Source: Thermobispora bispora DSM 43833
Lineage (GTDB): Bacteria > Actinomycetota > Actinomycetes > Streptosporangiales > Streptosporangiaceae
Assembly: GCF_000092645.1 (NCBI RefSeq)
Contig: NC_014165.1
Span: 372,001 to 436,000, forward strand
Direction: 5' to 3'
DNA: 64,000 bases
Of the stretch, positions 1 through 64,000 are shown piece after piece. The notes under the pieces are model-generated. The model worked only from the letters and a program-made list of their open reading frames with translations, did no database searches and had not been told where the DNA came from. Position numbers and translations under genes: made by a program. Within the stretch, counting starts at the first letter, position 1; each line of letters starts with the position of its first letter.

Positions 1-675
1 GCGGCGACCTGGGCGCCGGTGATCGCGGTCGTCGCCGCCCTCACCATGACCGTGGGGAACGTGCTCGCGCTTCGGCAGCGCGACGCGATCCGGCTGCTCG
101 CCTGGTCCTCGGTCGCCCAGTCGGGGTACATCCTCGCCCCGCTCGCCGCCGTCCCCGGGCCGGGCGGCGCCACCGCGCCGGGCGAGCCCGCCTCCGCCGG
201 ATCGCCGGTGATCGGCCCGGCCGCCGGCGCGTCCATCGCGTACCTGATCTTCTACGCGGCGATGAACCTCATCGCGTTCGCCGTGGTCATGACCGTCGCC
301 CGGCGGGAGGACGGGGCGGAGCTCGACGGCTACCGCGGCCTGGTCCGCCGGAGCCCCGTGCTCGGGCTCGGCCTCGCGTTCTCGCTGATCAGCCTCGCCG
401 GCCTCCCGCCCGGGCTCGCCGGGCTCTTCGCCAAGATCGTGGTCTTCCGCGCGGTGCTCGACGGCGGGCTCGGCTGGCTCGCCGTGGTGGTGGCGGTCAA
501 CACCGTCATCGGGCTCGCCTACTACCTCGCCTGGACCGCGCGGCTCTTCGCCCCGGCCGCTCCCGAGCCGGGCCGTACCGGGCCGGTCCCCGCGCTGGTG
601 GCGGTGGGCCTCACGGTCGCGGTCACGCTCGCGTTCTCCGTGGTCCCGCAGGCGGTGCTCGCCCTGGCCGGGTGA
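1..675 (+). CDS. nuoN: NADH-quinone oxidoreductase subunit N, C-terminal part (5' end outside window)
   Basis: Antiporter-like membrane subunit of respiratory complex I. The reading frame is open from base 1 (AATWAP precedes the first GTG at 19), so only about the last 224 residues are present. The segment TMTVGNVLALRQ followed by RLLAWSSVAQSGYI is characteristic of NuoN, and the rest is a series of hydrophobic helices ending in a short C-terminus. Being last in the usual nuoA-N order fits its position before unrelated genes. The window shows nothing about regulation. The call is firm at family level. Confidence 0.92.
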   Translation, partial: AATWAPVIAVVAALTMTVGNVLALRQRDAIRLLAWSSVAQSGYILAPLAAVPGPGGATAPGEPASAGSPVIGPAAGASIAYLIFYAAMNLIAFAVVMTVARREDGAELDGYRGLVRRSPVLGLGLAFSLISLAGLPPGLAGLFAKIVVFRAVLDGGLGWLAVVVAVNTVIGLAYYLAWTARLFAPAAPEPGRTGPVPALVAVGLTVAVTLAFSVVPQAVLALAG

Positions 676-744
676 TCTAGGGAACGTTTTCGCAGGCCAT
701 TCACGTTACCCGAGTGGAAACTCTCCTACCGTCGAGGAGAAGGT

Positions 745-1593
745 GTGCACCACAACGGTCTGCGCACAGCGGTTCTGCTCGGCGCTCTGTCCGCCCTGCT
801 CCTCGCAGTGGGTGGCTGGATCGGGGGCGGCGCCGGTGTGCGGATCGCTTTCGTCGCCGCGCTCGCGGTGAACGGCTTCGCGTACTTCTTCTCCGACCGC
901 ATCGCGCTCTCCGCGATGCGCGCCCGCCCGGTGTCCGAGGTGGAGCAGCCCGTCCTTTACCGGATCGTCCGGTCGCTCTCGACCGAGGCCCGGCGGCCCA
1001 TGCCGCGGCTGTACCTCTCGCCCACCATGCAGCCGAACGCGTTCGCGACCGGGCGGAACCCGCGGAACGCCGCGGTCTGCGTCACCTACGGGCTGCTCGC
1101 GCTGCTCGACGAGCGCGAGCTACGGGCGGTGATCGGGCACGAGCTCGCCCACGTCTACAACCGGGACATCCTGCTCTCGTCGGTCGCCGGCGCCCTCGCC
1201 ACCATGATCACGTACGTGGCGCAGCTTGGCGTGTTCTTCGGCTCGGACGACGACGAGACCCCCGGGTTCTTCGGCACGCTCCTGGTGATGATCCTGGGCC
1301 CGGTGGCCGCGACCATGATCCAGCTCGCGATCTCCCGCTCCCGGGAGTTCGCCGCCGACGACCTGGGCGCCAGGCTCACCGGCGACCCGCTCGCCCTCGC
1401 CTCCGCGCTGCGGAAGATCGAGCTGGGGGTGCGGCGGATCCCGCTCCCCGAGAACGGCAGGCTCGCGTCGGCCAGCCACATGATGATCGCCAACCCGTTC
1501 CGCGGGGACGGTCTGGGCCGGCTGTTCTCCACCCACCCCCCAACCGCGGAGCGGATCGCCCGCCTGGAGCGGATGGCGGGCTACCGGCGCTGA
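745..1593 (+). CDS. htpX: M48-family membrane zinc metalloprotease HtpX
   Basis: Membrane-bound protease that degrades misfolded membrane proteins. The 282-residue product has two N-terminal hydrophobic helices (about residues 8-28 and 33-50), the zinc motif HELAH at 132-136, a further hydrophobic segment after it and the downstream SREFAADD motif that supplies the third zinc ligand. Length is normal for HtpX. GTG at 745 is preceded by GAGGAGAAGG, a good SD. It lies 69 bp after nuoN and converges on an amino-acid ABC transporter operon. Confidence 0.93.
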   Translation: MHHNGLRTAVLLGALSALLLAVGGWIGGGAGVRIAFVAALAVNGFAYFFSDRIALSAMRARPVSEVEQPVLYRIVRSLSTEARRPMPRLYLSPTMQPNAFATGRNPRNAAVCVTYGLLALLDERELRAVIGHELAHVYNRDILLSSVAGALATMITYVAQLGVFFGSDDDETPGFFGTLLVMILGPVAATMIQLAISRSREFAADDLGARLTGDPLALASALRKIELGVRRIPLPENGRLASASHMMIANPFRGDGLGRLFSTHPPTAERIARLERMAGYRR

Positions 1594-1671
1594 CCGCCGC
1601 CGGTTCGGGTGGCCTCGCGTGACCGCCCCGGCTCGGGTCACCGCGCGTGATCGCCGCCGGCCCGTGCGCCG
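1591..1671 (+). repeat. Degenerate 24-29-bp triplet repeat just after htpX
   Basis: Three consecutive units starting TGA(C/T)CGCC at 1591, 1620 and 1648, about 29, 28 and 24 bp long, continue as CCGG..CGGGT..CGCG with several differences. The first unit includes the htpX stop codon. No known repeat family is recognised; it may be local slippage in GC-rich DNA. Confidence 0.45.
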
Positions 1672-1936
1672 TGACCGGGCGGGTGACGCTCCCGGAGTCC
1701 CACCCGGTGCGCCCGGCCGGCGGGCCGCGACGCCCGCCGTACCGCGCCCGGGTCATCGCGTGGCCTCCGGCGGGCGTATCGGGCTCCGGCCAGGCCGGTC
1801 GGCCGCTCGCGGTGGGCGTGACGGCCATCCCGCACCCGAGCCCGGCGGCCCGCACTCGAGCCTTGCGGCCCCGCGCACAGGCCGCGGCCCGGGCGGCCGT
1901 GCCGGCCGCCCGGGGCAGGCCGTCGCACCCGGCGGC
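1594..1936. other. Convergent intergenic region, no gene seen
   Basis: 343 bp between the stop codons of htpX and the ABC ATPase gene. It holds the degenerate repeat at 1591-1671 and a hairpin at 1888-1914. No coding frame with recognisable content was found on either strand. Confidence 0.6.
1888..1914. terminator. Hairpin between convergent genes
   Basis: Perfect 11-bp stem, CCCGGGCGGCC at 1888-1898 and its complement at 1904-1914, with a GTGCC loop. There is no T-tract on either side, as is common in high-GC actinomycetes. Its place between two convergent genes suggests a shared terminator. Confidence 0.55.
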
Positions 1937-2677
1937 TCAGCCGACCGGGTTCAGGACCCGGCGGAGGAACTCGCGGGTCCGCTCGTGCTTGGGATTGCCG
2001 ATCACCTGCTCCGGAGGCCCGTCCTCGACGATCACGCCGTGGTCCATGAAGACCACCCGGTCGGCGACCTCCCGGGCGAAGCTCATCTCATGGGTGACCA
2101 CGAGCATGGTCATCCCGTCCTGGGCGAGCTGCCGCATCACGCTCAGCACCTCGCCGACGAGCTCCGGGTCGAGCGCCGAGGTGGGCTCGTCGAAGAGCAT
2201 CAGGGACGGGTTCATGGCCAGGGCGCGGGCGATCGCCACCCGCTGCTGCTGACCGCCGGAGAGCTGCGCCGGGTAGGCCTTGGCCTTCTCCAGCAGGCCG
2301 ACCTTCTTCAGGTTCTCCGTGGCGATCCGCTCGGCCTCGGCACGGCTCCGCTTCAGCACCCGCTCCTGGGCGATGGTGATGTTGCGCATCACCGTCAGGT
2401 GCGGGAACAGGTTGAACTGCTGGAAGACCATGCCGATCCGCCGCCGTGCCGCGTCGATGTCCACGTCGGGGTCGGTGAGCTCGATCCCGTCGACGAACAC
2501 CTGACCGCTGGTCGGCTGCTCGAGCAGGTTGACGCAGCGCAGGAGCGTCGACTTCCCGGAGCCCGACGGGCCGATGATGCAGACCACCTGGCCGCTCTCG
2601 ACCGAGAAGTCGATGCCCCGGAGGACCTCCAGGTCGCCGAAGGACTTGTGCACGTTCCGGATCTCGACGGTGCTCAT
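1937..2677 (-). CDS. Polar amino-acid ABC transporter, ATP-binding protein
   Basis: ATPase of a PAAT-type importer (GlnQ/HisP family), 246 residues. Walker [10 protein letters not shown] is at 36-44, the Q-loop glutamine lies in [13 protein letters not shown] near 86, the signature LSGGQQQR at 139-146 and Walker B LMLFDEP at 159-165, followed by the D-loop SALD and switch histidine in VVTHEMSF. The start overlaps the permease stop by 4 bp (ATGA), so the genes are translationally coupled. Last gene of a three-gene operon of binding protein, permease and ATPase. Substrate (glutamine, glutamate or a basic amino acid) cannot be read from the sequence. Confidence 0.95.
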
Positions 2678-3507
2678 CTGCCGCCCCCCTGACGTGCCTC
2701 CAGCCGGCGTGCGAGGTAGCCGAGCGGAACCGTGATCAGCAGATAGGTGACGCCGGCCACGAAGATCGGCGTGGGGTTGGCGAACGTGGCCGCCTCATCG
2801 TTGCCGAACTTGGCCAGCTCCGCCTGGCTGGCGGTGACCCCGAGGAACAGCACCAGCGAGGAGTCCTTGAACAGCAGGACCAGCTCGTTGGTGAGCGGCG
2901 GGATCACGATCCGGACCGCCTGCGGGATGATGATCGACACCATCGCCCGCATGTACGGCATGCCGAGCGAGCGCGCCGCCTCCATCTGCCCCTTGGGCAC
3001 CGCCTGGAGACCGGCGCGGAACGTCTCCGCCATGTAGGCCGCCGAGACCAGTCCCAGGCCGAGCGCGGCCTGGCCGTACACGTCGCCCGGAAGCCGGAAC
3101 CCGGGGAACGCGAGCGGCAGATTGATGATCATCAGGAAGATGACCAGCGCGGGCAGCCCGCGGAAGATCTCGATGTAGGTGGCTGCGATCCACCGGTACG
3201 GCCCGACGGACGACAGCCGCATCAGCGCCAGCACCAGTCCCAGGACGAAGCCGAAGGCGTACCCGGTGATCGTGTAGATCACCGTGTTCTTCAGCGCCAC
3301 CGTGAACAGCTCGGGCAGCCCTTCGCGGGCCACGTCCATGTTGAGGAACGACTGGGAGATGGCGGGCCAGTCGGCGATCGCGGCCAGGACGACCACGACG
3401 ATGACGAGGACCGCGTACTGGATGCCCCGGCTGATCCGCTGCTTCTTACGTGGGCTGAGCCCTCCGCGCGGGCGGAGGGCCTGCTGCTGCTCGGTCACGG
3501 AGCTCAC
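2674..3507 (-). CDS. Polar amino-acid ABC transporter, permease
   Basis: Inner-membrane permease of the HisM/GlnP family, about 277 residues. It has a charged N-terminal tail ([17 protein letters not shown]), then hydrophobic helices, and the conserved EAA loop seen as [22 protein letters not shown]. The open frame extends further upstream to 3537, but GTG at 3507 is preferred because it overlaps the stop of the binding-protein gene as GTGA; a second GTG follows at 3498. A single permease gene suggests a homodimeric channel. Confidence 0.93.
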
Positions 3508-4352
3508 GAGTTCGACGGGGGCTCGGTGCCGAACCACTTCTTGTAGATGGTGGCGTACGTGCCGTCGGCCTTCGCCTGGTTGATGACCTCGTTGACGACG
3601 TTGAGGAGCTCGGTGTTGCCCTTCTTCAGGCCGATGCCGTACTGCTCACCGGTGTCGAGGCTGCCCACCATCTCGTACTCCGCGCTGATCTCCGGCTTCT
3701 TCAGCCAGGTCAGCACCACCGGGAGGTCCTGCACGATCACATCGACGCGACCGGCCTGCAGGCCGTTGAGCTGCTTCTGCGAGTCCGCGAACTCGATCGG
3801 CTCGAAGCCCTGGCTCTTGACGTAGTCGAGGCCGGTGGTCGACGCCTGCGCGCCGAGCTTGAGGCCCTTGGCCTTGACGTCGTCGAGCGAGGTGACCCCG
3901 CTGCCCTTCTTCGCCATCAGCGCCTGGGAGGCGTCGAAGTAGGGGACGGAGAAGTCGAGGTTCTGCTTGCGCTCCTCGGTGATCGTCATGCCGGCCGCGG
4001 CCACGTCGCACTTACCGGCGTTGAGCGCCGCACCGCTCTTGATCGCCGCGAAGTCGATGTCGACGATCTCCTGCTGCACGCCGAGCTTGTTCGCGACCAG
4101 GTCGACGATGTCCACGTCGAAGCCGACGATCTTGTCGCCCTGCTGGAACTGGAACGGCTCGTACGGGATGTTCGTGCAGGTCGTGAGCTTGCCGGGGTTG
4201 ACCAGCTTCACCCCGCCCGCAGCGCTCGCCGCTTCCGACGGCGAGGAAGCGGTGGTGTCCCCACCGCCGCCGCACGCCGCGACCATGAGCGCGGTGATGA
4301 GCGCGGTCGCGCCGATACCCGCCACTCGTCGATAGGTGGACCAGGGAGCCAC
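3504..4352 (-). CDS. Polar amino-acid ABC transporter, substrate-binding lipoprotein
   Basis: Extracytoplasmic solute receptor (SBP_bac_3 fold), about 282 residues from the GTG at 4352. That start is chosen because GAGGAGG lies 8 bases upstream and places a lipoprotein signal (GATALITALMVAAC) at the N-terminus; a longer open frame to 4457 would bury the signal. The lipobox VAAC precedes a Gly-rich and Ser-rich linker. The family pattern is visible in TCTNIPYEPFQFQQ, VGFDVDIVDLVANKLG and AAGMTITEERKQNLDFSVPYF. First gene of the operon. Confidence 0.94.
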   Translation of the reverse strand: MAPWSTYRRVAGIGATALITALMVAACGGGGDTTASSPSEAASAAGGVKLVNPGKLTTCTNIPYEPFQFQQGDKIVGFDVDIVDLVANKLGVQQEIVDIDFAAIKSGAALNAGKCDVAAAGMTITEERKQNLDFSVPYFDASQALMAKKGSGVTSLDDVKAKGLKLGAQASTTGLDYVKSQGFEPIEFADSQKQLNGLQAGRVDVIVQDLPVVLTWLKKPEISAEYEMVGSLDTGEQYGIGLKKGNTELLNVVNEVINQAKADGTYATIYKKWFGTEPPSNS

Positions 4353-4713
4353 TGTCGGCCTCCTCAGTGCTATGCCGTACCGGTTGGTGAGCGAGTGTAC
4401 GTGCAGGAGATGACAGGTTGGCTCCCACATGGGGCGAATGTGGTAACAAGCCGACACCGGTCATCGAGGTCGCCGGGCCGGTCGGGCGAGGTCCGGGGCC
4501 GCTCGCGCCTGCCGGCCGGCCGGGAGAGATCGCGCCGGGTCAGGCCGGTCGGCCGCGGGGTCCGTGCCCGGTCCGGCCGCGGTCCGCGCCGGGCTCCGGG
4601 CGCGAAGTACGCCCCGTGGATCGCCCCGGGAACCGTCGCCGGCCGGGGCTCCGCTCGCCCCTGGTGGTCCGCCGGAGGAGATGCAGACCGGGGTGGGGAT
4701 CGATTTTCCGCGG
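4353..4713. other. Intergenic region upstream of the ABC importer
   Basis: About 360 bp between the binding-protein start and the MarR gene stop, both transcribed on the minus strand. It must hold the importer promoter, but no convincing -35/-10 pair or palindromic operator was found, and no coding content. Confidence 0.5.
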
Positions 4714-5235
4714 CTAACCGGGAGAGATCCGCGCCTGGTCCGGCTCCGCGTGCTCCTGGCCGGGGGCCGGCTCGGCGAGCAGCGCCCGTTCGGTGAGCGC
4801 GTTGAACCGCTCGAGCATCCGCGCCAGCAGCCACACGTCCTCCGTCGGCCAGGAGGAGAGCAGCGAGTAGAGCTGCTGCTGGCGGGCGGTCCTCACCCGG
4901 TCCAGCAGCTGCCGCCCCTGAGGGGTGAGGACCAGGCGGTGCGCCCGGCGGTCGAGGGGGTCGGGCTCCCGGCCGACCAGCCCCAGCTCCTCCAGGACCT
5001 TCACCTGGCGGCTGATCGTCGCCTTGCCCACGCCGAGGCACGCGGCGAGATCGCTCGGCCGGATCGGGGCGTTCCGATCGATGGAGGAGAGCAGCCCATA
5101 GGCGCCGGGCTCCAGCTCAGGGTGGACCTTGCTTCTCATCCGCGCGGAGAGCGCCTGCGCCCGGCGGAAGAGGATGCCGAGCTGGTGCTCGACCGCGCAG
5201 AACGCCGCGTAGTCGCCGGTGTCGTGCTCCGGCAT
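4714..5235 (-). CDS. MarR-family transcriptional regulator
   Basis: Winged-helix repressor of 173 residues. The helix-turn-helix is LAACLGVGKATISRQVKVLEELGLV, followed by the wing DPLDRRAHRLVLTPQG with the conserved D-x-R; flanking helices would form the dimer interface. ATG at 5235 follows a strong SD (AAGGAGGTGAGGAG). It lies downstream of the MFS exporter on the same strand, separated by 212 bp with a duplicated hairpin, so it may be transcribed with it. Two TTGC-N5-GCAA sites at 7662-7701, overlapping a minus-strand promoter, are plausible targets (inference). Confidence 0.9.
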   Translation of the reverse strand: MPEHDTGDYAAFCAVEHQLGILFRRAQALSARMRSKVHPELEPGAYGLLSSIDRNAPIRPSDLAACLGVGKATISRQVKVLEELGLVGREPDPLDRRAHRLVLTPQGRQLLDRVRTARQQQLYSLLSSWPTEDVWLLARMLERFNALTERALLAEPAPGQEHAEPDQARISPG

Positions 5236-5364
5236 CTCCTCACCTCCTTCCGCGCCCGCCCGGCGGGCGACGGCGCGCCCGGCCTAAGGCCGTACCGCGG
5301 CCTGATCTTCCGCCTCCGGTCTGGGGAAGTCTGGCACATCGGCGGCCCGCCGGCAGGGCCACCG

Positions 5365-5480
5365 CCGGACGGGGGAGCGCGTCATCGGCCACGGCGCTCC
5401 CCCTGGGCGACCCCGCCGGAGGGACCACGGCCGGGCCGGGGAGCGCGTCACCGGCCACGGCGCTCCCCCTGGGTGACCTC
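5365..5480. repeat. Tandem 66-bp duplication, each copy containing a GC hairpin
   Basis: Two near-identical copies with a 66-bp period. Copy 1 has a 10-bp stem, GGGGGAGCGC at 5371-5380 with its complement at 5394-5403. Copy 2 has a 9-bp stem at 5438-5446 and 5460-5468, and the stop codon of the MFS gene (5448-5450) sits in its loop. A terminator or attenuator between exporter and MarR gene is likely; the duplication also extends the exporter C-terminus. Confidence 0.7.
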
Positions 5481-7220
5481 GCCGTGGTGCCCGGGCCCGG
5501 TGCCGTCCGCCGAGCCGGGCCGGGTGCCGTTCGCGGGACGGGAACCGTCCGCGGGCCGCGCGCCGTCCGCCGGCCCGATGCCGTCCGCCGAGGCGGGCTG
5601 GGCGGTGGCCTGGGCGCCGTTCCCCGGGCGGAAGCCGTTCGTCGAGGGCGCGGGCTCCCGCTCCGCCGTGTGGGCGATGGTGGTCCGCAGCGGCACCTCC
5701 TTGATCAAGAAGATCGCGAGGAGCGCGACCAGCACCGCGGGCGCGGAGAACAGGAACAGGTCGGCGATGGCGTGGCCGAACGCGCTCTGCACCACCGTGC
5801 GGATCGGCGCGGGCAGCGCCGAGAGGTCGGGGATCGAACCGTCCATGGCGGTGGCCCCGGCCTTGACGCCGAGCGCGGCCAGGCCCTCCCGCAGGTAGCC
5901 GCCCACCCGGTGGGAGAGCACGGCGCCGAGCACGGAGACCCCCACGGCACCGCCCATCGACCGGAGGAAGGCGACGAGCGAGCTGGCCGCGCCGAGGTCC
6001 GCCAGCCGGACCTGGTTCTGCACGGCGAGCACGAGGTTCTGCTGGGTCATGCCCACGCCGACGCCGGTGCAGAACATGAACAGGGCCAGGACCCAGTACG
6101 CCGTGTCGTACCGCATCGTGCCCATCAGCCCCATCCCGGCGGCGAGCGTGATCGCGCCGGCGACCAGGAAGCCCTTCCACCGGCCGGTGCGCGTGATGAT
6201 GCGCCCGGAGATCGTCGAGGAGAGCGCGAGCCCGATGATCATCGGCAGGGTGAGCAGGCCGGCGACGGTCGGCGTCTCACCGCGGGCGAGCTGGAAGTAC
6301 TGGACGAGGAAGGTCGACGAGCCGAACATCGCGGCGCCGATGAAGAGGCTCGCGAAGGAGGAGAGGCTGATCGTGCGGACCGCGAACAGCCGCAGGGGGA
6401 GGATCGGCTCCTTCGCCGTGCGCTCGGCGAGCACGAACAGGGCGCCGAGAACGAGCGACCCGCCGACCATCGCGGCGGTCTGCCAGGACAGCCAGTCGTA
6501 GTCGTGGCCGGCGAAGGAGACCCAGATCAGCAGCAGGGAGACCGCCGCGGTGATGAGCAGCGCGCCGAGCCAGTCGACCTTCACGGCGCGCTTGGTGGTC
6601 GGGAGGCGCAGGGTCCGCTGCAGGACGAGCATCGCGATGAGCGAGAACGGCACGCCGACGCAGAAGCACCACCGCCAGCCGAGCCACGGGGTGTCCACGA
6701 TGACGCCGCCGATGAGCGGGCCGCCCACCGTTCCCACCGCGAACACGGCGCCGAGGTAGCCCGAGTACCGGCCGCGCTCCCGCGGCGGGATCATCGCCGC
6801 CATGATCACCTGGGAGAGGGCGGTGAGGCCGCCGACGCCGATGCCCTGAACCGCCCGCGCGGTGATCAGCATTCCGACGTTCTGGGTGAGCGCGGCGAAC
6901 ATCGAGCCGCAGATGAAGATGACCAGCGAGAGCTGGATGAGAAGCTTCTTGTTGAAGAGGTCGGCGAGCTTGCCCCAGAGCGGGGTCGAGACCGTCACGG
7001 CGAGCAGGGTCGTGGTGATGATCCACGTGTAGACCGTCTCGTCCGCGTGGAGCTCCGCGGCGATGGTCGGCAGCGCGTTCGCCACGATCGTCCCCGACAG
7101 GATCGCCACGAACATCGCCACCAGCAGCCCGGACAGGGCCTCCAAGACCTGCCGGTGCGACATCGGGATGTCCGTGTCGCCTGCCGTCCCCCCAGTGCTG
7201 ACACGTGCCGCGTCCGTCAT
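5448..7220 (-). CDS. MFS multidrug exporter, DHA2 (EmrB/QacA) family
   Basis: Proton-driven drug efflux protein, about 590 residues with a pattern consistent with 14 membrane segments. The N-terminal part reads MFVAILSGTIVANALPTI, the usual DHA2 motif D1-like segment, then WGKLADLFNKK (motif A) and the antiporter motif C-like GPLIGGVIVD. ATG at 7220 has GAAAGGG 7 bases upstream, so the longer open frame to 7553 is not needed. The last 70 residues are a hydrophilic tail with a repeated DG-x-RPA pattern, unusual for the family and partly encoded by the duplicated hairpin repeat. Substrate unknown. Confidence 0.93.
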   Translation of the reverse strand: MTDAARVSTGGTAGDTDIPMSHRQVLEALSGLLVAMFVAILSGTIVANALPTIAAELHADETVYTWIITTTLLAVTVSTPLWGKLADLFNKKLLIQLSLVIFICGSMFAALTQNVGMLITARAVQGIGVGGLTALSQVIMAAMIPPRERGRYSGYLGAVFAVGTVGGPLIGGVIVDTPWLGWRWCFCVGVPFSLIAMLVLQRTLRLPTTKRAVKVDWLGALLITAAVSLLLIWVSFAGHDYDWLSWQTAAMVGGSLVLGALFVLAERTAKEPILPLRLFAVRTISLSSFASLFIGAAMFGSSTFLVQYFQLARGETPTVAGLLTLPMIIGLALSSTISGRIITRTGRWKGFLVAGAITLAAGMGLMGTMRYDTAYWVLALFMFCTGVGVGMTQQNLVLAVQNQVRLADLGAASSLVAFLRSMGGAVGVSVLGAVLSHRVGGYLREGLAALGVKAGATAMDGSIPDLSALPAPIRTVVQSAFGHAIADLFLFSAPAVLVALLAIFLIKEVPLRTTIAHTAEREPAPSTNGFRPGNGAQATAQPASADGIGPADGARPADGSRPANGTRPGSADGTGPGHHGEVTQGERRGR

Positions 7221-8146
7221 CAATGCCCTTTCACCGCGTCTCGACCATCGGTCATCGGAGGGCGTGGCAGCCGTCCGGTGAGCGGGCGCAGCCGCCCCAC
7301 CGTGTGCGCTTGGTGTGAATCCCGGCCGGGCCGTCCCCTGCCGGCCCGGGTCATGGCGGACGCCCGAGCACCGGCGTCCGCGCCGGTTCCGCATCCGTGA
7401 CATGCCGTGCGGCCGGGGCGTCGGCCGCAGCGGGCCGGGCGCGTCGCGCTCCGTCACCCGGCCGCCGGGCACCGGCGTTCCGACCTCGGGGAGCGGTGCC
7501 CACGTGCGGCCGTCAGGTCCGTGACGCCGATCCCGCGGGATCGGCGGGCCCATGCGGCTCGGTCAGCCCCAAGGTCGCGCGTGCGCTCCCTGATCAGCCC
7601 CGGCCGAGCCGAGGATCCGGTCGTCGGGCTCGTGACGGCCGGATGCCACGCCTCCCATTAGTTGCCGTAAGCAAGTATACAGAGATCGTTGCTTCGGGCA
7701 ACTGTTTTAGTGAGTTGTTGGGTATGGGGTGGTTTGTCGCTTGTGCTGTCGAGGCTGGACGATGCCGCCGCCGGCGCGCGTCTAGTGCGGCTGTGGGGCC
7801 GGTCGCGATCCTGTGGTACGCGGCCGGGTGGTACGGCGGCAGGGCGGGGCCGTACGGCGGGACATGCGATGTTCTAGGGGCGTTCCGGCCGGGAAGGGCG
7901 CGCGGCGGGTGCGGCGCAGGCCCGCGCGGCAGGCCATGGCGGCCGGATGCTCCGTGCCATTGGGTCGGGCGGTCGCGGGCCGTGGCGGCCGGGGTGTGGT
8001 GTGGCCGGTATGTCAGGCGTACCGGGGGAGGGGGGACGCGGGCCCGGCCCGGCGCTCGGCGATGGGCGCCGATCACGGTCTCGGCCGAAGGCCGGGCGAC
8101 GCCGCGTGCGAGAGCCCCGAGCCCTGACCGGCCGTCAGGGCCTCGA
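7221..8146. other. Long intergenic region between the MFS exporter and yajQ
   Basis: About 925 bp. The only clear feature is the promoter/operator cluster at 7655-7705. A minus-strand open frame at 7594-8076 is Pro/Arg/His-rich without family resemblance and is not accepted. The stretch near 7655-7760 is distinctly AT-richer than its surroundings. Confidence 0.55.
7655..7705 (-). promoter_or_regulatory. Promoter overlapped by two TTGC-N5-GCAA palindromes (MarR-type operators)
   Basis: On the minus strand TTGCCC and TATACT are 16 bases apart, a good housekeeping promoter. TTGC-CGTAA-GCAA (7662-7674) covers the -10 side and TTGC-TTCGG-GCAA (7689-7701) covers the -35; their centres are 27 bp apart. 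Such short inverted repeats over a promoter fit MarR-family control. Transcription would run towards the exporter with a leader of roughly 440 bases. Confidence 0.65.
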
Positions 8147-8638
8147 TCAGCGGTAGTTGGTGAACTGGAGGGCGATGTCGAGGTCCTTGCCCTTCAGCAG
8201 GGCGATGACCGCCTGAAGGTCGTCCTTCTTCTTCGAGCTGACCCGCAGCTCGTCGCCCTGGATCTGCGCCTTCACACCCTTGGGGCCCTCGTCCCGGATG
8301 ATCTTGGAGATCTTCTTCGCGTGCTCCTGGTCGATGCCCTCCTTCAGGCCGACCATGAGCCGGTACTCCTTGCCGGAGAGCTTCGGCTCGCCCGCGTCCA
8401 GGATCTTCAGCGACTGGCCGCGCTTGATGAGCTTCTCCTTGAGCACCTCGAGGGCGGCCTTCACCCGCTCCTCGCTGTTCGCCTTGATCTCGATCTCCTT
8501 CTTGCCCGACCAGGAGACGCTCGCCCCGGTGCCCCGGAAGTCGAAACGGTGGGCGATCTCCTTGGCCGCCTGGTTCAGGGCGTTGTCGACCTCCTGCCTG
8601 TCGATCTTGCTGACGATGTCGAAGCTGTGCTCAGCCAT
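8147..8638 (-). CDS. yajQ: YajQ-family (UPF0234) nucleotide-binding protein
   Basis: Small cytoplasmic protein of 163 residues with two ferredoxin-like repeats. Family members bind nucleotides, in some species cyclic-di-GMP. N-terminal [20 protein letters not shown], then the internal [11 protein letters not shown] and the C-terminal [12 protein letters not shown] are diagnostic, and the length equals the family norm. It precedes tRNA-Tyr on the opposite strand; this yajQ/tRNA-Tyr neighbourhood is common in actinomycetes. Confidence 0.95.
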
Positions 8639-9050
8639 CCGCTCCGTGTCCTCTCCCTAGTCGCCTCAGAGACTAACGGCACTGCGCGTGATCACACGTG
8701 CGGGCGCTCGCCACCACCAGATCATGGCCCTGGCGGCGCCGGCCGGCGGGCGGAATGTGGCCATGGTGGCGGCCGGCCGGCGGGCGATCGGCGGACCGGC
8801 GCGGCTCACGGAGGTCAGGGACGGGCGCCGAACGACCTGCTCAACGCGGAGATCGCCCACTGCGGCCGTACGGCGGCCGGGACGGGCGGGGTGGTACGGG
8901 CCGGAGCGGGACGTCGGCGGCCGGTGGGTCATGGCGTCGGGGCGCCCACGGGGGACGGCCAGGTGGGTTCGCGGCGGAGGCCGGATCCGATGTCACACAC
9001 ACCCGAGAAGTCCGCTATCCTTCTAACCGTCAACGCGTAAGCGATGACAC
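8639..9050. other. Intergenic region between yajQ and tRNA-Tyr
   Basis: About 410 bp between divergent genes. The last 60 bases become AT-richer, and CTATCCTT at 9014-9021 could serve as the -10 of the tRNA promoter. No open frame here resembles a protein. Confidence 0.45.
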
Positions 9051-9135
9051 GGCAGGTTGCCCGAGTGGCCAAAGGGAGCGGTCTGTAAAACCGTCGGCTC
9101 AGCCTACCCAGGTTCAAATCCTGGACCTGCCACCA
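9051..9135 (+). tRNA. tRNA-Tyr (GTA)
   Basis: 85 nt including an encoded CCA. Acceptor GGCAGGT pairs with ACCTGCC at 9125-9131, discriminator A, then CCA. The anticodon loop is CTGTAAA with anticodon GTA; a long variable arm (class II) and the T-loop TTCAAAT are present. In Streptomyces coelicolor the tRNA-Tyr gene is the integration site of the element SLP1, and here accessory DNA begins directly downstream. Confidence 0.97.
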
Positions 9136-9142
9136 GCAGGGG

Positions 9143-9184
9143 AAGAGGCCTCTGACCAGCAGAAATGCGGGTCAGAGGCCTCTT
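9143..9184 (+). terminator. Terminator after tRNA-Tyr
   Basis: 15-bp perfect stem, AAGAGGCCTCTGACC at 9143-9157 and its complement at 9170-9184, loop of 12 bases, followed by CGTTTC. Strong intrinsic terminator. Confidence 0.85.
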
Positions 9185-9235
9185 CGTTTCATGATCCGTG
9201 AGTCCCCCTGACTCCCCCCCTGTTCCCCGTGAGAT

Positions 9236-9265
9236 GTGGCACGCGTGTGGCACGGATGTGGCACG
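9236..9265 (+). repeat. Three GTGGCACG iterons with an 11-bp period
   Basis: GTGGCACG occurs at 9236, 9247 and 9258, exactly 11 bp apart, so all copies face the same side of the helix. The spacers are CGT and GAT. Located 100 bp past tRNA-Tyr, these could be integrase arm-type sites or another protein-binding array left by an integrated element (inference). Confidence 0.7.
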
Positions 9266-9310
9266 CGATCAAGCTCGTCTCTGGGCGCGGACGCGCATGC
9301 CGCGCCTCCC

Positions 9311-9499
9311 TGATCATCCCGTCTGCCTCGACCCACCGCGGAGCGGCAGCGGGCCGGCGACGGAGGCTCAAGCCCGTCTTCGCGTGTACGTCAGCTGGTC
9401 GCCGTTCCTCGGTCATTTGATGCCAACGGCCACAGACGGGCTTGAGCCGTAGGAGCCGGTCTGCTGGGCTTGCCTGGGTCGGGGCAGACGGGATGATCA
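9311..9499. mobile_element. 189-bp palindromic element, MITE-like or cruciform
   Basis: Outer arms of 25 bp (9311-9335 and 9475-9499, TGATCATCCCGTCTGCC... with one mismatch), a less conserved intermediate part, and inner arms of 15 bp identical in inverted orientation (GGCTCAAGCCCGTCT at 9365-9379, complement at 9434-9448). A central 54-base segment contains a further GCCGTT/AACGGC pair. A fragment GATCATCCCG recurs near 9541. It carries no coding capacity. Confidence 0.65.
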
Positions 9500-10066
9500 G
9501 GTTTCCACCTCAGCCAGTTACGGTCTTGGCCAGTGCGCGGGCGATCATCCCGGAGCCGAGGCCCCCGCCGGAGGCGCATCCTTCTTGCCGGAGCTCGTGG
9601 AGGTGATCAGGAGCGTGCAGTGCCACCTTGAGCGCGGCCCGAGCCGCCGCCGTCCGCGACCGGCCCCCAGGCCGCACGCGCGGACGGCGGGCGGGCGAGG
9701 TGCCGCGTAGCGGCGGCGCCCCGCGCCGCCGCCTTGATCCCTACAAGAGTAATTCGGCAGAGATTCGGTTCGTGCTCAGAGGACTGAGCGGGGTTGATCC
9801 TGTCGTCGGCAAGGAGGACGAAGACAGCGGTCCTGCCGCCTAGCTTGAACGCGTGGAATGCCTCGAAGGCCCAAAATGCCTCGGCTTACTTCGCCATTTG
9901 GACTCTACTGGCAAAGCCGGAAAGAGACGGTGAGCCTGAGTGAGTCCTTTAGTCAGGCGGTGCGGAGAGCGCCCCTCAATCACTACCAGGGTGATCACCA
10001 GGCGTAGGCGGTCGACGTTATATGTCGATAGAGCGATCATCCTGAATAGATTTTTCCGGAGGGCTG
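9500..10066. other. Non-coding start of the accessory region
   Basis: About 570 bp between the palindromic element and cutA. A short plus-strand frame at 9628-9843 has no family resemblance and is not accepted. Base composition falls towards 10,066, and the AT-rich TTATAT segment around 10,018 lies in a small inverted repeat (TCGAC...GTCGA) that may mark the cutA promoter. Confidence 0.45.
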
Positions 10067-10399
10067 ATGGGCAACGAGATCGAAGTTCGCGTCACCACGA
10101 GCAAGCGGCAGGAGGCCGACCAGATCGTAACGGCGGTTGTGGCCCGACGCCTGGCGGCATCTGCCCAAGTGGTTGCGCAGGTTTCGTCCACATACTGGTG
10201 GGAGGGCGAGGTGCAGCAGGCGGAGGAGTGGTTGCTGCTGATGAAGACGACTGCCGATCGCTTCGATGATCTCGCCGCCTGCGTGCGTGAGTTGCACTCG
10301 TATCAGGTGCCGCAGATCGTGGCGGTGCCGATCGTGCGGGGGACGCCGGATTACCTGGAGTGGATCAGGCGGGAGACTGACCCAGGGCGCGGCGAGTAG
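10067..10399 (+). CDS. cutA: CutA-family protein (accessory-region copy)
   Basis: 110-residue CutA1 fold protein, a trimeric copper-binding protein linked to divalent-cation tolerance, though its physiological role is uncertain. The core motifs ARRLAASAQVV, STYWWEGEVQQAEEWLLLMKTT and ELHSYQVPQIVAVPI are all present. ATG at 10,067 follows GGAGGG closely. It is a paralogue of the CutA at 60,237 (same length, roughly 60 percent identical by eye). Its 3' end overlaps the convergent XRE regulator gene by 35 bp. Confidence 0.92.
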   Translation: MGNEIEVRVTTSKRQEADQIVTAVVARRLAASAQVVAQVSSTYWWEGEVQQAEEWLLLMKTTADRFDDLAACVRELHSYQVPQIVAVPIVRGTPDYLEWIRRETDPGRGE

Positions 10400-11852
10400 C
10401 ACGGAGGTCGCCGAGTAGCTCGCGAGCGGCCTGGTCGGGCCGGGCTGCGAGGGCCTTCTCTATCTTCGCGAGGTGCCGCATGCCCCAGCTCGATTCGGTG
10501 CGCTGGGCGGCTTCGAGGGCGCGGCGGGCGTAGGCGACTCCTTCGGTGATGTCGCCAAGCTGGAGCTGTGCCTGTGCGATGTCGGCGTACACGACGGATA
10601 CGCGCTTTCGATCCTGGTCCGGACCGAGAGCCGCGAGGGCGGCTTGGCTGGCCTCTGTCACGCGCTGCTCATCGCCGAGCCGTACGTAGGTCGAGAGCTG
10701 GAAAGCGGCCATTCGTCCAGAATCGAGAAAACGAGTCCATGCCCGCTCTCGGTGAGGCCGGGCTTGATTGTGGGCCTCCTCGGCTCGCTGCAACAGCTCT
10801 ACGGCTTGGCCATCGCCGAGTGCGGCCAGTTCTTCGGCTTCGCGGGCCAGCAGCCATGCCCGGGTCGCGTCGTCTCCCTCGGCTGGAAGGAACTGTTGTG
10901 CTCGCCGGATGTGCTCGACGGCTTCGGGGCCCGTGACCGCGTACGACCGGTAGGCGTAGGTGCATGCCTGGATGATGTGGTGTCCGCTCTCCTTCGCCGC
11001 CAAGGCGGCGACGCGCTCGAATGCGGCCGACTGCGTGGGCTGTTTGAGGTCCCAGGCGATCCAGGAGGCAAGGGTTGCGGCTTCGCCGGCGGTTGCCGCG
11101 AGGCGGCGCCGATAGCGCTCGGGCGGACCACTTTGGAGCAAGGTGCTCAGCTCATTGATGTGAGTCGTCAGCCCTTGATAGATGGCTCGGGCGGGCAGGA
11201 CGGATTCCAGGCGATGGAATCCGATGGTCCGCGCTTCGAGCCGTTCAATCGTCTCCTCGTCGAGCATCTGCGGTCCTCTCAGCGCACGGGAAAGGCGTTT
11301 CCAGGGGTCCGCCATGGAGGCCGCGGTGTCGACGGTCATTCCAGCCGCGAGGAGCAGCATCGTTCGTCGGTCCATCTGAGAATCCAGCCTTCCCACTACC
11401 CACGCCAGCGTCAGAAGATCGACATCCCACAGGTCGTCACTTGGACGCGAGCCGAACAGCACGCCTTCGACGCTAAGGAGTTGTCCCGCTGGGGCCCCAT
11501 CCCGAGAAGAGATAGCGCGACGGGATAAAACGGCCTCGATGATCTGGCCTCGGCCGGGTGAGCGGGGGGCGAGTCCGAGAGCGAGCCGAGCCGAGTCCGG
11601 CATGCGCAGCCCGTCGGCTATCCGCTCGAACACGTCGAGTGCGGTGACCTGGGCGGATCCGCGCATGATCTCGCTGACCTTGCCCTGGCTGAGATTCACC
11701 GCAATGCCGATGCGAGTCTGACTCACACCCGCGTATTGTCTGATAAGTCGGAAAACCTGTCCGATATTCCGTTTTTGTAGAGCGTCAAGCATTTCGGGGC
11801 GCTCCCAGAGATCGGGCGGTATCGTGACCGGTTCCGCCGCTTCTGCGGGCAT
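10365..11852 (-). CDS. XRE-family regulator with C-terminal helical repeats (copy 1)
   Basis: 495 residues from ATG at 11,852, which has GGGGAAGGA 5 bases upstream; the frame is open to 11,933. The N-terminal part carries a helix-turn-helix (QTRIGIAVNLSQGKVSEIMRG near residues 45-65), and the rest is alpha-helical with TPR-like repeats (for example AFERVAALAAKESGHHIIQAC and EAAQRTESSWGMRHLAKIEKALA). Paralogous to the regulator at 14,161: both read KVSEIMRG/RISQIMRG, QVTxLxVxERIAxGL and LGLAP. Divergent from three small overlapping genes starting at 11,994, which it probably controls. Confidence 0.85.
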   Translation of the reverse strand: MPAEAAEPVTIPPDLWERPEMLDALQKRNIGQVFRLIRQYAGVSQTRIGIAVNLSQGKVSEIMRGSAQVTALDVFERIADGLRMPDSARLALGLAPRSPGRGQIIEAVLSRRAISSRDGAPAGQLLSVEGVLFGSRPSDDLWDVDLLTLAWVVGRLDSQMDRRTMLLLAAGMTVDTAASMADPWKRLSRALRGPQMLDEETIERLEARTIGFHRLESVLPARAIYQGLTTHINELSTLLQSGPPERYRRRLAATAGEAATLASWIAWDLKQPTQSAAFERVAALAAKESGHHIIQACTYAYRSYAVTGPEAVEHIRRAQQFLPAEGDDATRAWLLAREAEELAALGDGQAVELLQRAEEAHNQARPHRERAWTRFLDSGRMAAFQLSTYVRLGDEQRVTEASQAALAALGPDQDRKRVSVVYADIAQAQLQLGDITEGVAYARRALEAAQRTESSWGMRHLAKIEKALAARPDQAARELLGDLRATRRALGQSPA

Positions 11853-11920
11853 AAGTCCTTCCCCTTGCATCGATTGACTGCTTGTATTTCCAAGCTTCCG
11901 GACTGGGGGTAACCCGTCAA

Positions 11921-11952
11921 GGGATATCGGCATGCCCGACTGGAATATCGGC
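11921..11952. promoter_or_regulatory. Direct repeat in the divergent control region
   Basis: GGGATATCGGC (11,921-11,931) and GGAATATCGGC (11,942-11,952) differ at one base and are spaced 21 bp, two helical turns. They lie between the XRE gene start and the small-gene operon, so are candidate binding sites for the XRE regulator. Confidence 0.5.
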
Positions 11953-11993
11953 GCGGGATGGGTTGAGCGGCCAGCAATTACGACCCTTGCCCC

Positions 11994-12161
11994 ATGGTTA
12001 CGGAGACGGAGAGGTGCTGTGCCTGCCGGGGGAAGGGCTGGCGGCTCGTTCGACGGGCGTCGGCGGATGCCGAGTACCGGCTTGACGGCGTGATCCTGAA
12101 GCTGTCCACGGTCACGTGTTTCGAGTGCTCGGGCTCAGGCCGTAGGGCGGTGGCGTCGTGA
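11994..12161 (+). CDS. Small zinc-ribbon-like protein
   Basis: 55-residue protein with two Cys pairs, CCACRGKGW near residue 8 and CFECSGSGR near residue 42, resembling DnaJ-type CxxCxGxG zinc knuckles. The stop overlaps the next start as GTGA (12,158-12,161), so it begins a coupled three-gene operon. A longer protein with the same paired motifs (CSQCSGRGW, CLYCEGGE) is encoded at 13,629-14,036 in the inverted copy of this module. Function unknown; a metal-binding accessory or DNA/protein adaptor is possible. No convincing SD, so the start is less certain. Confidence 0.7.
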   Translation: MVTETERCCACRGKGWRLVRRASADAEYRLDGVILKLSTVTCFECSGSGRRAVAS

Positions 12162-12499
12162 GCGCGGATCGGCTCGTGGCGGGTCGTCGTCCCCAGGCCC
12201 TCACCGCTGCTGAGTGTGCCGAGCGACTGCGCCGGGAGCTGGAGCAGTACGGCGTGGCCGCCGACGTTCACGAGGGGTTCGGGCTGGCGCTGGTGTCGGT
12301 CTGGGTCGACTTGGTGGTGTGGACCGACGGCCGCTGGTTCCGCTGGCGCTCGGGCCGTACCTCGACCAGCGGGCGGCCGGTCTACGCCTTCGCCCCGGCC
12401 TCCGATGTCGTGACCGCCGCGCGCCGGGTGGCTCATCGGTATGGGCAGCTGCGCCAGCAGTACCCTCCTCCGCCGTGGCTGGCAGGTGGTTCCTCGTGA
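12158..12499 (+). CDS. Conserved small protein of unknown function
   Basis: 113 residues with an N-terminal helical part (TAAECAERLRRELEQYGVAADVHEG), then a beta-rich stretch LALVSVWVDLVVWTDGRWFRWRSG and a C-terminal helix AARRVAHRYGQLRQQYPPPPW. It is coupled to both neighbours by GTGA overlaps. No equivalent is seen in the inverted module at 13.3-14.0 kb, so it is the variable member. Family not recognised. Confidence 0.75.
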   Translation: MSADRLVAGRRPQALTAAECAERLRRELEQYGVAADVHEGFGLALVSVWVDLVVWTDGRWFRWRSGRTSTSGRPVYAFAPASDVVTAARRVAHRYGQLRQQYPPPPWLAGGSS

Positions 12500-12789
12500 A
12501 CGTTCTCGACGAGCCGGACCGCCTGCACGGCGCGCACGTTCCGATCCGCCGGGGATCGGTCCGCCAACTGCAGTGGTGGGAGCCGACGCCAGCCGAGCGG
12601 GTGCGAGTCCTGGCCTGGACATGCGACTGTCAGGCCAGGTTCTACGAACTGTGTCAGTCCGGCGGGATGGTGTACATCCGTCGTACCGTCCAGAAGGACC
12701 CGGAACCGGAGATCTCCGAGACGCACCGGTGGCCGGTGCAGGAAGGCTGGAGGGTCTGGTTCGACCTGCTGACAGGTGAGGTCCGTTAG
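12496..12789 (+). CDS. Small WTC-motif protein (copy 1)
   Basis: 97 residues starting at GTG 12,496, overlapping the preceding stop as GTGA. It reads RVRVLAWTCDCQARFYELCQ, then GGMVYIRR, ETHRWPVQE and ends WFDLLTGEVR. The product at 13,288-13,632 matches every one of these blocks (RVRVVAWTC, YELCEAGGLAFIRR, ESHAWPLAE, LLSGQVR), so the two are paralogues. Three cysteines in the core could bind a metal. Function unknown. Confidence 0.78.
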   Translation: MNVLDEPDRLHGAHVPIRRGSVRQLQWWEPTPAERVRVLAWTCDCQARFYELCQSGGMVYIRRTVQKDPEPEISETHRWPVQEGWRVWFDLLTGEVR

Positions 12790-12860
12790 GCGGCGGTTTG
12801 GCTGCCTCGGGTTATGCGCTTCTGTCGGCCGTGGGCCTTCGCATGACGTGCTTGCACTGC

Positions 12861-12882
12861 TAGCCTGCTTGGCTAGACAAGC
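12861..12882. promoter_or_regulatory. GntR-type operator, inverted repeat
   Basis: Nested inverted repeats: GCTTG-GCTAGA-CAAGC at 12,867-12,882, overlapping CTAGCC-TGCTT-GGCTAG. Located 21 bp before an ATG that opens a GntR-like N-terminus on the plus strand and covering the stop codon of the minus-strand GntR gene. Sites related to TTGTCTAGACAA are typical before actinobacterial GntR genes. Confidence 0.55.
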
Positions 12883-13190
12883 ATGTTGATTGCGGGGCCC
12901 TGATGTCGTTTCAATACACTCCTCCCAAGTACGCCCAAAGGCCGGGCACGGTCGGCAGGGGGCTCCGGGGGGCGGCCTTTGACGAAGGACCCGCGCCCGT
13001 GCTCCCGTTCGATCCACCCTTGCATCGCAAGGGTCTGCAACGCCCGCACCACAGTGGTGCGGCCGACGCCGAACTCCCGGACAAGCTGCGTCTCTGAGGG
13101 CAGCATGTCGCCGGGTGCGTACTCCCCATCGCGGATACGCTGCTGAATCGCCGCGATCACCCGGGCGTACTTGGGAGGGGCGAAGTCCAT
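12873..13190 (-). CDS. Short GntR-family regulator (DNA-binding domain only)
   Basis: About 105 residues. MDFAPPKYARVIAAIQQRI then LPSETQLVREFGVGRTTVVRALQTL and WIEREHGRGSFVKGRP form a complete GntR winged helix; an effector domain is missing. After about residue 78 the frame runs into sequence that is antisense to another gene start (see 12,903), so the C-terminus was probably replaced by rearrangement. Small GntR proteins of this kind (KorA-like) are common on actinobacterial integrative elements. Start ATG 13,190 or GTG 13,196. Confidence 0.75.
   Translation of the reverse strand: MDFAPPKYARVIAAIQQRIRDGEYAPGDMLPSETQLVREFGVGRTTVVRALQTLAMQGWIEREHGRGSFVKGRPPEPPADRARPLGVLGRSVLKRHQGPAINMLV
12903..12938 (+). 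pseudogene. N-terminal stub of a second GntR gene
   Basis: ATG at 12,903 opens MSFQYTPPKYAQ, which matches the GntR N-terminus MSMDFAPPKYAR encoded in the opposite direction at 13,190. After these 12 codons the frame becomes the antisense of the other GntR gene. CTCCCAAGTACGCCC at the stub thus recurs in inverted form near 13,160. Best explained as two convergent GntR genes fused by deletion or inversion. Confidence 0.6.
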
Positions 13191-13287
13191 GCTCACATCA
13201 ACCGCCCGATCGGTCTTCCACTTGTTCGCATGAGCACAGTACCGGCAACCGCGCCCAGTGTCAGGACCTCCGCTGAACGTCGAAGGG

Positions 13288-13632
13288 TCATCTCACCTGA
13301 CCGGACAGCAACGCCACCCACATCGTGCGCGCTTCCGCCAGCGGCCAAGCGTGACTTTCCCGCACCCGTGGCTTGGCCTGGCGGCCGTCATGACGCCGGA
13401 TGAACGCCAGCCCGCCGGCCTCGCATAGCTCATACCAGGTCGTCCGGTGCTCATGGCAGGTCCAGGCCACCACCCTCACCCGGGCGAACCGGCGCGATTC
13501 ATGCCAGGCCAGCTCTTCAGCGCCCTCCCGCCAAGGCAGGTGAACCGCCGGACAGGGCACGCGCGGCACCGCGCTCTTACTGCTCTTGGTGGTCCCGGTT
13601 GTCTGGGCGGCCGTCGTGGTCGTGCCGCTCAC
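13288..13632 (-). CDS. Small WTC-motif protein (copy 2)
   Basis: 114 residues, GTG at 13,632 overlapping the upstream stop (GTGA). A Thr/Ser-rich N-terminal tail is followed by ARVRVVAWTCHEHRTTWYEL, CEAGGLAFIRRHDG, ESHAWPLAEARTMWVALLSGQVR. Paralogue of the 12,496-12,789 product. Second gene of the inverted module, coupled to the zinc-ribbon-like gene. Function unknown. Confidence 0.78.
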   Translation of the reverse strand: MSGTTTTAAQTTGTTKSSKSAVPRVPCPAVHLPWREGAEELAWHESRRFARVRVVAWTCHEHRTTWYELCEAGGLAFIRRHDGRQAKPRVRESHAWPLAEARTMWVALLSGQVR

Positions 13633-14036
13633 GGGCCGACCCGCTCGAACCGCACCGACCCGGCCGGGTCAAGAGTGGCGTGGAAGATCACCCGCCGGGA
13701 CCATTCATCAGGCAGGACACCGAAGTCATAGAACCGGTGGATGATGCGCCCCCACGGCTTGGCAGCCGGGTCCATCCGGCGTAGCGCCGCCCGAAGCGCG
13801 TCCATCGAGGTGGCCTGCCAGGCGCTGGTTCCGCACGGCCCGAGCTGGTCAACTCCGTCGACAGGGATGAAGATCTCCCAGTCGAACATCTCCGCGAGTA
13901 GTTCGCCGCCCTCGCAGTACAGGCATTCCTCACGCGAGGAGGTGGCCAATCCCAAGGCTGCGGCGACATGCCCGCGCCGGGTCACGATCTTCCAGCCCCG
14001 GCCGCTGCATTGTGAGCACTTAACCAGGCGTGTCAT
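13629..14036 (-). CDS. Zinc-ribbon-like protein with extra C-terminal domain
   Basis: 135 residues from ATG 14,036. Paired motifs CSQCSGRGW (near residue 7) and CLYCEGGE (near residue 37) resemble those of the 55-residue product at 11,994, followed by about 90 residues (FDWEIFIPVDGVDQLGP and later WGRIIHRFYDFGVLPDEWSR) absent from that copy. First gene of a minus-strand pair, divergent from the XRE regulator at 14,161. No clear SD; the frame is open further upstream to 14,138. Confidence 0.75.
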   Translation of the reverse strand: MTRLVKCSQCSGRGWKIVTRRGHVAAALGLATSSREECLYCEGGELLAEMFDWEIFIPVDGVDQLGPCGTSAWQATSMDALRAALRRMDPAAKPWGRIIHRFYDFGVLPDEWSRRVIFHATLDPAGSVRFERVGP

Positions 14037-14083
14037 GCCGCAAAGAATCGCCACCAGGCAGTTTGCACGCCTATTCCCCGCGG

Positions 14084-14102
14084 ATATACCACCGGGGTAT
14101 AT
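14084..14102. promoter_or_regulatory. Palindromic operator between divergent genes
   Basis: ATATACC-ACCGG-GGTATAT, perfect 7-bp arms, in the 124-bp region between the divergent zinc-ribbon gene and XRE regulator. It also contains TATA-like segments on both strands, so it probably overlaps both promoters. Likely target of the XRE regulator (inference). Confidence 0.6.
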
Positions 14103-14160
14103 AGGGTCTCGGTCGACGGCGATGCACGACCACCTCAAGGCAAAACGCCGGAGTGAGGGG

Positions 14161-15378
14161 ATGCACGGGAACGCATTCGAGCCGATTCATATCCCTATTT
14201 GGGTTTGGGGCCGGGAAGAAACCCGCCAAATCCTCAAGAAACGTGATATGGCGGGCTTGTTCAACATCGCGCTCAAGTACGCGGGGGCCAGTCAGGTCCG
14301 CATCAGTGCCGCGACCGGCATCGCCCAGGGCCGCATCAGCCAGATCATGCGCGGTCAGCGTCAGGTCACCGACCTTGAGGTGCTCGAGCGCATCGCCACC
14401 GGACTCGGCTTGCCCGACCATGCCCGCATGCTGCTCGGCCTTGCCCCACTTGATCTTGCTTTCCCTACCGATGACCACGACGAGGAGCACCGACAGCAGG
14501 CCGAGGAACTGCGCACCCGGATCGAAGCGGCGGCCACCGTGGATGCCACGACGGTGCAGATTCTGGCCACCGATACCAACAACCTGCGCTTGCTGGATCG
14601 CCGGCTCGGCGGCCTGGCCATCGCCGACAAAATGCGCGCCCAAATATCCCAAATAGAACGCGTCCACCGCCACGCGGTACGGCCCGGCATACGCGCACAG
14701 CTGGCACATGTTCTGTCGGAAACCGCCGCTCTGGCCGGCTGGCAGGCCCTCGACCGGTGTGCCCTAGCCGACGCGTGGGACTACCACGAGACCGCCATAT
14801 CCGCCGCCCGTGAAGCCGATGACCCCGCGCTGCTCGCCTACGCTCGCGGACAGCAGGCTTATGTTCTGATCGACCTGGGAAGGCCGGCGGAAGCCGCCGA
14901 GCTACTCCACCACGTCCGCCACACCTACGACCGCCGTGTTCCCGGCCATCTGCGTACCTGGCTCGCCGCCGCCGAGGCCGAAGCCGCCGCGATCCTCGGC
15001 GATGAGGCGACCACCCGCACAGCGCTCGACCAGGCCGCCACGCTCCTCCCCAAGGAAGACGCCGACCCGAGCTTGCCGTACGTGGCCCTCAACGCTCACC
15101 ACCTGGCCCGCTGGCGCGGTAACTGCCTGGTTCGCTTCGGCGACCCCGAAACCATCGAAGATCTGCGGTCAGCGCTCGCGGGCATGGACGGCACGTTCAA
15201 CCGCGCCGAGGCCGGGCTCAGATGCGACCTCGCCCACGCCCTGCTCGCGCGAGGCGAAGCCGAGGCCGCACAACCGCACCTTTACCGTGCCGAACACCTG
15301 GCCATGATGATTGGCTCACGCCGTCACGGCCGCCGTATCGCCGAGCTCAAGCGCGCGGTTACCCGCGCGCTCCGTTGA
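14161..15378 (+). CDS. XRE-family regulator with C-terminal helical repeats (copy 2)
   Basis: 405 residues from ATG 14,161 (GGAG 7 bases upstream; another in-frame ATG lies at 14,122). Helix-turn-helix QVRISAATGIAQGRISQIMRG near residues 40-60, then TPR-like helices including AREADDPALLAYARGQQAYVL and AEAAELLHHVRHTY. Divergent from the minus-strand zinc-ribbon/WTC pair, mirroring the first module. The 3' end overlaps the convergent Nudix gene by 20 bp. Confidence 0.87.
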   Translation: MHGNAFEPIHIPIWVWGREETRQILKKRDMAGLFNIALKYAGASQVRISAATGIAQGRISQIMRGQRQVTDLEVLERIATGLGLPDHARMLLGLAPLDLAFPTDDHDEEHRQQAEELRTRIEAAATVDATTVQILATDTNNLRLLDRRLGGLAIADKMRAQISQIERVHRHAVRPGIRAQLAHVLSETAALAGWQALDRCALADAWDYHETAISAAREADDPALLAYARGQQAYVLIDLGRPAEAAELLHHVRHTYDRRVPGHLRTWLAAAEAEAAAILGDEATTRTALDQAATLLPKEDADPSLPYVALNAHHLARWRGNCLVRFGDPETIEDLRSALAGMDGTFNRAEAGLRCDLAHALLARGEAEAAQPHLYRAEHLAMMIGSRRHGRRIAELKRAVTRALR

Positions 15379-15919
15379 GCCGTTCCCGCGCGTACAACAG
15401 CCCCACCAAGCTCCCCGAATTCCAAATGTCGCCGCGGGCGATCATGTCCGGGAGCGCCTTCAACGGGATCCACTCAATGAGATCGGCCTCAACCTCCCCG
15501 GTCGGCTCTCCGATCAGCTCAGCCCCTCGCCCGAGGAACACGATGTGCTCAGAGTCAACCATGCCGACCATCGGCTGAAACGTGATTAAATGCTCGATCT
15601 CCACGGGCCGATATCCGGTCTCCTCCACCACCTCGCGAACGGCCGTCTCCATCGGGTCCTCACCGACCTCGACCAGCCCGCCCGGCAGCTCCCAGCCCCA
15701 GCGATCGAACAGGAACCGATGCCGCCACAGCATCAGCACCCGGTCCCGATCGTCGACCAGCACTGTCATGGCCGCCCGGCCCAGATGCACCGCGTGATGC
15801 TCGAACCGCTCCCCACCGGGGATCTCGACATCCACCAGGCCCAGCCGGATCCACCGGTTGTCGTAGATCAGCCGCTCACCATGCACGACCCAGCGCGACC
15901 GCTCTTCGTTGGTAGCCAC
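15359..15919 (-). CDS. Nudix hydrolase, ADP-ribose pyrophosphatase-like
   Basis: 186 residues; hydrolyses nucleoside-diphosphate-linked substrates with Mg2+. The Nudix box is complete: GGLVEVGEDPMETAVREVVEETGY near residues 80-102, with the catalytic REVVEE. The C-terminus reads NSGSLVGLLYARERLNGARG. Nudix proteins occur on actinobacterial integrative elements (for example Pif of pSAM2), which fits this setting. A C-terminal relic of a related gene lies at 23,740-23,845. Confidence 0.92.
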   Translation of the reverse strand: MATNEERSRWVVHGERLIYDNRWIRLGLVDVEIPGGERFEHHAVHLGRAAMTVLVDDRDRVLMLWRHRFLFDRWGWELPGGLVEVGEDPMETAVREVVEETGYRPVEIEHLITFQPMVGMVDSEHIVFLGRGAELIGEPTGEVEADLIEWIPLKALPDMIARGDIWNSGSLVGLLYARERLNGARG

Positions 15920-16136
15920 ACAGCGAAGCTACCGCCCAACATCGTCGACGTACACGGCAATGAGCACTACCGCGTTCTGTCGGTAACCCTCTACGCCCTA
16001 CAAGATCCGTTCAGGCTAGGGATCAGCTATACCGTGGCCCACTAGTGCCGAACGTCGTAAAGTGCTGAGCACGCGTGATGCGATCTTCTCGGCGCGCGGG
16101 AACGCGTGCCGCCGACTGTGATGGGAACGGGGCGCA

Positions 16137-18858
16137 GTGGCCACGACCGCGACGGTGCACGACGTCATCAAAGCCATCCGTGACAGCTCGGACGTGAACC
16201 GCGACCGCGGAACGCTTTTCGAGAAACTGATGCTTCAGTACCTCAGCACCGACCCGCAATGGACCGAGCAGTTCACCCGAGTATGGATGTGGGCCGACTG
16301 GCCAGGGGCCGCTGGGGACAAGCGGGATGTCGGTATCGACCTGGTGGCCCAGGATCGCGAGACCGGCGGCTTCTGCGCTATTCAGTGCAAGTTTTACGAG
16401 CCCGACCACGTCGTACGCAAGGAAGACATCGATTCCTTCTTCACCGCCTCGGGCAAGGGCGGCTTCACGCGGCGTCTGATCATTTCGACGACGGACAAGT
16501 GGAGTGTTCACGCCGAGGACGCGTTGCGGGATCAGCAGATCCCGGTCACCCGTATCGGCCTGGCCGACATCGCCAACAGCCCGGTGGAGTGGCGCTTGGC
16601 CCAGACCATCGAGCAGGTGGAGCCGACGCTGCGGGCGAAGAAGACGCCTCGCAAGCATCAGCGTGAGGCGATCGACGATGTCTTCAAGGGCTTTGCCGAG
16701 CACAGTCGCGGCAAGCTGATCATGGCCTGTGGAACGGGTAAGACGTTCACCGCTTTGAAGATCGCTGAACGGTTGCAGGCCGAGCGCGCCCAGGCAGGGC
16801 ATGGCGAGCGCACCACTGTGTTGTTCCTGGTCCCCTCCATCGCCCTGCTCTCCCAAGCCCTGCGCGAGTGGTCGAATGAGGCCGAGGAGCCGCTGCGTGC
16901 CTTCGCCGTCTGCTCGGATGCGAAGGTCGGCAAGCAGCACGCCGTGGGCGATGACAACGACATGGCCGTCCACGACCTGGCGCTTCCCGCCACCACCGAC
17001 CCGGACCGGTTGCTCGCGCAGATGGCTGGCGTGGAGGCGACCCCCGGGGTTGACCGTTGTGTTCTCCACCTATCAATCCATCGCCACGATCGCGGCGGCG
17101 CAGAGGAAAGGGCTGCCCCGGTTCGATCTGATCATTTGCGACGAGGCGCACCGGACCACCGGCGTCACGCTGGCCGGCCAGGACGAGTCGGCGTTCGTCC
17201 GGGTCCATGACGATGCCTACATCGGCGGGGACCGGCGCCTGTACATGACGGCCACTCCGCGTGTCTACAGCGAGGACAGCAAGAGCGAGGCTAAGAACGC
17301 GGACGCGCTGCTGGCCTCGATGGACGATAGAGCCTGTACGGGCCGGAGTTTCATCGCCTGGGTTTTGGCAAGGCGGTGGAGCAGGGACTACTCACCGACT
17401 ACAAGGTCCTCATCCTCACCGTGGACGAGGGCGTGGTGGCCAAGACCCTTCAGGCGGGCTTCGCTGGCGGCGGATCGGAGCTGAATCTGGACGACGCGGC
17501 GAAGATCATCGGCTGCTGGAACGCACTGGCCAAGCGCACCGGAACCTTCGCGGATGGTTCCGGGTTCGCCCCGGATGAACCGCCTATGAAGCGCGCTGTG
17601 GCCTTCGCCCGCTCTATTGCGGACTCAAAGATGATCACGGCGCGTTTCAACGAGGTGGTCGACGCCTACGACGATGGCGACGAGGACGTACTGCGCTGCG
17701 AGATCGAGCACGTTGACGGCACGTTCAACGCCCTGGAACGTAACAGGCTGCTGGACTGGCTCAGGCAGGATCCCGGCCCGGGCCGTGCCCGCATCCTGTC
17801 CAACGCCCGCTGCCTGTCCGAAGGCGTGGACGTCCCGAGCCTGGACGCCGTGCTCTTCCTCCAACCCCGTAACTCCGTGGTCGATGTCATCCAGGCCGTC
17901 GGCCGGGTGATGCGCCTGGCACCGGGTAAGAACTACGGCTACATCATTCTGCCCGTCGCCGTGCCCGCCGGGATGCCGCCGGAGAAGGCCCTGGCCGTTC
18001 AAGGTCGTCTGGCAGGTCCTTCAGGCGCTGCGCTCCCATGACGACCGCTTCAACGCGATCATCAACCAGATCGAGCTGAACAAGAAGCGGCCCGACAACA
18101 AGATCGGGATCGGCAGCATCGGCCCGCGTGATGAGTCGGTGGTCGGCAAGGACGGCTCCAGCACCGCCGACAGTGCTGGGAAGACCAAGGAGAAGGACGC
18201 CCAGGCCGCCCGGCACATCCAACAGGCGCTGTTCTCCATCGACGACTGGCGGGATGCGATCTATGCGCGCATCGTTGAAAAGGTCGGTGAGCGGCACTAC
18301 TGGGAGGACTGGGCGAAGGACATCGCCCAGATCGCCAACAGGCACGTCACCCGCATCAAGGCCGCGTTGGCCATCCCCGAGAAGAAGGCCGTCTTCGAGG
18401 AGTTCCTTGGTGAACTGCGGGCGAATTTAAACCCCGGCATCGACGAGGACGACGCCGTTGACATGCTCGCCCAGCACATCGTCACCAAGCCCGTCTTCGA
18501 TGCGCTGTTCAAGGACTACGACTTCGCTGCCCACAACCCGGTCTCCAAGGCCATGCAGCGGATGCTCGACATCCTCGACGACCAGGGCTTGGACGCCGAG
18601 ACCAAGACCCTGGCGGACTTCTACCACTCGGTGCGGGTCCGCGCCGAAGGCATCGACAACCACGAAGGCCGGCAGCGCGTCATCGTCGAGCTGTACGACA
18701 AGTTTTTCAGAACCGCCCTGCCCAAGACCGCTGATGCGCTCGGCATCGTCTACACCCCCGTCGAGGTGGTCGACTTCATCATCCGCTCCGCCGAACAGGC
18801 CCTCGCCAAGCACCTGGGGCGCTCCCTGACCGATGAAGGCGTCCACATCTGGCGGTGA
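16137..18858 (+). pseudogene. Decayed type ISP-like restriction-modification gene
   Basis: N-terminal half of a large single-chain restriction enzyme, broken by three frame changes. The Mrr-like nuclease motif DVGIDLVAQD...CAIQCKFY is near residues 63-85, Walker A MACGTGKTFTAL near 200 and the helicase motif DEAHRTTG near 17,139. Frame shifts lie near the C5G4 run at 17,041-17,049, near 17,327-17,336 (one base lost in LASMDD...YGPEFH), and near 17,996 (codons also missing). It continues through the coupler to GRSLTDEGVHIW, where the family goes on to the N6-adenine methylase motif; here a stop follows at 18,858. The methylase and target-recognition parts are lost, so it should be inactive. 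Confidence 0.85.
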
Positions 18859-19688
18859 GCCTGCGACCGCGGCTTGCGCAGTAGTCCGAAGTGAGCGGCT
18901 CGTCCGTGTCCAGATCGGCTCTCGGGTGAGTCTGGCTATGAATACGCCCCGATGCGCTGACCTGGCTCCGCTCTGTCTTCGCCTTGCGCTTGCTATACGC
19001 CCAGCTCAAGGGGCCCGCCGTCGGCGGAGTGTCCGTGACGGCGTTCACGTGCGGTTCGACGGTGTGCGTGAAAATTTCCGTATTCCCGATTCCTGGTCCC
19101 ATCGCAAGGATGATGGACAGCCGGGGTTCTGCCGGTATTTCGTTTTCCCCGACCCTTGGTTGCGCTGCGGAAACATTGTTCCGTACTCGTCGGTACCGTC
19201 TCCTCAAACCGGTGAGACAGATCGGTGCAGGTCGCTCGGCCCCGTGTCCGGCAGTCGCTCCGGCGACTCGAGCACCCATACGAGACCGGCCCCGCCGCGC
19301 AGCGAAGTGAGCCGTGATCGGCCGCGTGTCTAGGTGGCCTGGTACGGCGCGGTCGAGGGTCGGCGCGGATGGAACCGACGAAACGCCGACGACCGTGGAT
19401 GACTCCCGCCAATCGAGGAGAAATGCATCGGCAGCGGCGTGTGTGCGCGAATCTCTCCGAGCCGGTCGAGGCCAGGCGGCCGTCGTGTGACCGGGCTTAC
19501 GGCTGAAACCGATGGTTCTCCAACGATTCACGGCGGCTCTACGAATATGAAAAACCGCATCCATTGACGTTTGCGGTGCCGGTGAACGGAAAGCAGCCTC
19601 CCGGAAGAATGGCCCGCTGGGCGTTCCTTGGTTCATCGCATCAGGAAATGCCGTGATTCTGGGCAGTGGTACGTTTGCGGGAGAGGAA
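18859..19688. other. Gene-free accessory segment
   Basis: About 830 bp after the truncated restriction gene. A 334-codon minus-strand frame (18,779-19,783) spans it but has no family resemblance and overlaps real genes. The stretch near 19,060-19,180 is lower in GC. It may be a remnant of the missing 3' half after rearrangement, but nothing recognisable remains. Confidence 0.45.
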
Positions 19689-21137
19689 ATGCCTAAATGT
19701 CCAAAAATCGTCGGGTTGCTGATGCTCGGCACCGCGCTGTCCAGCGGGACCATGCCTGTGGGCACTCCCGCCGCCGCGTCCACCGGCGGCGCAGCCGTGA
19801 CCGGACTTGGCTCCGCTCACCGGGCCGCGCGCGCGGGCGGGCACGACGACCCACGTGACGGGCAATGGCAGTCAGTGCGCGCGCGTGAGCGTCAGCAGCA
19901 GAACCTGCTCCGCGACGTCACGCTGGCGCTCACGCCGATGCAGCAGAGCGAGACGGACTCGCGGGCCTTGCCGTACAACCGGCAGAAGACGGACGCGATG
20001 ACCGAGTCTTACAGCGATCAAAGGGGCCTGTCGGATATCACGTCGCGCGCCTCCGGCGATCAGAAGAACTCGCCGGACACGAACCCGCCCGTCACGGCAT
20101 GGGCGCCATCAGACAATGCCGCCGGTGCGGCGATGCTGGCGTATCTGCGGGATCTGGCCGCGCGAAACAGGTTCACCGGCTCGGCGCTGGTCGTACGGCG
20201 CGGGCGGGTGCTGGCGCGCTTCGCCGCGGGCTGGGCAGACGAGGAGAAGCGCATCCCCAACCGGCCGGACACGGTCTACCGGGTGATGTCGATCACCAAG
20301 CAGTTCACCTCGATGCTCGTGCTGAAACTGCGCGACCGCGGACTGCTCGAGCTGGATGACCCGATCTGCCCGTATCTCGTTCCGAAGTACCTCAAGACCT
20401 GCCCGGCCGCGTGGCGTCCCATCACGATCCGCATGACGCTCACCCACACCTCGGGCATCCCCAACATCGAGACGCTGCCCGGTTACCTCGCCAATGTCAC
20501 GCGGCCGACCACGGTCCGGAAGCTCATCCGGCAGTTCGTGAACCTGCCGCTGGACTTCAAGCCCGGCACGAGTTGGAAGTACACCAACTCCGGCTACGTC
20601 CTGGCAGGCGCGATCATCCAGGCGGTGACGCACAAGCCGTACGGCGTCGTACTGCGCAAGCTGATCACCAAGCCGCTGAAGCTCCGGCACACCGGTTACA
20701 GCAGGACATATCCACCCCGCGGGTACGCGAAGGGCTACGTCAAGCCCGGGTCACCTGCCCCGCTGCTCAACGGCTCCGAGCTGTTCTCCGCGACCGGCCT
20801 CTACACGACCGTGGACGACATCGTCCGCTGGGACCGGGCGTTCGGCTCGTACACGGTCGCGCCGCCCGCCACGGTCAAGCAGGCGTTCACCCCGCAGGCG
20901 AAGTGCCCTCCCAACGGGTGCCTCAACCTGCCGTCGAGCGCGTACGCCTTCGGCTGGCTGGTCGACCGGCTGCAGGGACACCGGCTCCGGTATCACCCGG
21001 GTCTCTTCATGGGCTACACGGCGATGAACATGTACCTGCCCGACGACGACATCCAGGTCGTCGTGCTCAGCAACGTGCAGGACACCGATACCGCCGGGAT
21101 CGCCCGCCACCTCGCCACGCTCGCTCTCGACCTCTGA
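19689..21137 (+). CDS. Secreted serine hydrolase of the beta-lactamase (class C-like) family
   Basis: About 482 residues from ATG 19,689 (GGGAGAGG just upstream; GTG 19,653 is an alternative). A signal peptide MPKCPKIVGLLMLGTALSSG ends near AAAS, then a 110-residue hydrophilic linker region precedes the catalytic domain. SITK near residue 201 supplies the S-x-x-K nucleophile, YTN (YTNSGYVLAG) the second motif, and HPG (YHPGLFMGY) replaces the usual K/H-T-G. DD-peptidase or esterase activity is as likely as beta-lactamase activity. The long linker is unusual. It lies alone between the restriction relic and the ars cluster. Confidence 0.85.
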   Translation: MPKCPKIVGLLMLGTALSSGTMPVGTPAAASTGGAAVTGLGSAHRAARAGGHDDPRDGQWQSVRARERQQQNLLRDVTLALTPMQQSETDSRALPYNRQKTDAMTESYSDQRGLSDITSRASGDQKNSPDTNPPVTAWAPSDNAAGAAMLAYLRDLAARNRFTGSALVVRRGRVLARFAAGWADEEKRIPNRPDTVYRVMSITKQFTSMLVLKLRDRGLLELDDPICPYLVPKYLKTCPAAWRPITIRMTLTHTSGIPNIETLPGYLANVTRPTTVRKLIRQFVNLPLDFKPGTSWKYTNSGYVLAGAIIQAVTHKPYGVVLRKLITKPLKLRHTGYSRTYPPRGYAKGYVKPGSPAPLLNGSELFSATGLYTTVDDIVRWDRAFGSYTVAPPATVKQAFTPQAKCPPNGCLNLPSSAYAFGWLVDRLQGHRLRYHPGLFMGYTAMNMYLPDDDIQVVVLSNVQDTDTAGIARHLATLALDL

Positions 21138-21267
21138 CGCACTGGCCGCCCGCGCCCACGGTCTGGCCCACCCCAGACGAGGCGGTCGGTGTGCGGCCCG
21201 CGCATGCGCCGGCCACCGCACCTCCGGAGGCAGGCCTGCCGGACCTGGTCTTGGCTGGAGAGACGGG

Positions 21268-21801
21268 TCACAGACCGGTGACGGTGCTCCGGCGTTCGAG
21301 GAGGATGACATCGCGCCAGCGGCCGTGGTGGCGGCCGATGCGGTGGCGGGTGCCGACCACGCGGAAGCCGGCCTTCTCATGCAGGCGCAGGCTGGCGGTG
21401 TTCTCCGGGAAGACGCCCGCCTGGATGGTCCAGATGCCCTCGGCCTCGGTGGACCGGATCAAGGCGTTCAGGAGCGCCAGTCCGATTCCGCGGCCGCCAT
21501 GGTCGGGGTGGACGTACACGGAGTCCTCGACCACTCCGGCGTAGACGCATCGATCGGAGACCGCGCTGGCGGCGACCCAGCCGACGACCTGCCCGCTGGC
21601 GGTGTCGGCGGCGACGTACCGGTGGCGCGGCAGTTTCGCGGCGTCGAACGCCTCCCAGGTCGGTGCCGTGGTCTCGAAGCCGGCGTTCCCTCCGTCGAGA
21701 CCCGCCTGGTAGATGGCGAGGACCTGCGCCGCGTCGGTCTCCCGCATGGGGCGGATCAGGATCCCGGACGGGGCGCCGGGCTCGTCTGAACTGTCGGACA
21801 T
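21268..21801 (-). CDS. GNAT acetyltransferase, phosphinothricin/arsinothricin type
   Basis: 177 residues from ATG 21,801 (AGGAG 6 bases upstream). Acetyl-CoA-dependent N-acetyltransferase: RPMRETDAAQVLAIYQAG at the N-terminus, VVEDSVYVHPDHGGRGIG with the Q/R-x-x-G-x-G-type CoA loop, and GFRVVGTRHRIGRHHGRWRDV, a block shared by PAT/Bar and ArsN1 enzymes. It sits directly downstream of an ArsR repressor on the same strand, next to an ArsI/CadI gene, which favours an arsinothricin-detoxifying ArsN role (inference). Confidence 0.87.
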   Translation of the reverse strand: MSDSSDEPGAPSGILIRPMRETDAAQVLAIYQAGLDGGNAGFETTAPTWEAFDAAKLPRHRYVAADTASGQVVGWVAASAVSDRCVYAGVVEDSVYVHPDHGGRGIGLALLNALIRSTEAEGIWTIQAGVFPENTASLRLHEKAGFRVVGTRHRIGRHHGRWRDVILLERRSTVTGL

Positions 21802-21842
21802 GTGGGCTCCTGGATGAGGATTGGGATTGCTCGCCTCCATGG

Positions 21843-22226
21843 TCACGCGGTGCGGGCGGGTGCCGCCGGGCTGAGCAGGGACGCCATGCGGGCCAGCACC
21901 TCGGGCTTGATCCAGTAGAACACCCAGGTGCCCCGGCGCTCGGAGTCGATCAGGCCCGCCTGCTTGAGGACCCTCAGGTGATGGCTGATCGTCGGCGGAG
22001 TCAGATCGAACGCCGCTGTCAGGTCGCACACGCAGGTCTCGCCGGCCTCATGGCAGGCGATCAGGGACAGCAGGCGCAGCCGTACGGGGTCGGCGAGCGC
22101 CTTGAACAGCGGGGCCAGTTCGGCGGCCTCGCTCTCGGACAGCGGCTTGCACGCCAGTGGCGTGCAGCACGCCGTGGTGGGCGTGTCACCGTATGCGTCG
22201 GTGGCCGACAATGCTTGATTCGACAT
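21843..22226 (-). CDS. ArsR-family metalloid/metal-sensing repressor
   Basis: 127 residues from ATG 22,226. Winged helix FKALADPVRLRLLSLI...TPPTISHHLRVLKQAGLI, with the sensor motif ETCVCDL of the ArsR type at the start of the recognition region. Extra cysteines in the N-terminal tail (ACCTPLACKPL) might take part in metal binding. Divergent from the ArsI/CadI gene across 118 bp containing a 12-bp palindrome, and followed by the GNAT gene 41 bp downstream. Confidence 0.92.
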   Translation of the reverse strand: MSNQALSATDAYGDTPTTACCTPLACKPLSESEAAELAPLFKALADPVRLRLLSLIACHEAGETCVCDLTAAFDLTPPTISHHLRVLKQAGLIDSERRGTWVFYWIKPEVLARMASLLSPAAPARTA

Positions 22227-22235
22227 GTTTCTAAT

Positions 22236-22254
22236 TTGACATCTGTCTAGACAG
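22236..22254. promoter_or_regulatory. Promoter element with perfect palindrome, ArsR operator candidate
   Basis: TTGACA (22,236-22,241) is followed immediately by the perfect palindrome CTGTCTAGACAG at 22,243-22,254. It sits between the divergent arsR and arsI/cadI genes, 10-28 bp ahead of the arsR ATG, so repressor binding would block both directions. Confidence 0.6.
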
Positions 22255-22344
22255 GGGCGCAAACTCCGGGTAGCCATTGATTAGAAGTTCATCGAAGCAG
22301 GCGGGTGGTTCGGTCCCGTCGCTTCACGGCCAAGGAGGACACCC

Positions 22345-22782
22345 GTGCCCCGTGTGCAACTCGCGCTGCGCGTCCCCGACCTCGAAGGCTCGATCGAGTT
22401 CTACTCGAAGCTGTTCGGCGTCGAGCCCGCCAAGCGGCGGCCCGGATACGTCAACTTCGCCATCGCCGAGCCGCCGCTGAAGCTCGTTCTGATCCAGGGC
22501 GAGGAGGGTGAGCCGACGCGGATGGACCACCTCGGCGTCGAGGTCGAGGATGTCGCCCAGGTCACCGCCGCGACCGAGCGGCTGAAGGCGGCCGGCCTGG
22601 CCACCCTCGAGGAGAAGGACGTCGCCTGCTGCTACGCCGTCCAGGACAAGGTGTGGGTCCGCGGGCCCGGGAACGAGCCCTGGGAGGTCTACGTGGTCAA
22701 GGCCGACGCCGACACCCTGACCAAGCAGGGCGGCTCCGCCTGCTGTGCTGGCGACGCCGGGCAGGAGACGGTGAGCGGGTAG
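22345..22782 (+). CDS. arsI: ArsI/CadI-family dioxygenase
   Basis: 145-residue vicinal-oxygen-chelate protein. ArsI enzymes cleave the C-As bond of trivalent organoarsenicals using Fe(II); CadI is the actinobacterial name for a close relative induced by cadmium. RVQLALRVPDLEGSIEFYSKLFG starts the first beta-alpha-beta unit, MDHLGVEVED gives a metal-ligand His, and KDVACCYAVQDKVWV contains the vicinal Cys pair typical of ArsI, ending with EPWEVYVVKADADTL. A C-terminal SACCAG adds another Cys pair. GTG start with AGGAGG 7 bases upstream. Confidence 0.85.
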   Translation: MPRVQLALRVPDLEGSIEFYSKLFGVEPAKRRPGYVNFAIAEPPLKLVLIQGEEGEPTRMDHLGVEVEDVAQVTAATERLKAAGLATLEEKDVACCYAVQDKVWVRGPGNEPWEVYVVKADADTLTKQGGSACCAGDAGQETVSG

Positions 22783-22865
22783 GCCTTGTCGCCAGGCGGG
22801 ACGACGCATGCCCGGTGATCACCATCGGCTGGTCGCCGGGCGTGCCGCATTCGGCGATGAAGTCA

Positions 22866-22884
22866 GTGCCGCATTCTGCGGCAC
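22866..22884. terminator. Short hairpin between convergent arsI and cadD
   Basis: GTGCCGC-ATTCT-GCGGCAC, a 7-bp perfect stem in the 160-bp convergent gap; a partial copy (GTGCCGCATTCGGCG) lies 25 bp earlier. No T-tract. Confidence 0.5.
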
Positions 22885-22944
22885 CCGGAACCGTGCCCGT
22901 GGCGGAGCCATCCGGCCGGTCGAGGTCAGACAGGTCGGCAGGCG

Positions 22945-23580
22945 TCAGACCGGCTCGAGCAGGTGTCTGACCAAGTCGGCCAGCAGGCTGATCACGCCGG
23001 ATTCGAGCACGATCACCAGGCCGATGGCGATGAACACCAAGGGCACGAGCCAGCGTCCGTACCGCTCCACGAACTCGATGATCTTCTTGTGCGAGCCGAG
23101 CCATGATCCGATCAGGCACCACACGGCGACCAGGACCGCGAAGACCGCGATGGTGATCAGCGACGCGCTCACGCCGATGGTGCGGAACACCGGCGTATAG
23201 ACCGAGATGTTGTCCGCGCCGTTGGCGACGGTGATGCTCGCCACCGAGAGGAGCCCGGAGGCGACGGCCGGTGGCGATCCGTCGGCGGGATCCTTGGCGC
23301 GTACGGCTTCGATCAGGCCTCGCACCCCCATGGCGAGTGGCAGCGAACCGACCAGGCCCACCCATGGGTCGGGGAGGATGGCCAGGCCGAGCGCGGCGAT
23401 CACGGAGACCACGACCGTCACCGCGATGCCGGTGTACTGGCCGGCGATGATCTGCCAGGGGCGAGGCAGCCCGTGGGCGCGGGCCGACAGGAACAGCACG
23501 GTCAGGATGACGATGTCGTCGACGTTCGTGCCCGCGAAGACGGCACCCGCGGTGCCGACCGTGCCGAGGATGCCGTCCAC
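22945..23580 (-). CDS. cadD: CadD-family cadmium resistance transporter
   Basis: 211-residue membrane protein of the LysE-like CadD family. It opens FAGTNVDDIVILTVLF, containing the conserved N-x-D-D motif, has a second ANGADNISVYTPVF repeat, and six hydrophobic segments in all. Two inverted halves with acidic motifs are typical. It converges on arsI and presumably exports Cd2+ or a related ion. No convincing SD was identified; the context with arsR and arsI is the main support for a role in metal detoxification. Confidence 0.9.
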   Translation of the reverse strand: MDGILGTVGTAGAVFAGTNVDDIVILTVLFLSARAHGLPRPWQIIAGQYTGIAVTVVVSVIAALGLAILPDPWVGLVGSLPLAMGVRGLIEAVRAKDPADGSPPAVASGLLSVASITVANGADNISVYTPVFRTIGVSASLITIAVFAVLVAVWCLIGSWLGSHKKIIEFVERYGRWLVPLVFIAIGLVIVLESGVISLLADLVRHLLEPV

Positions 23581-23654
23581 GGGCGATCAGCCTAGACGGG
23601 TGCATCCGTCCGCGCGCTGCTCGTTCTGCCGAAGGGTGAGGCGGGCGGCCGACG

Positions 23655-23695
23655 TGGCTGGACCACCTCGGTGCCGAGGCCGAGGATGTCACCGG
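23655..23695 (+). pseudogene. Fragment of an ArsI/CadI gene
   Basis: TGGACCACCTCGGTGCCGAG and the following CGAGGATGTCACC match, with few differences, the arsI segment near 22,523-22,560 encoding MDHLGVEVEDV; here it would read LDHLGAEAEDV. No longer frame surrounds it. A relic of a second arsI copy or a duplication scar at the end of the accessory region. Confidence 0.6.
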
Positions 23696-23739
23696 TCGCT
23701 CGTGGCGGCCGCCGCCGCGCGGCCTCGTTCACCCGCGGG

Positions 23740-23845
23740 TCAGCCGCCCGCTCCGACGAGACGCTCCCGCGCGTACCGCAGCCCGATCAGGCTGCCCGAG
23801 TTCGCGTGCTCGCCGGGCAGCCGCGCCGAGGCGACGCCCTCCAGT
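23740..23845 (-). pseudogene. C-terminal relic of a Nudix hydrolase gene
   Basis: The minus-strand frame ends in NSGSLIGLRYARERLVGAGG, matching the C-terminus NSGSLVGLLYARERLNGARG of the Nudix protein at 15,359, including stop-codon placement. Upstream of it the similarity ends and no Nudix box is found. It shows that a second related Nudix gene once stood here. Confidence 0.7.
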
Positions 23846-24099
23846 ACGGCGCCGCCGGACGCCTTCGGCATGGCACCGCCGTGTGGCGTAAGTACCTCGG
23901 TATGGCACCACCGCCCCGCGGCGTCCTCGCGCATTGCCATCGCGCCACGTGATCTCCCGGTACGGCCCGGCCAGCGCGTCGGCACCGACCCGCCTGCCGG
24001 GCCGCCGCACCGAGGCGATGCTGTACGACCCCGCCGAGCGGGGAATCAACTGCCGGCGGAACCGGCAGATCGGCTCAACCGGCATGAGGGACTCTGATC
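23846..24099. other. Relic-rich gap before the PP2C-like gene
   Basis: Short frames on both strands without family resemblance. Together with the two relics just upstream this marks the right-hand side of the accessory region. No direct repeat of the tRNA-Tyr 3' end was found here. Confidence 0.45.
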
Positions 24100-24936
24100 G
24101 TGCGTGTGACCTTCGCCAGTGAACCCGCCACTCCCGCCCACCCCAACGAGGACTTCGTCGGCGCGACCGCGGACGCCGCGGTCTTACTCGACGGCGCCAG
24201 CGCCCCCGCCGGGGTCACCTCGGGCTGCTCCCACGGGGTGCGGTGGTACTCCCACACCCTCGGCGCTCTCCTGCTCGCCGAGCTGACGGAGAGCACGGAG
24301 CCGTTGCCCGAGATCCTCGCCCGGGGCATCGAGCGCGTGACCTCGCTCCACCAGGACACCTGCGACCTGTCGCGCGGGGACTCCCCGTCGGCCACGGTGG
24401 TGATGCTGCGCCGTACCGGGGACCGGGTGGACTGGCTGGTGCTGTGCGACTCGGTCCTCCTGCTCGACACCGGCGCTGCCGAGCCGACGGTGGTCTGCGA
24501 CGACCGGCTGAACCACCTCCTCAAACCGTCCCGCGACCGGGTGCGCGCGCTCGAACCGGGGACGCCGGAGCACGCCGAGGCGATGCGCGAGCATGTGGCG
24601 CTGGTGAACGAGTGCCGCAACCGGGACGGCGGCTTCTGGGTGGCCTCCACCGATCCGCGCGCCGCCGAGGAGGCGCTCACCGGCTCGGTCCCGGCCGAGA
24701 AGGTCCGCGCGGTGGCGCTGCTCAGCGACGGCGCGTCCCGCCTGGTCGACCGCTTCCACCTCGCCACCTGGCGCGAGGTGGTCGGCATGGTCGACCGGTA
24801 CGGCCCGGCCGAGCTGATCCGCCGGGTGCGGCGGGCCGAGCGGTCCGACCCGGATGGGAAGCGCTGGCCGCGTGGCAAGCCGAGCGATGACGCGTCGGCC
24901 GTCTACTGCACCCACCTGAACGGCCACCGGCCCTGA
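24100..24936 (+). CDS. PP2C-like (PPM family) protein
   Basis: 278 residues resembling a serine/threonine phosphatase of the PPM fold: NEDFVGA near residue 16, LLDGASAP near 29-36, SDGASRL near 209 and DDASAVY near 268, which correspond to the metal-binding Asp motifs. The usual DGHGG is reduced to DGASAP, so catalytic competence is uncertain. GTG at 24,100 follows GAGGGA. It stands alone between relics and the GH115 gene. Confidence 0.82.
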   Translation: MRVTFASEPATPAHPNEDFVGATADAAVLLDGASAPAGVTSGCSHGVRWYSHTLGALLLAELTESTEPLPEILARGIERVTSLHQDTCDLSRGDSPSATVVMLRRTGDRVDWLVLCDSVLLLDTGAAEPTVVCDDRLNHLLKPSRDRVRALEPGTPEHAEAMREHVALVNECRNRDGGFWVASTDPRAAEEALTGSVPAEKVRAVALLSDGASRLVDRFHLATWREVVGMVDRYGPAELIRRVRRAERSDPDGKRWPRGKPSDDASAVYCTHLNGHRP

Positions 24937-25238
24937 CCCGCCCGCGCGCGCCAAAGGGCGGCCCGGCCCGGCGCCTCTTTAACATCTCCGAAAGTCAATT
25001 TTCGATCGTATACCTAAGTCCCCACCTATTCAGCCGTTCTGCCGGGCCGTCCCCGTAATCGCCGCCGACCGTGCGAAATACCTGCATGTACGGCATCGGG
25101 CCAGACCGCCGGCGGTCTCCCGCAACCGGCGACCGAATTGACTCCGCATATTGACCGCCGTCCGGCCCGCTGGATAAGATCCGAGCGAAATCAAAATATT
25201 TCCGAAAAAGTAAGAAACTTTCGGAGACCTCCTGAGCC
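24937..25238. other. AT-rich control region upstream of GH115
   Basis: 302 bp, clearly lower in GC from about 24,980. CTCCGAAAGT at 24,986-24,995 recurs inverted as ACTTTCGGAG at 25,217-25,226, and TTTCGATCG lies near 25,000. No gene seen; this is regulatory DNA. Confidence 0.6.
25200..25226. promoter_or_regulatory. GAAACTTTC-type operator ahead of the GH115 gene
   Basis: The palindrome GAAACTTTC is at 25,214-25,222, inside a wider inverted repeat TCCGAAA...TTTCGGA (25,201-25,225). CGAA-N-TTCG/GAAA-N-TTTC palindromes are known operators of xylanolytic genes in actinomycetes (the BxlR/XlnR type). It ends 13 bp before the GTG start. Confidence 0.6.
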
Positions 25239-28200
25239 GTGAACCGCCGGCTCGGGACCGCCACGGCCGAGGGTCGCCCCGGTCGGGCTCTCCGCCGCGA
25301 GCAGAAGGTGGTGACGGTCACGCACTCCTCCGGCTCCGACCTCCAGCGGATCGGTTCGTACATCGCCGCCGAGCCGGGACCCGGGCGGTTCCCGCTGGTG
25401 GCCGGCGGGAAGGCGGCCCCGCTGGTGGTCGCCTCAGCCGACCACCGCGGGGTGCTCCGGGTGGTGAACGACCTCCAGGCGGACATCGAACGGGTCACCG
25501 GGGTACGGCCCGCGGTCGTCCACGACCGCGTCCCGGACGCGGACGAGGTGGTGCTGATCGGCACCATCGGCGCAAGCCCGCTGATCGACCGGCTGATTGC
25601 CGAGGGCCGGCTCGACGTGACCGGGATCGCCGGCCGGTGGGAGACCTCCCTCGAGCAGGTGATCGAGGACCCGCTGCCCGGGGTGCGCCGCGCCTTCGTG
25701 ATCGCCGGCAGTGACCAGCGCGGCACGATCTTCGGCGCGTACGACGTGTCCCGGGAGATCGGCGTCTCCCCCTGGTACTGGTGGGCCGACGTGCCCGTCC
25801 CGCACCGGGACGAGCTGTACGTGCTGCCGGGCCGGCACACCCAGGGGACCCCGAAGGTCAAGTACCGGGGCTTCTTCATCAACGACGAGAACCCCGCGCT
25901 CGGCACCTGGGCGCCCGCCTACTTCGGCCCCGGGTACGCCCCCGGCCACCCGGGCGGCTTCACCAGCAGGTTCTACGCCAAGGTGTACGAGCTCATGCTC
26001 CGGCTCAAGGCCAACTACCTGTGGCCGGCCGTCTGGGGCAGGGCGTTCGCCGAGGACGACCCGGACAACCACCGGGTGGCCGCGGAGTACGGCGTGGTGA
26101 TCGGCACCTCGCACGAGGCGCCGATGATGCGGGGCATCGAGGAGTGGAACCGGCACGCGGTGCCCGCGCAACGAGACGAGGCCGGGTACATCGTCGTCCC
26201 CGGCCACGACCCGTACGACGGCACGGGCGAGTGGAGCTTCCGCCGGAACGGCGAGGCGATCAAGCGGTACTGGGCCGACGGCATCCGCCGGATGCGCGAA
26301 GAGGGCTTCGAGGGCGTGGTCACCCTCGGGATGCGCGGCAACGGCGACCTCAGCCTGCCCGACGGCGACGGCATCGACCTGATGGAGAGCATCCTCGCCG
26401 CGCAGCGGGAGATCCTCGCCCGGGAGAGCGGCCGGGACGTGACCACGATCCCGCAGGTCTTCACCCTCTATAAGGAGGTCCAGCGGTACTGGGACAAGGG
26501 CCTGCGCCCGCCGGACGACGTCACGGTCATCTTCTGCGACGACAACTGGGGCAACCTCCGCAAGGTGCCCGACCCGAAGTTCCCCGCGCGCAGCGGCGGC
26601 TACGGGCTGTACTACCACTTCGACTACGTCGGCGACGGCCGCAACTACAAGTGGGTCGACACGGTCAACCTCGCCAACACCTGGGAGCAGCTCCACCTCG
26701 CCTACCGGTACGGCATCGACCGGCTCTGGGTGGTGAACGTCGGCGACCTCAAGGGCGAGGAGCTGCCGCTGCAGTTCTTCCTCGACTACGCGTGGGACCC
26801 GGACCGCTGGCCGCTGGAGCGGCTCGGTGAGTGGCGGCGGCGGTACGCGGCGCAGAACTTCGGGCCGGAGCACGCGGACGAGATCGCCGAGATCCTCGAC
26901 CGGTACGGCCGGCTGCAGTCCCGCCGCAAGCCGGAGCTGACCAACCGGCGGATCACCGTGGACCCGGCCAAGGACCTCGCCACCGACCCCGGCGCGGTGG
27001 TGTACGACGACGAGGCGAGCCCGTTCCGCCTCACCGCGTACCGGGAGATGGACCGGGTCACCGCTGAGTGGCGGCGGCTCGCCGAGCGGGCCGAGCGGGT
27101 CCGCGCCGCGCTGCCGAAGGAGTACGACGACGCGTACTACGAGCTCGTCTACTACCAGGTGAAGGCGACGGCGAACCTGTACGAGCTGCGCCGGGCGCAG
27201 TTCCTCAACCGCCACTACGCCGAGCAGGGCCGCGCGGCCGCCAACGACCTCGCCGACCTCGCCGAGGAGCGGTTCGCCGAGGACCAGGCGATGTCGGACT
27301 ACTACAACAACGAGCTGGCCGGCGGGAAGTGGCGCGGCTTCCAGACCCAGCCGAAGATCGGCTACGGGGACGTGGCCCGGTACGGCCCGGACGCCGGATG
27401 GCAGCAGCCCGAGCGGGACAACGAGGCGCTGCCCGACGCGATCTACCCGCCGCTGCGGCGGATCGAGCTCCCCGAGAAGGCCGAGCTCGGGGTGGCCGTC
27501 GACGGTTCCGACTCGTGGTGGCCGCACGAGACGTCCCCGGCGACGCTCCCGGTGTTCAGCCCGTACCAGACCCAGCCGCCGCAGTACATCGAGGTGTTCA
27601 ACCGGGGCACCGTCCCGTTCGAGTACACGATCGAGCCGGCCGTGCCGTGGGTGACCGTGACCCCGGCCGCGGGCCGGGTGGAGAAGGAGGTCCGCGCGGT
27701 CGTCGAGGTCGACTGGAGCCGGGCGCCCGTGGGCCGCACCGAGGTGCCCATCACCATCAGTGGGGCGGGTACGACCGTGGAGGTCCTGGCGATCGTCGAC
27801 AACCCGGCCCTGCCGCGGCGGGAGTTCCGGGGCCACGTGGAGGCGAACGGGTACGTGGCGATCGAGGCCGACCACTACACCCGGGCGGTGAACACCGACG
27901 GGATCACCTGGACGCTCATCCCGGGCATCGGCCGGACCGGGAACGGCATGACGCCCTTCCCGGTCACCGCCGGACGCCGGACCCCCGGCGGGGACGGCCC
28001 GCGGCTGGAGTACACGGTCACCCTGTTCACCGCCGGCGAGGTCAGGGTCACGGCGTACCTGTCGCCGCGGAACAACGTCTTCGCCACCGACGGCCTGGCG
28101 TACGCGATCTCGATCGACGACGCCGAGCCGCAGATCGTGAACATCACCAAGGCCACCGGCGCCGACGACACGGCGATGAACCGCCAGTGGCAGCGGAACA

Positions 28201-28376
28201 CCTCGGACAACATCAACGTGACCACGACCGTCCACACGGTCGGCGCTCCCGGGGTGCACACGCTGAAGTTCTGGATGGTGGACCCGACCGTGGTCGTGCA
28301 GCGGCTCGTGGTGGACACCGGCGGCCTGCTCGACAGCTACCTGGGGCCGCCGGAGAGCCTGCGGGTCGCGTCGTAG
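25239..28376 (+). CDS. Glycoside hydrolase family 115 (xylan alpha-1,2-glucuronidase)
   Basis: 1045 residues, matching the usual GH115 size. The enzyme removes glucuronosyl or 4-O-methylglucuronosyl side groups from xylan. Family landmarks include SDQRGTIFGAYDVSREIGVSPWYWWADVP near residue 150-180, KYRGFFINDENP, LKANYLWPAVWG, GTSHEAPMMR, VTLGMRGNGDLSL, VIFCDDNWGN and RLWVVNVGDLKGEELP; the last 250 residues form beta domains. No signal peptide is evident, so it may act on imported oligosaccharides inside the cell. GTG 25,239 is taken; GTG 25,308 is a plausible alternative. Convergent with a GH12-CBM2 gene. Confidence 0.93.
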   Translation: MNRRLGTATAEGRPGRALRREQKVVTVTHSSGSDLQRIGSYIAAEPGPGRFPLVAGGKAAPLVVASADHRGVLRVVNDLQADIERVTGVRPAVVHDRVPDADEVVLIGTIGASPLIDRLIAEGRLDVTGIAGRWETSLEQVIEDPLPGVRRAFVIAGSDQRGTIFGAYDVSREIGVSPWYWWADVPVPHRDELYVLPGRHTQGTPKVKYRGFFINDENPALGTWAPAYFGPGYAPGHPGGFTSRFYAKVYELMLRLKANYLWPAVWGRAFAEDDPDNHRVAAEYGVVIGTSHEAPMMRGIEEWNRHAVPAQRDEAGYIVVPGHDPYDGTGEWSFRRNGEAIKRYWADGIRRMREEGFEGVVTLGMRGNGDLSLPDGDGIDLMESILAAQREILARESGRDVTTIPQVFTLYKEVQRYWDKGLRPPDDVTVIFCDDNWGNLRKVPDPKFPARSGGYGLYYHFDYVGDGRNYKWVDTVNLANTWEQLHLAYRYGIDRLWVVNVGDLKGEELPLQFFLDYAWDPDRWPLERLGEWRRRYAAQNFGPEHADEIAEILDRYGRLQSRRKPELTNRRITVDPAKDLATDPGAVVYDDEASPFRLTAYREMDRVTAEWRRLAERAERVRAALPKEYDDAYYELVYYQVKATANLYELRRAQFLNRHYAEQGRAAANDLADLAEERFAEDQAMSDYYNNELAGGKWRGFQTQPKIGYGDVARYGPDAGWQQPERDNEALPDAIYPPLRRIELPEKAELGVAVDGSDSWWPHETSPATLPVFSPYQTQPPQYIEVFNRGTVPFEYTIEPAVPWVTVTPAAGRVEKEVRAVVEVDWSRAPVGRTEVPITISGAGTTVEVLAIVDNPALPRREFRGHVEANGYVAIEADHYTRAVNTDGITWTLIPGIGRTGNGMTPFPVTAGRRTPGGDGPRLEYTVTLFTAGEVRVTAYLSPRNNVFATDGLAYAISIDDAEPQIVNITKATGADDTAMNRQWQRNTSDNINVTTTVHTVGAPGVHTLKFWMVDPTVVVQRLVVDTGGLLDSYLGPPESLRVAS

Positions 28377-28422
28377 CCGGCCACGGCGGCCACGGTGACG
28401 GCCTCCTCCCGGGGGAGACGAT

Positions 28423-28475
28423 CCCCGGCCGCGGCCTCCACGCCCTCCGCCGACCGGAACGGGCCGCGGCCGGGG
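28423..28475. terminator. Hairpin 1 after GH115
   Basis: CCCCGGCCGCGG at 28,423-28,434 pairs with its complement at 28,464-28,475 (12 bp, 29-base loop) in the convergent gap. Confidence 0.5.
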
Positions 28476-28479
28476 AACA

Positions 28480-28515
28480 GGGCCGGTCCGGTGTATCACC
28501 GCACCGGACCGGCCC
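28480..28515. terminator. Hairpin 2, bidirectional terminator between GH115 and GH12
   Basis: Perfect 14-bp stem, GGGCCGGTCCGGTG at 28,480-28,493 and complement at 28,502-28,515, with an 8-base loop TATCACCG. Works for both convergent genes. Confidence 0.75.
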
Positions 28516-28568
28516 GCGGCTTCGCCGTACCGCCCGCCGTGGACCTCAGCGATCAGGGCACGGCGTGG

Positions 28569-29714
28569 TCAGGCGGTCTGGCACCGGGTGCCGTTGAGGG
28601 TGAAGTCCGCCGGATCGCCGTTCGACCCGGTCCAGGTGCCCTGGAACCCGAACGACACGGACCCGCCCGGCGGGATGCTCGCGTTGTACGACATGTTCTG
28701 CGCGGTCACCGTGGCGCCGCTCTGGGAGATCGTGGCGTTCCAGCCGTTGGTCACCCGCTGGCCGCTGGGGAAGGTGAAGGTCAGGTTCCACCCGTTGATC
28801 GCGGACGAGCCGGTGTTGGTGACGGTGACGTCGGCGGTGAACCCGCCCAGCCACTCGTTCTTGCGGTAGGCGACCCGGCACGCGGCGCCGCCGGGCGGCG
28901 GGCTCGCCGGCGGCGAGGTGGTGACCGGCGGGCTCGGCTCGGTGGGATCGGAGCCGCCGACGCTGTAGGAGAACTCGTTCACGGTGAGCCCGGTGCCGCC
29001 GACCCACGGCTCGAACCCGGCCTGCACGCTGGTGAGGTACCACGACCGCTGGGCGTACCCGCGGCGCACCGCGTCATCGAAGAACTCGCGCACCGCGAAG
29101 CTGATCGAGTCGACCGGGGTGGTGCGCACGTACGAGATGACGTTCCAGCCGGTGTTGCCGTACCAGACCTCCCAGGTGGCGCCGGCGAGGTTCACCGTGT
29201 CGACCCGGGAGCCGATCGGCTGGATCGAGCCGACCCGGTTGAGCCAGACCATGATCTCGGCGCCGGTGTTCTGCCCGTCGGTGCGCGGGGTCGGGTCGAA
29301 CCACAGGTCGTACGAGGCGTTGTAGACCCCCGAGCTCGGGTAGGTCATCCGCACGCTGGTCCGGATGGTGTCGAACAGGCTGTCGGTCGCCTGCATGGGG
29401 AGCCGGCTCCCCGAGGAGCAGGTGCCGTAGTGGCAGCCGGCGAAGACGGACGGGTACGCGCCGGGTGCCCCGTTGGTGGGCTTGTTGTGGTTCGCCTGGC
29501 TCACCGTGAAGCCGGTGTCGGTCACGGTGATGCACTGCTGGATGTCGCTGCCCCAGTTGTTGTTCTGGACGACGTACTTGCCGCCTTGGATGGTGGTGGT
29601 GCCCCACTTCTCGCAGATCACGGTGTCCGCCTGCGCCGCCGAGGTGGCGATGACGAGCGAGGCGGCGACCGAGCCGAGCACGGTCAGCCCGGCGAGGAAC
29701 CGTCGCATGCTCAT
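28569..29714 (-). CDS. Secreted GH12 endoglucanase with C-terminal CBM2
   Basis: About 381 residues from ATG 29,714 (start uncertain, no clear SD). Signal peptide MSMRRFLAGLTVLGSVAASL... ends near AQA. GH12 catalytic domain of about 225 residues: VVQNNNWGS, GAYPSVFAGCHYGTC, YDLWFDPTPR, GAEIMVWL (nucleophile Glu) and AGFEPWVGG (acid/base Glu). A Pro/Ser/Thr linker (SPPVTTSPPASPPPGG) joins a CBM2 domain CRVAYRKNEWLGGFTADVTV...TLNGTRC with the disulphide-forming terminal cysteines. It hydrolyses beta-1,4-glucan outside the cell. Confidence 0.95.
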   Translation of the reverse strand: MSMRRFLAGLTVLGSVAASLVIATSAAQADTVICEKWGTTTIQGGKYVVQNNNWGSDIQQCITVTDTGFTVSQANHNKPTNGAPGAYPSVFAGCHYGTCSSGSRLPMQATDSLFDTIRTSVRMTYPSSGVYNASYDLWFDPTPRTDGQNTGAEIMVWLNRVGSIQPIGSRVDTVNLAGATWEVWYGNTGWNVISYVRTTPVDSISFAVREFFDDAVRRGYAQRSWYLTSVQAGFEPWVGGTGLTVNEFSYSVGGSDPTEPSPPVTTSPPASPPPGGAACRVAYRKNEWLGGFTADVTVTNTGSSAINGWNLTFTFPSGQRVTNGWNATISQSGATVTAQNMSYNASIPPGGSVSFGFQGTWTGSNGDPADFTLNGTRCQTA

Positions 29715-29993
29715 GGCATGGACCATGACAGGGGCCGCGGCGGGGCGCATGGGTCGATTCCCGTCATGCCCGGCACGACCGTCGTGACCAGGGGGAACAG
29801 CGCGTCATCAGGTGAATCTTTCAGGGGTGCGCGCCGATTGACCCGTTGCCGGTGATTCGCCGGACCGTTCCGGCCTTCGGGTGGCCGGCGGCGGGATTCC
29901 GATGCGCCGGATCCGTGGTCCGGATCCCTTATGGCGTACGAATGGAATTCGTTTCGGTACGGATTTCTCCCCGGGCCAGGGCCGGTGGGCGGA

Positions 29994-30341
29994 TCAATTC
30001 CGGGCGGGCTCCGGGATGGCGGCGGCCGAGTCGAAAACCGGGAAGAGCCGGTTGAGATTGGTCCACTGCAGGATCCGCTTGACCTGGCCGCGCGGGCCGA
30101 TGAGCGCCAGGTCGCCGTTCTTCTCCCGCAGCTTGTTGAGCAGGCGGACGAGCATGCCGAGGCCGGTGGTGTCGATGAAGTTCACCGCGGTGAGGTCGAC
30201 GGCGAGCCAGGGGCCGTGGGCCGCGATCGCCGTGAGCACGGGACGGCGCAGCTCGTCCACCGCGTAGAGGTCCAGCTCACCGCGCAGGCTCAGCACCGTC
30301 CACTGAGTAGAGCCGGGCGTGTGTATGGTCCACGTCACCAC
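29994..30341 (-). CDS. STAS-domain anti-sigma factor antagonist
   Basis: 115 residues. SpoIIAA-like fold: VLSLRGELDLYAVDELRRPV, then LAVDLTAVNFIDTTGLGMLVRLL near residues 45-70. The phosphorylation motif usually reads D-S-S-G or D-S-T-G; here it is D-T-T-G, so Thr would be the acceptor. Partner-switching regulation of an alternative sigma factor is the known role of the family; no anti-sigma gene is adjacent. Confidence 0.92.
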   Translation of the reverse strand: MVTWTIHTPGSTQWTVLSLRGELDLYAVDELRRPVLTAIAAHGPWLAVDLTAVNFIDTTGLGMLVRLLNKLREKNGDLALIGPRGQVKRILQWTNLNRLFPVFDSAAAIPEPARN

Positions 30342-30852
30342 CGTGCTCTCCCTGTCGTCTCGCCCTGGTCGCGGTCGATGGCTCGCCTCCCCCGAGGCCG
30401 TCCGAAATGCACTTAGTGGGACGAACTATTCAGCCAATTGTCAACGCGCGACAAGTTTTCTTCCATCGAGGGTAACAGTGTTTACCCTCGGTAGCGCGCA
30501 TTGCAGGTGACCGGCAGCGGTCATTCCGTACGTAATTCGCCGTCGAATATTCGGCGGTGCACTTCGGGCATTCGCCCGCCGATCGCGCGCCGGGTCCGGA
30601 GCCCTGGACCGGTGTGCCCCGGCACGCCGTGATGGCGCATCGTCCCAGGCCGCGGCCGGTTCGAGCCGGCGCAGGCCCTACCCGGTGGCCCCGGAGCCAA
30701 GCGGAGGGTGGCCGCAAAGGCAGCGCCGCCGTGAGCGGGGGTGGGGACCGTGGGCCGCTCGGGCCGCGGGGACGGCCGTCCGCCGGTCACAAGTGAGCGT
30801 CGATACCCCGGGGATGTGTGGTGACCATGGGATTCGCGATAGCTTGTGGGCC
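30342..30852. other. Intergenic region upstream of the STAS gene
   Basis: About 510 bp between divergent genes. The first 200 bp are AT-richer and contain an inverted repeat (30,467-30,490) and TTGTC...GACAA at 30,438-30,455. The rest is GC-rich with unconvincing open frames. Confidence 0.45.
30467..30490. promoter_or_regulatory. Inverted repeat CGAGGGTAA / TTACCCTCG
   Basis: Perfect 9-bp arms separated by CAGTGT, 126 bp ahead of the STAS start codon. Suitable as a dimeric repressor site; an RNA hairpin is the alternative. Confidence 0.5.
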
Positions 30853-31062
30853 ATGCGCAGCCGATGGATCGGACCAGACGGTTATGAGATCGTGCCGGCC
30901 CGCATCGGCGGCAGGCAGGTCCTCCGCGTCCAGCGGTACGGCGACTTCGTCGCCGACTGCCTGTCCGTGGAGGAGGTGGCCCAGTATGTTGATCTGGCCG
31001 ACCTGTGTGAGGTGATCCCGCTCCCGGTCCGGCGCGACGACACGCAGACCGCGGTCCGGTAG
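30853..31062 (+). CDS. Small conserved hypothetical protein
   Basis: 69 residues, ATG at 30,853, beginning MRSRWIGPDGYEIVPARIGGRQVLRVQRYG and continuing with DCLSVEEVAQYVDLADLCEVIPLP. The compact beta-alpha pattern resembles small orphan proteins of filamentous actinomycetes. No SD is obvious, and the frame is open upstream to 30,685. It is followed 62 bp later by a lipoprotein gene. Function unknown. Confidence 0.6.
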   Translation: MRSRWIGPDGYEIVPARIGGRQVLRVQRYGDFVADCLSVEEVAQYVDLADLCEVIPLPVRRDDTQTAVR

Positions 31063-31124
31063 CCGGCACCGCCGCACGGCGTAACCCCCTCCGCGCCGGG
31101 CAACGAGACCACTGAGGGGGAACG

Positions 31125-31571
31125 ATGCGCCTGCCGCTCACCGCGTGCCTGATGTACCGGGCGACGCTGGCCGTGTCGATGCTCGGTCTCGGTCTGACCG
31201 CCTGCGCCTCTCACCGGGAGACCCCCACGACCGCCCGGCCGCAGGTCTACGTGCTCAACTTCTACGGCGCCGAGGAGGGCCGGGCCGAACAGCGCCCGCG
31301 CGATCTGGTGCTCTCCGAGTTCACCACGATCAACGCGGTGACCTGGCAGAGCTGGGGGCCCACCCGGGCCGTCGGGCGGGGCAAGCTCTCCGGGATGTGG
31401 TGCCTGCCCGAGTGCGGGGACGCTCCGTACGACGCCACGGTGACCCTCGGCGCGGTCGTTCCGGTGCGCGGGAAGGGCTATTTCAGCAGGTACGCGGTGA
31501 CGGCGCGGCTCCCGGACGATCAGCGGAAACGGGCGGACCTGACCGGGCGGCTGCCCATCCCCGGCGAGTGA
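31125..31571 (+). CDS. Putative lipoprotein
   Basis: 148 residues, ATG at 31,125 after GAGGGGG (5-base spacing). Signal sequence with lipobox LTAC near residue 26, followed by a Thr/Arg linker and a domain containing VYVLNFYGAEEG, DLVLSEFTTINAVTWQSWG and MWCLPECGDAPYDATVTLG. A single Cys pair may be disulphide-bonded outside the membrane. Family not recognised; probably anchored on the outer face of the cytoplasmic membrane. Confidence 0.72.
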   Translation: MRLPLTACLMYRATLAVSMLGLGLTACASHRETPTTARPQVYVLNFYGAEEGRAEQRPRDLVLSEFTTINAVTWQSWGPTRAVGRGKLSGMWCLPECGDAPYDATVTLGAVVPVRGKGYFSRYAVTARLPDDQRKRADLTGRLPIPGE

Positions 31572-31625
31572 GGAAAAGTCCCCGATTCGATTTCGCATCC
31601 GCCCCGGAGGGTGTGTATCGTATGT

Positions 31626-31644
31626 GGTGTCCACCGCGGACACC
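31626..31644 (+). terminator. Hairpin after the lipoprotein gene
   Basis: GGTGTCC-ACCGC-GGACACC, 7-bp perfect stem, 14 bp before tRNA-Thr. It could end lipoprotein transcription or be part of the tRNA leader. Confidence 0.4.
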
Positions 31645-31657
31645 GCGGATGCGACAG

Positions 31658-31730
31658 GCCCCTATAGCTCAGTCGGCAGAGCGTCTCCATGGTAAGGAGA
31701 AGGTCAACGGTTCGATTCCGTTTGGGGGCT
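31658..31730 (+). tRNA. tRNA-Thr (GGT)
   Basis: 73 nt, no encoded CCA. Acceptor GCCCCTA pairs with TGGGGGC, D-arm TAGCTCAGTCGGCAGAGC, anticodon stem TCTCC/GGAGA with loop ATGGTAA (anticodon GGT), and T-loop TTCGATT. It starts the block tRNA-Thr, tRNA-Met, rpmG. Confidence 0.96.
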
Positions 31731-31885
31731 CTGGGCGAAGTCCTATCCGGGCGGGAGAGCTCGGATGGGGCTTTTGGCGTGGCAGGGATCTCCCCCTGGG
31801 TCCCGATCACGCAGACCGGTGCGATACGCGAACGCCGGTACCGATCGGGTATCCTGAGCACGCCGGTCCCTGTCATACCGGTCAA

Positions 31886-31958
31886 GGCGGAGTAGCTCAG
31901 TCGGCAGAGCAAGCGGCTCATAATCGCTGTGTCGCCGGTTCAAGTCCGGCCTCCGCTA
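31886..31958 (+). tRNA. tRNA-Met (CAT), elongator type
   Basis: 73 nt. GGCGGAG pairs with CTCCGCT (G-U first pair, as in actinobacterial elongator tRNA-Met), anticodon loop CTCATAA, T-loop TTCAAGT. The lack of the three G-C pairs at the base of the anticodon stem argues against the initiator. Confidence 0.94.
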
Positions 31959-32040
31959 CTATCCACGCCGGGCCACCGCGAGACCGCGGTCCCGGCCTGG
32001 TTTGTGTCCGTAGTTCCCAGACCGAGAAAGGCACTCCCAC

Positions 32041-32205
32041 GTGGCTTCCACCGACGTTAGGCCGAAGATCACGCTGGCCTGCCAGGAGTGCAAGCACCGC
32101 AACTACATCACGCGGAAGAACCGTCGGAACGACCCCGACCGGCTCGAGCTGAAGAAGTACTGCCCCAACTGCAAGACCCACCGCGTGCACCGCGAGACTC
32201 GCTGA
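32041..32205 (+). CDS. rpmG: 50S ribosomal protein L33
   Basis: 54 residues from GTG 32,041, AAAGG 10 bases upstream. [22 protein letters not shown] and [16 protein letters not shown] give the two CxxC pairs of the zinc-binding (C+) L33 form. That form is often exchanged for a zinc-free paralogue under Zur control in actinomycetes; a zinc importer with a Zur box lies 14 kb away. Directly downstream of tRNA-Met, as usual. Confidence 0.95.
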
Positions 32206-32592
32206 TCACGGGGTCGCGAACTCGCGCTTGCGGTTCCACGATCGTGTGCCACGATGGACCGGCGTTCCTGGGCGGGAGCGCCGGTTAGTCGTTTCTGGGC
32301 ACGTTCGAGCGGCTTCTTCCGGTCCGGTTGAGCGGGCCGGCGCGCCATGGACGCCTTCCGGCCTCGCTTCGCGGCTCGGCCTCGCGTCGCGCCCCCACAC
32401 GGCGGCCGATGGTCCCCGGGTACGGCGACCGCACCGCCGCCGGCTTCGGGGAGGGGATGCACCGGGAACCTGACCGGCGGGCCTCCGGGGGTCATGGGAA
32501 CCCGGGACGCCCGGCGCTGCGGGACACCGCCCGGCCGCGGGTGCTGTTACCGTCGGCTCGACAGCTGTTCAGCCGCGAAGGAGCACGGCCTG
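32206..32592. other. Intergenic region after rpmG
   Basis: 387 bp. Contains the palindrome CACGATCGTG (32,237-32,246) and an imperfect hairpin with arms CCGGCG/CGCCGG at 32,259-32,284 that may terminate rpmG. No gene seen; the frame ahead of 32,593 is open but lacks family content. Confidence 0.5.
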
Positions 32593-33042
32593 ATGGCGTT
32601 GAACCGTGATTTCATCGGGCGGTCCGGCAAGTCCTCCGCCCCTTACGAGGTCAGCCGCGTCAAGATCAAAGAGTTCGCCGAGGCGATCGGCGACATGAAC
32701 CCGATCTACCACGACCGGGAGGCCGCCATCGCGGCCGGGCACCCGGACGTGGTCGCGCCGCCGACCTTCCCGATCGTGTTCAGCCTCGCGGAGGCGGGCA
32801 AGGTGCTCAGCGACCCCGAGCTCGGGCTGAACTACGCCATGGTCGTCCACGGTGAGCAGCGGTTCGAGTACGACCGCCCGATCTACGCGGGGGACCGGCT
32901 GCTCACCACCACCACGATCACCGAGATCCGCAGCGTCGGCCGGAACGAGTTCGTGACCCTGCGGAGCGACATCACCACGGTCGACGGGGAGCCGGTCTGC
33001 CGGGCCTACTGCATGCTGGTCGAGCGCGAGGGGGCGGCCTGA
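32593..33042 (+). CDS. MaoC-like (R)-hydroxyacyl dehydratase subunit, UPF0336
   Basis: 149 residues, ATG 32,593. N-terminal 'FAS1-like dehydratase' hotdog: IGRSGKSSAPYEVSRVKIKEFAEAIGD, NPIYHDREAAIAAGH, VVAPPTFPIVF and VVHGEQRFEYDRPIYAGDRL. In mycobacteria the equivalent HadA pairs with HadB in FAS-II. Only 2 bp separate it from the next hotdog gene, so they form a heterodimer operon. An actinobacterial housekeeping locus upstream of murB. Confidence 0.92.
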   Translation: MALNRDFIGRSGKSSAPYEVSRVKIKEFAEAIGDMNPIYHDREAAIAAGHPDVVAPPTFPIVFSLAEAGKVLSDPELGLNYAMVVHGEQRFEYDRPIYAGDRLLTTTTITEIRSVGRNEFVTLRSDITTVDGEPVCRAYCMLVEREGAA

Positions 33043-33044
33043 CG

Positions 33045-33473
33045 ATGACTGCCAAGGTCAAGTACGACGAGGTCGAGGTCGGCCAGGAGATCCCGGCCGC
33101 CGGCTACCGGGTCCGCCGGCTGGACCTGGTCAAGTACGCCGGCGCGTCGGGCGACTTCAACCCGATCCACTGGAACGAGCGCTACGCCAAGTCGGTCGGC
33201 CTCCCCGACGTCATCGCGCACGGCATGTACACCATGGCCCAGGGCGGCCGGTTCCTCACCGACTGGGCGGGCGACCCGGCGGCCGTGGTGGAGTACGGCG
33301 TCCGGTTCTCCTCCATGGTCGTGGTCCCCGACGACGAGGAGGGCGCGACCGTCACGGTGAGCGGGCGGATCGAGGAGAAGCTGCCGGACAACCGGGTCGT
33401 GGTGGCGCTCACCGCCACGTCGAACGGGAGCCGGGTGCTGTCCAAGGCGCGTGCCGTGGTCCGGCTCGCCTGA
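33045..33473 (+). CDS. MaoC-family dehydratase, catalytic subunit (HadB-like)
   Basis: 142 residues. Hotdog domain with the hydratase motif YAGASGDFNPIHWNERYAKSVGLPDVIAHGM near residues 24-54, carrying the catalytic Asp and His of R-specific enoyl hydratases. Pairs with the preceding subunit. 74 bp before murB on the same strand, as in other actinomycetes. Confidence 0.93.
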   Translation: MTAKVKYDEVEVGQEIPAAGYRVRRLDLVKYAGASGDFNPIHWNERYAKSVGLPDVIAHGMYTMAQGGRFLTDWAGDPAAVVEYGVRFSSMVVVPDDEEGATVTVSGRIEEKLPDNRVVVALTATSNGSRVLSKARAVVRLA

Positions 33474-33547
33474 CCGGCGGCTCACTATCCTGATCGCCCG
33501 GGACCGCCGAGGCGGCCGGTCCCGCGAGACGACCGACGAGGGGACGC

Positions 33548-34597
33548 ATGACCGACCGGTTGGCAGGGGTACGGCTCGCGCCGTACACGACGTTGCGGGT
33601 GGGCGGCCCGGCCCGGGCGTTCGCGGAGGCCGGCTCGGCCGAGGAGCTCATCGGGCTGGTCGCCGGCGCCGACCGGGACGGCGAGCCGGTGCTGGTGCTC
33701 GGCGGCGGGAGCAACCTCGTCGTGGCCGACGAGGGGTTCGCCGGGCTGGTCGTCCGCGTGCGCAGCCGGGGCGTGGCCGTCTCGGCCGAGGGCGAGCGCG
33801 TGGTGGTGACCGCCGAGGCCGGGGAGGACTGGGACGCGCTGGTCGCCCGGTGCGTGGCCGAGGGCCTGGCCGGCATCGAGTGCCTCTCCGGCATCCCCGG
33901 CCTGGCCGGGGCCACCCCGATCCAGAACGTCGGCGCGTACGGCCAGGAGGTCGCCCAGACGATCACCTCGGTCCGGGTGTACGACCGGCGGGCCGGGGCG
34001 ACCACCGTGCTCACCCCGGAGGAGTGCCGGTTCGGGTACCGGCACAGCCTGTTCAAGGAGGATCCGGGCCGGTACGTCGTGCTGAGCGTGAGCTACGCGC
34101 TCACCCGGTCCCGGCTCTCAACGCCCATCGCCTACCGGGAGCTCGCCGCCGCGCTCGGCGTGGAGCAGGGGGAGCGCGCGCCGCTCGCCGAGGTCCGCGC
34201 CGCGGTGCTCGAGCTGCGGCGGCGCAAGGGCATGGTCCTCGACCCCGGGGACCCGGACACCCGGAGCGCCGGGTCGTTCTTCACCAACCCGATCCTCACC
34301 CGCGAGCAGGCGGCCGAGCTTGAGCTGCGCGCCCCGGGCTTCCCGCGGTGGGACATGCCGGACGGGACGGTGAAGGTCCCGGCCGCGTGGCTGATCGAGA
34401 ACGCGGGGTTCCCCAAGGGCTACGCGCGGGGCCGGGCGCGGATCTCCACCAAGCACACGCTCGCCATCACCAACCCGTCGGGCGAGGCCACGGCGCGCGA
34501 GGTGCTCGCGCTCGCCCGGGAGATCCGGGCCGGCGTGCAGGAGAAGTTCGGGGTGGAGCTCGTCAACGAGCCGGTGATGGTCGGGATTTCGCTGTGA
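33548..34597 (+). CDS. murB: UDP-N-acetylenolpyruvoylglucosamine reductase
   Basis: 349-residue FAD enzyme that reduces the enolpyruvyl group during peptidoglycan precursor synthesis. N-terminal TTLRVGGPARAF and LVLGGGSNLVVAD belong to the FAD-binding domain, SGIPGLAGATPIQNVGAYGQEV follows, RSAGSFFTNPIL holds the catalytic serine, and ENAGFPKGYARGRARIS with a C-terminal NEPVMVG completes the active site. ATG 33,548 has a GAGGGG leader. Confidence 0.95.
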   Translation: MTDRLAGVRLAPYTTLRVGGPARAFAEAGSAEELIGLVAGADRDGEPVLVLGGGSNLVVADEGFAGLVVRVRSRGVAVSAEGERVVVTAEAGEDWDALVARCVAEGLAGIECLSGIPGLAGATPIQNVGAYGQEVAQTITSVRVYDRRAGATTVLTPEECRFGYRHSLFKEDPGRYVVLSVSYALTRSRLSTPIAYRELAAALGVEQGERAPLAEVRAAVLELRRRKGMVLDPGDPDTRSAGSFFTNPILTREQAAELELRAPGFPRWDMPDGTVKVPAAWLIENAGFPKGYARGRARISTKHTLAITNPSGEATAREVLALAREIRAGVQEKFGVELVNEPVMVGISL

Positions 34598-34621
34598 ACG
34601 TAACCGCCCGACCGGGCCGTG

Positions 34622-34842
34622 CGGGCCGGTAAGGTAGTTGAAGCCCGAAGGGGAGTAGTCCGGAATTCACCGATCGACATACTGGCCTGAGCCCAGAGGG
34701 GTTCCGGCCCGGTCGTGAAGCCCATGTGGCGGACGAGACCTTCGGCCCGACAGCCGTACGTTCGTGCTGCCGGGCCGGAAGTCCGACCGCCTCAGGGCGC
34801 GGGGAACGGCCCGGCAGACGCCCGAGTCGAAAGGCGTCTCGC
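34622..34842 (+). ncRNA. Mn2+ riboswitch, yybP-ykoY family, with SD-masking hairpin
   Basis: AAGGGGAGTAG at 34,648-34,658 and GAGACCTTCGG at about 34,735-34,745 correspond to the two conserved Mn-binding loops. An 11-bp stem (CTGCCGGGCCG at 34,767-34,777, complement at 34,807-34,817) follows, then AGACGCC...GGCGTCT (34,816-34,839), whose right arm contains part of AAAGGCG, the likely SD for the GTG at 34,843. The gene behind it is a GDT1/MneA-type exporter, the standard target of this class. Confidence 0.85.
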
Positions 34843-35400
34843 GTGCAGGCCTTCTGGACCTCTCTGGCAGTGATCTTCGTGGCCGAGCTGGGCGACAAGA
34901 GCCAGCTCATGGCCATGACCTTCGCGACCCGGTTCAGGGCACTCACCGTTCTCACCGGCATCACCCTCGCCACGCTCCTCGTCCACCTGGTGAGCGTCGT
35001 GTTCGGCCGCGCGGTCGGCGACGCGCTCCCCGAGGGCCTCATCTCGGTCATCGCGGGGCTCGCGTTCCTCGGCTTCGCCCTGTGGACGCTCCGCGGGGAC
35101 GAGCTCAGCGAGGAGGAGAAGAGCAAGGCGGCCACCGTGACCCGCAACGCCCTGATCGCGGTCACCGTGGCGTTCTTCCTCAGCGAGCTCGGCGACAAGA
35201 CCATGCTCGCCACCATCACGCTCGCCACCCAGCACGGCTGGTTCGGCACCTGGATCGGCTCGACGCTCGGCATGGTCGCCGCGGACGCCGTCGCCATCCT
35301 CGTCGGCCGCTACCTCGGCACCGCCCTCCCCGAGAAGTGGATCAAGTACGGCGCGGCCGCGGCGTTCGCGGTGTTCGGGGTGCTGCTGCTGATCGGGTAG
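34843..35400 (+). CDS. GDT1/TMEM165 (UPF0016) family Mn2+ exporter
   Basis: 185-residue membrane protein. Two inverted halves each carry the family motif E-x-G-D-K-[ST]: FVAELGDKSQLMAMTFATR near residue 12 and FLSELGDKTMLATITLAT near residue 110, with six hydrophobic segments. Related proteins (MneA) export manganese. GTG 34,843 is chosen because the riboswitch hairpin ends there; the frame is open upstream to 34,726, but that part reads as leader RNA. Confidence 0.93.
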   Translation: MQAFWTSLAVIFVAELGDKSQLMAMTFATRFRALTVLTGITLATLLVHLVSVVFGRAVGDALPEGLISVIAGLAFLGFALWTLRGDELSEEEKSKAATVTRNALIAVTVAFFLSELGDKTMLATITLATQHGWFGTWIGSTLGMVAADAVAILVGRYLGTALPEKWIKYGAAAAFAVFGVLLLIG

Positions 35401-35495
35401 CTCGCCCTCCGGCCGATGGCGGCGAGGAGACGGGCCGAGAACGGCGAGGAGACAGCCGTCCCGCCGGCCTCTCGAGCAGAGCGCCGCGGGGCGCG

Positions 35496-38417
35496 TCAGT
35501 CGAGCAGTGAGAGCCGATGGGCCGCGGCCGCCGCCTCGCCCCGGGTGGCGGCGCCCAGCTTGGCGAGGATGTTCGAGACGTGCACGCTCACCGTCTTGGC
35601 GGAGATGAACAGCTCCGCGGCGATCTCCCGGTTCGTCCGGCCGGCCGCCACCAGCCGGAGCACCTCCCGCTCCCGCGGGGTCAGCGCAACGCCCCCCGCG
35701 CTCCCCGCGCCGGCCGTCCCCGGGCCCGCGCTTCCCGCGCGGGCCGTCCCCGGGCGGCCGAGCGGGATCTGGTGGCGGCGGGCGAGGGTCTCGATCCGGG
35801 CGGCCAGCGGGGCGGCGCCGAGCTGGGTGGCGATCGGGTGGGCCTCGCGCAACCGCACGGCCACCCCCTCCCGGTCCCCCGACGCCACCACGGTCTGGGC
35901 GGCGTGCACCAGGGCCAGCGCCCGCTCGTACGGGCGGTTGAGCCTCCGCCACATCTCGGCCGCCGTGTCGAACGACCCGCGGGCCACGTGCCGGTACGCC
36001 TCGCAGACCGGCCCGTGACCCTCCACGGGCCGGTCTCCGTAGCTCAGCTCCGCCACCCTGGCGCGCAGCGCGGCGGCCCGCTCGGGGGCGACCGCGGCGG
36101 CGGCCTCGCAGGCGTACCTGATCGTCGCGGAGAGCCGCCACGCCAGCAGGGGTTTGTTCCGCAGCGGGGCGTCGAACAGCCGCTCGGCCACCTCGATGGC
36201 GCGCAGCGGCTCGCCCATGAGCAGGTGCCAGCAGATCAGCAGGCGCGTGTTGTTCGCCAGCTCCTGGACCCCCTCCGCCTGCACGTCGGTCAGCGCGCGC
36301 AGCTCCGCGAGGCCGGCCCGGGCGACGTCCTGCTCGCCGCGGGCGATCGCGATGTCGGTCCGCACCCGGAGGCAGTGCGCCCGCACCCGGGGCGCCGGGT
36401 CCATCGCCAGGGCGCGCTCGACCACCTCGACCGCCTCGTCCCACCGCCCGAGCGAGACCAGGGCCTCGGCGCGGTTGTTCGCGATGAACACTCCCTGGTG
36501 GCGGTACCGGCCGTACTGCCGGGCGAGCCGCTCGCCCTCGTCGGCGAGCGCCACCGCCTCCTCCGACCGGCCCAGGTTGTCGAGCGTGTCGATCTTGTTG
36601 GCGAGCGCGCGCAGCACGACGAGCGGGAAGTTCAGCCGCTTGCCCAGGCTGATCGCCCGATCGTCGAGCACGCGGGCCTGTTCCAGGTCCCCGGCGAGCC
36701 AGTGGCCGAGGGAGAGGTTCAGCACCAGGTCGGCCTCGTTGCGCTCATCGCCCTTCCGGCGGGCGATCTCGAGGGCCTCCTGGGTCGCCTTCGTCCCCTC
36801 GGTCACCTGGCCGTTGAGCAGGAGCACGTAGCCGAGCCGGAGCAGGACCGTGGTCCGCGTGTCGCTCGGCTCGGGGACGAGCCGTTCGGCGCGCCGGAGA
36901 TCGTCGAGCGCGCCGGGCCGCCCCCGCTGGAAGTTGATGTTCGCCCGGCGTACCAGCAGCTCGGCCACCCGCTCCGGCGCGGTCTTCTCGTCGAGCTCGG
37001 CGAGCGCCGCCTTCACGTACCGCAGCCCGCGCTCCATGTCGCCGGAGACGAAGGCCGCCTCCGCGGCACGTTCCAGCACGCCGACGTGGTCGGCCCCGAT
37101 CCGCTCGGCCGCGTCCGGGACCTTGTCCCAGAGGGCGAGCACCCGGTCGAGGAACTGGGCCTGCTCGGTGTACGCGAAGGACCGGTGCGCCGCCTCGGCC
37201 GCCTCCCAGGCGGAGATGAGCGCCCACAGGTCGTTCCGGGCGGCGTACCAGTGGTGGGCGATCTCGAAGGCGGCGCGGCCCGGCGGGACGAGCGCGTGGT
37301 CGTTGCCGATCTCCTCCGCGTACCGCGCGTGCAGCCGGGCGTGCTCCCCGGGGAGCAGCTCGTCGTGGACGGCCTCGCGGATGAGCGCGTGCCGGAAGGC
37401 GTACGCCCGCCCGTCGGCGACCTGGAGGACGTTGGCGGCGATGGCGGGGCGGAGCGCGTCCTCCAGCTCGGCGTCGGAGAGGCCGCTCACCGCGGCGAGC
37501 AGGTCGTGGCCGACCCGGACCCCGCCGGCCGCGGCGATCCGGAGCACCTGCTGGGTCCGCTCGGGCAGCCGATCCACCGGGCGGAGGATGAGGTCGTGGA
37601 GCGATTCGGGGACGGCGCAGTCCTCCCCGGCCTCGAGCAGGGCCTCGACGAAGAGCGGGATCCCGCCGGATCGTTCGAAGATCGTGGTGACCCGGTCGTA
37701 CTCCGGGGTGGTGCCGAGGATGCCCGCCACCTGCAGGGCGACCTCGTGCCGGGTGAACCGGGGGAGCTCGATCCGGACCACGCTGCCGAGCCGGCCGAGC
37801 TCGGCGAGGACCGGGCGCAGCGGGTGCGTCCGGTGGAGCTCGTCGGACCGGTAGGTCAGGACCATGAGGACCGGCGCGGCGGTGAGGTTGCGGCTGAGGA
37901 ACGCGATGAGGTCCCGGCTCGACCGGTCGGCCCAGTGGACGTCCTCGATCGCCAGGAGCACCGGCCGCCGCTCGGCCAGCCGTTCGACGAGGATGAGGAT
38001 CAGCTCGAAGAGCCGGATGCGGGCCGACTCGGTGTCGCCGTCCGCGTTCGGCTCCCCGAACTCGGGGAGGAGCCGGGCGAGGTCGCGCGCGGCGCCGTCC
38101 GGGAGCAGGGCGGTCACCTCGGCCGCGCTCAGCTCGCGCACGAGCTGCCGCAGCACCGCGATGAACGGGGCGTAGGCGAGGCCTTCGGCCGAGAGCTCCA
38201 CGCAGCCGCCGATGAGCACATGGGCGCCGTCCAGCCCGGCCTCTTCGGCGAACCGGGCGAGCAGCCGGGTCTTGCCCACGCCGGCCTCGCCGCCGATCAG
38301 CACGGTGGTGGTCGCCCGCTTGCGTGCCTGGTCGAACGCGTCACGGAGGCTCTCCAGCTCCGCATCCCGTCCCACGAATGCTGGGCTCACCGGTCGGCGC
38401 GTCATGGGGACAAGCAT
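35496..38417 (-). CDS. Large ATP-binding LuxR-family regulator (LAL type)
   Basis: 973 residues. The N-terminal AAA/STAND domain has SPAFVGRDAELESL, Walker A GGEAGVGKTRLL near residue 43 and Walker B-like LLAIEDVHWAD near 160; a long TPR-like helical middle follows, and the C-terminus LTPREREVLRLVAAGRTNREIAAELF is a LuxR helix-turn-helix. LAL proteins (MalT-like) usually activate catabolic or secondary-metabolite operons on sensing a small ligand. Convergent with the Mn exporter; the target is not evident. ATG 38,405 is an alternative start. Confidence 0.92.
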   Translation of the reverse strand: MLVPMTRRPVSPAFVGRDAELESLRDAFDQARKRATTTVLIGGEAGVGKTRLLARFAEEAGLDGAHVLIGGCVELSAEGLAYAPFIAVLRQLVRELSAAEVTALLPDGAARDLARLLPEFGEPNADGDTESARIRLFELILILVERLAERRPVLLAIEDVHWADRSSRDLIAFLSRNLTAAPVLMVLTYRSDELHRTHPLRPVLAELGRLGSVVRIELPRFTRHEVALQVAGILGTTPEYDRVTTIFERSGGIPLFVEALLEAGEDCAVPESLHDLILRPVDRLPERTQQVLRIAAAGGVRVGHDLLAAVSGLSDAELEDALRPAIAANVLQVADGRAYAFRHALIREAVHDELLPGEHARLHARYAEEIGNDHALVPPGRAAFEIAHHWYAARNDLWALISAWEAAEAAHRSFAYTEQAQFLDRVLALWDKVPDAAERIGADHVGVLERAAEAAFVSGDMERGLRYVKAALAELDEKTAPERVAELLVRRANINFQRGRPGALDDLRRAERLVPEPSDTRTTVLLRLGYVLLLNGQVTEGTKATQEALEIARRKGDERNEADLVLNLSLGHWLAGDLEQARVLDDRAISLGKRLNFPLVVLRALANKIDTLDNLGRSEEAVALADEGERLARQYGRYRHQGVFIANNRAEALVSLGRWDEAVEVVERALAMDPAPRVRAHCLRVRTDIAIARGEQDVARAGLAELRALTDVQAEGVQELANNTRLLICWHLLMGEPLRAIEVAERLFDAPLRNKPLLAWRLSATIRYACEAAAAVAPERAAALRARVAELSYGDRPVEGHGPVCEAYRHVARGSFDTAAEMWRRLNRPYERALALVHAAQTVVASGDREGVAVRLREAHPIATQLGAAPLAARIETLARRHQIPLGRPGTARAGSAGPGTAGAGSAGGVALTPREREVLRLVAAGRTNREIAAELFISAKTVSVHVSNILAKLGAATRGEAAAAAHRLSLLD

Positions 38418-38569
38418 CTCACGCCCGTCCGACAGAATTCGCGCGCATTTTCGATATCCGCGGCCTGACCTGCGGCAACGCCACCCGGGGCGGGCGCGGG
38501 GCTGGCGGGGTCACGGAGGCCGTCCGGCCCGGCCGGGAGGGAGGAACCGGCCGGGCGCCGTGGACCGGG

Positions 38570-38755
38570 TCATGACCACTGCCGTCCGCGCAGCGCGATG
38601 CGCGGCGCGCGCCGCCGCCCGACCGGTTCGGCCTCCTCGTCCTCGTTCCGCTTGCGGGACCTCCGCGCCTTGCGGGCGCGGGCCTCGCCGAGCGCCTCAT
38701 CCCGGAGCTCGTCCATGTGCATGAGCACGAGCTGGTACTGAAGCTCGGGAAACAT
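38570..38755 (-). CDS. Small basic actinobacterial protein
   Basis: 61 residues from ATG 38,755 with AGGAAGGA 7 bases upstream. Begins MFPELQYQLVLMHMDELRDEAL, a helical head seen in many small actinobacterial orphan proteins, and ends in a strongly basic tail (ARARKARRSRKRNEDEEAEPVGRRR). Possible DNA- or RNA-binding. Function unknown. Confidence 0.7.
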   Translation of the reverse strand: MFPELQYQLVLMHMDELRDEALGEARARKARRSRKRNEDEEAEPVGRRRAPRIALRGRQWS

Positions 38756-39265
38756 GTGAAATCCTTCCTGTCCGTCGCTTGGGGTGCGCTTTTCCGTGGG
38801 GCGGGCCCGCGTTCCCCACGGAATCCAGCGTCCGGCTAAGGAGGCCACCGCCACATCGGGCAAATGCCGTAACTTCGGCCCATTCCGGGTCGGCCGATGG
38901 GCTTAGGACCCGCCCTAAGGAGGACGGACCGGCCCCGTGCGGCCTAAGGCGGCGGCGGTCCGGCCTCAGGCACCCGGCGGCGGCTCGGCGTCCCGGATCC
39001 CGCGGCGGGCAGGGCGGTGGACACGCCCGCGGAGGACGCGGTCCGCGTCCGCGGCCCCCGCACCGACTCCGGCGCGGTGGACACGTCCCGAAGGGGTACG
39101 CGCCGTGGGAGACGCCCCCGCCGGCGGGCCTCCGCCACGCGGCGGCGGTCCGGCGTCCGTTACGGGCCGGCAGGGGCGCAGATCCGCAGTCGGCGGACGG
39201 GACGTCCGATACCCCTGGAGCGGGCGGGTTTGGACACGCCCCTCCGGGTCGGCAATGCTGGTTGC
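38756..39265. other. Intergenic region upstream of deoC
   Basis: 510 bp. Contains CTTAGG-ACCCGC-CCTAAG (38,904-38,921) and GGTGGACACG at about 39,014 and 39,075, with a third related TTGGACACGCC near 39,230. No gene was found. The deoC promoter must be here, but no SD precedes deoC, so a leaderless transcript is possible. Confidence 0.45.
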
Positions 39266-40216
39266 GTGTCAACCATGACTGCTCCGCTTGCGGAGGTCGC
39301 CGCATCCAACGCGTCCCTGCGGGCGTTCCTGCACGGCCTGCCCGGCGTGGACCGGGTGGGCGCGGAGGCCAGGGCCGCGATGCTCGGCACGCGATCGATC
39401 AAGACCACGGCGAAGAAGCACGCCATCGACCTCGCCATCCGCATGCTCGACCTCACCACGCTCGAGGGCGCGGACACCCCGGGCAAGGTGCGGGCGATGT
39501 GCGCGAAGGCGGTACGGCCCGACCCCTCCGACCCGGACGCCCCCTCCGTCGCCGCCGTCTGCGTCTACCCGGACCTGGTCCCGGTGGCCGTGGCGGCGCT
39601 GCAGGGCACGGGGGTGAAGGTGGCCTCGGTCGCAACGGCGTTTCCGAGCGGGCGATCCTCGCTCAATGTGAAGGTGGCGGAGACCGAGTACGCGGTCGCC
39701 GCCGGCGCGTCCGAAGTGGACATGGTGATCGACCGGGGCGCCTTCCTCGCCGGCGACTACCTCAAGGTGTACGAGGAGATCGCGGCGGTGAAGGCGGCGT
39801 GCGCCGGACGCGCGCACCTGAAGGTGATCCTGGAGACCGGCGAGCTCGCCACGTACGACAACGTCCGGCGGGCCTCCTGGCTCGCCATGCTCGCCGGGGC
39901 GGACTTCATCAAGACCTCGACCGGCAAGGTGTCGCCGGCCGCCACGCCCGCCGTGACCCTGATCATGCTGGAGGCGGTGCGCGGCTACCTGAAGGCCACC
40001 GGGCGCCGGGTCGGGGTGAAGCCGGCGGGTGGCATCCGGACCACCAAGGACGCCATCAAGTACCTCGTGCTGGTGAACGAGACCGCCGGCCCCGACTGGC
40101 TCGACCCCGAGTGGTTCCGGCTGGGCGCCTCGTCGCTCCTGAACGATCTGCTGATGCAGCGCCAGAAGCTGGCCACCGGCCGGTACGCAGGCCCCGACTA
40201 CTTCACCCTGGACTGA
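39266..40216 (+). CDS. deoC: Deoxyribose-phosphate aldolase
   Basis: 316 residues from GTG 39,266 (ATG 39,275 alternative; no clear SD). Class I aldolase splitting 2-deoxyribose-5-phosphate into acetaldehyde and glyceraldehyde-3-phosphate. Landmarks are VAAVCVYPDLVPVA, VASVATAFPSGRSS, EVDMVIDRGAFLAGDY, the Schiff-base lysine in DFIKTSTGK and the second active-site lysine in GVKPAGGIRT. Longer than the 220-residue E. coli-type enzyme because of N- and C-terminal extensions, as in the eukaryote-like DeoC group. Followed 4 bp later by an aldehyde dehydrogenase that could oxidise the acetaldehyde. Confidence 0.94.
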   Translation: MSTMTAPLAEVAASNASLRAFLHGLPGVDRVGAEARAAMLGTRSIKTTAKKHAIDLAIRMLDLTTLEGADTPGKVRAMCAKAVRPDPSDPDAPSVAAVCVYPDLVPVAVAALQGTGVKVASVATAFPSGRSSLNVKVAETEYAVAAGASEVDMVIDRGAFLAGDYLKVYEEIAAVKAACAGRAHLKVILETGELATYDNVRRASWLAMLAGADFIKTSTGKVSPAATPAVTLIMLEAVRGYLKATGRRVGVKPAGGIRTTKDAIKYLVLVNETAGPDWLDPEWFRLGASSLLNDLLMQRQKLATGRYAGPDYFTLD

Positions 40217-40220
40217 CGCC

Positions 40221-41657
40221 ATGTTCGAGTACGCGCCCGCGCCCGAATCGCGGGACATCGTCGATATCCAGCCGTCGTACGGCTTGTTCATCAACGGGGA
40301 GTGGGTCGAACCCCACTCCGAGGAGCGGCACCCGACCGTCAACCCGGCCACCGAGGAGCCGTTGTCCGAGATCGCCTGGGCGGACGAGGCCGACGTGGAC
40401 CGGGCGGTCGAGACCGCGCGCAAGGCGTTCGTCACCTGGTCGGCGATGCGCGGCGCCGAACGGGCGAAGTACCTCTTCCGGATCGCCCGGATCATCCAGG
40501 AACGAGCGCGCGAGCTCGCCGTGCTGGAGACCCTCGACAACGGCAAGCCGATCCGCGAGTCGCGCGACGTGGACCTGCCGCTGGTCGCAGCCCACTTCTT
40601 CTACTACGCGGGCTGGGCGGACAAGCTCGCCTACGCCGGGCTCGGCCGGCCCGGGAGGGAGCCCCGGCCCATCGGCGTGGCCGGGCAGGTGATCCCATGG
40701 AACTTCCCGCTGCTCATGCTGGCGTGGAAGGTCGCCCCCGCGCTCGCCTGCGGCAACACGGTCGTGCTCAAGCCCGCCGAGACCACCCCGCTCACCGCGC
40801 TCGCCTTCGCCGACATCTGCCGGCAGGCCGACCTGCCCCCCGGCGTGGTCAACATCGTCACCGGTGCCGGGGAGACCGGAGCGGCGCTGGTGCGCCACCC
40901 CGGCGTGGACAAGGTCGCGTTCACCGGCTCGACCGAGGTCGGCAAGCTCATCGCCAAGGCCGTGGCGGGGACGGGCAAGCGGCTCACCCTGGAGCTCGGG
41001 GGCAAGGCCGCCAACATCGTGTTCGACGACGCGCCCATCGACCAGGCGGTCGAGGGGATCGTCAACGGCATCTTCTTCAACCAGGGCCACGTGTGCTGCG
41101 CGGGGTCCCGGCTGCTCGTCCAGGAGTCGATCGCCGATGAGCTGATCGAGGCGCTCAAGCGGCGGATCGCCCTGCTCCGGGTCGGCGACCCGCTCGACAA
41201 GAACACCGACATCGGCGCGATCAACTCGGCCGAGCAGCTCGCCAAGATCCGTGAGCTCGCCGAGTCCGGGGAGGCGGAGGGCGCCGAGCGGTGGTCGCCG
41301 CCGTGCACGCTCCCGGACCGGGGGTACTGGTTCCCGCCGACGGTGTTCACCAACGTGGCGCAGTCGCACCGCATCGCGCGGGAGGAGATCTTCGGCCCGG
41401 TGCTCTCCGTGCTCACGTTCCGCACCCCCGCCGAGGCGGTGGAGAAGGCGAACAACACGCCGTACGGCCTCTCCGCTGGGGTGTGGACGGAGAAGGGCTC
41501 GCTCATGCTGTGGATGGCGTCCCGGCTCCGCGCCGGGGTGGTCTGGTCGAACACGTACAACCGGTTCGACCCGGCGTCGCCGTTCGGCGGGTACAAGGAG
41601 TCGGGTTACGGCCGCGAAGGTGGTCGGCACGGTCTGGAGGAGTACCTTGCGTTGTGA
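40221..41657 (+). CDS. NAD(P)-dependent aldehyde dehydrogenase
   Basis: 478 residues, full-length ALDH. NAD-binding GQVIPWNFPLLMLAWK and FTGSTEVGK, general base in LELGGKAANIVF and the nucleophile in FFNQGHVCCAGSR, then EEIFGPVLSVLTF. Operonic with deoC (4 bp), so its likely physiological substrate is acetaldehyde from deoxyribose breakdown (inference). In related actinomycetes deoC is also followed by two ALDH genes. Confidence 0.95.
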   Translation: MFEYAPAPESRDIVDIQPSYGLFINGEWVEPHSEERHPTVNPATEEPLSEIAWADEADVDRAVETARKAFVTWSAMRGAERAKYLFRIARIIQERARELAVLETLDNGKPIRESRDVDLPLVAAHFFYYAGWADKLAYAGLGRPGREPRPIGVAGQVIPWNFPLLMLAWKVAPALACGNTVVLKPAETTPLTALAFADICRQADLPPGVVNIVTGAGETGAALVRHPGVDKVAFTGSTEVGKLIAKAVAGTGKRLTLELGGKAANIVFDDAPIDQAVEGIVNGIFFNQGHVCCAGSRLLVQESIADELIEALKRRIALLRVGDPLDKNTDIGAINSAEQLAKIRELAESGEAEGAERWSPPCTLPDRGYWFPPTVFTNVAQSHRIAREEIFGPVLSVLTFRTPAEAVEKANNTPYGLSAGVWTEKGSLMLWMASRLRAGVVWSNTYNRFDPASPFGGYKESGYGREGGRHGLEEYLAL

Positions 41658-41827
41658 TGATCCCCGTCGCCGCCGCCTGATCCGCGGCGGGGGCGGCGTC
41701 ACTTTCCCGCGCGTCCATCGCTACCCCCGGCTCGCGGTGTGGCGCGGCCGGTACGCCCACCGGGGCGGGGTCTGCCGGTGCGGCCACACCGACCGTCCCG
41801 CGCGTCCGCTGCAGATTGGAACCTTCG

Positions 41828-42694
41828 ATGACTGAGCGCCTGGCGGTACGGAAGACGTACAAGCTGTTCATCGGCGGGGCGTTCCCGCGTTCGGAGAGCG
41901 GAAGGTCGTACGTGGTGCACTCCTCCTCCGGTGAGTTCCTGGCGAACGCGGCGAAGGCCTCGCGCAAGGACGCCCGGGACGCGGTGGTGGCCGCCCGGAA
42001 GGCGTTCCCCGGCTGGTGGGGCGCGACGCCGTACAACCGGGGGCAGATCATCTACCGCGCCGCCGAGATGCTCGAGGGCCGCCGGGCGCAGTTCGCCGCG
42101 GAGACGGCCGCCCTCGAGGGGATCGACCTCGAGCGGGCCGGGGAGCTGGTGGACGCCGCGGTGGACCGGCTCGTCTGGTACGCGGGCTGGTCGGACAAGA
42201 TCGCCGCGGTGCTCGGCTCGGCCAACCCGGTCGCCGGGCCGTACTTCAACCTGTCGTCGCCGGAGCCGGCCGGGGTGGTCGCCGTGATCGCCCCGCAGAC
42301 GGCGTCGCTCCTCGCGCTGGTGAGCGTGATCGCCCCGGTGATCGTGACCGGCAACACCTGCGTGGTGGTCGCCGCGGAGCGGGCCCCGCTGCCGGCGATC
42401 ACCTTCGCCGAGGTGCTCGCCACCTCCGACCTGCCGGGCGGGGTGGTGAACATCCTCACCGGCTCCACGGAGGAGCTCGCCCCCTGGCTCGCCGGGCACA
42501 TGGACGTGAACGCCATCGACCTCACCGGGGCCGGGCCGGAGCTCGCGGTCCGCTGTGAGGAGCTCGCGGCCGAGAACCTCAAGCGGGTGCTGCGCCCGCC
42601 GGCCATGCCGATCGACTGGTCGGCCGATCCGGGGATCGAGCGCATGGCCGCCTTCCTCGAGATCAAGACCGTGTGGCACCCGATGGGCGCCTGA
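41828..42694 (+). CDS. Truncated aldehyde dehydrogenase-like protein, probable pseudoenzyme
   Basis: 288 residues from ATG 41,828. N-terminal half of the ALDH fold: KLFIGGAFPRSESGR, ARKAFPGWWGATPYNRGQIIYRAAEML, GVVAVIAPQTASLLALVSVI and GGVVNILTGSTEEL. The catalytic Cys loop and everything after it are missing, LELGGK is absent, and the end (EIKTVWHPMGA) is in frame and clean. 170 bp after the full ALDH. Conservation of this pairing would argue for a structural partner or regulator rather than decay. Confidence 0.85.
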   Translation: MTERLAVRKTYKLFIGGAFPRSESGRSYVVHSSSGEFLANAAKASRKDARDAVVAARKAFPGWWGATPYNRGQIIYRAAEMLEGRRAQFAAETAALEGIDLERAGELVDAAVDRLVWYAGWSDKIAAVLGSANPVAGPYFNLSSPEPAGVVAVIAPQTASLLALVSVIAPVIVTGNTCVVVAAERAPLPAITFAEVLATSDLPGGVVNILTGSTEELAPWLAGHMDVNAIDLTGAGPELAVRCEELAAENLKRVLRPPAMPIDWSADPGIERMAAFLEIKTVWHPMGA

Positions 42695-42871
42695 CCTGCC
42701 CCGGCGGTGGGCGTCCGGGCCTGCCGTGGCCGCCCGCGCCGGCGGAGGGCGTCCGTACCCGCGCCGATGAGCGCCGGACCCGTTCCAGGGGTGGGCGCCC
42801 TGGGTCTGCGGCCGCCGCGCGCGTGATCCAGGCCGCCGGAACCCGCCGCCGGGCGGTGCCGGGCCGATCCC

Positions 42872-42898
42872 GGGCCGGTGGGCCCCGCTCACCGGCCC
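42872..42898. terminator. Hairpin between convergent genes
   Basis: GGGCCGGTG / CACCGGCCC, 9-bp perfect stem with a 9-base loop, in the gap between the ALDH-like gene and the scramblase-like gene. Confidence 0.5.
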
Positions 42899-42905
42899 CG
42901 GCCGA

Positions 42906-43484
42906 TCACCGCCCCTCGAGCGCGTCGAGGGCGATCGCCATGGCGATGACGAGCCGCCGGTCCAGGCGCGGGTCGCGGACGTTGATCAGGTAGGTGTCCC
43001 GGATGCCCCACCGGCTGTCGACGGAGAACGCGATCGACGCGCCGATGCTGAAGTCGAAGTGGTACGGCAGCCAGGAGAGCGCGTCCACGAAGCGCCGCAG
43101 CACCGCCACGACCGGGTTGCGCTCCTGCCCGGTGAGCGTGGGCAGGCCCGGCTGCTGCAGGTGCCAGGTGGAGCGGAGCAGGGAGCGCATCCCGCGCTTC
43201 CAGAACTTCCCGATCGGCTTCCCGGCCTCGTCCACCACGTCGTACTCGCCGGCGAAGTCGACGACGGTGCGCGCCTTGAAGCCGGTGAGGACCCGCGAGC
43301 GCGACTCGTCGGTGTAGACGGTCACCTGCTCCTTGAGGGCGAGCCGTTTCTGCTCGGCGAACGCGACCACGGGCCCGGGCGTGCCGTCCGGCTCGGCGAG
43401 GTGGACCGTGTACTGATTCACCATCACGGTGATCTTCTGGCGCAGTAGCAGCCGGGTCTGCTCCTGAAGTGCAGCGAGCTCCAT
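42906..43484 (-). CDS. LURP-one/phospholipid scramblase-like protein
   Basis: 192 residues with a 12-stranded barrel pattern around one hydrophobic helix. Typical blocks: LLRQKITVMVNQYTV, ALKEQVTVYTDESRSRVLTGFKAR, YDVVDEAGKPIGKFWKRGMRSLLRSTW and ending LVIAMAIALDAL. Members of this superfamily (DUF567, scramblase) are membrane-associated, with no agreed function in bacteria. Divergent from pspC across 200 bp with repeats. Confidence 0.85.
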   Translation of the reverse strand: MELAALQEQTRLLLRQKITVMVNQYTVHLAEPDGTPGPVVAFAEQKRLALKEQVTVYTDESRSRVLTGFKARTVVDFAGEYDVVDEAGKPIGKFWKRGMRSLLRSTWHLQQPGLPTLTGQERNPVVAVLRRFVDALSWLPYHFDFSIGASIAFSVDSRWGIRDTYLINVRDPRLDRRLVIAMAIALDALEGR

Positions 43485-43556
43485 GCGTGACTCCGTCGGG
43501 GAATTCAGCCGTCACCCTATATGCCCGGAAAGGCGACGAAGATCACTGTTGGTGGC

Positions 43557-43600
43557 CCCTGATCCGGGATCACCGGGCATCCCTGATCCGGAAATCAGGG
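43557..43600. repeat. Repeated CCCTGATCCGG with inverted copy
   Basis: CCCTGATCCGG at 43,557 and 43,581 (24-bp period); the second copy forms CCCTGAT-CCGGAA-ATCAGGG, a 7-bp inverted repeat. AGGGTCA repeats follow to 43,617. Located between divergent scramblase-like and pspC genes, so probably operators. Confidence 0.5.
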
Positions 43601-43691
43601 TCATCTCAGGGTCACCGCAGGAACGGCCCGCGCCCCACCCCTCGTTGACCTGGGTGAACGTCCACACCGGCCGGTGGTGAAGGGGGTTTCC

Positions 43692-43904
43692 GTGGTGTAC
43701 CGGTCGAGAGAGCACAAGATCATCGCGGGGGTGTGCGGCGGCATCGCGGAGCGCTTCGGCATGAGGCCGACCACGGTCCGGCTGCTCTTCCTCCTCTCCT
43801 GCATCCTCCCCGGGCCGCAGTTCGTCATCTACCTGCTCCTGTGGATCCTGCTGCCGAAGGCCCCGCCCACGTACGCTCCGCCGTACCACGGCCGCCACTG
43901 GTGA
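43692..43904 (+). CDS. PspC-domain membrane protein
   Basis: 70 residues from GTG 43,692 (AAGGGGG 7 bases upstream). YRSREHKIIAGVCGGIAERFG then two hydrophobic stretches (VRLLFLLSCILPGPQFVIYLLLWILLP), the standard stand-alone PspC layout. Phage-shock-type envelope stress protein in the cytoplasmic membrane. It lies 113 bp upstream of lipB. Confidence 0.92.
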   Translation: MVYRSREHKIIAGVCGGIAERFGMRPTTVRLLFLLSCILPGPQFVIYLLLWILLPKAPPTYAPPYHGRHW

Positions 43905-44017
43905 CCGGGCGCCGCTGATCGGGGTGCCGGGGCCGCTTGACCGGGGGGTGCCGGGGGCAGGGCCGCGCCGTATCCTCGACACGCCGCCATATCCTCGACA
44001 GGCGAAGAGGTGACGCG

Positions 44018-44656
44018 ATGTTCCAGCCAAGGCCCCTGGCGCTCATCCAGGACGATCTGGTCGAGTACGAGAAGGCCATGGAGCGCATGGCCGCCATGGT
44101 CGAGGAGCGGCAGAAGGACGAGCGGCCCGACACGCTCTGGCTCCTCAGCCACCCCCCGGTGTTCACCGTGGGCAAGCGGACCCGGGCCGAGCACCTGCCC
44201 GACCCGTCGTTCGGCATCCCCGTGGTGCCGACGAACCGGGGCGGGCAGCTCACCTATCACGGCCCGGGCCAGCTCGTCGGCTACCTGATCGTCCGGCTCC
44301 GGCCGGGGGAGGGCATCGTCGACTACATCCGCGAGGTCGAGCTCCGGCTGGTCGAGGCCCTCCGCAGGCTCGGCGTGCCGGCCGAGCGGCGGGACACGCC
44401 CCCGGGCTCCGAGCTGCTCACCGGGGTGTGGACCACGAACACCAACCGGAAGATCGTCTCGATCGGCATGCGCTCCAGCCGCTCGGTCACCAGCCACGGT
44501 TTCGCCCTCAACGTGGACGGCGACCTCACCCCGTGGACCCTCGCCGTGCCGTGCGGCATGCCCGACGTGGAGATGACCTCCATCCTCCGGGAGCTCGGCC
44601 ACGCCTCGATGGAGGAGACCCGCCGGGTGGTCGCCGAGGTGTTCGAGGCCTCCTGA
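44018..44656 (+). CDS. lipB: Octanoyl-[acyl-carrier-protein] transferase
   Basis: 212 residues from ATG 44,018 (AGAGGTGA upstream; the frame is open further to 43,937). LipB transfers octanoyl groups from ACP to lipoyl domains. Diagnostic RGGQLTYHGPGQLVGYLIV near residue 70, RKIVSIGMR with the catalytic Lys, and VPCGMPD with the catalytic Cys. No lipA is present in the window. Confidence 0.95.
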   Translation: MFQPRPLALIQDDLVEYEKAMERMAAMVEERQKDERPDTLWLLSHPPVFTVGKRTRAEHLPDPSFGIPVVPTNRGGQLTYHGPGQLVGYLIVRLRPGEGIVDYIREVELRLVEALRRLGVPAERRDTPPGSELLTGVWTTNTNRKIVSIGMRSSRSVTSHGFALNVDGDLTPWTLAVPCGMPDVEMTSILRELGHASMEETRRVVAEVFEAS

Positions 44657-44752
44657 TCGCGCCCGCCCCGGGGACGTGACCGGCCGCCCAGGCCGGGTAG
44701 GGAGGACGGTGAACCCCGGCCGCCGGCCGCGGCCGCCGAGGAGGGAAGGGGC

Positions 44753-45523
44753 ATGCCGATCCTCGTCGGAACCTCGGGATGGCAGTACGACTCCTGGTCC
44801 GGGCTGCTCTATCCCGGCGTGCCCCGGCGGCTGTGGCTGGAGCGGTACGCCGAGGCGTTCGCCACGGTCGAGAACAACAACGCCTTCTACCGGCTGCCGA
44901 AGCGGGAGACGTTCGAGGCGTGGCGGGAGCGGACGCCCGCCGACTTCGTGATGGCGGTGAAGGCGAGCCGGTTCCTCACCCACATCAAGCGGCTCAAGGA
45001 CCCGGAGGAGCCGGTCGACCGGCTGATGGGGGTGGCGGCCGGCCTCGGCGGCAAGCTCGGCCCGATCCTGCTTCAGCTCCCGCCCACCCTCGAGGCCGAG
45101 CCCGAGCGGCTCCGGCGCTGCCTCGCCCGGTTCCCGGACGGCGTCCGGATCGCGGTCGAGCCCCGGCATGCGTCGTGGTGGAGCGGCGAGGTCCGGGACC
45201 TGCTCACCGGGTACGGCGCCGCGCTCTGCTGGGCCGACCGACTCGGGCGGCCGGTGGGCCCGCTGTGGCGCACCACGGACTGGGTCTACCTGCGCTTCCA
45301 CGAGGGGGCGGGCCGCGACTGGCCGCACTACGGGGAGCGGGCGCTCCGCTCGTGGGTCGACCGGCTCGGCGGCGTCGCCGACGCGTACGTGTACTTCAAC
45401 AACGACCCCGGCGGGGCCGCGGTGCGGAACGCGATCGACTTCGCCGGGTACGCCCGGGCCGCCGGGTACGCGGTGACCCGGGCGAGACTGCCGGAACGAC
45501 CGCCGGCGGCGAGCCCGGTCTGA
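44753..45523 (+). CDS. DUF72 (YecE-like) family protein
   Basis: 256 residues, TIM-barrel protein of unknown activity. LVGTSGWQYDSWSG near the N-terminus, ENNNAFYRLPKRETFEAWRERTPADF, FAVKASRF-like VMAVKASRFLTHIKRL, ILLQLPPTLEAEPERL and the C-terminal VYFNNDPGGAAVRNA. ATG preceded by AGGGAAGGGGC. Alone between lipB and the zinc importer. Confidence 0.9.
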   Translation: MPILVGTSGWQYDSWSGLLYPGVPRRLWLERYAEAFATVENNNAFYRLPKRETFEAWRERTPADFVMAVKASRFLTHIKRLKDPEEPVDRLMGVAAGLGGKLGPILLQLPPTLEAEPERLRRCLARFPDGVRIAVEPRHASWWSGEVRDLLTGYGAALCWADRLGRPVGPLWRTTDWVYLRFHEGAGRDWPHYGERALRSWVDRLGGVADAYVYFNNDPGGAAVRNAIDFAGYARAAGYAVTRARLPERPPAASPV

Positions 45524-45793
45524 CCCTCGGCGGCCGCGCCGCCACGGCGTTCCGGCTCGGTCAGGGGCCGGCCTGCCGTACCCTCTGCCTGGGACATCCC
45601 CGCGGGCTGCCCGTGGGACATCCCCGCGGGCCGTACCGTGCGGGTGAGCCGGGCGTGCGGGACCAGAGTGCTGACCGTCGCGCGCGAACGGGCGCTGACC
45701 GCCGCGGGAGGCCGGGGTGCCGACCGCCGTGCGGGCCCGCGCCGCGCCCGGGCGGGACGAGCGCCGCCGGGAACACGGCAAAGAGAATGAATT
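45524..45793. other. Intergenic region with short direct repeats
   Basis: 270 bp. GGGACATCCCCGCGGGC is repeated at 45,591 and 45,615 (24-bp period), a feature that could fold or bind a protein. The rest is GC-rich without a gene, then falls sharply in GC at the Zur box. Confidence 0.5.
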
Positions 45794-45808
45794 TGACAAT
45801 CATTTTCA
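45794..45808. promoter_or_regulatory. Zur box upstream of the zinc importer
   Basis: TGACAATCATTTTCA, a good match to the actinobacterial Zur operator (TGAAAATGATTTTCA-like), overlapping a TTGACA -35 at 45,793. Located 67 bp upstream of the znuA start. Zinc-loaded Zur should repress the operon. Confidence 0.8.
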
Positions 45809-45874
45809 TTTGCCGGAGGATGGCGTCAGATGTCCCGTATGGCCCTTCTCAGCCCTCCGGCCTAAGGAACCACC

Positions 45875-46804
45875 GTGCTGTCGCTCATCTCCCGGTCGCT
45901 GTGCATCGCCCTGCTCGTCCTGACCGCCGTGGCCTGCGGCGGCGCGAGCGGGCCGCCGTCCGCCGACGGATCGCGGCTGAACGTGGTGGCCACCACCACC
46001 CAGGTCGCCGACTTCGCGGCGAACATCGGCGGGGACAAGGTGCGGGTGCACGGGCTCCTCAAGCCGAACGTGGACCCCCACGACTACGAGCCGACCCCGC
46101 TCGACATGCGGATGCTCGCCGAGGCCGACGTCGTGGTGAAGAACGGGGTGGGCTTCGAGAAGTGGCTGGACCAGGCGATCGAGGCCTCCGGGTTCCGCGG
46201 CACCCTGGTCGATGCCTCCCAGGGCGTACGGCTCCGCACCGGGGAGGGGGCGAGCGCCGACCCGCACATCTGGCACGACCCCCGCAACGCGAAGACCATG
46301 GCGGCGAACATCGCGCGCGCCTTCGCCGCGGCCGATGCCGCCAACGCCGCCGTCTACGAGCAGAACCTCGCCGCCTACCAGGCCCGGCTCGACGAGCTCG
46401 ACGCGGAGATCGAGAAGAAGATCCAGTCCATCCCGGAGGACCGGCGCAAGCTCGTCACCGACCACGACACGTTCGGGTACTACGCCGACCGTTACGGGCT
46501 CACCGTGGTCGGCTCGGTCATCCCCAGCTTCGACACCTCGGCCGAGCTGTCCGCCAAGCAGATCACCGACCTGGTCGCCAGGATCAAGGCTGCCGGTGTG
46601 ACCGCGATATTCTCCGAGGCATCGCTTCCGCCGAAGACGGCCGAGGCCATCGGCCGGGAGGCGGGGGTGCGGGTCGTGGCCGGTGAGGACGCCCTGTACG
46701 GCGACTCCCTCGGACCGGAGGGCTCGGCCGGAGCGACCTACCTGCAGATGATGCGGCACAACACCGACACGATCGTCGCCGCTCTCGGGGGTGCGGCCAC
46801 ATGA
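45875..46804 (+). CDS. znuA: Zinc-binding lipoprotein of the ZnuA/TroA family
   Basis: 309 residues from GTG 45,875 (AAGGA upstream). Signal peptide with lipobox VAC near residue 21. Metal ligands expected at His in PHDYEPTP, His in DPHIWHDP, His in DHDTFGYYADRYG and Asp in VVAGEDALYGDSL. No long His-rich loop, unlike Gram-negative ZnuA. Together with the Zur box and operon partners this is a zinc uptake receptor; manganese cannot be excluded from sequence alone. Confidence 0.9.
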   Translation: MLSLISRSLCIALLVLTAVACGGASGPPSADGSRLNVVATTTQVADFAANIGGDKVRVHGLLKPNVDPHDYEPTPLDMRMLAEADVVVKNGVGFEKWLDQAIEASGFRGTLVDASQGVRLRTGEGASADPHIWHDPRNAKTMAANIARAFAAADAANAAVYEQNLAAYQARLDELDAEIEKKIQSIPEDRRKLVTDHDTFGYYADRYGLTVVGSVIPSFDTSAELSAKQITDLVARIKAAGVTAIFSEASLPPKTAEAIGREAGVRVVAGEDALYGDSLGPEGSAGATYLQMMRHNTDTIVAALGGAAT

Positions 46805-47571
46805 CCGAGCGACCGCCGTCCACGCCCGCGCTGATCCTCGACCGGGTGAGCGTCGCCTACGGGGACGTCCCGGTGCTCGAGGACGTCACGGGCACCGTGA
46901 ACCCGGGCGAGTCCGTCGCCCTGATCGGCCCCAACGGCGCGGGCAAGTCCACGCTGATCAAGGCCGTCCTCGGCATGGTCCCCGTGGTCCGCGGCCGGAT
47001 CGAGGTGCTCGGCGGGCCGCCCGCCCAGGCCCGCCGCCACGTGGCGTACGTGCCCCAGGCCGACACCCTCGACCCCGACTTCCCCATCTCGGTCGAGCAG
47101 GTGGTGCTGATGGGCCGCTACCGGTGGATGGGCCGGTTCCGCCGGGCGTCCCGGGCCGACCGGGAGGAGGTGGCGGCCGCGCTCGAGGCCGTGGGCCTCG
47201 CCGACCGGGCGCGTGACCGGTTCGGCACCCTCTCCGGGGGCCAGCGCCAGCGCGTGCTCCTCGCCCGGGCGATCGCCGCCCGGCCCCGGCTGCTGCTGCT
47301 CGACGAGCCGTTCAACGGCGTCGACGCGGTCAGCCAGCACGCGCTCCTCGAGGCGCTCGCCGGGCTGAAGGCGCAGGGGACCGCGGTGGTGGTGAGCACC
47401 CACGACCTCGCGATCGCGCACCTCGCCTGCGAGGAGGTGTGCCTGATCAACCGGCACCAGTTCGGCTTCGGCCCCACCGGCGAGGTGCTCACCCCGGAGC
47501 GGCTGCGCGCCACGTACGGCGGGCGGGCGCTGGAGCTGCGCGGCGACCGCGTGATCGTGGGGCAGACATGA
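46801..47571 (+). CDS. znuC: Zinc ABC transporter ATP-binding protein
   Basis: 256 residues. Walker A GPNGAGKSTLIKAVLG near residue 41, Q-loop AYVPQAD, signature LSGGQRQRVLLARAIA near 143, Walker B LLLLDEPFNGVD and switch His in VVSTHDLAIA. The start overlaps the znuA stop (ATGA), and its own stop overlaps the permease start in the same way, so all parts are coupled. Confidence 0.94.
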   Translation: MTERPPSTPALILDRVSVAYGDVPVLEDVTGTVNPGESVALIGPNGAGKSTLIKAVLGMVPVVRGRIEVLGGPPAQARRHVAYVPQADTLDPDFPISVEQVVLMGRYRWMGRFRRASRADREEVAAALEAVGLADRARDRFGTLSGGQRQRVLLARAIAARPRLLLLDEPFNGVDAVSQHALLEALAGLKAQGTAVVVSTHDLAIAHLACEEVCLINRHQFGFGPTGEVLTPERLRATYGGRALELRGDRVIVGQT

Positions 47572-48440
47572 GCCTCATCGAGCCCTTTCAAACGCCGTTC
47601 ATGGCCCGGGCGCTCGCCGAGCTGATCATCCTCGGCGTGCTCGGCGGCACGGTCGGGGTCGTGGTGCTGCTCCGCCGGCTCGCCTTCCTCAGCGACGCGC
47701 TCAGCCACACGATCTTTCCCGGTGTGGTCGCCGGCTACCTGCTCGCCGGGGAGGACGGCGTGTTCTGGGGCGCGCTCGCCGCCGGGATCGCCACCGCGGC
47801 GCTGCTCACCCTGCTCACCCGCCGGGTGGCGCAGGACGCCGCGCTCGCCCTGCTGCTCACCACGCTCTTCGCGGCCGGCGTGGTGCTGGTCTCCCGGCGG
47901 TCCGGCTACGCCTCCGACCTGACCGCGTTCCTCTTCGGCCGGGTGCTCACCGTGACCCCCGAGCAGCTCTGGCAGACCGCGGCCGTGGCGGCCGTGGTCA
48001 TCGCGCTGCTCGCCGCACTGCGGCGGCCGCTCCTGCTCCGCGCCTTCGACCCGGTGGGGGCCGAGGCGGCCGGGGTCCGGGTGGGCCTGCTCGACCTCGT
48101 GGTCAACGTCGCGGTCGCGCTGACCGTGGTCGCGGCCGTGCGCGCGGTCGGCATGGTCCTCGTCATCGCGCTGCTGATCGTCCCGGCCGCCGCCGCCCGG
48201 GTCCTCTCCGACCGGCTCACGGTCATCGTGCCGCTCGCCTGCCTGATCGGCGCGGCCGGCGGGTGGCTCGGGCTCGTGGTGAGCTGGGAGGCCTCGATCG
48301 GGTACGGGCTCCGCCTCGCCTCCGGCGGGACCGTGGTGCTCGTCCTCGTCGCCATGTACGGCCTCGCCCAGGCCGCCGGGCTGGTCCGGCGGCGGGTACG
48401 GCTCGGCCGGGCGCGCACCGGGCTGGAGGCCGTGCAATGA
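47568..48440 (+). CDS. znuB: Zinc ABC transporter permease 1
   Basis: 290 residues, ATG 47,568 overlapping the ATPase stop (ATGA). ABC-3 family: MARALAELIILGVLGGTVGVVVLLRRLAFLSDALSH, then multiple helices with FLFGRVLTVT and FDPVGAEAAGVRV. A cytoplasmic tail of basic residues ends the protein. Forms the channel with the following permease. Confidence 0.93.
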   Translation: MSLIEPFQTPFMARALAELIILGVLGGTVGVVVLLRRLAFLSDALSHTIFPGVVAGYLLAGEDGVFWGALAAGIATAALLTLLTRRVAQDAALALLLTTLFAAGVVLVSRRSGYASDLTAFLFGRVLTVTPEQLWQTAAVAAVVIALLAALRRPLLLRAFDPVGAEAAGVRVGLLDLVVNVAVALTVVAAVRAVGMVLVIALLIVPAAAARVLSDRLTVIVPLACLIGAAGGWLGLVVSWEASIGYGLRLASGGTVVLVLVAMYGLAQAAGLVRRRVRLGRARTGLEAVQ

Positions 48441-49267
48441 CCTGGTTCGACTCGAGCGTGCACCGGGCGCTGGCCGAGGCCGTGCTCGTGGGGGCGCTCG
48501 GCGGCGTGGTCGGGGTGCACGTGCTCATCCGGCGGCTGCCGTTCTTCACCATGGCGCTCACCCACGCCACCTTCCCGGGGATCGTGATCGCGGCGCTGCT
48601 CGGGGCCGACCTCTACCTCGGCGGGGGTGTGTTCGGCCTGCTCATCACCCTCGCCGTGGTGCTCTTCTCCCGGGTGCGCGGCCAGGACTTCACCGCGGCC
48701 ACCGGCATCGCGCTCGCCGGCGGGTTCGCCCTCGGGGTGGTCCTGGTCTCCGCCCAGGACGGCTTCGCCAAGGACCTGACCGCGTACACGGTCGGCGACA
48801 TCCTCGCGGTGAGCGCGCGGGACCTGGCGATCACCGCCGGCATCGCGGCCGCGGTGACCCTCCTGCTGGTCGTTTTCCGCCGGGAGCTGCTGATCACCGC
48901 GTTCGACCCCGTGGGGGCGGCCGCCCTCGGCCTGCGCACCGCGCTGATCGACTTCATCCTGCTCGCCGCGGTCGTGGTGACCGTGGTGGCGACCGTGCCC
49001 GCGCTCGGCGTCATCCTCACCGTCGCCCTGCTCGTGGGGCCCGCCGCGACCGCGCGGCTGCTCACCGACCGGTACGCGCTGCTCTTCCCGATCTCGGCGG
49101 CGATCGGCGTCTCGTGCGGGGTCGCCGGGGTGTGGCTGTCGACCGTGTGGAACGTCGCGGCCGGGGCCTCGATCGCCCTGCTCGTCGGCGTCGTGTTCGG
49201 CCTGGTCTTCCTCGGCTCGCACGGTGCCGCCCTGGTGCGACGGCGGGCGGCGGCCCGGCCGCTGTGA
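48437..49267 (+). CDS. Zinc ABC transporter permease 2
   Basis: 276 residues, ATG 48,437 overlapping the stop of permease 1 (ATGA). ABC-3 family: VHVLIRRLPFFTMALTHATFPGIV, TAYTVGDILAVS and FDPVGAAALGLRTALIDF parallel the first permease. The two are paralogues and probably form a heterodimer, an arrangement usual for actinobacterial Zn/Mn importers. Last gene of the operon; a hairpin follows. Confidence 0.93.
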   Translation: MTWFDSSVHRALAEAVLVGALGGVVGVHVLIRRLPFFTMALTHATFPGIVIAALLGADLYLGGGVFGLLITLAVVLFSRVRGQDFTAATGIALAGGFALGVVLVSAQDGFAKDLTAYTVGDILAVSARDLAITAGIAAAVTLLLVVFRRELLITAFDPVGAAALGLRTALIDFILLAAVVVTVVATVPALGVILTVALLVGPAATARLLTDRYALLFPISAAIGVSCGVAGVWLSTVWNVAAGASIALLVGVVFGLVFLGSHGAALVRRRAAARPL

Positions 49268-49274
49268 CGCACGC

Positions 49275-49293
49275 CCCCGGCCGAGCGCCGGGG
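49275..49293. terminator. Hairpin after the zinc operon
   Basis: CCCCGGC-CGAGC-GCCGGGG, 7-bp perfect stem, between the convergent zinc permease and methyltransferase A. Confidence 0.6.
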
Positions 49294-49307
49294 AGCGGAC
49301 CCGGTGA

Positions 49308-50108
49308 TCAGCCGACGACGCCGACCCCGCCGTAGACCACGGCACCCTCGGTCCGGGTGCGCACCGGCTCCCCCTCGCGTGGCCGCCACTCGTCGACCGT
49401 CACCACGCCGGGCTCGACGAGCTCGCACCCCTCGAAGAACCGCAGGATCTCCTCCCGCGTCCGGGCGACCGCCTCCCCGGCCGAGGACCGGGCGTAGACC
49501 CGCCTTATCGCGGCGACCCCCTTGTCATCGAGCCGGCCCGCGGAGCCGTGGCTGATCACCAGGTGGCTGCCGGGGGCGAGGCGGTCGCGCAGCTTGGCGA
49601 CCGCGGGGTAGGCGGCCTCGTCCGGGAGGAAGTGGAGGATGGCGACCAGCAGCAGGCCGACCGGCTCGTTGAAGTCGAGGTGCTCCGTGACCTCGGGGTT
49701 GTCGAGGATGCTCTCCGGCTCGCGCAGGTCGCCCTGCGCCACGGCCACCTGCGGGTTGCGGCCGAGCAGGGCCCGGGCGTGTGCCAGCACGATCGGGTCG
49801 TTGTCGACGTAGACGATCCGGGAATCGGGGGCCTTGCGGAGTGCGACCTCGTGGACGTTCTCCTGGGTGGGCAGGCCGGTGCCGATGTCGAGGAACTGGC
49901 GGATGCCCTGGTCGGCCAGGTACTCCACGGCGCGGATCAGGAAGCGCCGGTTCGCCCGGACCTCTTCCTGAGCGTTGGGGGCGGCCTGGATGAGCTTTGC
50001 CGCGGCCTCCCGGTCGGAGGCGAAGTTGTCCTTGCCGCCCAGCAGGTAGTCGTAGATGCGGGCCGGGCTGGGCACGCTGGGGTCGATTCCCGGTGGGATC
50101 TTCTCCAT
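49308..50108 (-). CDS. SAM-dependent methyltransferase, DUF574 family (copy A)
   Basis: 266 residues from ATG 50,108. S-adenosyl methyltransferase family PF04672, expanded in filamentous actinomycetes, substrate unknown. PARIYDYLLGGKDNFASDRE opens the fold, SAM-binding motif I is FLDIGTGLPTQENVHEVA near residue 78, then YVDNDPIVLAHARALL, GDLREPESILDNPEV and LLVAILHFLPDEA. First of five tandem paralogues on the minus strand. Each has its own leader, so they are probably not one operon. Confidence 0.93.
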   Translation of the reverse strand: MEKIPPGIDPSVPSPARIYDYLLGGKDNFASDREAAAKLIQAAPNAQEEVRANRRFLIRAVEYLADQGIRQFLDIGTGLPTQENVHEVALRKAPDSRIVYVDNDPIVLAHARALLGRNPQVAVAQGDLREPESILDNPEVTEHLDFNEPVGLLLVAILHFLPDEAAYPAVAKLRDRLAPGSHLVISHGSAGRLDDKGVAAIRRVYARSSAGEAVARTREEILRFFEGCELVEPGVVTVDEWRPREGEPVRTRTEGAVVYGGVGVVG

Positions 50109-50121
50109 GATCACATCACGT

Positions 50122-50139
50122 CGGCGAGCATCGATGATC
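50122..50139 (-). promoter_or_regulatory. Conserved element 14-31 bp upstream of methyltransferase A
   Basis: On the plus strand CGGCGAGC-ATC-GATGATC; shared with copies B, C and D at nearly identical distance from the start codon. Confidence 0.55.
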
Positions 50140-50406
50140 ATTGACTGTAACGAGCATTCGTCCCCTTGGTCACTGGGTTCGCCGCATTCGGTCACGGATT
50201 CCCGATGAGCCCGCCATCGACCGCCCAGGCCGTGGTGGGCCGGGCGGCGCGCGGCCGCCGCGGCCTGACCATCGACGCCCTCCGGCCGCCGGGTGCCCGC
50301 CCTTCGCCGTGGCCCGTACGGCGGCGCCGTACGGCGGGGCGGGCGAGGCGTGATCGGATGGCGCACCGGCCGGTACGCCGGTGGGCCGGCGTCGCGGGAG
50401 CGGCGG

Positions 50407-51207
50407 TCAGCGGAGGACCCCGACCCCGGCGAAGCCGCCCACGCCGGGAAGTCCCGGCATGATGACCTCGTCCTTCCGCGGGCGCCATTCCCTGATCCGG
50501 ACCAGGCCCGGCTCGACGAGCTCGAATCCGTCGAAGAACCGCGCGATGTCCTCCCGGGACCGCGGGACCGCCACGCCGGCCTGGGACTGGGTGTAGATCC
50601 GCCTGCCTTTCTCGAGCGTCCTCTCGTCGAGGTCACCGGCCGAGACGTGGCTGATCACCAGGTGGCTGCCGGGGGCGAGCCGGTCGCGCAGCTTGGCGAC
50701 CGCGGGGTAGGCGGCCTCGTCCGGGATGAAGTGGAGGATGGAGACCAGTAGCAGGCCGACCGGCTCGTTGAAGTCGAGGTGCGCGGTGACCTCGGGGTTG
50801 TCGAGGATGCTCTCGGGTTCGCGCAGGTCGCCCGCCACCGCGATCGTCTGCGCGTTACAGGCGAGGAGCGCGCGGGCGTGGGCGAGCACGATGGGGTCGT
50901 TGTCGACGTAGACGATCCGGGAATCGGGGGCCTTGCGGAGTGCGACCTCGTGGACGTTCTCCTGGGTGGGCAGGCCCGCGCCGATGTCGAGGAACTGGCG
51001 GATGCCCTGGTCGGCCAGGTACTCCACCGCGCGGACGAGGAAACGCCGATTCGCTCGCGCGCTCTCCTTGATATTGGGCGAGAGCTCCAGCAGCTTCTGC
51101 GCGACCGCGCGATCGACGGCGAAGTTCTCCTTTCCCCCGAGGAAGAAGTCGTAGATGCGGGCCGCGCTGGGCACGTCGGGGTCGATGCCCGGCGGAACCT
51201 GTTCCAT
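50407..51207 (-). CDS. SAM-dependent methyltransferase, DUF574 family (copy B)
   Basis: 266 residues from ATG 51,207 (an in-frame ATG 12 bases earlier is unlikely). Same blocks as copy A: ARIYDFFLGGKENFAVDR, FLDIGAGLPTQENVHEVA, YVDNDPIVLAHARALL, GDLREPESILDNPEV and ILHFIPDEA. Motif I reads DIGAGLP. Sequence after residue 200 diverges most, as expected for a substrate-facing part. Own leader with the shared upstream element. Confidence 0.93.
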   Translation of the reverse strand: MEQVPPGIDPDVPSAARIYDFFLGGKENFAVDRAVAQKLLELSPNIKESARANRRFLVRAVEYLADQGIRQFLDIGAGLPTQENVHEVALRKAPDSRIVYVDNDPIVLAHARALLACNAQTIAVAGDLREPESILDNPEVTAHLDFNEPVGLLLVSILHFIPDEAAYPAVAKLRDRLAPGSHLVISHVSAGDLDERTLEKGRRIYTQSQAGVAVPRSREDIARFFDGFELVEPGLVRIREWRPRKDEVIMPGLPGVGGFAGVGVLR

Positions 51208-51220
51208 GGCACACCCCATC

Positions 51221-51237
51221 GACGAGCGCTGATGATC
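51221..51237 (-). promoter_or_regulatory. Conserved element 14-30 bp upstream of methyltransferase B
   Basis: Plus strand GACGAGC-GCT-GATGATC, followed by TTCAAATTCTGGCGATC. Confidence 0.55.
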
Positions 51238-51503
51238 TTCAAATTCTGGCGATCGTTTCCGGTTTAGCAGTGCTCTGCCAGGGGTGCGGTGGTTCGCACA
51301 AGGTGGCGGCGGACGCCGGTCGGCGATCTCACCGGTGCGCCGGCGCCCACCTGAGCCGCCGCCCCGCGTGGTGCCGGATCCCTCGGCCCGGGGCGGCGCG
51401 GGCGCCGCTCCCCGCCGGTCCGGCGGTGGGCGACGACCGTCACGGGTGCGGTACGGCCGGCGTCGGTCCCGGTGCGCCGGGCCGCTCAGGGAGGCGTCGC
51501 CGA

Positions 51504-52304
51504 TCAGCGGAGGATCCCGACCCCCGCGTAGCCGTCCACGCCGGGAAGCCGCGGCAGCTTGACCTCGTCGTCCCGCGGGCGCCAGTCCTCCACCCAGACG
51601 AGGCCGGGCTCGACGACCTCGAATCCGTCGAAGAACCGCTCGATCTCCTCGCGCGTCCGTGGGATCGCCGATCCGGCGGAGGACCTGGCGTAGATCTGCT
51701 TCACCTCCGCCAGCCCCTTCTCATCGATCTGGCCCATGGAGGCATGACTGATCACCAGGTGGCTGCCGGGGGCGAGGCGGTCGCGCAGCTTGGCGACCGC
51801 GGGGTAGGCGGCCTCATCGGGGATGAAGTGGAGGATGGCGACGAGGATCAGGCCGACCGGCTCGTTGAAGTCGAGGTGCGCGGTGACCTCGGGGTTGTCG
51901 AGGATGCTCTCGGGTTCGCGCAGGTCGCCCGCCACCGCGATCGTCTGCGCGTCGCAGGCGAGGAGCGCGCGGGCGTGGGCGAGCACGATGGGGTCGTTGT
52001 CGACGTAGACGATCCGGGAGCCGGGGGCCTTGCGGAGTGCGACCTCGTGGACGTTCTCCTGGGTGGGCAGGCCGGCCCCGATGTCGAGGAACTGGCGGAT
52101 GCCCTGGTCGGCCAGGTACTCCACGGCGCGGATGAGGAAACGCCGGTTCGCCTGGGCCGCCTCCTTGGCGTTGGGGGCGTGCTCCAAGATCTTCTCGGCG
52201 GCCGCGCGATCGACGGCGAAGTTGTCCTTGCCTCCGAGCAGGTAGTCGTAGATGCGTGCCGGGCTCGGCACGTTGGGGTCGACCCCCTGCGGAAACTTGT
52301 CCAT
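51504..52304 (-). CDS. SAM-dependent methyltransferase, DUF574 family (copy C)
   Basis: 266 residues. ARIYDYLLGGKDNFAVDR, FLDIGAGLPTQENVHEVA, YVDNDPIVLAHARALL, GDLREPESILDNPEV. Closest to copy B in the SAM-binding half, where long stretches are nearly identical at DNA level, suggesting recent duplication or gene conversion. Upstream element present. Confidence 0.93.
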   Translation of the reverse strand: MDKFPQGVDPNVPSPARIYDYLLGGKDNFAVDRAAAEKILEHAPNAKEAAQANRRFLIRAVEYLADQGIRQFLDIGAGLPTQENVHEVALRKAPGSRIVYVDNDPIVLAHARALLACDAQTIAVAGDLREPESILDNPEVTAHLDFNEPVGLILVAILHFIPDEAAYPAVAKLRDRLAPGSHLVISHASMGQIDEKGLAEVKQIYARSSAGSAIPRTREEIERFFDGFEVVEPGLVWVEDWRPRDDEVKLPRLPGVDGYAGVGILR

Positions 52305-52316
52305 GTGTCACACTCT

Positions 52317-52336
52317 GACGGCGAGCTTTGATGATC
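52317..52336 (-). promoter_or_regulatory. Conserved element upstream of methyltransferase C
   Basis: Plus strand GACGGCGAGC-TTT-GATGATC, ending 32 bp from the start codon; the following segment carries about 10 extra bases relative to B and D. Confidence 0.55.
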
Positions 52337-52624
52337 TTGAACAGGTAGCGGTTCTTGCCGATCGCGGGCCGTGCCGAGGTCCGGGCCGCAGCCGAGGAGC
52401 GCCGTAACCGGCGGGCGGCCTCTGGAGCCATCGCCCGGGCTCCGCCGTTCACCGGGACCGGACCGAGCCCTTCGCTGAGCGCCGCCACGGCCGGAGCCGC
52501 CACGGCCGGAGACCGTGCGGTCCGCCCGGGGCCGCGGGGCCGCCCTCCGCGCGGAGGCCCGGCGGAGGGCGCGCGAAGCTCGCTCCGGGCCGCGGCGCTC
52601 ACCGGGCCCAGGTCGAACGGCGGG

Positions 52625-53425
52625 TCAGCGGACGATCGCGACCCCGGCGTAGCAGTCACTGCCCTGCATCCGCGGGATCCGGTCCTCGCCCTCCGTCCGG
52701 CGCCAGTCGTCCGGCCAGACCAGGCCGGGCTCGACGAGCCCGTACTCACCGAAGAACCGCTGGATGTCGCCGCGCGACCGCGGGACCAGCGCGCCGGCCG
52801 ACGACTTGGCGTAGACCTGCTTGCCCTCCTGGACGGTCTTCTCGTCCAGATCCTCGGCGGAGATGTGGCTGATCGCCAGGTGGCTGCCGGGGGCGAGCCG
52901 GTCGCGCAGCTTGGCGACCGCGGGGTAGGCGGCCTCGTCCGGGATGAAGTGGAGGACGGCGACGAGGAGCAGGCCCACCGGCTGGCCGAGGTCGATGTGC
53001 TTCGTGACCTGGGGGTTGTCGAGGATGCTCTCCGGCCGGCGCAGGTCGCCTTCGACGGCGACCACGCGCTTCTCATCGGCGAGGAGCGCGCGGGCGTGCA
53101 CGAGCACGATCGGGTCGTTGTCCACGTAGACCACGCGCGAATCCGGGGCGTGCCGCAGCGCGACCTGGTGGACGTTCTCCTGGGTGGGCAGGCCGGTGCC
53201 GATGTCGAGGAACTGGCGGATCCCCTGCTGGGTCATGTACTCCACGGCGCGGATGAGGAAGCGCCGGTTCGCCCGGGCCACCTCGCGGGCGTTGGGGGAG
53301 AGCTGCAGAACCTTCTCGGCGGCCGCGCGGTCGGAGGCGAAGTTGTCCTTGCCTCCGAGCAGGTAGTCGTAGATCCGGGCCGGGCTGGGCACGGTCGGGT
53401 CGATTTTCGGCGGGACCTTATCCAT
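52625..53425 (-). CDS. SAM-dependent methyltransferase, DUF574 family (copy D)
   Basis: 266 residues from ATG 53,425 (GTG 53,431 possible). Forms a subgroup with copy E: YMTQQGIRQFLDIGTGLPTQ, HQVALRHAPDSRVVYVDNDP, GDLRRPESILDNPQV and DLGQPVGLLLVAVLHFIPDE, where A-C read differently (YLADQ, HEVALRKAP, EP). Substrate unknown. Own leader with the shared element. Confidence 0.93.
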   Translation of the reverse strand: MDKVPPKIDPTVPSPARIYDYLLGGKDNFASDRAAAEKVLQLSPNAREVARANRRFLIRAVEYMTQQGIRQFLDIGTGLPTQENVHQVALRHAPDSRVVYVDNDPIVLVHARALLADEKRVVAVEGDLRRPESILDNPQVTKHIDLGQPVGLLLVAVLHFIPDEAAYPAVAKLRDRLAPGSHLAISHISAEDLDEKTVQEGKQVYAKSSAGALVPRSRGDIQRFFGEYGLVEPGLVWPDDWRRTEGEDRIPRMQGSDCYAGVAIVR

Positions 53426-53438
53426 CGTCACACCCCGT

Positions 53439-53456
53439 CGGCGAGTAATGATGATC
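53439..53456 (-). promoter_or_regulatory. Conserved element 14-31 bp upstream of methyltransferase D
   Basis: Plus strand CGGCGAGT-AAT-GATGATC, followed by TTTAACTCTAGCCATCGG, which aligns with the equivalent part of copy B. Confidence 0.55.
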
Positions 53457-53933
53457 TTTAACTCTAGCCATCGGATTTCCCGATAGCCATGGCTCGCCGG
53501 TGAGCGTGTGTTTCAGCCGGGGTGCCGATGGCGGCGCCAGATGCCGTCCAGACGTGGCAAAACGTTCCAAATCCTCACACGGTGCCTCGTTGCTCGCCCG
53601 ATACGCGCTCTGGTACGGGCGCCGCATCGGTGACCGAAACCGCGTGCCCGTTTTCCGCGGGGTGCGATGCCCGATATCACCCTCCGCCGAGGCGGTCCCT
53701 GGGGCCGTCACGCCCGGCCGGCGTCCGGAACGCGGGCCCGGCCGTCCGGAATGGCGGCCGGGTGCATCGGGCCGCGGCCGGGCCGCCGGTCAGCGGAGGG
53801 TCCCGGCCGTGGCACAGCGGTCACCGCGGCCGGAGCGGAGGCGCGGCTGATCACCAGGGCGGGGTGGATCCGGCTTCGGGCGCCGCCGGTACCGGCCTCG
53901 ACGGCCGGGCCACCCGGTGAGCGCGAGCGCCGA
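53457..53933. other. Intergenic region between methyltransferases D and E
   Basis: About 480 bp, longest spacer of the array. GC-rich with short open frames and no recognisable gene, promoter or repeat. Confidence 0.45.
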
Positions 53934-54737
53934 TCATCGGAGGATGCCGACGCCGGCGTAGCTGTCGACGCCCGGGAGCCGGGGGAGCCGTACCTCGTCT
54001 TCTCGCGGGCGCCAGTCGTCGGGCCAGGGGACTAGGCCGGGCTCGACGAGCTCGAACCCGTCGAAGAACCGCAGGATCTCCTCCCGTGACCGTGGGATCG
54101 CCATGCCGGCCGACGATCGGGCGTAAATCTCCTTGCCCTTTTCGATCACGTCTTCGTTGAGGTCGCGGGAGACGGAGCCGTGGCTGATCACCAGATGGCT
54201 CCCCGGGGCGAGCCGGTCGCGCAGCTTGGCGACCGCGGGGTAGGCGGCCTCGTCCGGGATGAAGTGGAGGACGGCGACGAGGAGCAGGCCCACCGGCTGG
54301 CCGAAGTCGATGTGCTGTGTGACCTCGGGGTTGTCGAGGATGCTCTCCGGCCGGCGCAGGTCGCCTTCGACGGCGACCACGCGCTTCTCATCGGCGAGGA
54401 GCGCGCGGGCGTGCGTCAGGACGATCGGGTCGTTGTCCACGTAGACCACGCGCGAATCCGGGGCGTGCCGCAGGGCCACCTGGTGGACGTTCTCCTGGGT
54501 GGGCAGGCCGGCGCCGATGTCGAGGAACTGCCGGATGCCCTGCTGGGTCATGTACTCCACGGCGCGGATCAGGAAGCGCCGGTTCGCCTGGGCCCCCTCT
54601 TTGAGGTTGGGGGAGAGCCGCAGCAGGTTCTCCGCCGCCTCACGGTCGGCGGGGAAGTTGTCCTTGCCGCCGAGCAGGTAGTCGTAGATGCGGGCCGGGC
54701 TGGGCACGGTCGGGTCGATCTGCGGCGCGTTCTCCAT
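53934..54737 (-). CDS. SAM-dependent methyltransferase, DUF574 family (copy E)
   Basis: 267 residues from ATG 54,737. ARIYDYLLGGKDNFPADRE, YMTQQGIRQFLDIGAGLPTQ, HQVALRHAPDSRVVYVDNDP, GDLRRPESILDNPEV. Sister of copy D. The upstream region differs from A-D: the GATCAT core is present near 54,801-54,809, but the spacing is longer (about 64 bp) and the GCGAG part is missing. Confidence 0.93.
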   Translation of the reverse strand: MENAPQIDPTVPSPARIYDYLLGGKDNFPADREAAENLLRLSPNLKEGAQANRRFLIRAVEYMTQQGIRQFLDIGAGLPTQENVHQVALRHAPDSRVVYVDNDPIVLTHARALLADEKRVVAVEGDLRRPESILDNPEVTQHIDFGQPVGLLLVAVLHFIPDEAAYPAVAKLRDRLAPGSHLVISHGSVSRDLNEDVIEKGKEIYARSSAGMAIPRSREEILRFFDGFELVEPGLVPWPDDWRPREDEVRLPRLPGVDSYAGVGILR

Positions 54738-55269
54738 GCGGCACCCCATCGGGAGCAGTGCGATGTCGAATGCGGCGACAACAGCGGTCCTTTCACTTTA
54801 ATGATCATTTGTCCCCGCTGTCAGCGCTTCGCAACGGATCGGCGCGCCGTACGGCGGGGAGTGGTGATGCGCGACCGAGACCGCCGGCGTGAGGTCGGCA
54901 CCCCTGCGGCCCGATCCGCGCTCCGCCGCTCCCGATCCCGTTCGCCGGTCTGGAGCCACGCATGGGCCTCATGCCCGCGGTCGGCGTGCACGCCGCCGCC
55001 GTGCTCGCCGAGCTCGGCCGTACCGCGAGGAGATCGCCGGACTCGCCAGGCGCGAGATCAGGCGACCGGCCCGGCGGCGACCGAGACGAACGAGGTTCGG
55101 AGTCCGCTGCGTGGCGGCGACAAGGCGGCACGGCCTCATCGATGCGCGATGGGCGGCCGGGTCACCGCGCCGTCCGGGCGCCCGCCGGCGGATCAGGCGC
55201 GACGGGGCGTTCGCGCGGGATGCGGGAGAAGCGCTGCCGATCACTGGATGCTGCCGAGGGCCGGGGCGG
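54738..55269. other. Intergenic region with a gene relic
   Basis: About 530 bp between copy E and the ArsR gene. Apart from the relic at 54,965-55,063 no gene or regulatory signal was identified. Confidence 0.45.
54965..55063 (+). pseudogene. C-terminal relic resembling CaiB/BaiF CoA-transferases
   Basis: GLMPAVGVHAAAVLAELG followed, one frame shift later (near 55,019), by YREEIAGLARREI. This resembles the usual C-terminus of class III CoA-transferases (P-x-x-G-x-H-x-x-x-V-L-x-E-L-G...EEI-x-x-L). No other part of such a gene remains. Confidence 0.4.
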
Positions 55270-55617
55270 TCACGCGCCGGTGCGCCGGCGCTGGGCGGCG
55301 TCGGCGGCGAGCACCGCGTCGAGCAGCCCGGGGAAGAGCCGGTCGAGATCGTCGCGGCGCAGCGCGTTCATCTTCGCCGTGCCGCGGTAGACCTGGGTGA
55401 TGACGCCGGCCTCGCGCAGCACCCGGAAGTGGTACGTCGAGGTCGACTTGCTCACCGCGAGCTCGATCGCGGAGCAAGGGGCCTCGGTGCCGAGCTCGGC
55501 GAGGCGGCGGACCACTTGGAGCCGTACGGGGTCGGCGAGCGCATGCAACACCGCCTCAAGCCGGATCTCCTCCGGCTTGGGGTGCTCGAGTACGCGGCCC
55601 GGCGCGGCGGATGGCAC
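55270..55617 (-). CDS. ArsR-family transcriptional regulator
   Basis: 115 residues from GTG 55,617, chosen for AAGGAG four bases upstream (ATG 55,647 is possible). LEAVLHALADPVRLQVVRRLAELG and SKSTSTYHFRVLREAGVI form the winged helix; a single Cys in EAPCSAIELAV is not a metal site. Divergent from an Old Yellow Enzyme gene across 129 bp with three iterons, so it likely represses that gene in response to an electrophile or similar signal rather than a metal. Confidence 0.9.
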   Translation of the reverse strand: MPSAAPGRVLEHPKPEEIRLEAVLHALADPVRLQVVRRLAELGTEAPCSAIELAVSKSTSTYHFRVLREAGVITQVYRGTAKMNALRRDDLDRLFPGLLDAVLAADAAQRRRTGA

Positions 55618-55660
55618 GGCTCTCCTTATCGGTCGACCGGCCCTCATTGTATGACACCTT

Positions 55661-55705
55661 TCGTAGTTCGACAGTATTCGTAGTACGATGACCGTCGTAG
55701 TTCGA
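55661..55705. promoter_or_regulatory. Three TCGTAGT(T/A)CGA iterons, 17-bp period
   Basis: TCGTAGTTCGA at 55,661, TCGTAGTACGA at 55,678 (perfect palindrome around G) and TCGTAGTTCGA at 55,695, exactly 17 bp apart, in the divergent arsR/OYE control region. Best candidates for the ArsR binding sites. Confidence 0.75.
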
Positions 55706-55746
55706 TGCGATGAGGCGCATCGGCCCGATCCGGAGGAGCGATCCCC

Positions 55747-56835
55747 TTGAGCGTGTTGTTCGAGCCGTTGCGGCTGCGCGGGCTGACCATCCCCAACCGG
55801 GTGTGGATGTCCCCCATGTGCCAGTACTCCGCCGCGGAGACCGGCCCCGACCAGGGGGTGCCGAACGACTGGCACTTCGTCCACCTCGGCACCCGCGCCA
55901 TCGGCGGCGCCGGTCTGATCATGGTCGAGGCGACCGCGGTCACCCCGGAGGGGAGGATCAGCCCGTACGACCTGGGGCTCTGGAACGAGCGCCAGCAGGA
56001 GGCGTTCGCCCGCATCACCCGCTTCCTGCGGGAGCACGGCGCGGTCCCCGCCATCCAGCTCGCCCACGCCGGCCGCAAGGCGTCCACCGACCGGCCCTGG
56101 CTCGGCGGCCGTCCGGTCGGCCCGGAGCACCACGGCTGGCGGCCGGTCGCGCCCAGCCCTGTCCCGTTCGCCGACGGCCACCCGGTCCCGGCCGAGCTGA
56201 GCGTCGAGCAGATCAAGGGGCTGGTGGAGGCCTTCGCCGCGGCCGCCCGGCGGGCGCTCGCCGCCGGCTTCCAGGTCGTGGAGATCCACGGCGCCCACGG
56301 CTACCTGATCAACGAATTCCTCTCGCCGCACAGCAACCACCGCACCGACGCGTACGGCGGCTCCTTCGAGAACCGGATCCGGTTCGCGCTCGAGGTCGCC
56401 GACGCGGTGCGGGCGGTCTGGCCGGATGACCTGCCGGTCTTCTTCCGCGTCTCCGCCACCGACTGGCTCGCCGAGAACGGCCGGGCGGGCTGGACCGTCG
56501 ACGACACCGTACGGCTCGCCAAGGAGCTGCTCGCGCACGGCGTCGACCTGCTCGACGTCTCTTCGGGCGGCATCACCGGCGGGGTGACCATCCCCGCGGG
56601 GCCCGGCTATCAGGTCCCGTTCGCCGCCCGGGTCAAGGCGGAGACCGACCTCGCCGTGTCGGCGGTCGGGCTGATCACCGAACCCCGGCAGGCGGAGGAG
56701 ATCGTGGCCTCGGGCAAGGCCGACGCGGTGATGCTCGGCCGGGAGCTGCTGCGCAACCCCTACTGGCCCCGGTACGCCGCCCGGGAGCTCGGCGCCGAGC
56801 CCGGCTGGCCCAACCAGTACCACCGGGCGGTCTGA
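55747..56835 (+). CDS. NADH:flavin oxidoreductase, Old Yellow Enzyme (YqjM-like)
   Basis: 362 residues, TTG start at 55,747 (GGAGG about 10 bases upstream; GTG 55,753 possible). FMN TIM-barrel reducing activated C=C bonds. LTIPNRVWMSPMCQYSA with the YqjM-type Cys, GRISPYDLGLW, QLAHAGRKA, GFQVVEIHGAHGYLINEFLSPHSNHRTDAYGGS with catalytic H-x-x-H, FFRVSATDW and a C-terminal ADAVMLGRELLRNPYW. Probably handles electrophilic enones; under ArsR iteron control. Confidence 0.94.
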   Translation: MSVLFEPLRLRGLTIPNRVWMSPMCQYSAAETGPDQGVPNDWHFVHLGTRAIGGAGLIMVEATAVTPEGRISPYDLGLWNERQQEAFARITRFLREHGAVPAIQLAHAGRKASTDRPWLGGRPVGPEHHGWRPVAPSPVPFADGHPVPAELSVEQIKGLVEAFAAAARRALAAGFQVVEIHGAHGYLINEFLSPHSNHRTDAYGGSFENRIRFALEVADAVRAVWPDDLPVFFRVSATDWLAENGRAGWTVDDTVRLAKELLAHGVDLLDVSSGGITGGVTIPAGPGYQVPFAARVKAETDLAVSAVGLITEPRQAEEIVASGKADAVMLGRELLRNPYWPRYAARELGAEPGWPNQYHRAV

Positions 56836-57080
56836 GCCGCCGACCCCAGCCCGCGCCGCCGGGGAGATCGACGGCGTTCCGGGATCCGGGAAGAGCCACA
56901 CCGATCCCGGGCCGCGCGCCAACTCCGCGCGGCCGTACGAGACCGCGGCCCGCACGAGGACCGACGGCCGCGAGCGGCGGCAACGGCGCCGCCGCAGCGG
57001 TCCGGCCGGGCGGCCTCTGCCGACGGCAAAAACACTCCCGTGCCCTGCCGAGACGTCCGAGGGATGGGTACGGGCGCGGT

Positions 57081-58043
57081 ATGGCAGAGATCGGTTACAC
57101 CCTGCTGTGCGAGCAGGCTCCGCCGCGGCAGCTCGTGGACGACGCGGTGACGGCCGAGCGGATCGGCTTCGGCTTCGCGGTCATCTCCGACCACTACTTC
57201 CCGTGGCTGGAGGAGATGGGCCACTCGCCGTACGCGTGGTCCGTGCTCGGCGCCGTGGCCCAGGCCACCGAGCGCATCCCGCTCATGACCTTCGTGACCT
57301 GCCCGATCATGCGCTACCACCCGGCGGTGGTCGCGCAGAAGGCGGCCACCATGGGCGTGCTGAGCGGGGGCAGGTTCACCCTGGGCCTCGGCTCCGGGGA
57401 GAACCTCAACGAGCACGTCGTCGGGCTCGGCTGGCCCGCGGTGAGCGCCCGGCACGAGATGTTCCGGGAGGCCGTCGAGATCATCAAGGATCTGTTCGAG
57501 GGCGGCTACCGCTCCTACCGGGGCGCGTACTTCGATCTCGAGTCCGCCAAACTCTACGACCGGCCCGACCCGCCGGTGCCGATCGCGATCGCGGCCTCCG
57601 GCGAGCGGTCGGTGAACCTCGCCGTCGAGTACGGCGACGCGCTGGTCTGCGCGGATCCCGACGGCGACCTGGTGCGGCGGTACCGGTCCATCGGGGGCGA
57701 GGGCAGGCCGGTCTACGGGCAGGTCGCCCTCTGCTACGACCGGGACCGGGACGCGGCGGTCGAGCGCGCCCACCGCCTCTGGCGCTGGTCGGTCACCGGG
57801 TGGAAGGTGATGTCCGAGCTTCCCGCGCCGGTCAACTTCGCGGCCGCGACCACGACCGTGCGCCCGGAGGATGTGGCCCGGCAGGTGCCGTGCGGCCCGG
57901 ACGTGGACGCCGTGGTCGCCGCGGTGCAGCGGTACGTCGACGCGGGCTTCACCCACGTCGCCCTGCTGCAGATCGGCCACGCCGAGCACCAGCGGGAGTT
58001 CTTCGACTGGGCGGAGAAGGAGCTGCTCCCCGCGCTGCGGTGA
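57081..58043 (+). CDS. LLM-class F420-dependent oxidoreductase, G6PDH-like family
   Basis: 320 residues. Starts MAEIGYTLLCEQAPPRQLVDDA and continues with FAVISDHYFPWLEEMGHSPYAWSVLGA, PLMTFVTCPIMRYHPAVVAQKAATM, GRFTLGLGSGENLNEHVVG: the pattern of the TIGR03557 F420 family, close to but distinct from glucose-6-phosphate dehydrogenase. A luciferase-like TIM barrel using F420 hydride transfer. Indicates F420 metabolism. Substrate unknown. Confidence 0.92.
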   Translation: MAEIGYTLLCEQAPPRQLVDDAVTAERIGFGFAVISDHYFPWLEEMGHSPYAWSVLGAVAQATERIPLMTFVTCPIMRYHPAVVAQKAATMGVLSGGRFTLGLGSGENLNEHVVGLGWPAVSARHEMFREAVEIIKDLFEGGYRSYRGAYFDLESAKLYDRPDPPVPIAIAASGERSVNLAVEYGDALVCADPDGDLVRRYRSIGGEGRPVYGQVALCYDRDRDAAVERAHRLWRWSVTGWKVMSELPAPVNFAAATTTVRPEDVARQVPCGPDVDAVVAAVQRYVDAGFTHVALLQIGHAEHQREFFDWAEKELLPALR

Positions 58044-58304
58044 CCGGTGCGCCGCCCGGCCGCGACCGGTCCGCCGCCCGGCCGCGCGCTCATGCCCGGC
58101 CCGGGCGGCGTCGCGCCGCCCTGCCGGGCGCCGCGAGATCGCCGCGGGCCGCGGGCCGTACGGAACCCGCGTGCCATGGGCGCGCCGGGTCCGCGTACGC
58201 GCGCGGCGCTCTAAGGCCGCGGACGGAGGAGCGGGTCCGTGGCCGGGTACCGGTCCCATGGATCCGGCGTCCGGGCCGCCCGGCGGCGTGGGCGGCGGGC
58301 GAGG

Positions 58305-59047
58305 TCACTTGAGGACGATCGTGGCCTTCTCCCGCCACAGCTCGAGCACGCGCCGGTCGCCCTGCACGTCGATGCCGGTGGAATCCGTGCGGTTCCACAG
58401 GAACACGTAGAGGCGGGCCGCCGGGCCCGAGATCACGCAGTCGGCCGGGCCGGCTCCGGAGGTGACGGTCCGCCCCTCCGGCTCGATCCGGATGGTCCAG
58501 GCGGCCTCGTGGTCGGTGGCCCGTGCCGCGAGGCTGACCGGAGGGTCGGCGACCAGCCGGCCCCGGGGCCGGGCGTAGAAGCCGGCCAGGAGCCGTCGGC
58601 CGCGAAGGCCGGGTCGAACGGCGTGATCGCGTGCCCCGCCGCGAGCTCCGCGTCGACGCGGTGGATGGCGGTCTCGTGCGCCTGGCGGCGCGCCCAGAAC
58701 GCCAGGGGCGAGGGGGCGGGCAGGAAGGCCCAGCACTCCAGGTCCGGGTCGGCGTCCTTCAGCGTCCGCACCAGCTCCGCGTGGCTCTCGAGGTACCAGT
58801 CGAGCAGCCCGTCGTCCGGCGGAGCGGTGAAGAAGCCGCGCCGCTCATCCGGGCCGTACGGCTCCGCGCGCCCGGTGGAGACGAACGCCGTGGCCCACCG
58901 GTGCACGCCGCCGGTGTGCCGCAGCAGGTCCCGGATCAGCCAGCCGGGACAGGTGGGCACGGGTGCGCCGAGCCCGGCCTCCTTCGCCGCCTCGGCGAGC
59001 CGCCGCCCGGACCGGTCGAGTTCCCCCAGGTATCCGGCGATGTCCAT
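58305..59047 (-). pseudogene. Frameshifted maleylpyruvate isomerase/DinB-family gene
   Basis: Starts at ATG 59,047 with MDIAGYLGELDRSG, VPTCPGWLIRDLLRHTGGVHRWA, FWARRQAHETAIHRVDAELA: the mycothiol-dependent maleylpyruvate isomerase fold with metal ligands H-x-x-x-H. Near 58,591-58,597 the frame changes (AADG then LLAGFYARPRG in another frame), with a few codons lost. The C-terminal domain continues to CVISGPAARLYVFLWNR and stops at 58,305. The upstream frame continues as a nonsense Pro/Ser-rich tail. Either inactive or a sequence error. Confidence 0.8.
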
Positions 59048-59572
59048 GGGCGAATCCTCGCACGGGAGCCGTCCGGCGGGAACACCCCGGCGGGAAACCG
59101 AACCTTTTTCCAGAGAAAGGGAAAGTTTCACCCCCGGCCGGTGATCGCCAGGGCGGGTTTTCCTTCGATGCCCGCTGAAATTCGCAGGTGACGCCGGGAA
59201 TACGCCCGAACCGGTAAGGAATGCTTTCCGGAACGGCATCGCCGGTGTTTTGCCGAGCCCACCGGCGGATGGGTATCCGTGTTCCGGGGATCGGCGGTGC
59301 GCGGCGAATCTCCGGGAGAACCGGCCCGAGCCCGGCGAGCGCTCCCAGACGGGCCATCCCCGATGGGCCGGAGAATGCGATGTCCCGGTCCGTTGATGTC
59401 ACGCGCCGGTGCCCGATCCGGCTTTTTCTCCAGGCATTGCGCGGATGAGCGCAGCCCGGAACCGGCCGCGGGTACCGACCGGGGAGACAACGCCGCCGAT
59501 CCCCATCGGCCTGCCGGGCATGTCACGGGTCCGGTGCCGGAAAGGGAAGCCCGTATCGCGCGAGGGGAGACG
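59048..59572. other. Intergenic region upstream of the DoxX gene
   Basis: 525 bp between divergent genes. The first 150 bases are AT-richer (CCTTTTTCCAGAG... near 59,102). Several GC hairpins are possible, but no riboswitch consensus or gene was recognised. Confidence 0.4.
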
Positions 59573-60025
59573 ATGAGACTCGATCGGTTCCACGGGGGCG
59601 TGCTGTCCCTGTTCCGCATGGTCGTCGGCCTGCTGTTCCTCACCCACGGCGCGGCGTCGCTGTTCAACGTCTTCGGCGGCCACATGGGCACGGGGCAGGC
59701 CATCCCCGCCGGCGCCTGGCCCGGCTGGTGGGCCGCGCTCATCCAGCTCGTCTGCGGCGGGCTCGTGCTCGTCGGGCTCTTCACCCGGGTGAGCGCGCTG
59801 CTGTGCTCCGGCTCCATGGCGTACGCGTACTTCGTCGTGCACCAGCCGAAGGCCCTGCTGCCGCTGCAGAACGGCGGTGAGCTCGCGGCGCTGTTCTGCT
59901 GGGGGTTCTTCCTCATCGCCGTGCTCGGCCCGGGGCCGTGGGCGGTGGAGCGGCTGATCCCGCGCCGGGCCAAGGGCGGGCGCGAGGGCAGCAGGGCGTC
60001 CCTGGCGACGCCGGCCGGGGCCTGA
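59573..60025 (+). CDS. DoxX-family membrane protein
   Basis: 150 residues from ATG 59,573 (GAGGGGAGA upstream). Four hydrophobic helices: FRMVVGLLFLTHGAASLF, WWAALIQLVCGGLVLVGLF, SALLCSGSMAYAYFVVHQ and LFCWGFFLIAVLGPG. Charged C-terminal tail. DoxX-type proteins sit in the cytoplasmic membrane and take part in redox or thiol stress in some actinobacteria. Independent gene here. Confidence 0.9.
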   Translation: MRLDRFHGGVLSLFRMVVGLLFLTHGAASLFNVFGGHMGTGQAIPAGAWPGWWAALIQLVCGGLVLVGLFTRVSALLCSGSMAYAYFVVHQPKALLPLQNGGELAALFCWGFFLIAVLGPGPWAVERLIPRRAKGGREGSRASLATPAGA

Positions 60026-60236
60026 CCGGCCGGAACGGCGCCCACCGCTGATCGATGCGGCGGGCCGCACCGCCGCGCGGCCGGCCGCGGGCGACCCCAT
60101 CCGGCCGGTCCCCGGCGTCCGAGCCGCCCCCGGCGCCCGGCCCTCGTGCGCGTCCTGACGGCCGGGCGGCCGGTTGCCCCGGCGGCCCGGCCGCGCTATG
60201 TGGTCGGATGGGTTGTCGTCGACGGAGGGATGAGCC

Positions 60237-60569
60237 GTGGAGTGCATCGAGGTCAGGGTGACCGCCGGCAGCCGTGAGGAGGCGGAGCGGATCTGCACGG
60301 AGGCGGTCTCCCGCCGGCTGGCCGCGTGCGCGCAGGTGGTGGCGCCGATCACCTCGACATACCGGTGGCAGGGCGAGATCGAGCGGTCGGAGGAGTGGCT
60401 GCTGCTGCTCAAGACCACGGCCGGCCGGTTCGAGGAGCTCGCCCGGTGCGTGACCGAGCTGCACTCGTATGAGGTCCCGGAGATCATCGCGGTTCCGATC
60501 ACGCACGGCTCCGCGGCTTACCTCGACTGGGTGAGGCGGGAAACCGCTCCGGAGAGTGCCGCGGAATAA
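60237..60569 (+). CDS. cutA: CutA-family protein (core copy)
   Basis: 110 residues from GTG 60,237 with GGAGGG 7 bases upstream. VSRRLAACAQVVAPITSTYRWQGEIERSEEWLLLLKTT and ELHSYEVPEIIAVPITHG match CutA1. Paralogue of the accessory-region copy at 10,067; here ARRLAAS has become SRRLAAC, restoring the common Cys in that position. Confidence 0.95.
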   Translation: MECIEVRVTAGSREEAERICTEAVSRRLAACAQVVAPITSTYRWQGEIERSEEWLLLLKTTAGRFEELARCVTELHSYEVPEIIAVPITHGSAAYLDWVRRETAPESAAE

Positions 60570-60654
60570 GACCGCGCGTGGTCCCGCGGATACTCACCGT
60601 TTTCCGGCGGACGTATTTTCGGACGAGTCCACGGCCTGAACCGGTCATATGTTC

Positions 60655-60705
60655 TTGACAATCACGATAAATATCGGTAATGCTTATCCGCACAATAGGC
60701 GGATA
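60655..60705 (+). promoter_or_regulatory. SARP gene promoter with two inverted repeats
   Basis: TTGACA (60,655-60,660), 17-base spacer, TAATGC (60,678-60,683). The spacer carries CGATA-AA-TATCG (60,665-60,676), and TATCCGC-ACAATAG-GCGGATA (60,685-60,705) lies over the likely transcription start. Both are repressor-site candidates. The segment is strikingly AT-rich. Confidence 0.65.
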
Positions 60706-60762
60706 TTGAAATTGTGCCCGTACGGCGGCTGACCGAGGCTGACGGGACCGTGGACCGGGGGC

Positions 60763-61569
60763 ATGGGCTTCGATTTCCGTTTCTTAGGACCCCTGCAGGT
60801 ATGGCGGGGCGGCCGGTTCATTGAGATTCGCGCGCCGAAGCAGCGCGCGCTGCTGGCCGTTCTGGCGATCCGCGCCGGTCAGGTCGTTTCCATCGACCGG
60901 TTGATCGAAGAACTGTGGGGAGGTGCCCCGCCTCCTTCCGCGCGGACCACGCTGTACTCGCTCGTGTTCCGGCTCAGGCGGCGCCTGCACGCCGGCGTGG
61001 AGGTGATGGGCACCCGTTCGCCCGGTTACCTGCTCCGGGTGGCGCCGGGCGCGCTCGACTTCCGGCGGTTCGAGGCGGGCCTGGTCCGGGGCCGGGCCGA
61101 GCTGGCCGCGCAGGACCACGCGCGGGCGGCGCGGACCTTCCGCGACGCCCTCGCGCTGTGGCGCGGGCAGGCGTTCGCGGACGTGCCGGAGATCCCGCTG
61201 GTGCAGGCGGAGGCGCGGCGCCTGGAGGAGCTCCGGCTCACCGCGCTGGAGGACCGGATCGAGGCCGACCTCGCGCTCGGCCGGCACGCGCTCGTCGCGG
61301 CCGAGCTGTACGCGCTCGTGGAGGAGTACCCGCTGCGCGAGCGGCTGTGGGAGATGCTCATGCTGGCGCTCTACCGGAGCGCCCGCCAGGTGGACGCGCT
61401 GCGCGCCTTCGAGCAGGCGCAGCAGGCGCTCGCGGGCCATTGGGGGCTCACCCCCGGGCCGGGCCTGAAGCGGATGTACGAGCGGATCCTCGCCGCCGAC
61501 CCGGGGCTCATGCCGATGGAGCGTTCCGAACCGCCGCCGACCGCGCTCGGCGACCCCCGCGACCGGTGA
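60763..61569 (+). CDS. SARP/AfsR-type transcriptional activator
   Basis: 268 residues. OmpR-like DNA-binding domain FRFLGPLQVWRGGRFIEIRAPKQRALLAVLAI, IDRLIEELWGGAPPPSARTTLYSLVFRLRRRL (residues 5-80), then a BTAD helical domain LDFRRFEAGLVRGRAEL...ALYRSARQVDALRAFEQAQQAL. Short SARPs activate antibiotic or RiPP clusters by binding 11-bp-spaced direct repeats. Such a repeat lies 199 bp downstream of its stop, ahead of the peptide/MccB-like pair, making this the probable pathway activator. Confidence 0.93.
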   Translation: MGFDFRFLGPLQVWRGGRFIEIRAPKQRALLAVLAIRAGQVVSIDRLIEELWGGAPPPSARTTLYSLVFRLRRRLHAGVEVMGTRSPGYLLRVAPGALDFRRFEAGLVRGRAELAAQDHARAARTFRDALALWRGQAFADVPEIPLVQAEARRLEELRLTALEDRIEADLALGRHALVAAELYALVEEYPLRERLWEMLMLALYRSARQVDALRAFEQAQQALAGHWGLTPGPGLKRMYERILAADPGLMPMERSEPPPTALGDPRDR

Positions 61570-61767
61570 GCCCGGCCCGGCCGGGCCGTACGGCGGCGCG
61601 GCGGCGGGCCGGCCACCGCGGGCCGGCACCGCAGAGCGGCACCGCGGGGCGGTGTGCGGGTACGGCACCGCGCCCCGGGCCGGCGTTCCCGCGGCCCCGG
61701 CCACCGGCGTCCGTGCGGTTCCGGTGGGCCGTGACCGGGGCGGTGAACCGGTTCGGCGGCTGTGCGC

Positions 61768-61786
61768 CGCGCCAGCGTCGCGCCAG
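61768..61786 (+). promoter_or_regulatory. Direct repeat with 11-bp period, SARP site candidate
   Basis: CGCGCCAG at 61,768-61,775 and 61,779-61,786, spaced exactly 11 bp as in SARP boxes. A CACACT sequence about 11 bases further downstream could act as the -10. Located 47-65 bp before the peptide gene. Confidence 0.6.
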
Positions 61787-61832
61787 ATCGCCGGGGCACA
61801 CTCCGGGTGAACGCGGACTGAGGGGAGCCTAC

Positions 61833-61901
61833 ATGGTGAAGATCAGCGAGGAACCCTTGCCGGTAGGGCTCGTGACCACGTCGAACTCGATAGGCAACTG
61901 A
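61833..61901 (+). CDS. Candidate microcin C-like precursor peptide (MccA-like)
   Basis: 22-residue peptide gene: ATG 61,833 with AGGGGAG 7 bases upstream, stop TGA at 61,899. It begins MVKISEEPLP and ends TTSNSIGN. The last residue is Asn, the hallmark of MccA peptides, whose C-terminal Asn is adenylated by MccB through an N-P bond. An E1-like gene starts 17 bp later in the same direction. There is no signal peptide and no Cys/Ser-rich core. Part of a longer frame from 60,915, but the SD and position favour this start. Function is inferred from context. Confidence 0.65.
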   Translation: MVKISEEPLPVGLVTTSNSIGN

Positions 61902-61918
61902 ACCGGCGGGATCCAGGC

Positions 61919-63037
61919 ATGGAGAGCCGTCTCGACGTACCCACGTGGCGGCCGCGGCTGCGCGACAGCGTGATCGTGCAGCGCGATGGGGACGAGCTGC
62001 TGTTCATCTGCACCGGCGACCGGACCGTCAAGCGGTTCAGCGCCGACGAGCGGGCCATGCGCCTGCTCCCGTTGCTGACCGGCCGGAAGACCGTGGCCGA
62101 GCTCGCCGAGGCCGTGGGCGCCGCCTCGGTGGAGGAGATCCGGCCGGTGCTGCAGGTGCTCGAGGAGGAGCGCCTGCTGAGCAAGGCGTCCGACTTCGAC
62201 GGCGACTTCCTGACGCTGGGCAGCCGCCGCGCCTACTACTACGACCGGCAGCTCCGCCTCTTCCAGGACTTCTGCGACGAGGAGCTGCTCGCGGACCTCA
62301 GCGGCGTCGACGTGCAGCGGCGCCTCGATGGGGCGACGGTGGTGATCTGCGGTGTCGGCGGGCTCGGCGGCTGGATCGCCCACCTGCTCGGCCTGGCCGG
62401 GGTGGGGACGCTCCGGCTCTGCGACTTCGACCGGGTCGAGCTGACCGATCTCGCCCGGCAACCGCTCTTCACGGTCGAGGACGTGGGCAGGTCCAAGGTG
62501 GACGCGGCGGCCGCCCGCATCGGTGACCTGAACCCGCACGTGACCGTCGAGCAGTTCATGCGGAAGATGAGCGGCCCCGATGACCTCGGCGACCTGGTCG
62601 CCGGGGCCGACCTGGTGATCGCGGCGGCCGACGAGCCGAGCCCGGTCGACGTGGCCACCTGGATCTCGGAGGCCTGCCGGGAGGGCATCCCGCACATCAT
62701 CGGCGGCGGGTACGCCTACCACCTCGGCGTGGTGGGGACCACGGTGATCCCCGGCCGCTCGGCGTGCTGGGAGTGCGTGCGCTCGGTGACCCTCGCCGAG
62801 CACGGCCGGGCGCAGGCCATCACCCTGATCCCGAGACGCCAGCGCACCGGCGGGCTCGGGGTGCTGAACGGCCTGGTCGCCAGCGTGCTGGCCTGGGAGG
62901 CGATCCGGGTCGTGGTCGGGCTGCCCCCGGCGCTGACCGACCGCTGGCTCGAGATCGACCTCTGGTCGCTCACCAAGCGGGTCCGCTCCATCGAGCGGCG
63001 GCCGGACTGCCCGGCGTGCGGGGACGCCGGGGCCTGA
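61919..63037 (+). CDS. MccB-like enzyme: RiPP recognition element fused to E1/ThiF adenylyltransferase
   Basis: 372 residues. Residues 15-90 form a PqqD-like winged helix (FICTGDRTVKRFSADERAMRLL...VLQVLEEERLLS), the peptide-binding RRE/clamp. Residues 110-372 are an E1-like fold: Rossmann loop VVICGVGGLGGW at 141-152, DFDRVELTDLARQ at 169-181, AADEP at 236-240, and zinc-binding CxxC pairs at 283/286 and 364/367. Size and layout match MccB (about 350 residues), which converts the C-terminal Asn of a short peptide into a phosphoramidate nucleotide. No ubiquitin-like or ThiS partner is nearby. Confidence 0.85.
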   Translation: MESRLDVPTWRPRLRDSVIVQRDGDELLFICTGDRTVKRFSADERAMRLLPLLTGRKTVAELAEAVGAASVEEIRPVLQVLEEERLLSKASDFDGDFLTLGSRRAYYYDRQLRLFQDFCDEELLADLSGVDVQRRLDGATVVICGVGGLGGWIAHLLGLAGVGTLRLCDFDRVELTDLARQPLFTVEDVGRSKVDAAAARIGDLNPHVTVEQFMRKMSGPDDLGDLVAGADLVIAAADEPSPVDVATWISEACREGIPHIIGGGYAYHLGVVGTTVIPGRSACWECVRSVTLAEHGRAQAITLIPRRQRTGGLGVLNGLVASVLAWEAIRVVVGLPPALTDRWLEIDLWSLTKRVRSIERRPDCPACGDAGA

Positions 63038-63106
63038 GCCGCCGGCGACGCCCGGCATCCGGTCCCCGCCGCAGGCCCGGTATCCGATTCCCGCCCGGAA
63101 ACAGGC

Positions 63107-63146
63107 GCCGCTCACCACCGTGCGACGGTGCGCGGTGGTGAGCGGC
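63107..63146. terminator. Bidirectional terminator
   Basis: Perfect 14-bp stem, GCCGCTCACCACCG at 63,107-63,120 with complement at 63,133-63,146, 12-base loop. It separates the MccB-like gene from the convergent esterase-CBM2 gene, so the pathway operon ends here. Confidence 0.8.
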
Positions 63147-63191
63147 TTCGGCAGTGTCTCCGTCGGTGGTGGCGGCGGGGACGTCGCTACG

Positions 63192-64000
63192 TCAGCTCAC
63201 CGCGCAGGACACGCCGTTGAGGCTGAACGAGGCCGGCTTCCCGGTGTTGCCGGTGTGGACGCCCTGGAAGCCGAAGCTGGTGGAGCCGCCGGGCGGGATC
63301 AGCGCGTTATAGCTGACGTTCCGCGCGGTCACCTGGCCGCTCGACGGCGAGATGGTCGCGTTCCACGCCGAGACGACGGACTGGCCGCTCGGCAGCGTGA
63401 ACGTCAGCTCCCAGCCGTTGATCGGGGAGCTCCCGGTGTTGGTGATGGTCACGGACGTGGTGAAGCCCGTGTTCCAGGCGTTCATGTCGTACTGAACCCG
63501 GCAGGTGCCGGACGGCTGCGGGCTCGGCGACGCGGGCGTGGACGGCGAGGGCGACGGCGATGCCGGCGTGGACGGCGAGGGGGACGGGCCGGGGCCGGTC
63601 TGGTCGAGGCCGAAGAACGCGATGGCCATCTGGGCCATGCCGGCCTGCGGCAGGTCGTGCCCGGCGCCCTGGATGCTGATCGCCTCCACCGGGACCTGGA
63701 CGCCGGTGCCGCCGTACCGGGTGCGCGTCCAGTTCCACTGCGGCCGGTCGGTGTACGAGGGGGTCTGGCTCAGCCCGTGGACGTTGGTCCACTGCTTGAT
63801 CTGCTCCTGGAAGTTCGGGTAGCGGAGGATGTTGTCCTCGGTGCCGTGCCAGATCTGGATGCGCGGCCACGGGCCCTGGTACCCGGGGTAGGCGGCGCGG
63901 ACCAGGTCACCCCACTGCTGGGGCGTCCTGATGAGCTGGCCGTTGGCGCAGGCGCTGTTCCAGCTCGAGCCGTCCGTGGTGGCGAAGCAGCCGAACGGCA
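63192..64000 (-). CDS. Secreted CE1/PHB-depolymerase-like esterase with CBM2 (5' end outside window)
   Basis: C-terminal 269 residues; the start is beyond 64,000. The catalytic remnant reads PFGCFATTDGSSWNSACANGQLIRTPQQWGDLVRAAYPGY and IQIWHGTEDNILRYPNFQEQIKQWTNVHG, the pattern of acetylxylan/feruloyl esterases of the CE1 PHB-depolymerase group, with the catalytic Asp (GTED) and later His (GAGHDLPQ). A Pro/Ser/Thr linker with repeated PSPSPSTPAS joins a CBM2: CRVQYDMNAWNTGFTTSVTI...SLNGVSC. Acts on acylated xylan outside the cell, complementing the GH115 and GH12 enzymes. Confidence 0.93.
   Translation of the reverse strand, partial: PFGCFATTDGSSWNSACANGQLIRTPQQWGDLVRAAYPGYQGPWPRIQIWHGTEDNILRYPNFQEQIKQWTNVHGLSQTPSYTDRPQWNWTRTRYGGTGVQVPVEAISIQGAGHDLPQAGMAQMAIAFFGLDQTGPGPSPSPSTPASPSPSPSTPASPSPQPSGTCRVQYDMNAWNTGFTTSVTITNTGSSPINGWELTFTLPSGQSVVSAWNATISPSSGQVTARNVSYNALIPPGGSTSFGFQGVHTGNTGKPASFSLNGVSCAVS

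Follow-up and report, generated by a model that had tools for sequence, protein, structure and literature searches.

A tandem array of five intact genes of the PF04672 methyltransferase family (Methyltransf_19, formerly DUF574) was found on the minus strand at positions 49308-54737 of a 64,000-nucleotide stretch of the Thermobispora bispora DSM 43833 chromosome (the window). The copies share a single origin, and the array probably arose in the Thermobispora lineage by tandem amplification of a promoter-plus-open reading frame (ORF) unit, followed by conversion of the core and divergence of the ends. An ancestral PF04672 gene, whose orthologue is single-copy wherever it was found among the sampled relatives, would have given rise to five copies through tandem repetition of a unit made of one promoter and one ORF. 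Gene conversion would since have passed the SAM-binding middle part (about residues 61-187) between the copies. The N-terminal helix region (residues 31-50) and the C-terminal third (residues 188-266) have meanwhile diverged, and the C-terminus has changed more quickly in A and D than in the sister copies C and E.

Organization and integrity of the array

The five genes lie head to tail, each with an ATG start and a TGA stop, and gene E is the first in transcription order. All were identified as ORFs with a profile match.

49308..50108, minus strand: gene A, PF04672 methyltransferase, 266 aa
50407..51207, minus strand: gene B, PF04672 methyltransferase, 266 aa
51504..52304, minus strand: gene C, PF04672 methyltransferase, 266 aa
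52625..53425, minus strand: gene D, PF04672 methyltransferase, 266 aa
53934..54737, minus strand: gene E, PF04672 methyltransferase, 267 aa

The ORFs and matches bear out an earlier note on this DNA, which had described five intact tandem paralogues of 266-267 residues with spacers of 300-500 bp; the spacers measured 298, 296, 320 and 508 bp. Third-position GC content was 0.93-0.96, and overall amino acid identity among the copies was 69-80%.

All five proteins matched PF04672 with E values of 6e-92 to 2e-95 (308-320 bits, compared to a cut-off of 26) over about positions 3-266 of the 268 profile positions. Using 64 other PF04672 proteins, with A-E left out, we defined family-invariant columns and columns conserved at 95%; each copy kept all of them (23/23 and 35/35, respectively), including the QFLDxGxGxP SAM motif, which is among the invariant residues. 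Whole-gene dN/dS was 0.31-0.65 for the array copies. Together with the retained columns, this argues against relaxed selection in all copies, the outcome that the earlier note had set against its own reading. AlphaFold models of A and C were confident over the full length (pLDDT of 95.0 and 95.4). The five intact frames, the conserved columns and these predicted folds make it quite improbable that the array is decaying and that its duplicates are becoming pseudogenes, even though a dispersed paralogue, G, carries an in-frame deletion of about 30 core residues and the branches of A and D are long in the C-terminal tree. Most likely, each copy has its own promoter and encodes a functional cytosolic enzyme that methylates small molecules with SAM as the donor, and catalysis by the array proteins is very probable.

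Single origin and copy number in relatives

Phylogenetic trees were built from selected sequences, with 48 rows for the family and 41 for the segment trees. A-E formed one clade with 99% SH-aLRT support, placed in a group of 10 together with gene G and four orthologues (L041-L044). The Thermobispora genome, the only one of its genus in the sample, holds seven PF04672 members, including A-E and G.

The earlier note had proposed examining copy number in relatives. PF04672 was present in 150/150 sampled genomes of the taxonomic family, and an orthologue of the array was found, one each, in 27 of the 149 other genomes (390-434 bits); the copy numbers are lower bounds, since the best 15 candidates per genome were scored in the family survey and the best 17 in the orthologue survey. 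In none of these 149 genomes did the orthologue form an array, and five copies occurred in the Thermobispora genome only. Among the best 80 of at least 557 family loci, some of which end at contig ends, two family genes were present at 9 and three or more at none. The family is thus common in the taxonomic family, and the tandem array is not.

Conserved upstream blocks and candidate promoters

A conserved block was observed upstream of A-D, and a sigma-70-like site, identified by consensus match only, upstream of E.

50112..50151, minus strand: conserved upstream block of A, GATCATC at -31 relative to the ATG; putative -10/operator region
51208..51250, minus strand: conserved upstream block of B, GATCATC at -30
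52305..52350, minus strand: conserved upstream block of C, GATCATC at -32
53426..53470, minus strand: conserved upstream block of D, GATCATC at -31
54795..54824, minus strand: sigma-70-like site upstream of E, CTGACA-18-TAAAGT

Upstream of E, where the leader is longer than in A-D, the sigma-70-like site overlaps a displaced GATCATT; one such site was found, compared to a shuffle mean of 0.3. The motif T-N1-3-GATC[ACG][ACT]C was present at -50 to -26 in 21 of the 27 orthologues (shuffle mean, 0.27). In 118 mixed family genes, including four orthologues, TANGATC occurred in 9 (shuffle mean, 1.2). GATC was found within -60 to -1 in 59 of these genes, compared to a shuffle mean of 44, which is weak for a family-wide signature, and the block was discarded as such. 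It is likely that the array copies have separate promoters. No Rfam match reached the gathering score in the region 49000-55700.

Homogenization of the core

The copies differ little in the core (residues 61-187) compared to the ends: B and C differed at 4/127 core positions and 50/139 end positions, and D and E at 6/127 and 47/138. Core identity was 89-97% among A, B and C, 95% between D and E and 80-83% between the two subgroups, so that the near-identity of the SAM-binding halves reported previously holds within each subgroup but not between them.

As a control, we used the 303 of 351 orthologue pairs whose ends differ by at least 20%. Their core/ends ratio had a median of 0.92 and a range of 0.57-1.33, compared to 0.09-0.29 for within-group array pairs; nine of the ten array pairs fell below all 303 orthologue pairs, and C-E was above one of them. 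Ratios between the array copies and G were ordinary (0.67-0.95), with 94 core columns used for the G row (L010_G), which lacks the deleted stretch. Near-identity of the core might also result from strong purifying selection without gene conversion, and 18 of the 23 family-invariant positions do precede residue 105, several of them inside the core. Such selection is nevertheless an improbable explanation, since the core of the orthologues differs nearly as much as their ends and the array is ordinary when compared with G. Synonymous divergence in the core, from the Nei-Gojobori counting without codon-bias correction that also gave the dN/dS values, was 0.12 for B-C and 0.11 for D-E, compared to 0.46-0.59 for three orthologue pairs. 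Core dS was lower than end dS in the orthologues too, a point in favor of purifying selection, and part of the core/ends contrast is therefore intrinsic.

In a permutation test on all variable sites, the longest matching run was significant for B-C and D-E (p_global of 0.0004 for both) and for A-B (0.0018), and not for the other 7 of the 10 array pairs. With silent sites alone, the B-C run remained strong (p = 0.0002), those of A-B (0.012) and A-C (0.045) were weak, and that of D-E was not significant (0.78). Three between-group pairs (A-D, C-E and B-D) were also compared with a single orthologue pair by Fisher test, and none was significant. The array copies are nearer to each other than to the orthologues, with divergence locally reduced relative to the orthologue control. 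Domain-limited gene conversion of the core, as suspected previously for the shared part, is thus well supported by the orthologue controls and permutation tests, best within A-C.

The core tree recovered A-B-C (83) and D-E (93). Neither group was recovered in the N-terminal tree, and in the C-terminal tree, which is short and carries few-column and long-branch warnings, D-E joined at 35, A grouped with C and B lay outside. The division into A-C and D-E that had been proposed stems mainly from the homogenized core. Prokaryotic paralogues kept alike by gene conversion have been described likewise in excerpts of PMC6053082; those cases concern long-lasting, recurrent conversion in other genes, whereas the array belongs to one lineage, with five tandem copies and a central segment only.

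Divergence of the ends

The C-terminal third is variable, as had been noted earlier, and so are residues 31-50. When changes from the orthologue majority were counted in the C-terminal part, A exceeded C (19:5, p = 0.007) and B (18:5, p = 0.011), and D exceeded E (16:2, p = 0.001). C-terminal change has thus been quicker in A and D than in C and E. The same copy-versus-copy comparison gave no rate difference in the N-terminal part or the core, and the C-terminus of B was not faster than that of C (8:7), though the B branch is long in the short C-terminal tree. Among orthologue-conserved C-terminal positions, 14/35 were changed in A and 12/35 in D (including P243R), and 6, 7 and 8 of 35 in B, C and E; because the orthologues served to define these columns, their own departures are biased low, and the rate test compares copies with each other instead. 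Analysis of dN/dS by domain, which the earlier note had called for, gave C-terminal values of 0.27-1.11 for the array pairs (4/10 at 0.9 or above, and not shown to exceed 1), compared to 0.29-0.36 for three orthologue pairs.

The diversification proposed in that note is borne out for the ends, which have diverged, with the C-termini of A and D outpacing those of C and E, but this could be partial relaxation. A related alternative is a dosage array, in which copies performing the same reaction are kept for output and the ends are under neutral drift or relaxed constraint. The homogenized core and conserved upstream blocks fit such an array, as do the C-terminal dN/dS values and the similar conservation of the B, C and E C-termini. 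Yet the excess of changes in A and D over their sisters is confined to the C-terminal part, with frames and invariant residues intact in every copy, and we regard a dosage array as possible but somewhat unlikely. A changed substrate specificity of the array copies is plausible but unproven; for A and D, a changed substrate range is conceivable, if short of probable.

Predicted fold and possible substrate

The model of C was closest to 2qe6 (Tfu_2867) and 3giw (SAV_2177; also 3go4), ranked first and second with Z scores of 35.7 and 35.4. These solved PF04672 members share length, invariant residues and the whole fold with the array proteins, at 44% and 40% identity, and the array differs from them in consisting of five tandem, partly homogenized copies. 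SAM is bound in 2qe6 and SAH in 3go4, according to excerpts of PMC2954221, and an unknown ligand resembling phenylalanine is reported in the 3giw crystal. In the portions of the full-text literature searched, no assayed substrate was found for DUF574, Methyltransf_19, PF04672 or the solved members, and this ligand was the only hint, in line with the earlier remark that the family has no established substrate.

Outside the family, the nearest folds in the VIA re-ranking of structures were leucine carboxyl methyltransferase (LCM)-like enzymes; in the order given by Foldseek itself, DnrK was third. PPM1 (PPM1/LCMT1) aligned over 242 residues, near the whole chain (Z of 19.7, rmsd of 3.5), and the mycobacterial LCM-like proteins ML2640c (Z of 17.9) and Rv0731c also showed near whole-chain coverage, though SgvM and EgtD scored within 1 Z of these two. 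Identity between LCM-type enzymes and the array proteins is only 9-16%. The LCM-like fold and the ligand of 3giw tentatively suggest a carboxylate or amino acid-like substrate, which we consider conceivable but rather unlikely.

Profile comparison did not single out LCM. TIGR00027 scored 17-22 bits for four of the five proteins, below its cut-off of 93.55; weak matches to the OlsG NCBIfam model (18-26 bits compared to 350) were also seen for four of the five, and PF04072 was absent from the Pfam matches at an E value of 0.001. Comparison with hhalign gave 88% for Methyltransf_2, 79% for LCM and 0.2% for EgtD-like proteins, values that are indicative only, as the input was whole open frames, many with unrelated ends.

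Genomic neighborhood and other candidates

Neither conserved synteny as a whole nor an operon partner was found in 20 orthologue loci and the G locus (ORFs of at least 60 aa; short partners may be missed). Neighbors at a steady position recurred among 5 loci only, and two more clusters, from 9 and 8 loci, had scattered positions. A luciferase-like gene homologous to window positions 57081-58043 (73-75% identity) lay near the orthologue in 4/20 loci, and at locus L156 its order and orientation differ from those of the array region. The zinc-uptake permease adjoining the array had a match at an E value of 1e-60 or lower in 4/60 other genomes.

DUF397-XRE pairs may be linked to PF04672. The array might encode methyltransferases that work with an XRE-DUF397 regulatory module, and PF04672 is common in this taxonomic family. 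The two DUF397 genes of the genome, at 278648 and 1395844, are far from all seven family members, with no DUF397 match within the window, and we consider such a partnership highly improbable, although such pairs are most abundant in actinobacteria (excerpts of PMC2701414).

A defense role was rejected for C and E, the two of the five proteins searched, which had no PADLOC hit at an E value of 0.01. MddM2, a characterized methyltransferase of the same species that is also SAM-dependent, was ruled out as a counterpart: excerpts of PMC12904073 describe it as a methyltransferase of the UbiE family with H2S/MeSH activity, and its M. poriferae homologue as a 204-aa, predicted membrane-bound protein. 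As MddM2 is judged from this description to belong to another family, its activity is uninformative on the array.

Significance of the array

The array may be a specificity-diversifying set, in which conversion would keep the catalytic SAM core while the substrate-facing N- and C-terminal parts would be free to change, giving several acceptor ranges, possibly for carboxylates of amino acid-like molecules; we hold this to be rather unlikely at present. If true, several methyltransferases that differ in the acceptors they use would be made within one lineage. The family occurs in every sampled genome of the taxonomic family, yet no assayed substrate was found in the literature searched. The array exemplifies conversion confined to the catalytic core. 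Its five natural variants share that core and differ by degrees at the ends, and together with the single-copy orthologue of relatives they form a comparative set for identifying the residues that determine substrate choice.

A tandem array seen in one of 150 sampled genomes

The minus strand carries the five array genes, A to E, head to tail; they are transcribed in the order E to A. The earlier note had described five intact genes of one family separated by 300 to 500 bp; this was confirmed, since all five match PF04672 (Methyltransf_19, formerly DUF574) in Pfam at 308 to 320 bits against a cut-off of 26, with spacers of 298, 296, 320 and 508 bp.

Array genes and flanking features
49308-50108, minus strand: array gene A, 266 aa, ATG start, PF04672
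50407-51207, minus strand: array gene B, 266 aa, ATG start, PF04672
51504-52304, minus strand: array gene C, 266 aa, ATG start, PF04672
52625-53425, minus strand: array gene D, 266 aa, ATG start, PF04672
53934-54737, minus strand: array gene E, 267 aa, ATG start, PF04672
45875-46804: ZnuA, metal-uptake operon
Same operon: ATPase and first permease, names given from sequence
End at 49267: ABC-3 permease (Pfam), metal-uptake operon
55270 to about 55644, minus strand like the array: HTH_20/ArsR-type regulator, other flank

The metal-uptake operon is convergent to the array. The other flank also holds an NADH:flavin oxidoreductase and a luciferase-like oxidoreductase, and the end of its ArsR-type regulator gene is some 530 bp upstream of gene E. 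Given this regulator on one side and the Zn-uptake operon beyond the other, a link of the array to metals is conceivable. Farther out in the window, at 39017-42691, a DeoC-family aldolase gene is followed by two aldehyde dehydrogenase genes; a Streptomyces contig has a run to which this dehydrogenase pair is 79% and 64% identical. A Trans_reg_C and BTAD regulator (60763-61566), which we take to be SARP-like, lies near a ThiF-family gene (61919-63034).

PF04672 is present in all 150 genomes sampled from the taxonomic family, many of which have at least 15 copies and one at least 16 (as many as were scored). A profile of the array found one clear orthologue, at 390 to 434 bits, in each of 27 of the 149 other genomes; the next matches reached at most 369 bits, and five copies were seen in the genome of the window only. 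Among the best 80 of at least 557 loci in named genomes, two family genes occurred within the fetched flanks in 9, and three or more together in none. No partner gene travelling with the orthologue was found across 20 fetched 20-kb loci. A to E formed one clade (99% SH-aLRT) inside a starred group of 10 that also holds the dispersed gene G and the orthologues from Microtetraspora, Acrocarpospora and two Microbispora. This is most simply read as an origin of the array later than the split from the sampled relatives; the genus is represented by one genome, which precludes closer dating.

The window covers bases 372001-436000 of a single contig of 4,189,976 bp. A search of this genome gave eight matches, two of them within the single frame of G, and hence seven family genes: A to E, F (at 1565875) and G (at 1847142). 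G (1847142-1847822; L010:5628-6329 in its fetched locus) is a single open frame without about 30 core residues, approximately model positions 112-140. None of the 23 family-invariant positions falls in this gap, and G retains them all; it may be a copy in decay or one that has been altered.

Upstream sequences of the array genes

The pattern GATCATCNNNRCTCGYCG has four mismatch-free occurrences in the genome, 30 to 32 bp before the ATGs of A to D, and two further places with one mismatch. Upstream of E, GATCATT at -69 is overlapped by a sigma-70-like site. In the orthologues, GATC occurs at -50 to -26 in 25 of 27 (shuffle mean, 4.5) and T-N1-3-GATC[ACG][ACT]C in 21 of 27 (shuffle mean, 0.27). 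Most simply, this upstream sequence is a putative -10 region, perhaps including an operator, and was duplicated along with each ORF, so that the copies would be transcribed separately. An 18-mer two mismatches from GATCATCNNNRCTCGYCG was found at three distant sites (447420, 1159975 and 3884204). This 18-mer may sit in a repeated operon, its number being equal to that of the rRNA operons, given as three in the published T. bispora R51 genome report (PMC3035289).

Probable gene conversion in the core

We defined the core as residues 61-187 (strands 1 to 5 of the model) and compared it with the N- and C-terminal ends. Core differences versus end differences were 4/127 versus 50/139 for B-C, 6/127 versus 47/138 for D-E, 12/127 versus 60/139 for A-B and 14/127 versus 53/139 for A-C. 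As a control, the 303 of 351 orthologue pairs with ends differing by at least 20% gave core/ends ratios of 0.57 to 1.33 (median, 0.92). Nine of the ten array pairs had a lower ratio than any of these 303 orthologue pairs; the remaining one, C-E, exceeded a single orthologue pair. The ratios of G against A to E (0.67 to 0.95) were inside the orthologue range, indicating that the core effect is limited to the array. Core dS was 0.12 for B-C and 0.11 for D-E, versus 0.46 to 0.59 in three orthologue pairs, in which core dS was also somewhat below end dS.

Permutation of variable sites was significant for B-C, D-E (global p, 0.0004 each) and A-B (0.0018), with nothing for the other seven array pairs. 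When only silent sites were permuted, B-C alone was strong (0.0002), A-B (0.012) and A-C (0.045) were weak, and D-E was not significant (0.78). Fisher tests against one orthologue pair gave 1.6e-5 for B-C, 3e-4 for D-E, 0.002 for A-B and 0.013 for A-C, and were not significant in the three between-group pairs tried. Overall, gene conversion, as the earlier note had suggested, is well supported within A-C and supported within D-E, and that between the two groups is older or weaker. The proposed subgroups held in the core tree (D-E, 93; A-B-C, 83) and not in the N-terminal tree, which recovered neither, while D-E at 35 was the only such signal in the C-terminal tree. The two subgroups stem largely from the core.

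Changes and constraint in the array genes

Whole-gene dN/dS was 0.31 to 0.65 in the ten array pairs versus 0.22 to 0.35 in three orthologue pairs. For the C-terminal part, the array pairs ranged from 0.27 to 1.11, four of the ten at 0.9 or more, versus 0.29 to 0.36 in the orthologue pairs and 0.42 to 0.86 between array and orthologue. Counting changes found in one copy only against the orthologue majority (12 tests, p values uncorrected), we observed C-terminal inequality for A:C (19:5; p, 0.007), A:B (18:5; 0.011) and D:E (16:2; 0.001) and none for B:C (8:7; 1.0). The four comparisons showed no inequality in either the core or the N-terminal part. At 35 orthologue-conserved C-terminal positions, A departs at 14, D at 12, B at 6, C at 7 and E at 8, and the 27 orthologues, on which the columns were themselves defined, at 0 to 6 (median, 1). 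The earlier note had named relaxation of all copies as the outcome against its proposal; this was not found, each of A to E keeping 23/23 invariant and 35/35 95%-conserved columns set by 64 other family rows. For A and D, however, constraint on the C-terminus is either lower or altered; the counts fit both.

Predicted structure and chemistry

AlphaFold models of C (pLDDT, 95.4) and A (95.0) are confident and have nearly identical elements; folding is therefore predicted for the diverged end of A as well. Stretches 31-50, 188-206 and 244-256, which are variable, would presumably face the acceptor, as in class I methyltransferases generally. Among Foldseek's best 1000 hits, re-ranked, the structures nearest to C were the family members 2qe6 (Z, 35.7) and 3giw (35.4), then the leucine carboxyl methyltransferases PPM1 (19.7; 242 residues; rmsd, 3.5) and LCMT-1 (18.5), then mycobacterial LCM-like proteins (17.8 to 17.9), tied with SgvM (17.1) and EgtD (17.0). 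Foldseek's original order placed DnrK-type O-methyltransferases third, and profile comparison put Methyltransf_2 slightly ahead of LCM. By sequence, A to E are not LCM members, the NCBIfam TIGR00027 and OlsG matches being weak and far under their cut-offs.

We take A to E to be SAM-dependent small-molecule methyltransferases, probably cytosolic. The JCSG reports describe SAM in 2qe6, SAH in 3go4 and, in 3giw, an unknown ligand that resembles phenylalanine, and they propose that the activity is that of a phenylethanolamine N-, histamine N- or catechol O-methyltransferase (PMC2954221; PMC2954220). A carboxylate or amino-acid-like acceptor is our leading but weak guess. The literature covered, which mostly excludes subscription journals, yielded no assay of a PF04672 member, in keeping with the earlier statement that the family has no established substrate. 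DUF574 is also one of the families to which a 2010 study on phenotype prediction gave weight for the phenotype "Endospores" (PMC2955703); this may reflect no more than how the family is distributed. In a genome of the same class, four consecutive LCM (PF04072) methyltransferase matches lie on one strand (L176, L193 and L204; G156:C1:1252183-1255490), so that a family of similar structure shows a tandem expansion parallel to that of the array.
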